From assembly GCA_030698405.1 (NCBI GenBank), contig JAUYMU010000020.1, positions 1-39,545 on the forward strand: 39,545 nucleotides of DNA. The letters run 5' to 3'. The translations under genes were made by a program, and so were the position numbers. Below, piece after piece: positions 1 to 39,545 of this stretch (its first letter is position 1; each line of letters begins with the position of its first letter). The notes beneath the pieces are model-generated. The model made no database searches and was not told the origin of the DNA. It saw only the letters and a list, made by a program, of their open reading frames with translations. The stretch is from Bacteroidota bacterium (GTDB lineage Bacteria; Bacteroidota; Bacteroidia; Bacteroidales; Prolixibacteraceae).

Positions 1-358
1 CACTTCAAATATAGTGACTTATGTCGAAATATGCAACTTTTTAGTAAATTTAATTCATTAAATATCAGATATTTAACGTTATTTAATAATAATATGCAAA
101 TGCTGATTATCAAGCATTTAGCTCCTCCGAAATGTTAGTTACTTTATGGCGCTCTTTTGGTCTGAATTTAGAAATCAAATTTAAAAGAAAGGAAGGGTAA
201 TACCCTATCCTTGTGCCTTTATATTATAATTACTTATCAACAGTAATGAAAATTCAGAAAAACGATCGTCTTTTTTAACTTTCAGGATTGTTTGAAAATG
301 AATTGTTATTCAGTAAATGAAATGTGTAACTTTATGCGCTCTGCTAAATTTACCTACT
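1..358. other. Upstream region of ggt, no gene seen
   Basis: AT-rich stretch before the gamma-glutamyltransferase gene. An ORF beginning at 292 overlaps ggt in another frame and has no protein-like features, so I treat it as a shadow. A short hairpin with 7-bp arms (AAATGCT/AGCATTT) lies at 98-119 but has no T-run. I see no convincing TAnnTTTG promoter. Confidence 0.5.
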
Positions 359-2047
359 ATGAAGAATTACCTGATAATTTCCGCTCTGTTGTTCGTCCTT
401 CATCCATTATCGGCACAAGACCGCGTTACCGGCTTGCCATTTGCCACCCGTTCCGAAGTAATTGCACAACATGGAATGGCATGCACCAGTCAGCCTTTGG
501 CCACACAAGTTGCACTCGATATTCTGAAAGCCGGCGGAAATGCTATCGACGCGGCAATTGCGGCAAACGCAGTGCTCGGATTGGTGGAACCCACCGGAAA
601 CGGAATTGGCGGCGATTTATTTGCCATCATTTGGGATGCCAAAACACAAAAATTATATGGTTTAAATGCCAGCGGAAGATCGCCTTACGACCTGAGCTAC
701 GAATATTTCAAGAAAAATGGGATTACAAGAATTCCAGCATCTGGCCCGCTGCCGGTTTCTGTTCCCGGATGTGTTGACGGATGGTTCGAATTGCATAAAA
801 AATTCGGAAAACTACCCGTTTCTTATATCCTGAAACCTGCTATAACCTATGCGCGTGAAGGATTTCCTGTTTCAGAGGTAATTGCGTATTACTGGAATTC
901 GAACGCTTTAAAATTGCAAAAGTATCCCGGGTTCAAAGAAATTTTCATGCCCGATGGAAAAGCTCCTGCAAAAGGCGAAATCTTCCGGAATCCTTATCTG
1001 GCTGAAACACTCGATAAAATTGCAACGGGTGGCCGCGATGCTTTTTACAAAGGTGAGATGGCACAGGTAATAGTTGATTACATGAAAGAACAAGGTGGTT
1101 TTTTAAGTATGCGCGACCTTGCCGACCATCATTCTGATTGGGTGGAGCCAATTTCGACCAATTATCGCGGTTACGATGTTTGGGAATTACCGCCAAACGG
1201 ACAGGGAACTGCTGTTCTTCAACAATTGAACATGCTTGAAAAATTCGATATTGCCTCAATGGGATATGGTAGCCCTGAATACATTCACGCTTTCATTGAA
1301 ACAAAGAAACTGGCTTTCGAAGACCGTGCAAAATTCTATTCCGACACTGATTTTAACCAGATTCCAATTCGCAGACTTATCTCAAAAGAATATGCGAAAG
1401 AGCGTTTAAAACTTTATGATTTGGAAAAAGCGGCTAAAAGTGTACCTGCTGGCAACCTTGAAACCGGTAATACCATTTACCTTACAACGGCAGATAAAGA
1501 TGGCAACATGGTTTCGCTGATTCAAAGCAATTACCGGGGAATGGGTTCAGGAATGACACCCGGAAAACTTGGATTTGTTTTGCAGGACAGGGGCGAAATG
1601 TTTATCATCGATGCCAATCACATGAACAAATATGAACCGCACAAACGTCCGTTTCATACCATTATTCCCGCATTTATCACAAAAAACGGCAAGCCTTTTA
1701 TCAGCTTTGGCCTGATGGGAGGTTCGATGCAGCCACAAGGTCATGTTCAGATGGTGGTTAACCTGATTGATTTCGGGATGAACCTTCAGGAAGCTGGTGA
1801 TGCTCCCAGAATTTGTCATGAAGGCTCGAGCGAACCCACCGGTGAGATAATGACAGACGGTGGAATCGTTTATCTGGAAAGCGGAATACCTTATGAAACG
1901 GTGCGAAACCTTTTGGGAAAGGGGCATCAAATTCAGTACATCAACGGAATTTACGGCGGTTACCAAGCTATCAAATGGGACGAAAAAAACAAAGTTTATT
2001 ACGGTGCGTCCGAATCGAGAAAGGACGGACAGGCAGCGGGATATTGA
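359..2047 (+). CDS. ggt: Gamma-glutamyltransferase (glutathione hydrolase), exported
   Basis: This is a 562-aa N-terminal-nucleophile hydrolase that cleaves or transfers the gamma-glutamyl group of glutathione in the periplasm. I chose the ATG at 359 rather than 317 because it gives a clean signal peptide (MKNYLIISALLF, probable cleavage after LSA, residues 17-19). The early GGNAIDAAIAAN and GNGIGGD segments are typical of the family. The autoprocessing site aligns at Thr372, in the context NTIYLTTADKDGN. Thr372 should become the N-terminal nucleophile of the small subunit, about 190 aa long. The later LGFVLQDRGE and GLMGGSMQPQGHVQ segments also fit the family. The gene converges on the cytochrome c gene with a 3-nt gap. 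The full length suggests a functional protein. Confidence 0.93.
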   Translation: MKNYLIISALLFVLHPLSAQDRVTGLPFATRSEVIAQHGMACTSQPLATQVALDILKAGGNAIDAAIAANAVLGLVEPTGNGIGGDLFAIIWDAKTQKLYGLNASGRSPYDLSYEYFKKNGITRIPASGPLPVSVPGCVDGWFELHKKFGKLPVSYILKPAITYAREGFPVSEVIAYYWNSNALKLQKYPGFKEIFMPDGKAPAKGEIFRNPYLAETLDKIATGGRDAFYKGEMAQVIVDYMKEQGGFLSMRDLADHHSDWVEPISTNYRGYDVWELPPNGQGTAVLQQLNMLEKFDIASMGYGSPEYIHAFIETKKLAFEDRAKFYSDTDFNQIPIRRLISKEYAKERLKLYDLEKAAKSVPAGNLETGNTIYLTTADKDGNMVSLIQSNYRGMGSGMTPGKLGFVLQDRGEMFIIDANHMNKYEPHKRPFHTIIPAFITKNGKPFISFGLMGGSMQPQGHVQMVVNLIDFGMNLQEAGDAPRICHEGSSEPTGEIMTDGGIVYLESGIPYETVRNLLGKGHQIQYINGIYGGYQAIKWDEKNKVYYGASESRKDGQAAGY

Positions 2048-2050
2048 AGG

Positions 2051-2533
2051 TTACCTCCCGCTTCGAACCTTTTTAACCAATTCTGCATCAACCGGTTCAA
2101 AACTATTTCCGAAACTTATTCGGATATATGTCAGCACATCGGCAATTTCCTGATCTGTTAACTGGGCATGCGAGGGCATAAAACTTTTGTAAATCTCTCC
2201 GTTTACCTCAATTTTGCCGCTGAGCCCTTTCATCATAATGGCTATCAATTCTTTGGGATCGTTTCCCGTCCAACTTCCCGGGCCCAAAGGCGGATGCATT
2301 CCCGGCACTCCCGATCCGTCAGCCTGATGACAGGTCAGGCAATATTTTGTATAAACAGCTTTTCCAGGATGAACCAATTCGGCTGTTTGATCGGGCATAT
2401 TTTCGGAGATTTCTTTCGCCAATTGTTCGGTACTAACAGACTCTACTTTCTTTTTTTCAGAATTACTCTGGCATGAAATGATCAATATGCCAATTAAAAT
2501 ACTAAAAATTAAAGGATTAATTATTCGTCTCAT
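2051..2533 (-). CDS. Monohaem class I cytochrome c lipoprotein
   Basis: This 160-aa protein has a lipoprotein signal (hydrophobic stretch then IISC, acylated Cys21). One haem-binding motif, CLTCH, lies at residues 65-69. A probable distal Met ligand lies in SFMPSHAQLTDQEI, near residue 118, followed by the usual C-terminal helix (ADVLTYIRISF). It is probably a periplasmic, membrane-anchored electron carrier. It lies 52 nt downstream of a sugar dehydrogenase gene on the same strand, so the likely role is to accept electrons from that quinoprotein. Partnership is inferred from gene order; the cytochrome assignment itself is clear. Confidence 0.88.
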   Translation of the reverse strand: MRRIINPLIFSILIGILIISCQSNSEKKKVESVSTEQLAKEISENMPDQTAELVHPGKAVYTKYCLTCHQADGSGVPGMHPPLGPGSWTGNDPKELIAIMMKGLSGKIEVNGEIYKSFMPSHAQLTDQEIADVLTYIRISFGNSFEPVDAELVKKVRSGR

Positions 2534-2585
2534 TAAATCACATTTAAGTTTTGGGTGGTCAAGATACCACTATTTTATAAACAAA

Positions 2586-3845
2586 TTATTTCGGCTGATA
2601 TAAAATCCGGTAAATCCGGCCATTTACATCGTCGGTTACAAACAGCGATCCATCAGGCGCCTGAGCCAATCCACATGGACGGTGCTGTGCATCTCTTGGA
2701 CTTTTCACTACCTCAACTCCGGCAAAACCAGTGGCAAAAACCTCCCATTCTCCGGAAGGAACTGAACCTTTAAATGGAACAAATACCACGTGGTAACCTT
2801 CCTGAGGTTGTGGCGCACGGTTCCATGAACCATGAAATGCCACAAAAGCGCCATTTTTATATTTCTCCGGAAACATACTTCCAGTATAAAACAGCACATC
2901 GTTTGGGGCAGTATGGGCAGGAAATGCCATGATCGGATCATCGGCGGCAGAACATCTTTCAACTTTCAGTCCGTCACCACCATATTCAGGACCCAATACC
3001 TTTTTATTCTGCGCCAGATCGAAATAGCAATAAGGCCAGCCAAAATCTGATCCGTCTTCAACCAACAGAAATTCTTCAGCAGGAATCTGAGAATTTTGTT
3101 GCTCTGTATATAATTCAGGAAAGAATTGTGAGAGTTGGTCTCTGCCATGCTGAAGGGCATACAGTTTATTTTCAGAATTGTTCCAGGTAATTGCAACCGC
3201 ATTCCGGATCCCGGTTGCATAACGGTAGCCATCTCTGGCCTGATCCTGATTCAAAACATCAGCTTTAAATCGCCAGATTCCACCATGAAGTTCGAGAATC
3301 GGACAAGGATCCATCCCCGGCGATCCTTTGGTGCGATCTTGTTCCTGACAGGCATTTGATGGCGCACCAACTGTTACATACATGTTACCTGCCTGATCAA
3401 AAGTCAAAGGTTTTGTGGCATGTTGATTTTGCACTGTAAATCCACCGGCAATAATTTCGGCATTTTCATCCGGAACCAATTCACCTTCTGTCAACTGGTA
3501 GCGAACTATCAGTGTATCAGATCCTAAATTGACATATCCATTGTGAATTTTTATGCCTGTTCCGTCATAAATTCCATGATATTTAATAACATCAGCCTTG
3601 CCGTCATTATTTTCATCGCGCAGGCAAACCATTCCACCTCCATTTTTAACACGGTTGAGCGAAACATACACATCACCGTTCGAATTTATGTCAATGTGTC
3701 GTGCATGACCAATATCATCAGCATAAATAAGTGCCGAAAAACCTTCAGGCAATTTCAATCCGGCGTTGTCTTTATCCGAATGTATGCCAGGTTGGCAAGC
3801 TCCAAAAAAAGCCAATGCAATAAACCAAAAGGATATTTTTCTCAT
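2586..3845 (-). CDS. PQQ-dependent sugar (sorbosone-type) dehydrogenase lipoprotein
   Basis: The 419-aa product starts at the ATG at 3845, which directly precedes a lipoprotein signal ending FFGAC (Cys17). A longer frame to 3905 would bury this signal, so I reject it. The body resembles soluble aldose/L-sorbosone dehydrogenases with a six-bladed beta-propeller. Typical segments are LPEGFSALIYADDI near the start, RDGYRYATGIRNAVAI in the middle, LQHGRDQLSQFFPELY, DFGWPYCYFD, and GSLFVTDDVNGRIYRI at the end. It probably oxidises a sugar or aldehyde in the periplasm using PQQ and passes electrons to the downstream cytochrome c. The exact substrate cannot be read from the sequence. Confidence 0.83.
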   Translation of the reverse strand: MRKISFWFIALAFFGACQPGIHSDKDNAGLKLPEGFSALIYADDIGHARHIDINSNGDVYVSLNRVKNGGGMVCLRDENNDGKADVIKYHGIYDGTGIKIHNGYVNLGSDTLIVRYQLTEGELVPDENAEIIAGGFTVQNQHATKPLTFDQAGNMYVTVGAPSNACQEQDRTKGSPGMDPCPILELHGGIWRFKADVLNQDQARDGYRYATGIRNAVAITWNNSENKLYALQHGRDQLSQFFPELYTEQQNSQIPAEEFLLVEDGSDFGWPYCYFDLAQNKKVLGPEYGGDGLKVERCSAADDPIMAFPAHTAPNDVLFYTGSMFPEKYKNGAFVAFHGSWNRAPQPQEGYHVVFVPFKGSVPSGEWEVFATGFAGVEVVKSPRDAQHRPCGLAQAPDGSLFVTDDVNGRIYRILYQPK

Positions 3846-3928
3846 GATTAGTTGGTTTTTTAATATCTTAAAACAAAGAAAAGCATTATTGCTTATTTTC
3901 GCCAACTATTTTTTTTATAACTACAAAG

Positions 3929-4303
3929 ATGAACCTCAAAGGAATTACGACAATTGTTTTACTGATACTATCCAATTCGTTTATGACACTGGCTTGGTAC
4001 GGACACCTGAAATTTGGTGAATTAAAATGGTTCAGCAAATTGGGCATCCTATCAATTGTATTGGTTAGCTGGGGAATAGCACTTTTTGAATATGCGTTTC
4101 AGATACCGGCCAACAGAATTGGATACAATGGCAATGGCGGCCCATTTTCACTCATCGAATTAAAAGTAATTCAGGAGGTTACAACATTGCTGATCTTCAC
4201 CGTATTTTCGCTTCTATTTTTCAAAAACGAGAACTTCAGACTCAATCATCTTATCGGATTCGTGTTTCTAATACTGGCCGTTTATTTCATTTTCAAGAAA
4301 TAA
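3929..4303 (+). CDS. DUF486 / DMT-family small membrane protein
   Basis: This 124-aa, very hydrophobic protein has about four predicted transmembrane segments. The motif FEYAFQIPANRIGY followed by a polar loop and LIELKVIQE is the hallmark of the DUF486 family, distant relatives of small drug/metabolite transporters. The length is normal for the family. Substrate and role are unknown. It is divergent from the sugar dehydrogenase gene and ends 4 nt from the convergent acyltransferase gene. Confidence 0.85.
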   Translation: MNLKGITTIVLLILSNSFMTLAWYGHLKFGELKWFSKLGILSIVLVSWGIALFEYAFQIPANRIGYNGNGGPFSLIELKVIQEVTTLLIFTVFSLLFFKNENFRLNHLIGFVFLILAVYFIFKK

Positions 4304-4307
4304 AAAG

Positions 4308-6119
4308 CTACTCAATATCCCTCTTCTCCCGGTTTGAATAGAATTGCTGTAGGATTGAGCCATCGTTGGATTCTTTGGACAATGATTCGATTGTATTCTG
4401 CGGAATATCGCACAAATCGAGCGCCATCAGTCCGTCCAGGCAGTTATTGAATTTTGGATCGACATTAAAACCGATGATTTTCGCGTTCAGTTTAATGTAC
4501 TTTTTCAGGAGCACAGGCAATCCCGAATTCATCTCATCCACATCGCCAATAAACTTATCAAGCGAGTTGATATCGGCATCCATCGTTTCCATCAAAACAT
4601 TCAGGTTCTGGTCAACAGTTTTGAACTTGTAAGCATTGCGCGGTGTAATACTTCGGGCAAGTTTCCAATCGTAATGATGTGTCATGATAAATCTGATAAT
4701 CATATCTTTTGAAGTGGCTGAGTAATCGTCGCTGATACTCACCGGACCCATCAGATAGCGATATTCAGGATTCTTCAGGATAAAATACAGGATTCCTTTC
4801 CATAACAGAAACAATGGAATAGGTTTTTTCTGATATTCCTTAACTATAAATGAACGCCCTAACTCCATGGTTTGCTTTAACATATCCTGAAGTTCGTCTT
4901 TCAACTTGAATAAACTTTGCACATAAAATCCACGGATTCCGTATTTGTGAATTATTTCGGCGCCTTTTCCAATCCGGTAAGCGCCCACAATCATTTCGGT
5001 TTCGGTATCCCAGATAAACATCTGGTGGTAATACAAATCGAATTCGTCCAAATCGATGCTCCGGTTGGTTCCCTCGCCCACCTGACGGAAAGTAATTTCA
5101 CGAAGCCGCCCAATTTCAAGCAATACATTGGGAATTCGCTTTGAGGGAGCACAATAAATGGTGTAATTTTTAAGCTTGAAAAGTAGATATTCGCGTGTCA
5201 GGTCATTAATTTCCTTTCTGATTTTATCAATTGGCAAGGGCTCAGCAATGGGTTCAACTTTTTGCTGTCGTTTGATCGTGTAATTAAAGAAATTCTTTAC
5301 TTCAATTTTCGAATACAAACAATAAGTACGGGCACGTAAAAACCTGCCATACTGGTAAATATCCGCAAATTTATCCTGTTCTGAAACTGTAATACTGTAT
5401 CCAATCCTGATCTTGACCGCTTTCTTTCGCTGATACAATATTTCGGTCGGAAGTTTCATTTGGCTCAATGAAGAATGAATCCTTCCCAACATATAAAATA
5501 ATCTGCTGTTATTGCCCTGAAAATGAACCGGAACAACCGGAACTTTCTGTTGCTTGATAAACTTCAGGGCAGTGTATTGCCATTGTTTGTCGGAAAGTAC
5601 CATGAAATCATCAAATTGCGAAACATCGCCTGCCGGAAAAACACATAGAACTCCACCATTTCCGAGGTGTTCCGAAGCTTGACCCTGACCAATTGAAATT
5701 GCACGTTTATCCACCGTTTTCTGAAAAGGATCTTCTTCAAGAAAAAATTCGCTGATGGGATCTATCTTTTGCAACAATTGTGTGGAAACAATCTTAATGT
5801 CGTTACGGAGCGGGCTAAGAATCTTAATCAGTAAAATCGACTCCAAACCACCAAACGGATGATTAGAGATAAGAATGCACGGCCCTGATTTCGGAATTCG
5901 TTTTAATAAAACCTCGCTATCAAATTCATAATTAATCGACAGAATTGCAAGTAGTTCCTCAACAAAATCGAGCCCTTTTTTATCTCCTATTTTGTTATAA
6001 ACCCTGTTGAGCTTATCGAAACGCAACATCAACATCAGAAAACGGGCGAAATGTTCACCACCAAGAAAACCAAGTTTTGGGTTGGCTTTCAGAAAATCCT
6101 TTGGTTTGAATAGTTCCAT
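4308..6119 (-). CDS. Bifunctional acyltransferase, PlsC-like plus OlsB-like GNAT domains (GlsF/OlsF type)
   Basis: With a start at 6119 the product is 603 aa; an upstream ATG at 6173 would add 18 residues. The N-terminal third is a lysophospholipid acyltransferase domain with NHPFGG at residues 86-91, a variant of the NHX4D catalytic motif, followed by CVFPAGDVSQ. The C-terminal half is a GNAT-like N-acyltransferase domain of the haemolysin/OlsB type (ETEMIVGAYRIGKG, GIRGFYVQSLF, LMGPVSISDDY). The same fusion is known in OlsF of Serratia and in the Flavobacterium enzyme that makes amino-acid lipids. I infer synthesis of a glycine or ornithine lipid: N-acylation followed by O-acylation at the inner membrane. 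The choice between glycine and ornithine is not visible here. Confidence 0.75.
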   Translation of the reverse strand: MELFKPKDFLKANPKLGFLGGEHFARFLMLMLRFDKLNRVYNKIGDKKGLDFVEELLAILSINYEFDSEVLLKRIPKSGPCILISNHPFGGLESILLIKILSPLRNDIKIVSTQLLQKIDPISEFFLEEDPFQKTVDKRAISIGQGQASEHLGNGGVLCVFPAGDVSQFDDFMVLSDKQWQYTALKFIKQQKVPVVPVHFQGNNSRLFYMLGRIHSSLSQMKLPTEILYQRKKAVKIRIGYSITVSEQDKFADIYQYGRFLRARTYCLYSKIEVKNFFNYTIKRQQKVEPIAEPLPIDKIRKEINDLTREYLLFKLKNYTIYCAPSKRIPNVLLEIGRLREITFRQVGEGTNRSIDLDEFDLYYHQMFIWDTETEMIVGAYRIGKGAEIIHKYGIRGFYVQSLFKLKDELQDMLKQTMELGRSFIVKEYQKKPIPLFLLWKGILYFILKNPEYRYLMGPVSISDDYSATSKDMIIRFIMTHHYDWKLARSITPRNAYKFKTVDQNLNVLMETMDADINSLDKFIGDVDEMNSGLPVLLKKYIKLNAKIIGFNVDPKFNNCLDGLMALDLCDIPQNTIESLSKESNDGSILQQFYSNREKRDIE

Positions 6120-6207
6120 GATAAATAAAAAAAGAATTCTTAAAAATGAACATTTTATTTGGTCATTTGTCAAACTAATAGCGTAATTCGCATTAAAATT
6201 TTAGAAA

Positions 6208-8088
6208 TTGAATATTCTATATCAAAAATACGATATCAACAATTGGTTACCTACAACCAAAAAAGAGATTGAATCGCGGGGATGGGACAGTGTCGATATC
6301 ATTTTTTTTACCGGTGACGCTTATGTCGATCATCCCTCATTCGGAGCTGCTGTAATTGGAAGAATACTGGAAGCAGAAGGTTTAAAAGTGGCGATTGTGC
6401 CTCAACCAAACTGGCAGGACGACTTGCGCGATTTCAAGAAACTGGGCAAACCAAACCTCTATTTTGCGGTTACCGCCGGAAATATGGATTCGATGGTGAA
6501 CCATTACACTGCCAACAAGCGGAAACGCTCGAACGATGCCTACACGCCAGGTGGAAAGGCTGGCCAGCGTCCGGATTATGCCGCAACTGTTTACTGCAAT
6601 ATCCTGAAAGATTTGTATCCCGATGTTCCGCTGGTGGTTGGTGGAATTGAAGCATCGCTGCGGCGCGTTACCCACTACGACTATTGGAGTGATAAGCTGA
6701 AACCTTCGATTTTGGTGGATTCACGTGCCGACATGCTTTTCTACGGAATGGGCGAAAAATCGATTCTGGAATATACCGAACTTATCCGCAAGGGCGTTGA
6801 CTACAAGAAAATTACCAATATTCCGCAGACTGCTTTCCTGGTATCGAAGGAAGAGCAATATGCCACCAATAAGAAGTGGAACAGCATGAAGTTGTATTCC
6901 TACGAAGAATGTTTGGAAGACAAAAAGAAATATGCCCAAAACTTCATGCACATCGAGGAAGAATCTAACAAAGTGGAGGCAAATGTTCTAACTCAGGAAG
7001 TTGGCACAAGGGAGGTAATCATCAATCCGCCATGGCCGCCGCTGGAAGAAAAGGAAATTGACCGTTTCTACGATTTGCCGTTTACCCGACTACCCCACCC
7101 GCGCTATAAAAACAAGGAAGAAATTCCCGCCTACAACATGATCCGGCATTCGGTAAACATTCACCGCGGATGTTTTGGCGGCTGTACTTTTTGCACCATA
7201 TCGGCCCATCAGGGAAAATTCATTGCCAGCCGTTCCGAAGAATCAATTCTGAAAGAGGTTGACAAACTGGTGCTGATGCCCGATTTTAAAGGATACATTT
7301 CGGATTTGGGCGGTCCGTCGGCCAACATGTACAAAATGAAAGGCATTCACGAAGAAATTTGCCGTAAATGCAAACGTCCGTCGTGTGTTTATCCTGATGT
7401 TTGTAAAAACCTGAATGTAGATCACAAACCAATGCTGGATTTGTACAAAAAAGTCCGCCAGCATCCGGATGTAAAAAAGGCATTTATTGGCAGCGGCATC
7501 CGTTACGACATGATTCTGAAGGAAACCAGCGATCAGCAGGTGAATAAAAACAACATGGAATACCTGCGCGAAGTCATCAAACACCACGTCTCCGGAAGGC
7601 TAAAAGTGGCTCCTGAACATACTTCAGACCAGGTACTTGACCTTATGCGGAAACCATCATTTAAACTGTTTCACAAACTGAAAAGGGTATTTGATGAGAT
7701 CAACAAAGAGGAAGGTCTCAACCAGCAGTTGATACCATATTTCATTTCGAGCCATCCCGGTTGCGAAAATACCGACATGGCAAATCTCGCTGTAGAAACC
7801 AAAAGTCTCGACTTTAAATTGGAACAGATTCAGGATTTTACGCCCACTCCGATGACATTGGCCACAGTAATTTACTACACTGGTTATCATCCATATACCA
7901 TGCAAAAGGTATTTACGCCTAAAAGTCAGAAAGAAAAGCTGGCTCAACGCAAGTATTTTTTCTGGTACCAGCGCGAAAATCAGCAGGAAATAAAAAGTGA
8001 GCTACTCCGTTTAAACCGAAAAGATCTGCTCGACGGACTATTTGGTTCAGCCAAGAAGGAAGAACACAAACCAGTACGTCGAAAATAA
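6208..8088 (+). CDS. YgiQ-family radical SAM protein (TTG start)
   Basis: The 626-aa protein belongs to the YgiQ family (UPF0313). The N-terminal segment (NWLPTTKKEIESRGW, FFTGDAYVDHPSFGAA) is diagnostic. The radical SAM cluster motif is C322-X3-C326-X2-C329 (HRGCFGGCTFC), and a C-terminal DUF3362-like part follows (FTPTPMTLATVIYYTGYHP). The start must be TTG at 6208, because an in-frame TAG lies two codons upstream and no ATG fits before the conserved N-terminus. The reaction catalysed by this family is not established. A large imperfect hairpin follows the stop codon. Confidence 0.9.
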   Translation: MNILYQKYDINNWLPTTKKEIESRGWDSVDIIFFTGDAYVDHPSFGAAVIGRILEAEGLKVAIVPQPNWQDDLRDFKKLGKPNLYFAVTAGNMDSMVNHYTANKRKRSNDAYTPGGKAGQRPDYAATVYCNILKDLYPDVPLVVGGIEASLRRVTHYDYWSDKLKPSILVDSRADMLFYGMGEKSILEYTELIRKGVDYKKITNIPQTAFLVSKEEQYATNKKWNSMKLYSYEECLEDKKKYAQNFMHIEEESNKVEANVLTQEVGTREVIINPPWPPLEEKEIDRFYDLPFTRLPHPRYKNKEEIPAYNMIRHSVNIHRGCFGGCTFCTISAHQGKFIASRSEESILKEVDKLVLMPDFKGYISDLGGPSANMYKMKGIHEEICRKCKRPSCVYPDVCKNLNVDHKPMLDLYKKVRQHPDVKKAFIGSGIRYDMILKETSDQQVNKNNMEYLREVIKHHVSGRLKVAPEHTSDQVLDLMRKPSFKLFHKLKRVFDEINKEEGLNQQLIPYFISSHPGCENTDMANLAVETKSLDFKLEQIQDFTPTPMTLATVIYYTGYHPYTMQKVFTPKSQKEKLAQRKYFFWYQRENQQEIKSELLRLNRKDLLDGLFGSAKKEEHKPVRRK

Positions 8089-8092
8089 ATTT

Positions 8093-8169
8093 ACCACAGA
8101 TTACACAGATTTTCACAGATTTATGACAACGCAAGTTTTTTATCTGTGCCAATCCTTTTTATCTGTGGT
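8093..8169. repeat. Imperfect inverted repeat (staggered ACACAGAT-type hairpin)
   Basis: Two 28-nt arms, 8093-8120 and 8142-8169, pair at 22 of 28 positions with outer ends ACCACAGAT and ATCTGTGGT. Each arm is built from shifted copies of a CACAGAT-like word. It could act as a transcript-end hairpin for the radical SAM gene or be a dispersed intergenic repeat. The element at 20611-20675 has the same plan. Confidence 0.7.
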
Positions 8170-8223
8170 GAAAAATTCAATCTTTGTGTTTCAATCCGTT
8201 CAATCTTTTCAATCTTTTTAAAC

Positions 8224-8976
8224 ATGCAAAAAATAAAAACCATTGCCCTCATTTTTTCTTTGTTCACGATAACTTCTTGTGCCGAACTGACCCAGATTGC
8301 ACAATCAGCCAACCAGAATTTACCCTTATCGAATACCGAAATCATTGCCGGATTAAAGGAAGCGCTTTTGGTGGGCGCCGACAGTTCTGTAAAGCGTTTA
8401 TCAGCGGTTGATGGATATTTGAAAGATCAGGCAGTAAAAATTTTGCTACCGCCTGAAGCAAAACAAATTATCGACAACATTTCAAAAGTTCCGGGTGGGG
8501 CGAAACTGGTTGACGATGTAATTGTACGGATCAACCGGGCTGCTGAAGATGCCGCAAAAGGGGCAAAACCTATTTTTGTGAACAGCGTTCGCGAAATGAC
8601 CTTTGCCGACGGACTCCAAATTCTGCGAGGCTCCGACAATGCTGCCACCAGTTACTTCAAACTTAAAACATCACAGCAACTCTCTGAACTCTACCGCCCA
8701 AAAGTGCGCGAATCGCTGAATAAAAACCTGGTTGCCGGAATTTCTACCCAACAATCGTGGAACGAACTAACCACCAACTGGAACAAATTGGCAGCCTCAA
8801 CAGTCGGAAAAATTGCAGGTTTTAAAACGGTTGACGTAAAACTCGAAGATTACTTGCTGCAACAAGCTTTAAATGGTTTGTTCCTGAAAATAGAAGAACG
8901 CGAAAAAGACATCCGCACCAACGCCAATGCGAGGGTAACAAATATTCTGAAAAGAGTATTTGGAAGTAAGCAATAG
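8224..8976 (+). CDS. DUF4197 lipoprotein
   Basis: The 250-aa product starts at the ATG at 8224 and has a lipoprotein signal ending ITSC (Cys19). An upstream in-frame ATG at 8146 would put 26 residues encoded by hairpin DNA before this signal and is unlikely. The body matches DUF4197: NTEIIAGLKEALLVGADSSVKRLS near the start, then ILLPPEAK, AAKGAKPIFVNSVREMTFADG, and YLLQQALNGLFLKIEEREKDIR near the end. The protein is probably periplasmic and anchored to the outer membrane. Function is unknown. The upstream region holds three near-direct repeats of TTCAATC (8176-8218). Confidence 0.85.
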   Translation: MQKIKTIALIFSLFTITSCAELTQIAQSANQNLPLSNTEIIAGLKEALLVGADSSVKRLSAVDGYLKDQAVKILLPPEAKQIIDNISKVPGGAKLVDDVIVRINRAAEDAAKGAKPIFVNSVREMTFADGLQILRGSDNAATSYFKLKTSQQLSELYRPKVRESLNKNLVAGISTQQSWNELTTNWNKLAASTVGKIAGFKTVDVKLEDYLLQQALNGLFLKIEEREKDIRTNANARVTNILKRVFGSKQ

Positions 8977-9045
8977 AAGTGAACTAAATTTATAATGATA
9001 TAATGCGGATGTGCCAAAAACAAATCTCCTAATTAGTTTTTTGAA

Positions 9046-9053
9046 TATCTTTG
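9046..9053 (+). promoter_or_regulatory. Probable Bacteroidota -7 box TATCTTTG
   Basis: TATCTTTG matches the TAnnTTTG -7 consensus and ends 4 nt before the ATG of the nucleotidyltransferase gene. This would give a very short or absent 5' leader. No good -33 TTTG was found at the right distance. Confidence 0.4.
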
Positions 9054-9057
9054 CTTT

Positions 9058-9372
9058 ATGGAACGGTCAGAAATACTCGATAGAATTAGAAATGGAATAA
9101 TCCAACATGATCCAAAAGCAGAAATATTTCTTTTCGGCTCCCGCGCTCGTGGCGACAACCGAAAAGATTCTGATTGGGATATCCTTGTCATTTCGCCAAA
9201 TGAAAAGATTACATTTGATTATGAGTCGGAATTAAGGGATCCAATTATTGAACTTGAACTTGATTCTGGTGAAAGTATTTCTTTGTTGGTTTATTCCAAA
9301 AATGATTGGATAAAAAAACAAGCTATTTCACCGCTATTCACTAATGTTTCGAAAGAAGGCATCAGAATTTGA
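9058..9372 (+). CDS. MNT-domain nucleotidyltransferase (MntA-like, putative antitoxin)
   Basis: This 104-aa minimal nucleotidyltransferase has the motif GSX10DXD intact: Gly27-Ser28, then Asp39 and Asp41 (FGSRARGDNRKDSDWDILV). Proteins of this type pair with HEPN proteins, and in characterised MntA-HepT systems they transfer AMP to the HEPN toxin. The gene ends in TGA at 9370-9372 and the HEPN gene starts at 9374, so the two are almost certainly co-translated. The intact catalytic motif suggests an active enzyme. Toxin-antitoxin function is inferred from the family and gene pairing. Confidence 0.85.
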   Translation: MERSEILDRIRNGIIQHDPKAEIFLFGSRARGDNRKDSDWDILVISPNEKITFDYESELRDPIIELELDSGESISLLVYSKNDWIKKQAISPLFTNVSKEGIRI

Positions 9373-9373
9373 A

Positions 9374-9751
9374 ATGAAACAGGAAAATATTCAATACCGA
9401 CTAAACCGGGCAAATGAAACTTACCAGGATGCCGTTTTTCTGTTCGAAAGAGGAAGTTTGAATTCCAGTATCAATCGATTGTATTATGCTGTCTTTTATG
9501 CGACTATTGCGTTACTACTGGCCAATGACATTGAAGTAAAATCACACAATGGCGTTAAACAGAAACTTGGAGAAGAATTTATCGCTAAAGGAAAACTATC
9601 AAAAATCCACGCCAAAACATTTAATATACTTTCTGACTTCAGACACAAAGGTGATTATGACGATCTGTTCGATTTTGAAACGGAAATGGTTGAACGGTTA
9701 ATTGATCCGGTGAAGGAATTTATTGATGCAATTAACCAGTTAATTAGGTAA
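9374..9751 (+). CDS. HEPN-domain protein, partner of the MNT protein
   Basis: The 125-aa helical protein starts at the ATG at 9374, one base after the stop codon of the nucleotidyltransferase gene; an earlier ATG at 9344 overlaps that gene. The HEPN signature is clear: RANETYQDAVFLFERG, then SSINRLYYAVFYATIALLLA, then LSDFRHKGDYDD. The RX4-6H ribonuclease motif of HepT toxins is not present. The expected position carries RHKGDY instead, as in the HEPN subgroup annotated only as HEPN-domain proteins. It may therefore be a non-nuclease or divergent member. Confidence 0.82.
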   Translation: MKQENIQYRLNRANETYQDAVFLFERGSLNSSINRLYYAVFYATIALLLANDIEVKSHNGVKQKLGEEFIAKGKLSKIHAKTFNILSDFRHKGDYDDLFDFETEMVERLIDPVKEFIDAINQLIR

Positions 9752-9858
9752 CTAAAGAGAGGAAAGAAAAACGCAAAGTGTTTTTGCAAAAGAGTCTTAG
9801 GAACATGAATCAATCCCAATAAAATTTATCCACATTCAAACTGTTAGACATTTAAAAC

Positions 9859-10500
9859 ATGTACCTCACTCATCCCAGTAATCATTTAACCAACATCTTC
9901 TCAAGTAAGCCATATCAAGGAGTAGCACCAAATCAAGCAATATTTCTTTTTATTGGGCTGGATGCGAACTACGATGCGGACATCGCCCAGAAGCCTATTT
10001 TCTCAAAAGTTCTTGAATATCACAACGATGGTGTTGCCTTCTGGAATGGGTATGGAGTGCATCATCCATTTTTGCTGCCTGGATATTCTGGGAGCGGAAA
10101 ATCATATCATCGCAACTTTTCCCGTATTGGTTTCCGACCAGAACACGCAAATCTGGTGTCATTTGTCGAGTTGCTTCATGTCCCGACCGTGGGGCGAAAT
10201 AAACTTGCCGTAGAAGACCTTGAGATTTCGCACTTGAAGATGTTGAACAATGCAATACTTGAAGGGCAGGCCAAATATATTTTCATTTCTGATAAAGTTC
10301 AACGCTTGATGCTCGCTTCACGTGAATTTACATGGCTTGTCGAAAAATCCGAAAAATATGAAGATCAACTTGTAATTGTTTATCGTAACAATAGTAAGAC
10401 TGTGTATAAGCATCTCCATTTTTCAAATTATGGCGTTTTTGCAGAAAGAATGACCAAAGAAGCAAAATTCATTGGTAGCTTGTTGCCAAGGGTTCAATAA
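9859..10500 (+). CDS. Conserved-looking protein of unknown function (possibly UDG-like fold)
   Basis: I do not recognise this 213-aa protein with confidence. It is soluble, with no signal peptide or membrane segment. It starts MYLTHPSNHLTNIF and contains IFLFIGLDANYDADI, then a His- and Trp-rich stretch (AFWNGYGVHHPFLLPG), NLVSFVELLHVPT, KYIFISDKV, and KHLHFSNYG near the end. The order (GLD-type loop, NLV-type strand, central strand, then a His-containing loop) loosely recalls the uracil-DNA glycosylase superfamily, but this is weak. It lies 107 nt after the HEPN gene on the same strand and converges on the YhcC-like gene. Confidence 0.65.
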   Translation: MYLTHPSNHLTNIFSSKPYQGVAPNQAIFLFIGLDANYDADIAQKPIFSKVLEYHNDGVAFWNGYGVHHPFLLPGYSGSGKSYHRNFSRIGFRPEHANLVSFVELLHVPTVGRNKLAVEDLEISHLKMLNNAILEGQAKYIFISDKVQRLMLASREFTWLVEKSEKYEDQLVIVYRNNSKTVYKHLHFSNYGVFAERMTKEAKFIGSLLPRVQ

Positions 10501-10509
10501 AAGGGGCTT

Positions 10510-11454
10510 TCACTTCCCCACAAAAAGCCTTCCCTGCCATGTATCCCGCTCCTCCAACAACTTTTCGAGTTTGGCGGTGAATTCAAAGTTTTTCAATCCC
10601 CAGCGCGGAGCAATTAGAAGTTCGTCGGGAGCTTCGCTTACAAACCGTTCAACCACGATTTCAGGATTCAGCAATTCCAGGTATTTAACAACCAATTCCA
10701 GATATCCTTCAACAGTAAACATCGTGAACCGCTCCGAATTTTGAAGGTATTCGCGGTACATTTGAGTCCCTTTATGAATCTGTAATTGATGCAATTTCAG
10801 GTTTTCAACCGGAAGTTGAGAAATTACTCTTGACTGATCGAGCCAATTGGCTTCCGTTTCGCCGGGCAATCCCAAAATCAGGTGCGCGCAATTGTGGATA
10901 TTTCTCCGAGCGGTTTCTTCGATCGCCCAAATTGATTCCTCAAAACTGTGTCCCCGGTTCATCTTTTCAAGACTTGAATTCAGATGCGATTCAATCCCAA
11001 ATTCAACCATGATGTAATGTTCTTCAGCCAGCAACTGAAGGTAATCCAAAATTTCAGGAGTAAGGCAATCGGGACGGGTAGCAATTACCAAACCTATCAC
11101 TCCCGGATGATCCAATGCTTCCTCATAAAGCATTCTCAAGTTGTAAAGTGGAGCGTATGTATTACTAAAAGACTGAAAATATGCCAGATACATCATCGAA
11201 TTGTATTTCCGGGAAAAGAATTCAATTCCTTCTGCCAGTTGGCTGGAAACACTTTTTTCGAGATTACAATAAGCCGGACTGAATGTTTCATTATTGCAAT
11301 ACGAACAACCGCCGGTTCCACGTGAGCCATCGCGGTTTGGGCAGGTAAAACCGGCATCTATCGAAATTTTTTGTACCCGTCCACTAAACTTTTTTCTGAA
11401 ATAGCCCGAAAAGTCATTGTATCGTTTATCACTTCCCCACAAAAACCGATTCAT
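10510..11454 (-). CDS. YhcC-like radical SAM protein (TIGR01212 family)
   Basis: The 314-aa product starts at the ATG at 11454; a longer frame to 11517 adds 21 residues not typical of the family. The N-terminus (WGSDKRYNDFSGYFRKKF) leads into the cluster motif Cys38-X11-Cys50-X2-Cys53, within AGFTCPNRDG and GGCSYCNN. Further family segments are YFQSFSNTYAP, IATRPDCLTPEILDYL, and GLPGETEANW. The family is related to Elp3-type radical SAM enzymes, but its reaction is not established. The stop codon lies 9 nt from the convergent neighbour, whose final codons are at 10500. Confidence 0.88.
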   Translation of the reverse strand: MNRFLWGSDKRYNDFSGYFRKKFSGRVQKISIDAGFTCPNRDGSRGTGGCSYCNNETFSPAYCNLEKSVSSQLAEGIEFFSRKYNSMMYLAYFQSFSNTYAPLYNLRMLYEEALDHPGVIGLVIATRPDCLTPEILDYLQLLAEEHYIMVEFGIESHLNSSLEKMNRGHSFEESIWAIEETARRNIHNCAHLILGLPGETEANWLDQSRVISQLPVENLKLHQLQIHKGTQMYREYLQNSERFTMFTVEGYLELVVKYLELLNPEIVVERFVSEAPDELLIAPRWGLKNFEFTAKLEKLLEERDTWQGRLFVGK

Positions 11455-11766
11455 CCTGTAACATTTAAATTCAGTGGCAAAAGTAGTCCATTTTAGCTGG
11501 CATTGAAATCCATCCATTGGTATTCAAAAATTGATTTTCAGCCCTAAAAATCGGTGACACATTTTCGGAATTAATTAGCCAAAATATTAAAACAACAAAC
11601 ATCACCACAACAACCAGCTATAATAATTTAATAATCAAACATTTAACCATTCACGTCAAGCCCCGGAATTGTTAAAAACTAGTTTAAAACTTTTTAAACG
11701 CTGCAACATTGAATCGTCATTTCTAAAAATTGATTTCCTAAATTTAAACAACTCTAAAACTTAGCT
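11455..11766. other. Intergenic region between divergent genes
   Basis: The 312-nt AT-rich region separates the YhcC-like gene from the DUF4301 gene and must hold promoters for both. I see no ORF, strong hairpin or clear TAnnTTTG box in it. Confidence 0.5.
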
Positions 11767-13308
11767 ATGTTTACACCAGAAGATATCAGGCAGATTGCTG
11801 CACGGGGAAGTCATATTGAAATAGTTGAGCAACAAATCAAAAATTTCAAACACGGTTTTCCTTTCCTGAAAATTACTGAAGCAGCCAGTAATCATCACGG
11901 ACTTATCAAATTATCCGGCAGCGAAATTGAAAACTATGTATCCATTTTTGAAGAAAAAGTTCAGAATGGAATTGAGTTGTTGAAGTTTGTTCCTGCTTCA
12001 GGAGCTGCCAGCCGTATGTTCAAATCACTTTTCTCAGCCCTTGAAGATTTTCAAAAAGGGAAAGAACATTCAGAAGTTGTTAAAGACAAGGAAGTTGCCC
12101 TGTTTCTGGACCAACTCAGCAAATTTGCTTTTTATGACGATTTGAAAAAGCTCGCTGCAATAGAAAATATTGATATTGAAGAAGTTCCGGAAAAAAAAAT
12201 ATTGGAATGGGTACTTTTGGAACAAGGTTTAAACTACGGAAACCTTCCCAAAGGATTGTTGAAATTTCATCCGTATGCTGATGGAAACCGCACCCCGCTT
12301 GAAGAACATTTTGTTGAAGGCGCTTCCTATTCGAAAAACAGTTCAGCGGTGGTTCACCTTCATTTTACGGTTTCGCCCGAACATCAGCTTATTTTCGAAA
12401 ATCATGTTGCCGAAATTCTACCCAAATACGAACAATTCTTCGGCGTAAAATATCAGGTCGGATTTTCGCAACAAAAGCCGGCAACCGATACCATTGCAGT
12501 TTCGCCTGACAATGAACCGTTCAGGAATAATGACGGCAGTTTACTTTTCAGGCCAGCCGGACATGGCGCTTTGCTCGATAATCTGAACGAACTTGATGCC
12601 GACATTATTTTCATCAAAAATATTGACAATGTAGTTCCCGATCAGCTAAAAAAACCAACCATCGATTATAAAAAAGCGCTTGCCGGGGTTTTGCTGAGCC
12701 TACAGGAACAAATTTTTCATTATCAGAAAAAATTAAAAGAGCATCATTACAGTTCGCTCGAAAGCGCTTTTTATGCCGAAGCCGCCAATTTTCTGGAAAA
12801 TGTTCTGAATATTGCTCCTCCACAAAACCAGTATTACAGCGAGAAGGAAGAATTGTACCACTATTTCAACAGTAAATTCAACCGGCCAATAAGAGTTTGC
12901 GGAATGGTTAAAAACCTTGGAGAACCCGGTGGTGGACCGTTCTTTGCACAAAACAGCGACGGATCGGTTTCCCTTCAGATTGTTGAAAGTTCGCAAATTG
13001 ATTTCAAAGACCCGGATCAGGCAAAAATTGCACACCATGCAAGCCATTTTAATCCGGTTGATCTGATATGCGCGACTAAAAATTATAAAGGGGAAAAATT
13101 TAACCTTGAGGATTTCAGCGATCCTGAAACGGGATTTATTTCCATCAAATCGAAAGACGGAAAGGAATTGAAAGCACAGGAACTGCCCGGATTGTGGAAC
13201 GGCGCAATGTCTGACTGGAACACGCTTTTTATTGAAGTTCCGGTTGAAACTTTCAATCCGGTTAAAACTGTTACCGACCTGTTGCGAAAAGAGCACCAGT
13301 CAAATTGA
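11767..13308 (+). CDS. DUF4301 family protein
   Basis: The 513-aa soluble protein matches DUF4301, a family found mainly in Bacteroidota. The N-terminal third contains LKFVPASGAASRMFKSLF, which resembles the glycine-rich nucleotide-binding loop of GT-A-fold nucleotidyltransferases; this resemblance is an inference. Later segments include LLKFHPYADGNRTPLEEH, RPAGHGALLDNLNELDADI, and VCGMVKNLGEPGGGPFF. These suggest a sugar-nucleotide pyrophosphorylase-like core, but no activity is known to me. It is followed by a TPR gene and a phosphosulfolactate synthase gene on the same strand, with a promoter box between the first two. Confidence 0.83.
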   Translation: MFTPEDIRQIAARGSHIEIVEQQIKNFKHGFPFLKITEAASNHHGLIKLSGSEIENYVSIFEEKVQNGIELLKFVPASGAASRMFKSLFSALEDFQKGKEHSEVVKDKEVALFLDQLSKFAFYDDLKKLAAIENIDIEEVPEKKILEWVLLEQGLNYGNLPKGLLKFHPYADGNRTPLEEHFVEGASYSKNSSAVVHLHFTVSPEHQLIFENHVAEILPKYEQFFGVKYQVGFSQQKPATDTIAVSPDNEPFRNNDGSLLFRPAGHGALLDNLNELDADIIFIKNIDNVVPDQLKKPTIDYKKALAGVLLSLQEQIFHYQKKLKEHHYSSLESAFYAEAANFLENVLNIAPPQNQYYSEKEELYHYFNSKFNRPIRVCGMVKNLGEPGGGPFFAQNSDGSVSLQIVESSQIDFKDPDQAKIAHHASHFNPVDLICATKNYKGEKFNLEDFSDPETGFISIKSKDGKELKAQELPGLWNGAMSDWNTLFIEVPVETFNPVKTVTDLLRKEHQSN

Positions 13309-13328
13309 CTCAAATCGAAAAGTATTCT

Positions 13329-13336
13329 TAAATTTG
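13329..13336 (+). promoter_or_regulatory. Probable -7 box TAAATTTG upstream of the TPR gene
   Basis: TAAATTTG fits the Bacteroidota TAnnTTTG consensus and lies 20 nt before the ATG at 13357. A TTG 22 nt upstream could serve as a weak -33 element. This suggests the TPR and comA genes have their own transcript. Confidence 0.4.
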
Positions 13337-13356
13337 CAACCTTTTAATTAGAGCTT

Positions 13357-14778
13357 ATGAACGAGGACGCCAGAGATAGAGACATTGAGGAAGATGATTT
13401 CCGGGAGGCGATAACACGTTTCAAAAAAATGGTTGAAAATGAAACCTCCGACTACTTCGATGTATTTGAGGTTGAAGGAATTATAGACCATTTTCTGGAA
13501 GAAGGAGAAATTTCACTTGCCCATATTGCAGTTGAAACCGGGACAAAAATACATCCGGGTGCCATTTCCATACAAATTCGCAAAGCTCAGGTACTTATGC
13601 ACGAAGGAAATCTGGAAGAGTGTCTTGATCTGTTGAGTGTTGCAGAAAAAGTTGAAACATCCAATCCTGAACTTTATCTTACAAAAGGGGCTGCCCTGAA
13701 CTTGCTGGGTGATGTAAACGAAGCAATTATAGCCTACGAACATGCGCTGCTGATGCCACTCGACGAAATTGACGAAACCCTTTACAACATTGGAATCTCA
13801 TTCGGTCAGGCAGGCGAAACTCACCTTGCAATCAAATACTTAGAAAAAGCATGTAAAAGCAATCCTGACAACGAAATTGTACTTTACGAACTTGGATATT
13901 ATTACGACCGCGACTCTCAATTCGAAAACAGTATAGAACTTTATAACAAATACCTCGATATTGATCCTTTTAACCATTCGGTTTGGTACAATATCGGCAT
14001 CACTTACAATCGGTTGGCCCAATTCGAAAAAGCCATTGAAGCCTACGATTTTGCGCTTGCACTGAATGATGAATTTCTGCATGCCCATTTCAACAAGGCG
14101 AACGCGCTGGCCAACAACAATCAATTCGAAGAGGCAATTATCTGCTACAATGAATACTTGTTGCTCGATAAAGACAACGATGATGCATTCTGCTATCTGG
14201 CCGAATGTTACCTGAACAGCGACAATTACGGTGAAGCGCTTGTTAATTATCAGAAAGCAATTCGCCTGAACGACAAAAATTCGAGCGCCTGGTATGGTTC
14301 TGGATTAATCATGTGGTCGGAAGGACAATTGGTAGAAGCAAAAACCTTCTTTAAAAATGCTATAAGGCTGGAAGAAGACAATGCCGATTTCTGGTCGATG
14401 ATTGCCAGAGTTCATGCCGAATTAAATGAAATAAAGGAAGCAGTTGCCTCATTCGAAATGGCATCTTCGCTCGAACCTGAGAATATTGAAAACTGGCTCT
14501 CGTATTCGGAAATGTATTACGATTTGGACAACACCGACAAAGCCATAAAAATACTTAGAATAGCCAACAAGACAAACAAGTCGAACGCTTACCTCGACTA
14601 CAGGCTTACCGCCTATTTGCTTGATAAAAATGAAGAACTGGAAGCTGCCTGTCATTTTGAAAGAGCGCTGAAAATTGATTTCAGTAAAAGCAGCGAACTT
14701 TTTGAATTTTATCCTGAAGCTTTAAAAATTGAATCGATAAAAAAACTGATCTCCCAATATCAATCAACGAAACTATAA
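13357..14778 (+). CDS. Tetratricopeptide repeat protein
   Basis: The 473-aa protein has no signal peptide and is made almost entirely of TPR units from about residue 50 to 450. Clear repeats include AIIAYEHALLMP, LAIKYLEKACKSNPDN, SIELYNKYLDIDP, AIEAYDFALALND, AIICYNEYLLLDKDN, and ALVNYQKAIRLNDKN. The acidic N-terminus begins MNEDARDRDIEEDDF. It is probably a cytoplasmic scaffold for protein-protein contacts. Its partner is not evident. The gene ends 4 nt before comA, so the two are likely co-transcribed. Confidence 0.88.
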   Translation: MNEDARDRDIEEDDFREAITRFKKMVENETSDYFDVFEVEGIIDHFLEEGEISLAHIAVETGTKIHPGAISIQIRKAQVLMHEGNLEECLDLLSVAEKVETSNPELYLTKGAALNLLGDVNEAIIAYEHALLMPLDEIDETLYNIGISFGQAGETHLAIKYLEKACKSNPDNEIVLYELGYYYDRDSQFENSIELYNKYLDIDPFNHSVWYNIGITYNRLAQFEKAIEAYDFALALNDEFLHAHFNKANALANNNQFEEAIICYNEYLLLDKDNDDAFCYLAECYLNSDNYGEALVNYQKAIRLNDKNSSAWYGSGLIMWSEGQLVEAKTFFKNAIRLEEDNADFWSMIARVHAELNEIKEAVASFEMASSLEPENIENWLSYSEMYYDLDNTDKAIKILRIANKTNKSNAYLDYRLTAYLLDKNEELEAACHFERALKIDFSKSSELFEFYPEALKIESIKKLISQYQSTKL

Positions 14779-14782
14779 AACA

Positions 14783-15562
14783 ATGAATTTTCGATTGCCA
14801 CACATGCCTGAGCGTCCGGCACAACCCCGTGAAACCGGGTTAACGATGGTCATGGACAAAGGGTTGAGTTTGCGCGAAGCAGAAGATTTGTGCGACATTT
14901 CGGCATCCTACTGCGATCTGATGAAACTTGGTTTTGGAACTTCTATCATTACCAACCGGTTGCTCGAAAAAGTCAGGCTATACAAATCGGCCGGGCTAAA
15001 ACCCTATTTCGGAGGAACTCTTTTTGAAGCTTTTGCAGTCCGCAATATGATGGACGATTACCGCCGTTATCTGGACAAGTATGAAATGGAAATGGTGGAA
15101 GTATCCGACGGTGTGATGGAACTGGATCATGATTTGAAATGCAGATACATTTCGGAACTAAGCAAAAACTACACAGTTTTATCAGAGGTTGGATCTAAAC
15201 TGAAAGGAAAAGAAATTTCCAACGAAAAATGGATTGAGTACATGCAAACCGAACTTCAGGCCGGAGCATGGAAAGTGATAGCCGAAGCCCGCGAAAGTGG
15301 CAACATGGGCATATACAACGACGATGGATCTGCCAATTTCAAGCTGATTCTGGACATCAAAAAAGCGCTTGACCCTGACACGATTCTTTGGGAAGCGCCG
15401 CTTAAAAACCAACAGGTTTGGTTCATTAAATTACTTGGTTCGAATGTTAACCTTGGAAACATAGCAACCGACGAAATTATTCCGTTAGAAACCCTCCGGC
15501 TTGGGCTCCGCGGCGACACGCTGCTTACCTTTTTACCCTGCATTCACAACTGGGACATATAA
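14783..15562 (+). CDS. comA: Phosphosulfolactate synthase (ComA family)
   Basis: The 259-aa protein matches ComA, which adds sulfite to phosphoenolpyruvate to make phosphosulfolactate. Family segments are RETGLTMVMDKGLSLREAED, KLGFGTSIIT, LKPYFGGTLFEAF, VEVSDGVMEL, AGAWKVIAEARESG, WEAPLKNQQVWFIKLLGSNVN, and a C-terminal LGLRGDTL. Length is normal. In methanogens this step begins coenzyme M synthesis; in Bacteroidota the product is less clear. No other sulfonate gene is in the window. It lies 4 nt after the TPR gene and is followed by a strong hairpin. Confidence 0.88.
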   Translation: MNFRLPHMPERPAQPRETGLTMVMDKGLSLREAEDLCDISASYCDLMKLGFGTSIITNRLLEKVRLYKSAGLKPYFGGTLFEAFAVRNMMDDYRRYLDKYEMEMVEVSDGVMELDHDLKCRYISELSKNYTVLSEVGSKLKGKEISNEKWIEYMQTELQAGAWKVIAEARESGNMGIYNDDGSANFKLILDIKKALDPDTILWEAPLKNQQVWFIKLLGSNVNLGNIATDEIIPLETLRLGLRGDTLLTFLPCIHNWDI

Positions 15563-15601
15563 AACAGAAAAGGTGGTCGGAAATGGCCACCTATTCTGTT
15601 T
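15562..15601 (+). terminator. Rho-independent-type terminator after comA
   Basis: A 15-bp stem with one mismatch (AAACAGAAAAGGTGG against its complement) encloses a short loop, directly after the comA stop codon. The U-tract is only TTT at the stem end, so termination strength is uncertain. Confidence 0.7.
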
Positions 15602-15616
15602 CATAAAGGCAATAAA

Positions 15617-15661
15617 AAACCCGCCGGGTAAGGTGTGAGGTGATTTTTCCGGCGGGGGTTT
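15617..15661 (-). terminator. Terminator of the minus-strand thioredoxin pseudogene
   Basis: A GC-rich stem (CCCGCCGG with CCGGCGGG) is followed, in minus-strand sense, by a T-rich run (GTTTTTTATT). It lies 22 nt past the end of the thioredoxin-like pseudogene. Confidence 0.7.
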
Positions 15662-15683
15662 ATACTATAAAACCCAAAGATAT

Positions 15684-16462
15684 TCATTTTTTGCTTTTAT
15701 CCTTGAATCCGCAACCAATTGCCTTGGTTGTAGCAGGTTCAGGCATGCTCCCAGCGATCAATGCATCCAAAGCATTTGCCAAAAAAGGCGACGTTACCTT
15801 TGCTGCATCCTGATGGTTATCATCGATTGCCCCAATGTACTGAACCACAAAATCGTTTCCTTTTTTCTGAAGGACATAAACATGTGGGGTTCGTGTTGCT
15901 CCGTAATTTTTGTAAACTTCCTGTTTTTCATCTATAAGATATGGAAAAGTAAAACCTTCCTTTTTGGCTACCGAAACCATTTTATCGTATGAATCATCAG
16001 GAGTAATTGACGGATCGTTTGGATTAATTGCAATTACAGGATATCCTTTCGATTTATACTTTTTATCCAATTCAATCAACCGATCCTGATAAGCCTGGGC
16101 ATAAGGACATCCATTGGACGTGAATACGACTACGAAACCTTTGTCATCAGTGAAATTGCTAAAGGAAACGTGTTTTCCGTCAACGTTTTTAAGCTTAAAA
16201 TCAGATGCTTTGTCAACAATACTTTAAATTTTTTATCCGAATACTTTTTCTCAACAGCTTTTATAGCTGGCAATTCGGCAACACAGGGGGCACACCATGT
16301 TGCCCAGAAGTTTACCAGATAAACCGTATCGTTCCTGAAATTCAGATATGGTTCCAACTGGTCAAAGTTCAAAACACGGATCTTTTTATCATCCGGAACC
16401 TGCGAACTAAGTGTTTGACTGACAAACAAAAATGAGATTAGTATTAAAATCAATCTTTTCAT
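15684..16462 (-). pseudogene. Thioredoxin/redoxin pseudogene, out-of-frame fusion of two genes
   Basis: The 5' part (16462 down to about 16215) encodes a signal peptide and the first half of a TlpA-like thioredoxin with the active site WCAPC (YLVNFWATWCAPCVAELP). After KKFKVLL it changes frame. The other frame then gives DKASDFKLKNVDGKHVSF, FVVVFTSNGCPYAQAY, and a complete redoxin C-terminal part (PVIAINPNDPS, GATRTPHVYVL) to 15684. The TlpA half lacks its second beta-alpha part and the redoxin half lacks its signal peptide and first residues. This fits a deletion between two tandem redox genes, not a single-base error alone. The redoxin part may still be translated from an internal start at 16079. 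Confidence 0.75.
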
Positions 16463-16505
16463 TCTAATTTAAGAGTAACTTGTCTTTTATTTTATAAAAA
16501 GTTTG

Positions 16506-16667
16506 AAAGTTGAGTCCACTCCGAAAAGTCAAAAAATAAAAAATGCCACCAAATCTCCAAGGCACCAAATTGCACAAAAGGCTGAAATTCAGGACATAAT
16601 TATTGGTGAGTTTTGGTGATTTAGTGTTCTGGTGGCAAAAAATAGTTTTCGGAGTGGACTCAAAGTT
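16506..16667. mobile_element. MITE-like element with 16-bp terminal inverted repeats and 6-bp target duplication
   Basis: Perfect 16-bp terminal inverted repeats, GAGTCCACTCCGAAAA at 16512-16527 and its complement at 16646-16661, bound a 150-bp element. It is flanked on both sides by AAAGTT (16506-16511 and 16662-16667), a probable target-site duplication. The interior is also an imperfect palindrome with shifted CCACCAAAT/ATTTGGTGG-like words. It has no ORF. It lies between the redox pseudogene and the fucosidase gene. Confidence 0.72.
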
Positions 16668-16720
16668 GAAATCAGAAAAGATTTAAAGTAGTTTCCATTA
16701 TTTTCTATTCAGGAAAAATA

Positions 16721-16728
16721 TATATTTG
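16721..16728 (+). promoter_or_regulatory. Probable -7 box TATATTTG for the fucosidase gene
   Basis: TATATTTG matches TAnnTTTG and lies 40 nt before the ATG at 16769, giving a leader of about 33 nt. It lies just outside the MITE-like element. Confidence 0.45.
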
Positions 16729-16768
16729 TCAGCACGACACAGCACAGTAAAAACCTAAACTTAAATGT

Positions 16769-18094
16769 ATGAAATTGACAAAATTGATTGCAGTAATTAT
16801 TCTTTCCATCTTTTTATCCGGAAGTATTATGGCACAAACCGGTTATCAGCCATCTGAGAAAAACCTTCAAAACCGCGAATGGTTTCAGGATGCCAAATTC
16901 GGACTGTTTATTCACTGGGGATTGTACTGCCAGATGGCCGGAGGAGGCGATCAGGGTATTGCAGAATGGATCATGAACCAGAAAAAAATCCCGATTGCCC
17001 AGTACGAAAAACTCACCAACTTCTTCAATCCGGTCGCTTTTAATCCTGCGGAATGGGTTTCGATGGTAAAAAAAGCAGGGATGAAATACATTACCATTAC
17101 CAGCAAACACCACGAAGGTTTTGCCATGTACGACTCGAAAGTGAGCGATTACAATGTGGTTGACAAAACTCCATACGGCAAAGACATTATCAGAATGCTG
17201 AAAGACGAATGCGACAAGCAGGGAATCAAACTTTTCTTCTACTATTCGCAGCTCGACTGGCATCATCCTGATTATTTTCCGCGTGGAAATACTGGTCAGG
17301 GTTTTACCGGACGACCAGAAAAAGGCGACTGGAACAAATACATTGATTTTATGAATGCCCAGTTGAGCGAACTTCTGACCAATTATGGCGAGATTGGCGG
17401 AATCTGGTTCGACGGAATGTGGGACAAATGGGATGCGCCCTGGCGTTTGGACGAAACCTATGCCCTGATCCATAAACATCAGTCGGGAGCATTGGTTGGC
17501 AGTAACCACCACAAGTTTCCAATTGCAGGAGAAGATTTCCAGATGTACGAACGCGACCTTCCGGGCGAAAACTCAATGGGATTTAACCACACCGGAGCAA
17601 TGTCTGATCTGCCGCTCGAAATGTGCGAAACGATGAATGGTTCATGGGGTTTCAATCTGGCCGATAACAACTACAAATCAACGACCCAATTGCTTCAGAC
17701 ATTGATAAAATCTGCTGGTTACGGTGCAAATTTTTTACTGAACACCGGCCCGATGCCAAACGGAAAAATTCAGCCTGAAAATATTGACACGCTGATGGTA
17801 ATGGGCAAATGGCTCGATAAATACGGCGAAACCATTTATGGAACGCGCAAAGGACCGATCAATCCAACAACCTGGGGCGCTTCAACCCAAAAAGATGGAA
17901 AAGTTTGGGTGCATGTTCTCAAATGCAACGAAGAAAATCTCTTCATAGGCAAACTTCCGAAGAAATTAAAATCAGCTAAATTTTTCGACGATCAGTCGGT
18001 TGTGAAATTTAAAGAAACAGAGTTTGGGGTCATCCTGAACATTCCTGAATCAAAGAAAAAACCGGTTGATACCATCATTCAACTCGAAATGTAA
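16769..18094 (+). CDS. Alpha-L-fucosidase, GH29 family, exported
   Basis: The 441-aa protein has a signal peptide (ending GSIMAQ) and a GH29 catalytic domain. Family segments are WFQDAKFGLFIHWGLY, GMKYITITSKHHEGFAMYDS, and LFFYYSQLDWHHPDY. The probable catalytic nucleophile is Asp215 in EIGGIWFDGMWD. A short C-terminal beta domain ends IILNIP-like (VILNIPESKK). It removes alpha-L-fucose from glycans in the periplasm or outside the cell. No SusC/SusD pair is adjacent, so it is not part of a recognisable polysaccharide utilisation locus. A terminator follows directly. Confidence 0.92.
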   Translation: MKLTKLIAVIILSIFLSGSIMAQTGYQPSEKNLQNREWFQDAKFGLFIHWGLYCQMAGGGDQGIAEWIMNQKKIPIAQYEKLTNFFNPVAFNPAEWVSMVKKAGMKYITITSKHHEGFAMYDSKVSDYNVVDKTPYGKDIIRMLKDECDKQGIKLFFYYSQLDWHHPDYFPRGNTGQGFTGRPEKGDWNKYIDFMNAQLSELLTNYGEIGGIWFDGMWDKWDAPWRLDETYALIHKHQSGALVGSNHHKFPIAGEDFQMYERDLPGENSMGFNHTGAMSDLPLEMCETMNGSWGFNLADNNYKSTTQLLQTLIKSAGYGANFLLNTGPMPNGKIQPENIDTLMVMGKWLDKYGETIYGTRKGPINPTTWGASTQKDGKVWVHVLKCNEENLFIGKLPKKLKSAKFFDDQSVVKFKETEFGVILNIPESKKKPVDTIIQLEM

Positions 18095-18111
18095 TCATTA
18101 TCAATTTCTTA

Positions 18112-18155
18112 TAAACTGAAAAAGCTATCTGTTCCCGGATGGCTTTTTTAGTTTA
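18112..18155 (+). terminator. Terminator after the fucosidase gene
   Basis: Long A/T-extended stem: AAACTGAAAAAGC pairs with GCTTTTTTAGTTT around a loop containing TTCCCGG. The run of T in the right arm makes a good intrinsic terminator. Confidence 0.8.
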
Positions 18156-18334
18156 GATAATTACAACTTATTGTTCTAAAACAGCACAATTAAAACAAAT
18201 GCGAACTTATACACATATCTATATGTTTTATCGATTTATTTTTAATATATTCGGAAACTTAAAAAGAACAAAACCGCGGTGGTATTGTTAAGAACAGTGT
18301 TTTTAATGAATTGACAATCACAAAAAACCAAAAT

Positions 18335-20596
18335 ATGTTTGATCTGGATTTAATTACTAAAAGTTATCAGGAATTAAGTGCTAAAATTGAAAAAGCCAGG
18401 AAGCATTTAAAAAGGCCGTTAACCCTATCCGAAAAAATTCTCTATTCCCATCTTTACGGAGATCAGCCGTTGCAGGATTTTAAACGTGGCGTTGATTATG
18501 TAGATTTTGCCCCCGACCGGGTTGCCATGCAGGATGCCACTGCCCAAATGGCCTTGCTTCAATTTATGAATTCAGGAAAAAATCAGACGGCAGTTCCTTC
18601 AACGGTGCATTGCGATCACCTGATTCAGGCCAGCAAAAATGGCCTGGCCGATTTGAACGATGCCATTAAAATCAACAAGGAAGTGTATGATTTTCTTGAA
18701 TCGGTATCTACAAAATACGGAATTGGGTTCTGGAAACCGGGTGCCGGAATTATTCATCAGGTAGTTCTTGAAAACTATGCCTTCCCGGGTGGAATGATGA
18801 TCGGAACCGACTCGCATACCGTGAACGCAGGTGGTTTGGGCATGGTAGCAATTGGTGTTGGCGGCGCCGATGCTGTTGATGTAATGGCCGGAATGGCCTG
18901 GGAACTGAAGTTTCCGAAATTAATTGGCGTAAAGCTAACAGGAAAACTAAGTGGCTGGACTGCCCCAAAAGATATTATCCTGAAAGTTGCCGGAATTCTC
19001 ACGGTGAAAGGCGGTACAGGCGCTATTATTGAATATTTCGGCGAAGGTGCACAATCGATTTCATGTACCGGAAAAGGAACCATTTGCAACATGGGCGCTG
19101 AAGTTGGGGCAACTACCTCCACATTTGGGTACGATGAATCGATGGAACGATACTTACGGGCTACAAACCGCGCAGAAGTTGCAGATCTGGCAAATCAGGT
19201 AAAAGAACATTTAACTGCCGATCCTGAAGTATATGCAAACCCTGAAAAATATTTCGACCAACTAATCGAGATCAATCTGGATGAACTGGAACCTTATATT
19301 AATGGTCCGTTTACTCCCGATCGCGCCACCCCGATTTCGAAAATGGCAGAAGTGGCCAAAGAAAACGGCTGGCCAACAAAAATTGAAGTTGGTTTGATCG
19401 GTTCATGCACAAACTCATCTTATGAAGACATTTCCCGCGCGGCTTCACTTGCACAGCAGGCGGTTGATAAAAATCTGAAATCGAAATCCGAATTTACGAT
19501 CACTCCGGGTTCTGAATTGGTACGCTTTACCATCGAACGCGATGGATTTATTGATATTTTCAATCAAATAGGCGCAAGTGTTTTTGCCAATGCCTGCGGA
19601 CCGTGTATCGGCCAATGGTCGCGGCCCGGAGCTGAAAAAGGCGAAAAAAATACGATCATCCATTCGTTCAACCGAAACTTTTCGAAACGTGCCGACGGAA
19701 ATCCAAATACACATGCTTTTGTAGCTTCTCCTGAAATCGTAACCGCAATGGCCATTGCCGGCGATCTTACATTCAATCCGCTGACCGACTACCTGATCAA
19801 TGAAAAAGGCGAAAAAGTAAAGCTGGATATTCCTTCGGGACAAGAACTTCCGGAGAAAGGTTTTGATGTAGAAGACGCAGGCTATCAGGCTCCGGCTGAA
19901 AATGGCGCATCGGTAATTGTAAAAGTTGATTCGGAATCTTCCAGATTGCAGTTGCTTTATCCTTTTGCCCCATGGAACGGAGAAAATCTGTTGGGATTAA
20001 AACTGCTGATAAAAGCCAAAGGAAAATGTACCACCGACCACATTTCGATGGCTGGCCCGTGGCTTCGTTTCCGTGGTCACCTCGACAATATTTCGAACAA
20101 CATGTTAATTGGTGCGGTCAATTCTTTCAACGACTCAACCAACAAAGTGAAAAATCAGATGACCGGCGAATACGGAGAAGTTCCTGCTGTTCAAAGGTAT
20201 TACAAAGCTTCGGGTGTTGCTACTGTGGTGGTGGGCGACCACAATTACGGGGAAGGTTCATCGCGCGAACATGCGGCCATGGAACCCCGTCATCTGGGCG
20301 TAAAAGCGGTAATTGTGAAATCGTTTGCCCGTATTCACGAAACCAACCTCAAAAAGCAGGGAATGCTCGGGTTAACTTTCGCAAACGAAGCTGATTACGA
20401 GTTAATTCAGGAAGACGATACCTTTAACTTTATTGATCTGAAAGAATTTGCACCCGGAAAGCAATTAACTCTGGAAGTGGTTCATACGGATAATTCAAAA
20501 GACATTATCATGCTAAACCATACCTATAACCAACAACAAATCGACTGGTTTATAGCTGGTTCGGCATTGGATTTAATTCGCAAACAAAACCTTTAA
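18335..20596 (+). CDS. acn: Aconitate hydratase (mitochondrial-type)
   Basis: The 753-aa enzyme interconverts citrate and isocitrate in the TCA cycle. I chose the ATG at 18335 over a TTG at 18311 because [12 protein letters not shown] begins the conserved region. The [4Fe-4S] ligands are Cys358 (GSCTNSS), Cys421 and Cys424 (ANACGPCIG). Substrate-binding segments include [33 protein letters not shown], and [15 protein letters not shown] in the swivel domain. It is the first gene of acn-icd-icd-gltA, which supplies the oxidative half of the cycle from citrate to 2-oxoglutarate. An 87-nt gap with a hairpin separates it from the next gene. Confidence 0.95.
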
Positions 20597-20610
20597 TAAA
20601 TTATAAAAAC

Positions 20611-20675
20611 AACCACATAGGCACATAGAATACATAGTTTTCATTTTTCTATGTGACCTATGTGTCTATGTGGTT
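20611..20675. repeat. Imperfect inverted repeat between acn and icd
   Basis: Arms at 20611-20637 and 20649-20675 pair at 23 of 27 positions around an 11-nt loop, with outer ends AACCACATAG and CTATGTGGTT. Each arm repeats a CACATAG-like word at about 9-nt intervals. It fills most of the 87-nt gap in the TCA operon, so it could stabilise or attenuate the transcript. Its plan matches the element at 8093-8169. Confidence 0.75.
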
Positions 20676-20683
20676 AAAAAATT

Positions 20684-21919
20684 ATGGAGATGATAACAAA
20701 AATTAAAGTATTAAACCCGGTTGTTGAGCTGGATGGAGATGAAATGACCCGGGTAATCTGGACGTTTATCAAAGAAAAACTGATTTTCCCTTACCTCGAT
20801 GTGGACATTAAATATTTCGATCTGGGGATGGAGCACCGTGATTTGACCAATGATCAGGTAACGATTGATGCTGCCAATGCCATCAAAAAATATGGAGTCG
20901 GAATTAAATGCGCCACCATCACGCCTGATGAAGCGCGTGTGGAAGAATTCGGCCTGAAAAAAATGTGGAAATCGCCGAACGGAACCATTCGAAATATTTT
21001 GGATGGCACTGTTTTTCGCGAACCAATCATTATCAGCAATATCCCGAGACTTGTTCCCGGATGGAAACAGCCGATCTGTATTGGCCGTCACGCATTTGGC
21101 GATCAGTACAAGGCAACCGATTTTGTAACCAAAGGAAAAGGAAAACTTACCATCACTTTCACTCCTGAAGATGGTACCAAAGAAACCTCTTTCGAAGTTT
21201 ATGATTTCGCCGGTGATGGTGTGGCAATGGCGATGTACAATACCGACGAATCGATTACTGGTTTTGCACGTGCATGTATGAATCAGGCTTTGTCGAAAAA
21301 ATGGCCGCTTTACCTTTCTACCAAAAATACGATTCTAAAAAAATACGACGGACGTTTTAAAGATATTTTTCAGGATATTTTTGATACTGAATTTAAAACC
21401 GCTTTTGCTGAAGCAGGAATTACCTACGAACACCGCCTGATTGACGACATGGTTGCAGCCTGCATGAAATGGGAAGGTGGATTTGTTTGGGCATGCAAAA
21501 ATTACGATGGCGATGTTCAATCGGACACAGTTGCTCAAGGATTTGGTTCACTTGGTCTGATGACCTCTACATTGGTGACTCCTGATGGAAAAACAATGGA
21601 AGCCGAAGCTGCACACGGAACTGTTACCCGCCACTTCCGCCAACACCAGCAGGGAAAACCAACTTCGACCAATCCAATTGCATCCATTTATGCATGGACA
21701 CGAGGACTCGAATTCCGTGGAAAACTGGACGGGAACCAGGAACTGATCAATTTTGCGGAAGCGATAGAAAAAACATGCGTCGAAACGGTGGAAAGTGGAA
21801 AAATGACCAAAGATTTGGCCATGCTGATTTACGGAAATGACATTAAAACCGGTCAATATTTAACTACCGAAGAATTTCTGGATGCAATTGATGCAAATCT
21901 TCAGACGAAGTTAAAATAA
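20684..21919 (+). CDS. icd: Isocitrate dehydrogenase, NADP-dependent, type II (eukaryotic-like)
   Basis: The 411-aa enzyme oxidises isocitrate to 2-oxoglutarate. It belongs to the homodimeric type II family: [15 protein letters not shown] at the N-terminus, then [34 protein letters not shown], and a catalytic RLIDDMVA segment. The cofactor loop reads [11 protein letters not shown], with Arg316 and His317 at the positions that bind the NADP 2'-phosphate in the mammalian enzyme. NADP use is therefore predicted. ATG at 20690 is an alternative start two codons on. The stop codon lies 2 nt before a second, unrelated-subfamily isocitrate dehydrogenase gene. Confidence 0.94.
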
Positions 21920-21921
21920 AT

Positions 21922-23187
21922 ATGAGCAATACTATTCAATTCATAAACGGTCAGTTAATCGTTCCCGACCAGCCGGTGATTCCTTTTATTGAGGGCGACG
22001 GAATTGGGAAAGAGATTACAGAAGCAAGTCAGCGGGTAATTGATGCTACTGTAACTGCCGCTTACGGTGACACGAAAAAACTGATTTGGAAAGAAGTTCT
22101 GGCAGGTCAAAAAGCATTTGAACTTACCGGCAGTTACATGCCCGACGAAACATTGGAAGCATTTCAGCAGTATCTGGTTGGCATAAAGGGACCGTTAGAA
22201 ACTCCTGTTGGCGAAGGAATCCGTTCGTTAAATGTTGCATTGCGTCAAACGCTCGATTTGTATGCCTGTATGCGTCCGATCCGCTGGTTTAAGGGTGTCC
22301 CCTCGCCTATCCGTTATCCTGAACTGGTTGACATGCATATCTTCAGGGAAAATACAGAGGATATTTATGCAGGAATTGAATTTATGACTGGCACAAACGA
22401 AGGCAACAAGTTCCGCGACTTTCTGATCAATGAAATGGGAGTTGACAAAATCAGGTTTCCGGAGAGTAGTTCGTTCGGCGTTAAACCAGTTTCAAAAGAA
22501 GGATCCGAACGACTTATAAAAGCTGCCATTCAATATGCGGTCAAGAGAGGTTTGCCATCGGTTACCATTGTTCACAAGGGCAATATCATGAAATTTACCG
22601 AAGGCGCTTTTAAAAACTGGGGATACGATTTGGCTGAAACAGAATTTGCCGAACAGACTTTTACCTGGCGACAATACAAGGAAATTGAAAAGAAAGAAGG
22701 AAAAAAATCGGCAAAAACTGCCCTCGAAACTGCAAAGAATTCAGGAAAAGTGATTATTAAAGATGTGATTACAGATGCCTTCCTTCAGGAAAGTTTACTG
22801 CACCCTTTTGATCATTCGGTAATTGCAACTTTGAACCTGAACGGCGATTATATTTCGGATCAGCTGGCAGCCATGGTGGGTGGAATCGGAATTTCGCCAG
22901 GGGCAAACATCAACTACATCAGCGGTTATGCCATTTTTGAAGCGACCCACGGAACAGCTCCCAACATTGCCGGAACCGGAAAAGCAAATCCGGGATCGCT
23001 CATTCTTTCAGGAGCAATGTTACTCGAGTATTTGGGCTGGTACAAAGCAGCCGAACACGTTTATGATGCTATGGAACATACTTTTGCGAAAAGAAAAGTC
23101 ACTTCTGATTTGTTTAGTATGATGGAAGGTGCAACTTTACTTTCAACTTCTGATTTTGCAGACGAGATAATCCGAAATATTCATTAA
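21922..23187 (+). CDS. icd: Isocitrate dehydrogenase, type I, with NAD-like cofactor residues
   Basis: The 421-aa protein is an E. coli Icd-type isocitrate dehydrogenase: [33 protein letters not shown] (containing the substrate Ser and Arg), [14 protein letters not shown], and [14 protein letters not shown]. By my alignment the E. coli NADP determinants Lys344, Tyr345, Val351, Tyr391 and Arg395 are replaced by Asn348, Ile349, Ala355, Ser395 and Ser399. Loss of the 2'-phosphate ligands, and the Ile and Ala in particular, fit NAD dependence. It follows the type II enzyme by 2 nt and precedes citrate synthase by 40 nt. Cofactor use is a prediction. Confidence 0.92.
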
Positions 23188-23227
23188 TTTAGAAAACTTA
23201 TTCTGAATAACACTAAAAACCACAGAT

Positions 23228-24547
23228 ATGGAATATATTAAAAACAGGTTCTATGAAAAGGCTACCAAAGATTTAGCCGAGTTTCAACGTATTCGCAAAG
23301 ATTACGGAGATGTTGTATTGGGTCAGGTAACAATTGATCAGGTGCTTTCGGGTATGAAAGGAATACCTGCACTGCTTACCGAAACATCAAAATTAGATGC
23401 CAACGAAGGCATAAGGTTCCGCGGCTATTCGCTGCCTGAATTACGTGAGAAACTTCCTAAAATGGATGCTGAGGGAGAACCGCTTCCTGAAGGTTTATTC
23501 TACCTGATGATGGTAGGCGAAATTCCTGACAAGGAAGATGTGATAAATATCTCGAAAGATTGGGCAACCCGTTCACACGTACCCCAGCACGTTTTCGACG
23601 TGATTGATGCCTTGCCAAAAAACAGTCGTCCGATGACACAATTTGCAACGGCGGTGCTTTCAATGGCTTACGATTCGGTATTTCAGAAAGCATACCGTGC
23701 AGGGATTAACAAGAAGTTCTACTGGGACTTTATGTACGAAGATGTTATGACGTTGATTGCACGCCTTCCGCGCATCGCTGCTTATATTTATCGAAGGATT
23801 TACCACAATGGCAATCACATCGAACCCAATCCATCCCTCGACTGGGCGGGCAATCTGGCCCACATGATGGGTCACGATTCACTTGAAGTAAAACGTTTAC
23901 TGCGTCTTTATATGGTGATACATGCCGACCATGAAGGAGGAAATGTTTCGGCACATGCAACACATCTCGTAGGCTCTGCATTGAGCAACGCCTATTATTC
24001 GTTTGCCGCCGGAATGGTTGGACTGGCAGGTCCACTACATGGTTTTGCCAATCAGGAAGTAATGAGCTGGTTGGAAGAAATGATCGAGCAAATAGGAACT
24101 GACGAACCAACTGATGAGCAGATCGCTGCCTATATTGAACAAACATTGCTACAGGGAAGGGTTGTTCCCGGATACGGACATGCCGTGCTTCGCATTACCG
24201 ACCCGAGATTTACGGTTCAGCAGGAGTTTGCCGAAAAATACATTAAAAACGACAAGCTGATCAACATCGTAAATGCTGTTTACCGCGTTGCCCCTCCTAT
24301 TCTTGAAGGTACAGGGAAAATTAAAAACCCATGGCCAAATGTGGATGCAATCAGTGGGGCATTGTTGAACCATTACGAAATCACAGAATCGAATTTTTAC
24401 ACGGTACTATTCGGAGTTTCGCGCTCGCTGGGTGTTTTATCTTCGCTTGTTTTCGACCGCTTTTACGGACTTCCGATCGAACGCCCTTCATCGTTTCCGC
24501 TTGAATGGTTTGCTGCTAAAGCCAAAGCTGCCGCAGATAAAAAATAA
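23228..24547 (+). CDS. gltA: Citrate synthase (eukaryotic-type)
   Basis: The 439-aa enzyme condenses acetyl-CoA and oxaloacetate to citrate. The N-terminal part (IRKDYGDVVLGQVTIDQVLSG) and EGIRFRGYSLPELREKLP match the eukaryote-like citrate synthase group. Catalytic-site segments are HADHEGGNVSAHATHLVGSA, GLAGPLHGFANQEV (catalytic His) and VVPGYGHAVLRITDPR (catalytic His). Near the C-terminus are LLNHYEITESNFYTVLFGVSRSLGV and IERPSSFP. It is the last gene of the TCA operon and is followed by a terminator. Confidence 0.94.
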   Translation: MEYIKNRFYEKATKDLAEFQRIRKDYGDVVLGQVTIDQVLSGMKGIPALLTETSKLDANEGIRFRGYSLPELREKLPKMDAEGEPLPEGLFYLMMVGEIPDKEDVINISKDWATRSHVPQHVFDVIDALPKNSRPMTQFATAVLSMAYDSVFQKAYRAGINKKFYWDFMYEDVMTLIARLPRIAAYIYRRIYHNGNHIEPNPSLDWAGNLAHMMGHDSLEVKRLLRLYMVIHADHEGGNVSAHATHLVGSALSNAYYSFAAGMVGLAGPLHGFANQEVMSWLEEMIEQIGTDEPTDEQIAAYIEQTLLQGRVVPGYGHAVLRITDPRFTVQQEFAEKYIKNDKLINIVNAVYRVAPPILEGTGKIKNPWPNVDAISGALLNHYEITESNFYTVLFGVSRSLGVLSSLVFDRFYGLPIERPSSFPLEWFAAKAKAAADKK

Positions 24548-24563
24548 TATTTACTGATAATTA

Positions 24564-24600
24564 CAAAAGGCTGTCCGTTATGGGCAGCCTTTTTTGTTTT
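24564..24600 (+). terminator. Terminator after gltA, possibly used from both sides
   Basis: AAAGGCTG pairs with CAGCCTTT around a short loop and is followed by TTTTTGTTTTT. In the other direction a shorter T-run follows, so it could also end transcription of the CRISPR array, which runs toward it on the minus strand. Confidence 0.85.
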
Positions 24601-24735
24601 TCTTCGGAATGAAATGAAAACTTGATTTTGCTTTGATAGCCAACCATCTCTGATCTTATTTCAGCAGTAGTGATCCTGAACATATTTCAAGATCATTCGA
24701 GTTTTCGAACAACGTGCATATTGCCAGGCAAAAAA

Positions 24736-24766
24736 CTCAGAGCGCGACTTTAAGTCGCACCCTGAG
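24736..24766. repeat. REP-like palindrome next to the CRISPR trailer end
   Basis: Imperfect palindrome with outer CTCAG/CTGAG and inner GCGCGACTT/AAGTCGC words, the same family as the copies around the transposase gene at 28824-29510. It ends two bases before the terminal CRISPR repeat. Confidence 0.8.
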
Positions 24767-24768
24767 TG

Positions 24769-26189
24769 GGTTCAATCCACGCGACCCTTGCGAGGCGCGA
24801 CTGTGGCGAAGTGATTTTTTAATTGTTGATTGATTGTTTCAATCCACGCGCCCCTTGCGAGGCGCGACAAAAAAAATCCTGAAAACCCACATAAAAACGT
24901 GTTTCAATCCACGCGCCCCTTGCGAGGCGCGACCAGCGTTGGAAAAGGAATTGACCAACTGGTTGGTTTCAATCCACGCGCCCCTTGCGAGGCGCGACGT
25001 TTTTCATTTGCGATTTCACGAATGATAAGGATGTTTCAATCCACGCGCCCCTTGCGAGGCGCGACTCTCAAGCGTGTTCTCTTTTGCTTGTACTTTCAGT
25101 TTCAATCCACGCGCCCCTTGCGAGGCGCGACCCCGCACTTTCGTCATCGATTCGACTCACTACGAGTTTCAATCCACGCGCCCCTTGCGAGGCGCGACTT
25201 CAATAAAAATTACACCGACATCACTTCGCGCGTTTCAATCCACGCGCCCCTTGCGAGGCGCGACTCAAAGAAGCCAACAAGAAGCCTGAAGGACTGGTTT
25301 CAATCCACGCGCCCCTTGCGAGGCGCGACCAAGATATTTCGTATAATTGTTGTATAAATATAGTTTCAATCCACGCGCCCCTTGCGAGGCGCGACGTTCC
25401 GGCTTCGCCAACCTTTGGCAAAAAAATTGTTTCAATCCACGCGCCCCTTGCGAGGCGCGACCCCATAGTTTTAGAAATAGCGGCCATTGATCCAGTTTCA
25501 ATCCACGCGCCCCTTGCGAGGCGCGACCAAACGGCTTAATTAACGTTACTCAAAAGCTTGTTTCAATCCACGCGCCCCTTGCGAGGCGCGACTTCCATTA
25601 AAATAGCCTCTTTGTCGTTTAAGGGTTTCAATCCACGCGCCCCTTGCGAGGCGCGACCAAAACGTTTGTACCGTATATCAATTTAGGAATTGTTTCAATC
25701 CACGCGCCCCTTGCGAGGCGCGACAATGATATTTATATCAATCGTGACGGCTTCTGTGTTTCAATCCACGCGCCCCTTGCGAGGCGCGACCTGAAATTGA
25801 AAATCTGGTAAACGAAGATTTAATAAGTTTCAATCCACGCGCCCCTTGCGAGGCGCGACAAATATCAGTTTGTTTTATACGGTGGCCGTTTTGTTTCAAT
25901 CCACGCGCCCCTTGCGAGGCGCGACCAAAAACGGTGTTAATGTCCTCTTTTTCAAACGGTTTCAATCCACGCGCCCCTTGCGAGGCGCGACTTCTCAGCT
26001 TTTCAATCAATCACAATTGAAGTTGTTTCAATCCACGCGCCCCTTGCGAGGCGCGACTAAAAAAAGGCGATTTCTTCAAATTTGCAGGAAGTTTCAATCC
26101 ACGCGCCCCTTGCGAGGCGCGACTTGGCTTCTGGGAATATTGGCGGTGCTATCGGTGTTTCAATCCACGCGCCCCTTGCGAGGCGCGAC
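24769..26189 (-). CRISPR. Type I-C CRISPR array, 22 repeats and 21 spacers
   Basis: The 33-bp repeat begins GTTTCAATCC and ends GAGGCGCGAC on the plus strand. Copies start at 24836, 24901, 24966, 25033, 25099, 25166, 25232, 25297, 25363, 25429, 25495, 25560, 25625, 25692, 25758, 25827, 25893, 25959, 26025, 26091 and 26157, all apparently identical. A copy with two mismatches starts at 24769. Spacers are 32-36 nt. The crRNA strand is the minus strand, because type I-C repeats end ATTGAAAC in the transcribed sense. The leader is therefore beyond 26189 and the degenerate repeat is at the old end. ORFs that cross the array are artefacts of the repeat. I found no spacer matching elsewhere in the window by eye. 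Confidence 0.98.
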
Positions 26190-26358
26190 TGTATGGTGTT
26201 TGAAGTATTGTTTTACAGCTAAATACAAGGCGTATTCCGCTATCCGACAAATACAATTTAAATTGATTCAAGAAATTTCAGGAAAAACACCGTAAGTCCT
26301 TAATCTTCATCATACGCCGATCTAGCGGCTTTTTCATGAGAGCATCAGGTACGCGGAA
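26190..26358 (-). promoter_or_regulatory. CRISPR leader
   Basis: The 169-nt non-coding stretch lies between the cas2 stop codon and the first, newest repeat. It is AT-rich near the array, and it contains no gene. Position and orientation make it the leader holding the array promoter and the integration signals. No specific motif could be assigned. Confidence 0.75.
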
Positions 26359-26649
26359 CTAAATAATGAGGGTTCCTTCAGGATCGTAACTTTCTTTATG
26401 CCCCACATGTTCAATTCTGTTTTTATAATTATTTCCCAAAAAATAATACCTCAAGCTGTCGGCATTGGGATCAATGATAGATTCGAGCCTATGCTTTAAT
26501 TCTGCAAATTTCGCAGGATCAACTAAACATTCGAATACTGAATTTTGAACCCGTTGGCCAAAGTTAACACATTGTTTGGCAATTTGCCTTAGTCGTTTTC
26601 GACCAGCCGGAGTCATCGTCTCCACATCGTAGGTGATTAATACCATCAT
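26359..26649 (-). CDS. cas2: CRISPR-associated protein Cas2
   Basis: The 96-aa protein has the ferredoxin-like Cas2 start MMVLITYDVET with the conserved Asp after the first strand. It continues with GRKRLRQIAKQCVNFGQRVQNSVFEC and DSLRYYFLGNNY, typical of type I-C. With Cas1 it forms the spacer integrase. It is the last cas gene, 10 nt after cas1 and next to the leader. Confidence 0.96.
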   Translation of the reverse strand: MMVLITYDVETMTPAGRKRLRQIAKQCVNFGQRVQNSVFECLVDPAKFAELKHRLESIIDPNADSLRYYFLGNNYKNRIEHVGHKESYDPEGTLII

Positions 26650-26659
26650 AAGCTTCGAA

Positions 26660-27691
26660 TTATTTATTTACAAAAACCGGATAATTATCAATATCTCCTC
26701 TGACAAACCGTGCCATCAGCATAGCCTGGGCATACGGTAATAATCCAACCGGAATTGAAATTTGCAAATATGGATGCATTATTTCTTCCTGTTTGCGCTT
26801 TTGCCATGCGGTTAATACTTCTTTGCGCGTTTCATCAGTCATTAAAACTCCACCTGCTTCATTTCCTTTAAAACCGCGTTTATTGACTTGTTTCCGGTTA
26901 ATAAGTGATAATACGAGCCTGTCGGCCAGGTATGGGCGGAATTCTTCCATCATATCGAGCGCCAAACTTGAACGACCAGGCCGATCAGTATGAAAAAAAC
27001 CAACACATGGGTCGAGGCCAACGCTTTCCAATGCTGCCCTTACTTCATGCATCAGGAGCGTATAAACAAAAGATAGTAAAGCATTTACATTGTCTTTGGG
27101 CGGACGGCGATTTCTGCCCTTCATGAAAAAATCATCCTTTTGAGTAAGAATCAGTTGATCAAAGGTACCAAAATAACCCTGAGCTGCCTCACCTTCAACG
27201 CCACGTAAAACTTCAGCCGAAGATGTTCGCAGGACCTGCTTTTGCTTCAATGCCAGCAACTGAATGGCTGATTCCAATTCAGGCAGATTTTTACCTGAAT
27301 TTTGGTCACGAAACGAACGCTGCAAAACGGTTCGGCAATTGGCAAGTTTGCCGGCAACGAACAGTTTGGCCAGTTCAACAGATTGTTCAGCATCGTCGGC
27401 CATTCGGTATTGTTTGCGCCTCAACAATACATTTCCGGATACAGCTCCCTCAACCCTGCATAAAAAACGACCATGTTCGGTCAGGAAGCTAAGCGCAACA
27501 TTACGTTCGGCACATAAATGCATTAAAGCGGGACTTGCACCCATATAGCCAAAACATACAATGCCTTCGATATTGTGAATGGGCATCCTGAATTTTTCTT
27601 TTTCATCCAGCCGGATCACCACATTTTCACCATCTCTGGCCAGATACGATTCTGGCGTTGTCACATAAAGTGTATTCAATAGTTTTCTCAT
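26660..27691 (-). CDS. cas1: CRISPR-associated endonuclease Cas1 (type I-C)
   Basis: The 343-aa protein is the integrase subunit. The N-terminal domain (MRKLLNTLYVTTPESYLARDG, IEGIVCFGYMGASPALM) and the helical catalytic domain (NALLSFVYTLLMHEVRAALESVGLDP, GFFHTDRPGRSSLALDMMEEFRPYLAD) are complete. The latter contains the conserved Glu, His and Asp positions of Cas1. It starts 9 nt after the cas4 stop codon and ends 10 nt before cas2. Confidence 0.97.
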   Translation of the reverse strand: MRKLLNTLYVTTPESYLARDGENVVIRLDEKEKFRMPIHNIEGIVCFGYMGASPALMHLCAERNVALSFLTEHGRFLCRVEGAVSGNVLLRRKQYRMADDAEQSVELAKLFVAGKLANCRTVLQRSFRDQNSGKNLPELESAIQLLALKQKQVLRTSSAEVLRGVEGEAAQGYFGTFDQLILTQKDDFFMKGRNRRPPKDNVNALLSFVYTLLMHEVRAALESVGLDPCVGFFHTDRPGRSSLALDMMEEFRPYLADRLVLSLINRKQVNKRGFKGNEAGGVLMTDETRKEVLTAWQKRKQEEIMHPYLQISIPVGLLPYAQAMLMARFVRGDIDNYPVFVNK

Positions 27692-27700
27692 ATTAATTCA

Positions 27701-28420
27701 TTAAGTCAAATCCGGGCGCGACTTAAAGTCGCACTCGGAGTCTGTTTCAAGTGCATTTTTCAAATAATCGTTTACCTTGCGAGGGACACTAAAAGCCTTT
27801 GGGTTACAGATTTCAACCAATGAACACGCCTTGCAATGTGTTTTATAAATTGCCAAAGGGGTATTACCGGTTTCAAAAAGTTCGTGCATTCGTATGGCAT
27901 AAGCTTCAACCTTATTTCGGAGTTCCTGACTAAAAATAACCTCATGTCGGTGGCGGGTTTCTCCATAAAACAGATAGCCTTTGCCAATATTTAATTTAAA
28001 ATCAAGTTCCAAATTGTACATTTCTTCGAGGCAAATGGCCTGTGCACAAAGTTGTACCTCATCCCGCTCATCGGGTTTGGGCTTTCCGCGTTTATATTCA
28101 ACAGGTAACGGGCGCCAATTGCCCGGATAGCCTTCCATTCCAATCCCTTGCCCGACTTCCGACCGGATAAACTCTACCACATCGGCCACGCCATACAAAC
28201 CTAAGCGGTACGAAACCATTGAAACAGATCGCAGCGTAATGATATTTCCACGAACTTCGCATGCAAAAGGATCGTCAACCCGCTCGTGCATGTGGGTTCC
28301 CTCAACGGTGCGCATATTTTCGGCCCATTGCTGCTCGATGTGTATCAAAGCCCATTGCCGCTCACAAAAAGCAAAATGCTGAATGCCGGAGAGCATTAAA
28401 AGATCGTCGTCGGTGTACAT
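27701..28420 (-). CDS. cas4: CRISPR-associated exonuclease Cas4 with REP-encoded C-terminus
   Basis: The 239-aa protein trims and orients prespacers during adaptation. It carries the four iron-sulfur cysteines Cys19 (FAFCERQWA), Cys196, Cys199 and Cys205 (HCKACSLVEIC). The PD-(D/E)XK nuclease core contains PVEYKRGKPK and DEVQLCAQAICLEEMY. The last dozen residues (from about Ser228, SECDFKSRPDLT) are encoded by a REP palindrome at 27711-27739 and are not part of the usual Cas4 fold. The insertion therefore changed the C-terminus without harming the core. It is separated from cas7 upstream by 1.3 kb of inserted DNA, so it may need its own promoter or read-through. Confidence 0.94.
   Translation of the reverse strand: MYTDDDLLMLSGIQHFAFCERQWALIHIEQQWAENMRTVEGTHMHERVDDPFACEVRGNIITLRSVSMVSYRLGLYGVADVVEFIRSEVGQGIGMEGYPGNWRPLPVEYKRGKPKPDERDEVQLCAQAICLEEMYNLELDFKLNIGKGYLFYGETRHRHEVIFSQELRNKVEAYAIRMHELFETGNTPLAIYKTHCKACSLVEICNPKAFSVPRKVNDYLKNALETDSECDFKSRPDLT
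27711..27739. repeat. REP-like palindrome inside the 3' end of cas4
   Basis: Outer TCCGGGCGCGACTT and its partner AAGTCGCACTCGGA form an imperfect palindrome. It lies within the coding region and supplies codons of about residues 228-237 of Cas4, shortly before the stop. Confidence 0.85.
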
Positions 28421-28438
28421 TTTTTTTTGTGATTTGAT

Positions 28439-28446
28439 TACTTTTG
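28439..28446 (+). promoter_or_regulatory. Probable -7 box TACTTTTG for the hicB remnant
   Basis: TACTTTTG matches TAnnTTTG and lies 16 nt before the ATG at 28463. It faces away from cas4, whose start codon is at 28420. Confidence 0.4.
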
Positions 28447-28462
28447 CTTTAAATCAACTGAT

Positions 28463-28627
28463 ATGAAAGAGATCGTTTTTATAGTTGAAGAATCACAAGA
28501 CGGGGGCTATTTTGCCCGTGCTGTAAATCATTCCATTTTTACCCAGGGCGATACCATTCCGGAATTAAAATCGATGATTAGCGATGCTGTTCGCTGCCAT
28601 TTTGTTGAAGGCGAGATGCCTGCCTAA
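28463..28627 (+). pseudogene. Truncated HicB-type antitoxin gene
   Basis: The 54-aa frame reads MKEIVFIVEESQDGGYFARA, then SIFTQGDTIPELKSMISDAVRCHF, the N-terminal fold of a short HicB-family antitoxin. Full-length relatives continue for roughly 15 more residues, which are missing here. The frame stops at 28625-28627 and runs directly into a fragment of a HicA gene. It is on the opposite strand to the cas genes and lies in the 1.3-kb insertion between cas7 and cas4. Confidence 0.7.
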
Positions 28628-28734
28628 CCATTCCCAACCACGATCCTTTAAAAATAGGAACCCTAAATGCCATACTTACCGAAGTGGCACACCATTTAGG
28701 TGTTTCCAAACAGGAACTTATCGAGAGATTATAA
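28627..28734 (+). pseudogene. 3' fragment of a HicA-type toxin gene
   Basis: Without a start codon, this frame reads TIPNHDPLKIGTLNAILTEV, then AHHLGVSKQELIERL and a stop at 28732-28734. NHD-x-LKIGTL-x-x-IL is the C-terminal signature of HicA mRNA interferases. The N-terminal half with the catalytic His is gone. Together with the hicB fragment this indicates an internal deletion in a hicB-hicA operon. A half-REP begins one base after its stop. Confidence 0.65.
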
Positions 28735-28815
28735 AGTCCGGGCGCGACTTATAAGCAAGCAACCAGTCCGAGTACGACTTCAAGTCCGGGCGCGACTCAA
28801 AGTCGCACTCGGACT
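28735..28815. repeat. REP cluster downstream of the transposase gene
   Basis: Contains two half-elements (28735-28750 and 28765-28780) and one full palindrome (28783-28815, ends AGTCCGGGCG and its partner CTCGGACT). The full element ends 8 nt from the stop codon of the RAYT gene and may act as its transcript-end hairpin. Confidence 0.8.
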
Positions 28816-28823
28816 TATCCCCG

Positions 28824-29510
28824 TTAAAAAATCTTAAGCCCAAATTCCTGAATTTTGTTTCTGTTAATGAGATTTCCTTTTCTTACTCCAATGAAATCCG
28901 AATAGGAAGAAAACTCCCAATCTTCGGGTCTTTTAACCAAGCCATCTTTCACAGGATTGTACAGAATGTAATTGAAGCAAACATTCGGGTATTCAATATC
29001 AGGTTCATTAACTGTAAATTCTGTAATTCCCATGTTTGTAATCCAACCGGGAGACATTCCATCTATTTCAGTCAGACAAACAGCTTTTGTTTCGGAACGG
29101 AAAAGCGATCCGCTCCAATTTTGCTGTATATTAATAGCACGCGTGTAGGAAGCAAGCATAATTCCGATGGATTTATTGAAACTCATCCATTCATTATTCC
29201 GGGTTCGACTTTCCATTTTACTCCGGGCGCGACTTTGAGTCGCACTCGGAGTTTCAGCAATTGCCTCCAAACTACTCCGGGCGCGACTTTGAGTCGCACT
29301 CGGAGTAAGCTCAACCTCTAACTGGTTAACATGCACCATCAGGTGAAAATGGTTGGGCATTAAACACCAGGCCAGAATATCGGCAAATGGCAATACATGC
29401 TTATGAATTTTTCGAAGGAAAAAGAGATAATTTTCCCGTTCAACAAAAATCTTCCGCCGATTATTGCCTTGGTTATAAATGTGATACAAATGTCCAGAAT
29501 CGAATTGCAT
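28824..29510 (-). CDS. REP-associated tyrosine transposase (RAYT, Y1/HUH family)
   Basis: The 228-aa protein is a single-domain Y1 transposase of the IS200-like/REP-associated group. The HUH metal-binding motif is His54-Phe-His56 (CLMPNHFHLMVHV). The likely catalytic tyrosine is Tyr122 (ASYTRAIN). The C-terminal YILYNPVKDGLVKRPEDWEF and SSYSDF are typical of RAYTs. Residues 69-79 and 87-97 are the same 11-residue peptide, TPSATQSRARS, each encoded by an identical 33-bp REP palindrome inserted in frame. They lie in a variable loop between motif and tyrosine helix, so activity may survive. REP copies flank the gene on both sides, as is usual for RAYTs. It lies between cas7 and cas4, on the same strand. 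Confidence 0.88.
   Translation of the reverse strand: MQFDSGHLYHIYNQGNNRRKIFVERENYLFFLRKIHKHVLPFADILAWCLMPNHFHLMVHVNQLEVELTPSATQSRARSSLEAIAETPSATQSRARSKMESRTRNNEWMSFNKSIGIMLASYTRAINIQQNWSGSLFRSETKAVCLTEIDGMSPGWITNMGITEFTVNEPDIEYPNVCFNYILYNPVKDGLVKRPEDWEFSSYSDFIGVRKGNLINRNKIQEFGLKIF
29196..29211. repeat. Half-REP inside the RAYT gene
   Basis: ATTCCGGGTTCGACTT resembles the left arm of the full REP copies that follow (ACTCCGGGCGCGACTT). It encodes SRTRN, residues 101-105 of the transposase. Confidence 0.5.
29220..29252. repeat. Full REP palindrome inside the RAYT gene, copy 1
   Basis: A 33-bp palindrome beginning ACTCCGGGCGCGACTT on the plus strand. Read on the minus strand it encodes residues 87-97, TPSATQSRARS. 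Confidence 0.92.
29274..29306. repeat. Full REP palindrome inside the RAYT gene, copy 2
   Basis: Identical over 33 bp to the copy at 29220-29252 and in the same frame; encodes residues 69-79. The starts of the two copies are 54 bp (18 codons) apart, and the DNA between them is not repeated. Confidence 0.92.
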
Positions 29511-29549
29511 AAAGTGGGTTATTTGTGGTTGTATTTTCTATCCGAATCT

Positions 29550-29705
29550 ATTCCGAGTCCGACTTTGAGTCGGGCCCGGAATTACTGCATCTAGCTTATA
29601 TCAATTATTCTGAGCGCGACTTAAAACCAGATTTTGAATTGTTATTCGGCATATATTCCGAGCGCGACTTGGAGTCGCACCCGGAATAAAAAGTCGCATC
29701 CGGGA
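29550..29705. repeat. REP cluster between cas7 and the RAYT gene
   Basis: Holds full palindromes at 29550-29582 and 29655-29687 and half-elements at 29607-29622 and 29690-29705. Outer ends are ATTCCGAG and CCGGAAT, and cores contain GACTT-GAGTCG-like words. The cluster ends just beyond the cas7 stop codon and lies upstream of the RAYT start at 29510. The 199-nt region has no other gene. Confidence 0.85.
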
Positions 29706-29709
29706 AAAC

Positions 29710-30573
29710 TTACAGCATTTCAATTAACTCGACACCTTGAAGAATAGATTTTTCTATTATTACGGTATAATCACCCCATGAACGTGGCAGATCTGCATTT
29801 TTTGTAATCTGTACTTTATCGAATAGTTCTCCAGAACGTGCAGAACCTAAATGATTATTGTGTTTGAAAATAATCAGTTTCCTAGGGTTCATCTCACCAC
29901 GGGCAGCTGCACGATCATGTTCAAAAGCATTGAGTAATGCTTCCCACAATAAACTTAAATCTTCTTCTGAAAAACCTGATTTTTGAGCATCTACAGCCGA
30001 CACAAAACCATGCATTCTATAAAGCGCATAAGGAACAGTTGATTTGCGGCCAAAAGTGGAAGCATTTTCACGTTTTTCTTGGGCTTTGGCCTCCTTTTCG
30101 GTAGTTACAACACAACGAGTGATCGAGTGTTCTGCCTGATAAATACGGTCTTCAGAGCGAGAAAACGTAAATTGAACCGGTCCACGAACTGTCCCGGCAC
30201 CTTTTTCACCAACACTTAGAACAGCACCAAACGCTCGGATATCGAAATAATCTTTACAAAGGTTGACCTGTCTTTCTGGAATAGTACTTCCAGTTGTTTT
30301 ATCAATTAGAGGAGCAAGAATATTCCCCTGCTTTATGAATATATCAAACCCAGGTTCAGTAAGATATTTGCCATCAGCTCCTATTTTTAATTTTTTGAGT
30401 TGTATATAATTTCTTACTTTTCGTTTGATACAAACGTCAGTAATCAGACCTTCCTGATTTTCAGCATCAACTCTAGGCAGGTTTGCCTGATCCGGATCAC
30501 CATTTGGATTACCGTCTTTCACATCGAATAAAAACACAAAATCGTAACGATTTTTAATTGAATTGGTTGTCAT
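29710..30573 (-). CDS. cas7: Type I-C Cascade backbone protein Cas7 (Csd2)
   Basis: The 287-aa protein forms the filament along the crRNA. Family segments are NRYDFVFLFDVKDGNPNGDPD at the N-terminus, GLITDVCIKRKVRNYI, RAFGAVLSVGEKGAGTVRGPVQ, and QAEHSITRCVV. The final part contains NAFEHDRAAARGEM and RKLIIFKHNN. It starts 3 nt after cas8c, with AGAGGA upstream as ribosome binding site. A REP cluster begins 4 nt past its stop codon. Confidence 0.96.
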   Translation of the reverse strand: MTTNSIKNRYDFVFLFDVKDGNPNGDPDQANLPRVDAENQEGLITDVCIKRKVRNYIQLKKLKIGADGKYLTEPGFDIFIKQGNILAPLIDKTTGSTIPERQVNLCKDYFDIRAFGAVLSVGEKGAGTVRGPVQFTFSRSEDRIYQAEHSITRCVVTTEKEAKAQEKRENASTFGRKSTVPYALYRMHGFVSAVDAQKSGFSEEDLSLLWEALLNAFEHDRAAARGEMNPRKLIIFKHNNHLGSARSGELFDKVQITKNADLPRSWGDYTVIIEKSILQGVELIEML

Positions 30574-30576
30574 AAT

Positions 30577-30990
30577 TTAGTCCTCTTTAGTTTCTATTAT
30601 TGATTGTAATTCTTTGTTGGTTTTTGCATTATCGTAATCCTGTTGTTTCTGATGGTAATAGCCAAGCGCAAACTGCCCTTGCTCTTCAAGTGAGAAAAGA
30701 GCTGGAAAACCATTTAAAAAGCTACACAGTTCCTGTAATTGTCTATCAAGCAATACCGCTAGTCCCGGCTTTTCGTGTTTCAATTTCGAAATGTGATTCT
30801 GCGACAATTTCATAAGGCGTCCAAAAGCTGTAGCCGGATTTGTCGAAGCCGAAGTAAAAAAGCGTTCGCGTATTCCCGCATTAAGGTCTTTCCCTTGCGC
30901 AGCCCGTTGAATATTTTCCATTACTGCGAAAATTTTTCCGCAAACAATTGCCGGACTTTTGTCGTTCGGATCATTTTGTTCTTTAATCAT
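30577..30990 (-). CDS. cas11c: Probable Cas11c small subunit from an internal start in cas8c
   Basis: Met492 of Cas8c is preceded by AAAAGGAGGAACT (AGGAGGAACT at 30991-31000), a near-perfect Shine-Dalgarno sequence only 5 nt from the ATG. This is unusual in Bacteroidota, where such sites are weak. Translation from here gives 137 aa, mostly helical (begins MIKEQNDPNDKS). The size and position match the Cas11c that is known to be made from an internal start in type I-C cas8c genes. No separate small-subunit gene exists in the operon. Confidence 0.75.
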   Translation of the reverse strand: MIKEQNDPNDKSPAIVCGKIFAVMENIQRAAQGKDLNAGIRERFFTSASTNPATAFGRLMKLSQNHISKLKHEKPGLAVLLDRQLQELCSFLNGFPALFSLEEQGQFALGYYHQKQQDYDNAKTNKELQSIIETKED

Positions 30991-32463
30991 AGTTCCTCCT
31001 TTTAAATTATTTCTGTTTAAAACAAATCTTATTAATGCAGCCCGTTCTGGCGTTATTGTTTCTTTTGATTGTCCATCTTCTGAGTTTTCCACAAAACGGA
31101 TTCTTTTTAATACTGTCGTAAGAATCCATAAAGGTGGAACTGAATTTTTTAGTGCCGCATCCCATAATTGTGTAGCAATGCGGGAGTTTGTTGGGTCGTT
31201 GCTGGATTTTGTATTATGCCCAGCCTTAGCCAATGCATACAATGGAACATACCTTATATCACCATAGGCTCTTATTGCTATATCATGAAACCATTTCGCA
31301 ATATTTTTCCGGTAATCATCCAAACTAATCTCAATCCAATCGCGGATAGCAATTCGGGCAGCAGCGCCAGAAAGTGTGCAAGAATAAAACTGATTGGTTT
31401 TGATGTATTTTGCTCCATTTACTTTTGCATTTGCAACCGAATCAATCAAGTTTGTAACCTGACCAGCATCAGGATTATCAAGCAGATATATTTCATCTGT
31501 GGATTCTTCTTCTTTCGTCCAATAAATCATGCCTGTATCAGAACCGAAGTTTTTGCGGTTGGAATAGACAAATAAGCTTTTAGCCTTTCCTTTCTTATCT
31601 TCTAATAATTTTTCACTTCCATTGGCTAACAGCCAATTTAATCCTTCCACATAGTTTTTAGCACAATTTGTACAAACAGAAGAGTTATCGTTTCCTTTCA
31701 AATTATAGGATTCGAAAGCCTTTTCATTATACGAAACCAAAGCACAACCCGCAGATTGTCCATCTGGCACACGTTTGATCAGACCATGTGGTTTATCCAA
31801 TACCGGAAAATCTGACTTGCCGCAAACAGAGCAAAACTTCTTTTGGCCAACCAGTTGTTGTGTTTGTTCTTTTTCAAACCGCTCAATTATTGCTTCATAA
31901 ACATCTTGATGCTCATGCAGGCGTTGGTCTTTCACTCGAAAAGCAATATTCCCAGCCCTTTCTTTTTCCCCAACTTGTTTTTTAAATTCATTTACAGCCT
32001 TATACAACCCATTTGTCCTGTTACTATTATAAAAACAAATGACTGGCATTAGGATTTCAAGTTCTTTATAATCAAGAAGTTTATCACGAAACAAATGATG
32101 CTTTGACGATGTGGCTTTTATCAAATTGCCTAACCCTTTATGCTCAATACTGTAATTTTTAAATCTCATATTCAAAATACAATTAGGTTGATGTCGGATT
32201 CCAACTTTACGTTTTTCTAATTCATTCGCATCAATTTGTAATCCTGAATAATTCAACACTTCCTCAGCTTTATCAAGTAATAACCGGGCTTTCCCTTTTT
32301 TCGAATTTAATGCTTCTGCTTTTCTGCTTATCTTTTCAATAACTAAAAATGAATCGAATGAACCATCTTCTTTAATAACCAAATCAATTGAAATTGGCTC
32401 GTCCTTCAAAGCATCGTGTCCGGTTCTGATTCGCTTGCCAAATTCTGCTAATTCTTTAATCAT
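30577..32463 (-). CDS. cas8c: Type I-C Cascade large subunit Cas8c (Csd1)
   Basis: The 628-aa protein is the large subunit that recognises the PAM and recruits Cas3. Two CxxC pairs, Cys211/Cys214 (FCSVCGKSDFP) and Cys264/Cys267 (VCTNCAKNY), probably bind zinc. Other family segments are RIATQLWDAALKNSVPPLWIL and GRLMKLSQNHISKLKHEKPG. The start codon overlaps the cas5c stop in ATGA. The last 137 codons are likely also translated alone as Cas11c from an internal start at 30990. Confidence 0.95.
   Translation of the reverse strand: MIKELAEFGKRIRTGHDALKDEPISIDLVIKEDGSFDSFLVIEKISRKAEALNSKKGKARLLLDKAEEVLNYSGLQIDANELEKRKVGIRHQPNCILNMRFKNYSIEHKGLGNLIKATSSKHHLFRDKLLDYKELEILMPVICFYNSNRTNGLYKAVNEFKKQVGEKERAGNIAFRVKDQRLHEHQDVYEAIIERFEKEQTQQLVGQKKFCSVCGKSDFPVLDKPHGLIKRVPDGQSAGCALVSYNEKAFESYNLKGNDNSSVCTNCAKNYVEGLNWLLANGSEKLLEDKKGKAKSLFVYSNRKNFGSDTGMIYWTKEEESTDEIYLLDNPDAGQVTNLIDSVANAKVNGAKYIKTNQFYSCTLSGAAARIAIRDWIEISLDDYRKNIAKWFHDIAIRAYGDIRYVPLYALAKAGHNTKSSNDPTNSRIATQLWDAALKNSVPPLWILTTVLKRIRFVENSEDGQSKETITPERAALIRFVLNRNNLKGGTMIKEQNDPNDKSPAIVCGKIFAVMENIQRAAQGKDLNAGIRERFFTSASTNPATAFGRLMKLSQNHISKLKHEKPGLAVLLDRQLQELCSFLNGFPALFSLEEQGQFALGYYHQKQQDYDNAKTNKELQSIIETKED
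30991..31000 (-). promoter_or_regulatory. Internal Shine-Dalgarno sequence in cas8c
   Basis: AGGAGGAACT directly before the internal ATG at 30988-30990. It decides the start of the probable Cas11c. Confidence 0.75.
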
Positions 32464-33173
32464 CTGGCAGCCTCCTGTTCTTCGTTTTGGTTAAACCCAT
32501 AAATAGCAGAAGATATTTCGCTGTCCATATCTGGCTGTAAGTGCGACGAATGCATCATTTTTTCATTTTCAGCATTGGAACATTCAAGTATTCCATTATC
32601 AATTTTCACATCGTAAAAGAAGACAGGCGAGGGTTTGCCTTTCACATCGTAAAAGATATCGAACAGCATACTTCCAATAGGAATTATTTCCTGAATTGGT
32701 TGATCATTTCCATCTGGTTCAAGAAATTCGGCAGCAAACTCGCGTGTACCCAAAAAAGGCCGCCTCCAGCATTGGCCTTTCTTTACACGCCGCTTAAACA
32801 TTTCAGCATATTTCTTCACTGGATTTTTAGGATCAAATTCCTTCTGGAAAACAGAGGCTTCAATGATGTATGCCACATCTTTTAATATAATACTGTTGCG
32901 TTGCGCCCGTTTTTCTTCAATTATAATGGGCGTTTTGCCTTGTTTCGCGTTAATTTCATTTCGCTTTACTGAGAAAAATTTAACCGGATTAAGTACAATT
33001 ATCCGATGCACCCACCATTGAAATTCAGGCTTCCAAAGAATTGAATCAAGAACTCCTCTTGCCGCAGATGGTGTCATGCATGGGTAGGTCATTCGCTCAA
33101 CTTTTAAATCAGGACGGGTAAAACAAGCAAAGTCACCTGTTACTTTTACCCTAACAATTTCGTTGTCAATCAT
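32460..33173 (-). CDS. cas5c: Type I-C Cas5c (Cas5d), crRNA-processing subunit
   Basis: The 237-aa protein is the RAMP subunit that, in type I-C, cuts the precursor crRNA and holds its 5' handle; no cas6 is present or needed. Family segments are VKVTGDFACFTRPDLKVERM, YPCMTPSAARGVLDSILWKP, and IIVLNPVKFFSVKRNEI. Central residues include RKGQ-type basic stretches (RRVKKGQCWRRPFLGTREF). The stop codon overlaps the cas8c start by 4 nt, which suggests translational coupling. It starts 21 nt after cas3. Confidence 0.95.
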   Translation of the reverse strand: MIDNEIVRVKVTGDFACFTRPDLKVERMTYPCMTPSAARGVLDSILWKPEFQWWVHRIIVLNPVKFFSVKRNEINAKQGKTPIIIEEKRAQRNSIILKDVAYIIEASVFQKEFDPKNPVKKYAEMFKRRVKKGQCWRRPFLGTREFAAEFLEPDGNDQPIQEIIPIGSMLFDIFYDVKGKPSPVFFYDVKIDNGILECSNAENEKMMHSSHLQPDMDSEISSAIYGFNQNEEQEAAR

Positions 33174-33194
33174 ATATTTAGTGTTTATGGTTTA

Positions 33195-35363
33195 TTAAAA
33201 AATAAGCATTGGATTATCAGTTGAAATCCCATATTTATCGTTGTATCCTCCATACCATTTCCAATAACCTTGTGGTTCCTTGCCTAGCTTTCCAATGTTA
33301 TCTTTCATGAAATTTTCATACACCTGAACCGAGAATTGCTGCATTGCCCGGTAATCGTCGCGCGACAAAAATGGCTTATAACGAATCCGGTCATACAAAT
33401 CAGAACTTTCGTCGCAGAGTATAAATATGGGTGTTGTTTTGTTTTCAATCAGATGGTAAGCTCCTGCAACTGTTTTAAAATTGAATCCAAGTCGAGCCTT
33501 CTCTATATTCTTGATATCCTCTGGTATAAAAAGCCGAAATACCTTCCGGTAATATTCTCCAAAGAAATCATGTTCATAAAGCAGAGCCTCATTATCCTTA
33601 TACAATTTATTGGCAAATTCGGCCAACGAACGATATTGCTTACTTGGAGCACCGGAATCTTCAATTGCAAAAATGAAAACCTTACCTGCTTCTCGCATTT
33701 TCCCTTCGCGATTGCATCGTCCGGCAGACTGGATGATAGATTCCAAAGGTGCAATCTCCCTGAAAACACATGGAAAATCAAAATCGACACCTGCTTCAAT
33801 CAATTGGGTAGAGGAAACTAAAATCCGTTCCTTCTTGGTAAGAAAATCCCTGATCTTTCCAATTACTTCTTTTCGGTGAGCAGGAAACATGCTGGTGGAT
33901 AAATGAAAAGTCTGATAATCTGAATTATCCTTGATGGCATTAAAGAAAAGTAGTGCTTGTTTCTTAGTATTGAAAATACATAAGGTTGAATCGCCTTGCT
34001 CAAATACTTTACCGGAGAGCTCTTCAATTGAAACTGATTGATAATCATTCACGGCAAGGTATTTTACCCTTCTCGTCGCATCAAAAACTTCTTTGGGATT
34101 TTCGACCAACGATTGGATGTTTTCAATACCATTGAACCCTTCACTCTTCTCAAAAGCAGGTTGTGTCGCTGTACAAAAGAGGAACGAAGTCCCCATCACT
34201 TTCTGGACGTTTTTCAACATGGAAAGTGTTGGTAAAACCAGTTCCTTTGGCAAAGTTTGAACCTCGTCGAAGATAACCACCGATTGTGCGATATTATGCA
34301 CTTTCCTGCATCTTGAAGGCTTATGTCCAAACAACGATTCAAAAAACTGGACCGATGTGGTAACAATGATCGGATAATCCCAGTTCTCAGTTGCCAATCT
34401 TCTGGTATGTGATTTATCCTGAATAGATTCATCCGAAATTTCTTTATTGTCTTCCTCTTCTTCGTTAAAGTTTGAATGATGCTCCAGTACCCATTCTTCC
34501 CCAAAAATGCGTTTCAGTTCTTTCGCCGTTTGATCTATAATACTGATAAAAGGAAGTACAATTATGATTCTCTTTAAGTTATTGTGCTTTGTGTGGTGAA
34601 GCGCCCAACTTACAGATGCCAATGTTTTTCCCATTCCGGTAGGTAAGGTCATCGAATAAAAACCAGTATCAAATTGAGCTTTTGAAATAGCATAACTGCG
34701 GACTTTATTTCGTAATGTATTAATATAGCCATCTTTGCTCTTCCCCATTAACTCACCTTCTAATCTCTCCAACAAATACGCTGCATCAAATACTTTTGTA
34801 TTTCTCTTTTCTGAAATGGCACTATTAAAATGACTCTCTGTATCTAACCAGTCAGCATCAGTCAAAGCACTAAACAACATTCGGATAAAAAGTTCTTTGT
34901 CTGTGCCTCTTAAACCAGTATCTGAATAAATTAAATTGGTTTCCTCTATCGGGTTTTCCTTGAAGAATTCAGTTCTAATTGAATTGAACTGTGTATTTCC
35001 AGAAACGTCAAACTCATACAAATCGGTTATTAAATCTCCTTTATCAGGCAATCCTTTATGATGGCCATCAATTGCAAATGCCGCTTCAACTTGGCTAAAT
35101 TCTTTACACAAACCTGCACCCCAACTGGCATGTGGCACACTTCCTCTTCTTCCTCCTTCTCTCAGGTATTTTTGAAAGGCAGGCTGATATTTTCCGAAAT
35201 CATGCAAAAGTCCGGTTGTTCTAAATATACTCTGATAATCATTATTACCCGCAAACGCCGTCATCAATTTCGCAGTTCCGCTCAAATGCTCATTCAGAAT
35301 ATGCACTTCATTTTTCTCATTTTCTGAATGAGCCAGGTATTTATCAACTTCAATTGTATCCAT
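33195..35363 (-). CDS. cas3: Cas3 nuclease-helicase
   Basis: The 722-aa protein unwinds and degrades target DNA after Cascade binding. The N-terminal HD nuclease has His26, His54-Asp55 (LLHDFGKYQ), the PHASWGAG histidine and IDGHHKGLPD. The helicase has Walker A TLPTGMGKT (about residue 240), the DEAD-type motif IIFDEVQTLPKE (about 364), FCTATQP (motif III), and QSAGRCNREG (motif VI). All catalytic motifs look intact. It is the first gene of the operon; the promoter should lie in 35364-35638. Confidence 0.96.
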   Translation of the reverse strand: MDTIEVDKYLAHSENEKNEVHILNEHLSGTAKLMTAFAGNNDYQSIFRTTGLLHDFGKYQPAFQKYLREGGRRGSVPHASWGAGLCKEFSQVEAAFAIDGHHKGLPDKGDLITDLYEFDVSGNTQFNSIRTEFFKENPIEETNLIYSDTGLRGTDKELFIRMLFSALTDADWLDTESHFNSAISEKRNTKVFDAAYLLERLEGELMGKSKDGYINTLRNKVRSYAISKAQFDTGFYSMTLPTGMGKTLASVSWALHHTKHNNLKRIIIVLPFISIIDQTAKELKRIFGEEWVLEHHSNFNEEEEDNKEISDESIQDKSHTRRLATENWDYPIIVTTSVQFFESLFGHKPSRCRKVHNIAQSVVIFDEVQTLPKELVLPTLSMLKNVQKVMGTSFLFCTATQPAFEKSEGFNGIENIQSLVENPKEVFDATRRVKYLAVNDYQSVSIEELSGKVFEQGDSTLCIFNTKKQALLFFNAIKDNSDYQTFHLSTSMFPAHRKEVIGKIRDFLTKKERILVSSTQLIEAGVDFDFPCVFREIAPLESIIQSAGRCNREGKMREAGKVFIFAIEDSGAPSKQYRSLAEFANKLYKDNEALLYEHDFFGEYYRKVFRLFIPEDIKNIEKARLGFNFKTVAGAYHLIENKTTPIFILCDESSDLYDRIRYKPFLSRDDYRAMQQFSVQVYENFMKDNIGKLGKEPQGYWKWYGGYNDKYGISTDNPMLIF

Positions 35364-35638
35364 TCTACATAGCTTTTTAATCAGAATTTATTCAGATTAT
35401 TCGTGAACAAAACTTTCCTCCAAGTTAACAAGATCAAACCACAAATCGGACGATTTTTAAATATAATAACTTCAAATATGTTATTTAGATTTAATCAAAA
35501 TAAACCCGATAAAAAAAGAGTACGCTTTTGAGCTGAATAAAAGAAATCTACTATTTTTAACGCTCGCAAACAGGAGTGATTTTTGGATTTGCATTTTTGA
35601 TTTCCTGAAAATCACCAACAACTAAAAAACTACTGAGA
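35364..35638. other. Intergenic region between cas3 and the GH92 gene
   Basis: This 275-nt AT-rich region lies between divergent cas3 and mannosidase genes and must hold the promoter of the cas operon. I found no box that fits TAnnTTTG well on either strand and no ORF. Confidence 0.5.
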
Positions 35639-37891
35639 ATGACTACTAACAAACTTTACCTGCCAATCATGCTGACAGTAACGATTTTAATGTCAGGCTG
35701 CCAAAAAAAAGCCGAAAATCTTATCAAATATGCCAATCCGTTAATCGGGACAAGCGAGTCAACCGGACCGGGCGGTTTTAAACACAACGAGAATACGGAA
35801 GCTTTCGGGCATGTGACACCGGCAGTTTCGACCCCTTTCGGAATGACCCAATGGACACCGCAAACCCGCGACACCGAAAAAAAATGTCTTTCACCCTACT
35901 ATTATAACGATACAAAAATTCAGGGGTTTCGTGGTTCCCACTGGCTTTCCGGATCATGCGTACAGGATTACGGCAGTTTTACAATTATGCCTATAACTGG
36001 CTACCTGCGCACTTTTGCCAGCGAACGCGCCACAATTTTAATGCACGAAAGCGAAACATCGACGCCTGCCTACTATTCGTGTATGCTTCAGGAATACATG
36101 ACTTTTGTTGAAATGACGGGTACTGCACGCGCAGGTTTTTTCAAGTTTTCGTACCTCAAAAAAGATCAGGCCACGATTCTGGTTACACCCAACAGCGACG
36201 AAGGTCAGGGTTATATAAAAGTTGATACCGAAAAACGGGAAATTTATGGCTACAATCCGGTTCACCGGATCTACCAGGGTTGGGGACGACCGGCAGGATT
36301 CAGCGGTTATTTCGTAGTCAGGTTTAACCGGCCAATTGACAATTACGGTTGCTATTTTCAGATGGAAGATTTTAAACAGCAAACCGAAATTTCAGGAAAA
36401 CAGGATATTGGCGCTTATGCTGCCTTTAACATCGAAGAAAATGATGTGATTCTGGCAAAGGTTGGAACGTCGTTTACAAGTATTGAGGCGGCACGTGCCA
36501 ATCTCGATGTTGAAATTTCGCATTGGGATTTTGCAAAAACCAAAGCCGAAACCGAACAAGTCTGGAATGAAGCCTTTTCGACCATTAAACTGAAAGGCGG
36601 AACAGAAGAGGATTATACCAAATTTTACACTGCGCTTTACCATTCAATGATTTCGCCCCGTACATTCAGCGATGTGAGTGGCACTTACCCTGCATTCGAC
36701 GGAAATAAAAGCATTCAGAAAATGGAAAACGGGAAGGTATATTACGATGACTTTTCGTTGTGGGACACTTTCAGGGCACAATTGCCACTTGTAAGCCTTG
36801 TTGCACCCGACAAATACGAAGACATGATGCAATCGCTTGTTCTGAAAGCTGAACAGGGTGGATGGATGCCCATTTTCCCGATGTGGAACAGCTACACTTC
36901 GGCCATGATAGGCGACCATGCCAACACCGCTTTGGGCGATGCTTACCTGAAAGGTTTCGATATCAATATTGACAGGGCATATCCATACATGCGGAAAAAT
37001 GCTTTTGAAGTTTCGGAAGGCGAAGATTACATCAATGGAAAAGGCCGCAGGGGAATGAAGTCGTACCTCGAAAACGGTTACATTCCGCTGGAAGACAGTG
37101 TAAAAGAAGCTTTTCACAAAATGGAACAAACTTCGCGCACACTGGAATATGCCATGACCGACGATGTGCTTTCGAAAGTCGCCGCAAAATACGGGAAGAC
37201 AGAAGATGCTCAAATACTTGCCAAACGCGGACGAAACTACCAGCTCGTTTTCGACGATGAAACCAAAAGTATGCGTGGCCGCCATCTCGATGGTACATGG
37301 AGCAGGGATTACAATCCGCTGGCACGTGCATCGTACCTCACAGAAGGAACGCCGATGCACCACATGTGGTTTGTTCCGCATGATATTCCGGGATTATTTG
37401 ATCTGATTGGAGACAAAAATCAGGTTCGCGAAAAACTGGATGAACTCTTCGATACCGGTGAATACTGGCATTCGAACGAACCTTGTCACCATATTCCATA
37501 TCTCTACAATTATTTGGGCGATCCGGCTGAAACACAGCGAAAAGTGAAGAACATCCTGGCAACTGAATACAATGCATTCGATGGGGGAATCCCCGGAAAC
37601 GACGACTCTGGCCAAACTTCGGCCTGGTATGTATTTTCGGCCATGGGTTTTTATCCTGTTTCGCCCGGAAGTGGAGAATACCAGCTCTCCTCTCCTATTT
37701 TTACTGAAGTTGAATTTAACCTGAACCCGAAATATTACTCCGGAAAGAAATTTAAAATCACCACTGACAATCAGGACACTTCCCAAACATTCGACAAAGT
37801 AAAGTTGAATGGCAGGGAAAGTCAGTTTGTACTGAAGCACGAAGACATTCGAAAAGGTGGCAAACTGGAGTTTTCAAATTCGGGGAAATAA
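35639..37891 (+). CDS. GH92 alpha-mannosidase lipoprotein
   Basis: The 750-aa protein has a lipoprotein signal ending LMSGC (Cys21) and is probably surface or periplasmic. GH92 enzymes are calcium-dependent, inverting exo-alpha-mannosidases. Family segments are YANPLIGT near residue 30, GFRGSHWLSGSCVQDYG, YHSMISPRTFSDVSG, DDFSLWDTFRAQLPL, and GGWMPIFPMWNSYTS. The catalytic region GNDDSGQTSAWYVFSAMGFYP has Asp655 and Asp656 and is intact. The linkage hydrolysed cannot be read from sequence. The 3' end touches the truncated transposase fragment. Confidence 0.93.
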   Translation: MTTNKLYLPIMLTVTILMSGCQKKAENLIKYANPLIGTSESTGPGGFKHNENTEAFGHVTPAVSTPFGMTQWTPQTRDTEKKCLSPYYYNDTKIQGFRGSHWLSGSCVQDYGSFTIMPITGYLRTFASERATILMHESETSTPAYYSCMLQEYMTFVEMTGTARAGFFKFSYLKKDQATILVTPNSDEGQGYIKVDTEKREIYGYNPVHRIYQGWGRPAGFSGYFVVRFNRPIDNYGCYFQMEDFKQQTEISGKQDIGAYAAFNIEENDVILAKVGTSFTSIEAARANLDVEISHWDFAKTKAETEQVWNEAFSTIKLKGGTEEDYTKFYTALYHSMISPRTFSDVSGTYPAFDGNKSIQKMENGKVYYDDFSLWDTFRAQLPLVSLVAPDKYEDMMQSLVLKAEQGGWMPIFPMWNSYTSAMIGDHANTALGDAYLKGFDINIDRAYPYMRKNAFEVSEGEDYINGKGRRGMKSYLENGYIPLEDSVKEAFHKMEQTSRTLEYAMTDDVLSKVAAKYGKTEDAQILAKRGRNYQLVFDDETKSMRGRHLDGTWSRDYNPLARASYLTEGTPMHHMWFVPHDIPGLFDLIGDKNQVREKLDELFDTGEYWHSNEPCHHIPYLYNYLGDPAETQRKVKNILATEYNAFDGGIPGNDDSGQTSAWYVFSAMGFYPVSPGSGEYQLSSPIFTEVEFNLNPKYYSGKKFKITTDNQDTSQTFDKVKLNGRESQFVLKHEDIRKGGKLEFSNSGK

Positions 37892-38944
37892 GATGGAGCC
37901 ATCGTATAACAGCCTTCGGTAGTCAAATGATCTTCGTTGCATGAATTTTAGAAATGCAACAACTTCGAGGTCGGTCATTTCGCGGTTGTTTGTCATTATT
38001 GCCCGGTAAGTGAATTCGTCACCGGTGAACAGGTTGCCTTGTTTATCGCCTTTCTTTTCCCTCGTTATCACGTAGCGGTAGGTTTTGTCCCAGCCAAATG
38101 GTGCATATTCAATGGATGTCACCTGGTATTCTTTGAACCCAATTAATTATGTTTCTCAATAAGTTATATTCTTCAACATTTCGTAAAGACTGGCACACCG
38201 TTGTGCCCTGATGTAGAAATATTTACTATTGGATTCGACAACCAGGACAACACTTTGGTCGAACGACCCACAATCCATCCGGCTGTGCTTTACTTTGATC
38301 TTATTTTCGTCCAATACCTCAAAAGCCCTTTTCAGGGTTTCGTCCTGCTTGTATTTCACATTGCTGTTGCCATTGCGGTTTTCAATGTAAACTGGAAAAT
38401 TGCCTATTGAAGCTATGCCGGGGAAATACCCGTCAGCATGTTTGTAACTCCGCTTGGAGTCATACTTGTCGGTGGGGATAAACTGGTTGTCATAGTCAAA
38501 AATATAATTGTCATTTTTTGCCGACAGCTGGCCTGTTTGAACCGCCAACCTGACCAACAACTTATTCATGTTCATATGGATATTGAAGTCATGTGCAATG
38601 CCTGTCTTTGAAACGGTTGTTTCCTTTTTTGTGGCCAGTTCTTTCTGCATCCGTAGCATAGTATCTGCAGAACACACTTCAAACCCTTTGACTTGAGCAA
38701 GTTCCGAACGCAGGTGTTCGGTAATATCTTCGGCACATTCGCCACCGCAAAGCACCATTAACAGGTACGACCGGATCAGGTCACTGTAAGAATATTCTGC
38801 TTTTAACCCGCGACCTCCAAGGGTTTGGTCGATGGTTTTATAAACCGAGGCGTTTCAGACAATATGATCAGCGAAATTTATTCCGCCAAAAGAGTTGATA
38901 TTTTCTGAAGAAATGTAATTTTCATCCGCGACGATGTTTTTCAC
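37874..38944 (-). pseudogene. IS1380-family transposase, decayed and truncated
   Basis: The frame can be followed from a possible GTG at 38944 through ENYISSENINSFGGINFADH, a TGA nonsense codon near 38852, then TIDQTLGGRGLKAEYSYSDL and the 200-aa central block ending at 38156. Two further in-frame stops follow, then EYQVTSIEYAPFG and EVVAFLKF up to the GH92 end. The central part (IEYAPFGWD, FNIHMNMNKLL) is typical of IS1380. About 100 C-terminal residues are missing, and no terminal inverted repeats were seen. It is a dead remnant. Confidence 0.78.
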
Positions 38945-39163
38945 CTAAATGTATCCGATTCGTCCGACTATGAAACCATCCAGCAGGTATGGGAAAAGAT
39001 GGAGAAAATTGGAGATGAACTGTTGGTCAGGATGAAAGCCGATAAACGCAATCCGCTTGCACCGGCAGTCCGTGATTTTGACTTTTCAAGTGTAGAAGCC
39101 ATGTTAATTGCCAACGAAGCAGTGCCCGCTGGTTTTCAGATGGAAAATTTGAATCAATGGTAA
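38909..39163 (+). pseudogene. 5'-truncated prophage-like gene remnant
   Basis: An 84-codon frame without a sensible start contains HLNVSDSSDYETIQQVWEKM, EKIGDELLVRMKADKRNP, and AMLIANEAVPAGFQMENL before TAA at 39161-39163. It overlaps the decayed transposase at its 5' end, so the real gene probably begins beyond a junction near 38945. It ends 6 nt before the next small gene. The style resembles small prophage genes of Bacteroidota, but I cannot name a family. Confidence 0.4.
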
Positions 39164-39169
39164 TCAGGG

Positions 39170-39409
39170 ATGGTGGGAAACAAGTCGAAAAAAAAGCTGG
39201 CAGCCAGTATAAACAGCAAAGTCAGTAAAGAATTTGGTCTGGCCAATTATGTCGGCTTCTCTTTCGAACGACACGGAGTTTTCGTTCACAAAGGGGTTGG
39301 CCGGGGCTATCAATCCAACGGAAAAGGTTTTGTCATCCGGACAGCCAAAAATCCTGCTGCCAACATTTATTCTGTCGGCATTTGGTTCCGTACTTTTCAT
39401 CACAGATAA
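39170..39409 (+). pseudogene. Prophage-like small gene, probably 3'-truncated
   Basis: The 79-aa frame contains YVGFSFERHGVFVHKGVGRG, a motif I associate with small structural/tail-completion-type genes in Bacteroidota prophages. After VIRTAKNPA the sequence loses this character, and the frame ends at 39409. A frame on the other strand overlaps the same end. I infer a junction near 39350. Family assignment is tentative. Confidence 0.4.
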
Positions 39410-39545
39410 TCTGAGTGAGCGCTTCGGGTTTGGCCGCAACTAAAATTTCGGCATACAACTCCCTGGCTTTACGGCCTGGTTCTGCCTCCACCCAACGTTG
39501 ATAAATGAACACATCATCATCGTGTTTGCGTAATTCCCAACTACT
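39333..39545 (-). CDS. Partial gene of unknown function running off the window
   Basis: A 70-codon open frame enters from the right edge (SSWELRKHDDDVFIYQRWVE, then ELYAEILVAAKPEALTQ, then CDEKYGTKC) and stops at 39333. The first 50 residues look like real protein; the end overlaps the prophage-like fragment in the opposite strand, so its 3' end may be truncated. I do not recognise the family. Confidence 0.35.
   Translation of the reverse strand, partial: SSWELRKHDDDVFIYQRWVEAEPGRKARELYAEILVAAKPEALTQIICDEKYGTKCRQNKCWQQDFWLSG

Follow-up and report, generated by a model that had tools for sequence, protein, structure and literature searches.

Among described TnpAREP proteins, those of subclass 2.4 occur in Bacteroidetes and Cyanobacteria and are characterized, in the accessible text of their description, by REPs lying in frame between the HuH and Y motifs and by a YIxNNP motif (Quentin et al. 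2018, PMC6006769). The cognate REPs of RAYTs are reported to be abundant, usually with more than 100 copies per genome (PMC2817692). CRISPR effector modules are swapped in place, cassettes being replaced beside a retained adaptation module; the accessible portions of the reports do not state how the cut falls at the module border and name no repeat or enzyme (PMC6452270, PMC12669027). Finally, REPs coincide with points of similarity change at the exchanged O157-antigen clusters of E. coli, and the authors speculate that REPs help the exchange, with no RAYT mentioned in the accessible text (PMC3158064).

In the type I-C locus described here, effector cassettes are likewise replaced beside an adaptation module. 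In contrast to the in situ exchanges cited above, the joint between the two modules carries REPs and a RAYT, and one homology break falls at a REP; this recalls the O157-antigen clusters, although the organism and the gene cluster are different. The type of RAYT is known. Nevertheless, among the literature matches listed, with subscription papers mostly outside them, no title dealt with a RAYT in the cas7-cas4 interval or with REPs where CRISPR modules meet, and these matches contained no printed account of a RAYT/REP unit that lies between effector and adaptation modules and has REPs at the borders of exchange.

The window (the whole 39,545-nt stretch of contig JAUYMU010000020.1, from a bacterium of the Prolixibacteraceae) contains a subtype I-C locus on the minus strand, in which cas3-cas5-cas8-cas7 and cas4-cas1-cas2 are followed by the array. 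All seven genes (cas3, cas5c, cas8c, cas7c, cas4, cas1, and cas2) score above the NCBIfam cut-offs:

33195..35363, minus strand: cas3 (Pfam Cas3_HD and Cas3-like_C_2; TIGR01587 and TIGR01596 above cut-off)
32460..33173, minus strand: cas5c (TIGR01876, 135.7 bits, cut-off 85)
30577..32463, minus strand: cas8c (csd1; TIGR01863, 276.8 bits, cut-off 218.65)
29710..30573, minus strand: cas7c (csd2), the last effector gene (TIGR02589, 293 bits, cut-off 182.25)
27701..28420, minus strand: cas4, with a REP-encoded C-terminal tail (TIGR00372, 124.9 bits, cut-off 65)
26660..27691, minus strand: cas1 (TIGR03640, 507 bits, cut-off 385)
26359..26649, minus strand: cas2 (TIGR01573, 69 bits, cut-off 24.5)
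24767..26189, limits approximate: CRISPR array with 21 repeats whose end reads GATTGAAAC, and a final, degenerate one

These limits of cas7 and cas4 leave a gap of 1289 nt (28421-29709), as the first-pass annotation had given it, and the RAYT/REP unit that it placed there is borne out by gene calls, profile matches, and a REP scan. In cas order, the gap holds two REPs with half REPs, the RAYT, one REP with half REPs, and an antisense hicBA remnant; two further REPs lie in cas4 and past the array:

29690 and 29609: further half REPs in the gap
29658..29684: REP, 25 nt past the cas7 stop (REP scan)
29553..29579: REP between cas7 and the RAYT (REP scan)
28824..29510, minus strand: RAYT (TnpAREP-type HUH/Y1 protein), 228 aa, HUH motif NHFH
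29277..29303: REP in the RAYT frame, past the HUH motif and ahead of the presumed catalytic tyrosine
29223..29249: second REP in the RAYT frame
28786..28812: REP past the RAYT stop codon
28737..28778: half REPs between the RAYT and the hicA remnant (half sites at 28737 and 28767)
28630..28734, plus strand: broken hicA, 3' end (34 aa match PF07927 at E 0.04, below its cut-off; aligns with the G025 hicA region)
28464..28628, plus strand: truncated hicB start, 54 aa (aligns with hicB in G025 and G030)
27712..27738: REP in the cas4 3' end
24738..24764: REP directly past the last, degenerate CRISPR repeat

The transposase does lie on the cas strand, and the three full and several half REPs announced outside its gene are those of the gap listed above; the earlier inventory missed the two REPs in the RAYT frame, the one in cas4, and the one past the array. 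The cas genes had also been called intact. All of them are open, but cas4 is altered because it ends in about 12 REP-encoded residues when compared by eye with G004, G006, G025, and G030. A REP similarly lengthens the RAYT reading frame in G006 (L139:9470-9532).

The window RAYT scores below the cut-offs of Pfam Y1_Tnp (PF01797; E 3e-4, 21.3 bits, cut-off 23) and NCBIfam REP_Tyr_transpos (NF047646; E 1e-15, 57.7 bits, cut-off 80), perhaps because the matched stretches end near the REP-coded hinge; these cut-offs were treated as score thresholds and not as traits defining a RAYT. It also matches TnpArep 4er8 (E 7e-4), and its profile matches, together with NHFH, identify an HUH/Y1 core related to IS200-type TnpA. 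REPs flank the gene, two on one side and one on the other, and the two in-frame REPs, coding for peptides such as TPSATQSRARS, lie between the HuH and Y motifs as in subclass 2.4. At the position of the YIxNNP motif, the window RAYT reads YILYNP, that of G006 YIHNNP, and the relatives on C81 and C1046 YILNNP. The unit looks like a member of TnpAREP subclass 2.4, for which in-frame REPs, considered here at one point as new, are already described in the accessible text (PMC6006769). It differs in lying between cas7 and cas4, the word CRISPR being absent from the main text of that source, and in its few REPs: the genome has 25, of which 16 lie at two RAYT loci. This falls short of the more than 100 copies of the 2010 RAYT description, so that by abundance alone the window RAYT would stand outside it; it is a RAYT of a REP-poor kind.

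The half-site pattern, allowing at most one mismatch, matches at 15 places in the window, where shuffles predict 0.16, and four single DNA strands from three REPs fold into hairpins of -12 to -13.5 kcal/mol (z -4.7 to -6.0). With three mismatches or fewer allowed, a scan of seven genomes, none of which had a hit to the reversed-pattern control, retrieved 25 REPs in the window's genome (5.49 Mb), 7 in G004, 12 in G005, 10 in G006, 9 in G084, and 7 in G019; G030 had none at this tolerance, and no match to the window RAYT at E 1e-66. The REPs inside the CRISPR locus number 3/7 in G004, 8/12 in G005, 7/10 in G006, 7/9 in G084, and 7/25 in the window's genome, where nine others surround a RAYT paralogue on C81. 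G004 has no RAYT of the window group at E 1e-66, and of its three REPs in the locus one precedes cas3, one follows cas7, and one lies past the array. If REPs were evenly spread, three of seven would fall in this 8.6-kb locus with a probability of about 2e-7; because of this assumption the figure cannot separate local hopping of a RAYT from participation in exchange.

The first-pass annotation took for granted that type I-C operons normally run without a gap, a premise that the window's kin contradict. Our gap survey comprised 85 loci (the window, 79 found by its cas7, and five further family loci; L006 and L055 stand for G004 and G025), 74 of them with a measurable cas7-cas4 gap. This gap reaches at least 300 nt in 50/74, compared with 9/363 at the other five junctions together (cas3-cas5 2/73, cas5-cas8 0/76, cas8-cas7 0/78, cas4-cas1 6/70, and cas1-cas2 1/66); since the 79 loci were chosen by likeness to the window cas7, the survey covers the window's kin. 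In this kin the cas7-cas4 junction is a cargo slot, and cargo there is ordinary. With representatives named by Pfam, the 50 gaps contain DinD-like genes (11), RhuM (9), 23S-IVP-like (8), RAYT (4), Hic (4), PIN (3), YhcG (2), ParE (1), and IS200-like (1), with seven unclassified. Slot examples of RhuM, DinD-like, and YhcG genes match the PADLOC candidate families PDC-S05, PDC-S13, and PDC-S02, respectively, and fill the same slot in other bacteria; the 23S-IVP-like example had no PADLOC match. In contrast to the three families, the window RAYT matches no PADLOC model at E 1e-3. In many phyla, the I-C cas7-cas4 slot takes RhuM, DinD-like, YhcG, 23S-IVP-like, HicBA, PIN, ParE, and Fic genes.

Among 393 genomes of the order, 14 besides the window's own, all of them relatives outside the family, have the window-type cas4. 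Their slots contain RhuM (four), hic genes or pieces of them (three), or nothing recognised (seven, with six gaps of at most 90 nt and one of about 760 nt), and a RAYT was found in the slot of none of the 14. On a Bacteroidetes contig outside the family, a distant Y1 protein is encoded directly past cas7 (L054:6999-7861), followed by an antisense 71-aa frame that looks HicA-like by eye.

Within the family, the window-type cas4 is present in 8/140 genomes, and whether the insertion recurs in relatives, a question raised with the first-pass annotation, has a mixed answer. Four of the eight have a RAYT between cas7 and cas4: G000 (the window's genome), G005, and G006 from one genus and G084 from another. 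These four RAYTs, at 78-100% identity among the 140 family genomes, all lie in the same slot on the cas strand with an open frame; the other four loci (G004, G025, G030, and G117) have no RAYT in the slot. There, G025 and G030 contain hicBA and G004 a REP and a hicB remnant; in G117 a RhuM gene immediately precedes cas4, and its contig stops at this point, short of cas7. The position of the RAYT at the cas7-cas4 joint is real and recurrent, and not a matter of chance. The next RAYTs, at 67-71% identity (G019, C81 of the window's genome, and G125), lie away from cas genes. Those of C81 (L085:844-1697) and G019 (L145:3829-4682) adjoin a RES/Xre toxin-antitoxin pair, named by Pfam for C81. In G117, a distant RAYT-like frame (L144:915-1562, 29% to the window RAYT, with no Pfam match at E 1e-3) is found several kb beyond cas2.

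Pairwise dN/dS among the four slot RAYTs is 0.12-0.17 (NG86), which indicates that the protein is being kept. Two pairs of non-cas RAYTs gave 0.36 and 0.09, so that purifying selection is not special to the cas copies; indeed, non-cas RAYTs are open in 32 of the 33 copies read. A palindrome in frame at the same hinge is present in 25/36 Bacteroidales RAYTs, and its sequence differs between lineages. The four slot RAYTs form one group in a tree of 36 rows (92/88; 36 of 37 RAYTs, G043_C7 being left out because a stop leaves 18 aa), and again, with support reduced to 36/60, in a chosen subset of 11 rows with the REP-coded hinge cut. These trees weakly suggest a single origin of the four. Their synonymous divergence is 0.56-0.83. 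For the pair G000-G006, the RAYT, cas4, and cas1 have values of 0.67, 0.59, and 0.89, and in other pairs cas4 and cas1 range from 1.17 to beyond measure; agreement between the RAYT and cas4-cas1, as co-inheritance would have it, is thus confined to G000-G006. A crossover inside the RAYT was discarded, as the quartet splits (15, 11, and 5 site patterns) show no clean switch.

Three divergent I-C cassettes adjoin the slot or RAYT: one in the window and G004, one in G005 and G030, and one in G006 and G084. The cassettes of the window, G005, and G006 were typed as I-C by NCBIfam, and those of G084, G004, and G030 were grouped by DNA likeness; a type I-B assignment of the G006 effector, considered from its low cas7 identity, was dropped because NCBIfam says I-C. 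Identities of cas7 and cas4 are 32 and 86% for G000-G006, 53 and 81% for G000-G005, 92 and 64% for G006-G084, and 36 and 85% for G084-G302; G084 thus has its effector and RAYT in common with G006, but its cas4 with G302. In a set of 14 genomes (seven of the eight family genomes with the window-type cas4, G117 lacking cas7, and seven of the 14 order genomes), the two identities differ by at least 15 points in 56/91 pairs, the cas7 proteins of G005 and G360 being compared as 202-aa pieces. Pairs in which cas7 is merely better kept may reflect rate, and part of the discordance may be faster cas4 change; therefore, the crossed cases carry the argument. DNA identity between G006 and G084 is 79% from within cas3 through the RAYT but falls to 66% across the adaptation module. 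No RAYT genome takes part in 22 of the 56 discordant pairs, and G025 and G030 have different effectors (cas7 55%, cas4 83%) next to hicBA without any REP core. Relative to that of G030, the cas7 of G005 (L138, 7794-8912, minus strand) carries about 80 extra residues, inserted in frame.

The chromosomal sites, with flank genes named by Pfam, place REPs at several borders. At the GntR site of G004, G006, and G005, a REP is followed by cas3 and another REP lies past the array. Between G004 and G006, the GntR-side flank is 85% identical and homology stops at G004:4104 / L139:2293, which is the REP end; beyond it the effectors differ, and homology is back at cas4 and continues through the array, the far REP, and the right flank. 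This break represents a single event, and the intergenic stretch concerned is short. The G005 locus is bracketed by REP-containing direct repeats of 43 bp, 42 of them identical, with cas3 adjoining the left copy; the match takes in a few bases outside the hairpin, and the two copies are on different contigs, the genomes being mostly drafts. At the same site, the window's genome carries a single copy of the 43 bp (38 and 39 positions identical), which joins the same two flanks, with a nitroreductase gene beyond it and no CRISPR locus: an unoccupied site with a single REP. The GntR gene adjoins a GH16 gene in G008 and G014 and a nitroreductase gene in G012, G022, G009, and G018, and the scan found no REP at the GntR site of these six genomes.

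The window's own CRISPR locus lies between citrate synthase and GH92. Its array-end REP falls within the flank stretch homologous to G019, about 140 nt from the edge, and the scan found no REP at the cas3/GH92 joint. The citrate synthase site is unoccupied in G018 and G019, and in G009 (L237) it holds, past citrate synthase, a relic consisting of a REP, a CRISPR repeat piece, a cas4 start, hicBA, and a 73-nt cas7 fragment. This fragment is 84% identical to the G006 cas7, and the window carries another cassette, which suggests a second in-place exchange at this site with no REP at the cas3 end.

Taken as a whole, these borders suggest, without proving it, that REPs mark places where parts of CRISPR loci are swapped. 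Our preferred reading, held tentatively and at slightly less than an even chance, is that the RAYT/REP unit sits at a module joint and that its REPs have served as exchange joints. The interval joins the effector cassette (cas3-5-8-7) to the adaptation module (cas4-1-2 and array); cargo genes gather in it, and effector cassettes are exchanged across it. The RAYT would act on its hairpin repeats as single-stranded DNA and seed REPs in the few gaps that its locus tolerates: before cas3, in the cas7-cas4 interval, where cas4 meets cas1, and at the far array end. The resulting similar repeats of 27-33 bp could then serve as homology joints, through which an effector cassette or a whole CRISPR locus would be acquired, lost, or replaced by another. 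What we infer is an active RAYT, REPs that are its products, and exchanges brought about by these REPs. Since related genomes show the locus occupied, missing from its site, exchanged, or decayed, with rare hairpin repeats marking several borders, the question of how module borders are cut becomes testable. The benefit of RAYTs to their hosts is a long-standing question, and a possible use for them is offered here.

Nearly as likely, the RAYT/REP unit is purely a passenger that entered a tolerant cargo slot and is carried along when the CRISPR locus is transferred horizontally. Its REPs would have scattered locally and survived nowhere but in gaps, and the gaps of a tight operon lie at its module borders; effector exchange would be ordinary homologous recombination independent of REPs. 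The variety of unrelated genes in the slot is what such a passenger would predict, and RAYTs elsewhere are kept open just as well. The G025/G030 effectors differ without a REP core, from which it follows that exchange does not need REPs, and the discordant pairs lacking any RAYT genome point the same way. Furthermore, REPs also cluster round the C81 RAYT, so that local spread alone could place them in gaps. Nevertheless, a passenger alone leaves unexplained why homology breaks at the REP end, why the 43-bp repeats of G005 include non-hairpin bases, and why the unoccupied site has a single REP.

We consider it unlikely that the RAYT and its REPs form a dedicated exchange or mobility system, in which REP-bounded cassettes and loci would be excised, inserted, and swapped at joints made by the RAYT. 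Repeats at both ends and an unoccupied site, as expected for a REP-bounded island, were found in G005 compared with the window's genome, and the window's site has a REP at the array end only.

A regulatory role is improbable. Hairpins after cas7 and before cas4 would here part the effector and adaptation mRNAs by attenuation or stabilisation, possibly with the RAYT bound to them; the hairpins are stable and a REP lies 12-43 nt past the cas7 stop in five genomes (the window's, G004, G005, G006, and G084), and REPs are named as mRNA elements in the accessible text of PMC3733652 and PMC3158064. Against this, a scan of 28300-29800 gave no promoter-like site on the cas strand, and its one terminator-like site on that strand is located in the RAYT frame away from the REPs, with totals at or under chance; relatives without REPs have the same gene order.

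Domestication by the adaptation module, the speculation of the first-pass annotation, in which the RAYT would process single-stranded prespacer ends with Cas4-Cas1-Cas2, is very improbable and was abandoned as a leading reading: the shared place and strand beside cas4 in four genomes, the purifying selection, and the similar synonymous divergence of G000-G006 speak for it, but the RAYT is absent from the slot in half of the family loci with the window-type cas4 and was not found in that of any of the 14 order relatives, its divergence departs from that of cas1 and cas4 outside G000-G006, and it keeps REPs and an in-frame REP hinge like non-cas RAYTs. The link of the RAYT is with the joint between the modules and not with cas4-cas1-cas2 chemistry.

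The hicBA remnant noted earlier in the gap was recovered as well. Its hicB start, which alone had no Pfam match, runs into the hicA 3' end on the plus strand, and the alignment to G025 skips 168 nt. In G002 (L212), hicBA-like DNA 72% identical to that of G025 lies upstream of the GntR gene, where relatives carry CRISPR, and is perhaps another relic.
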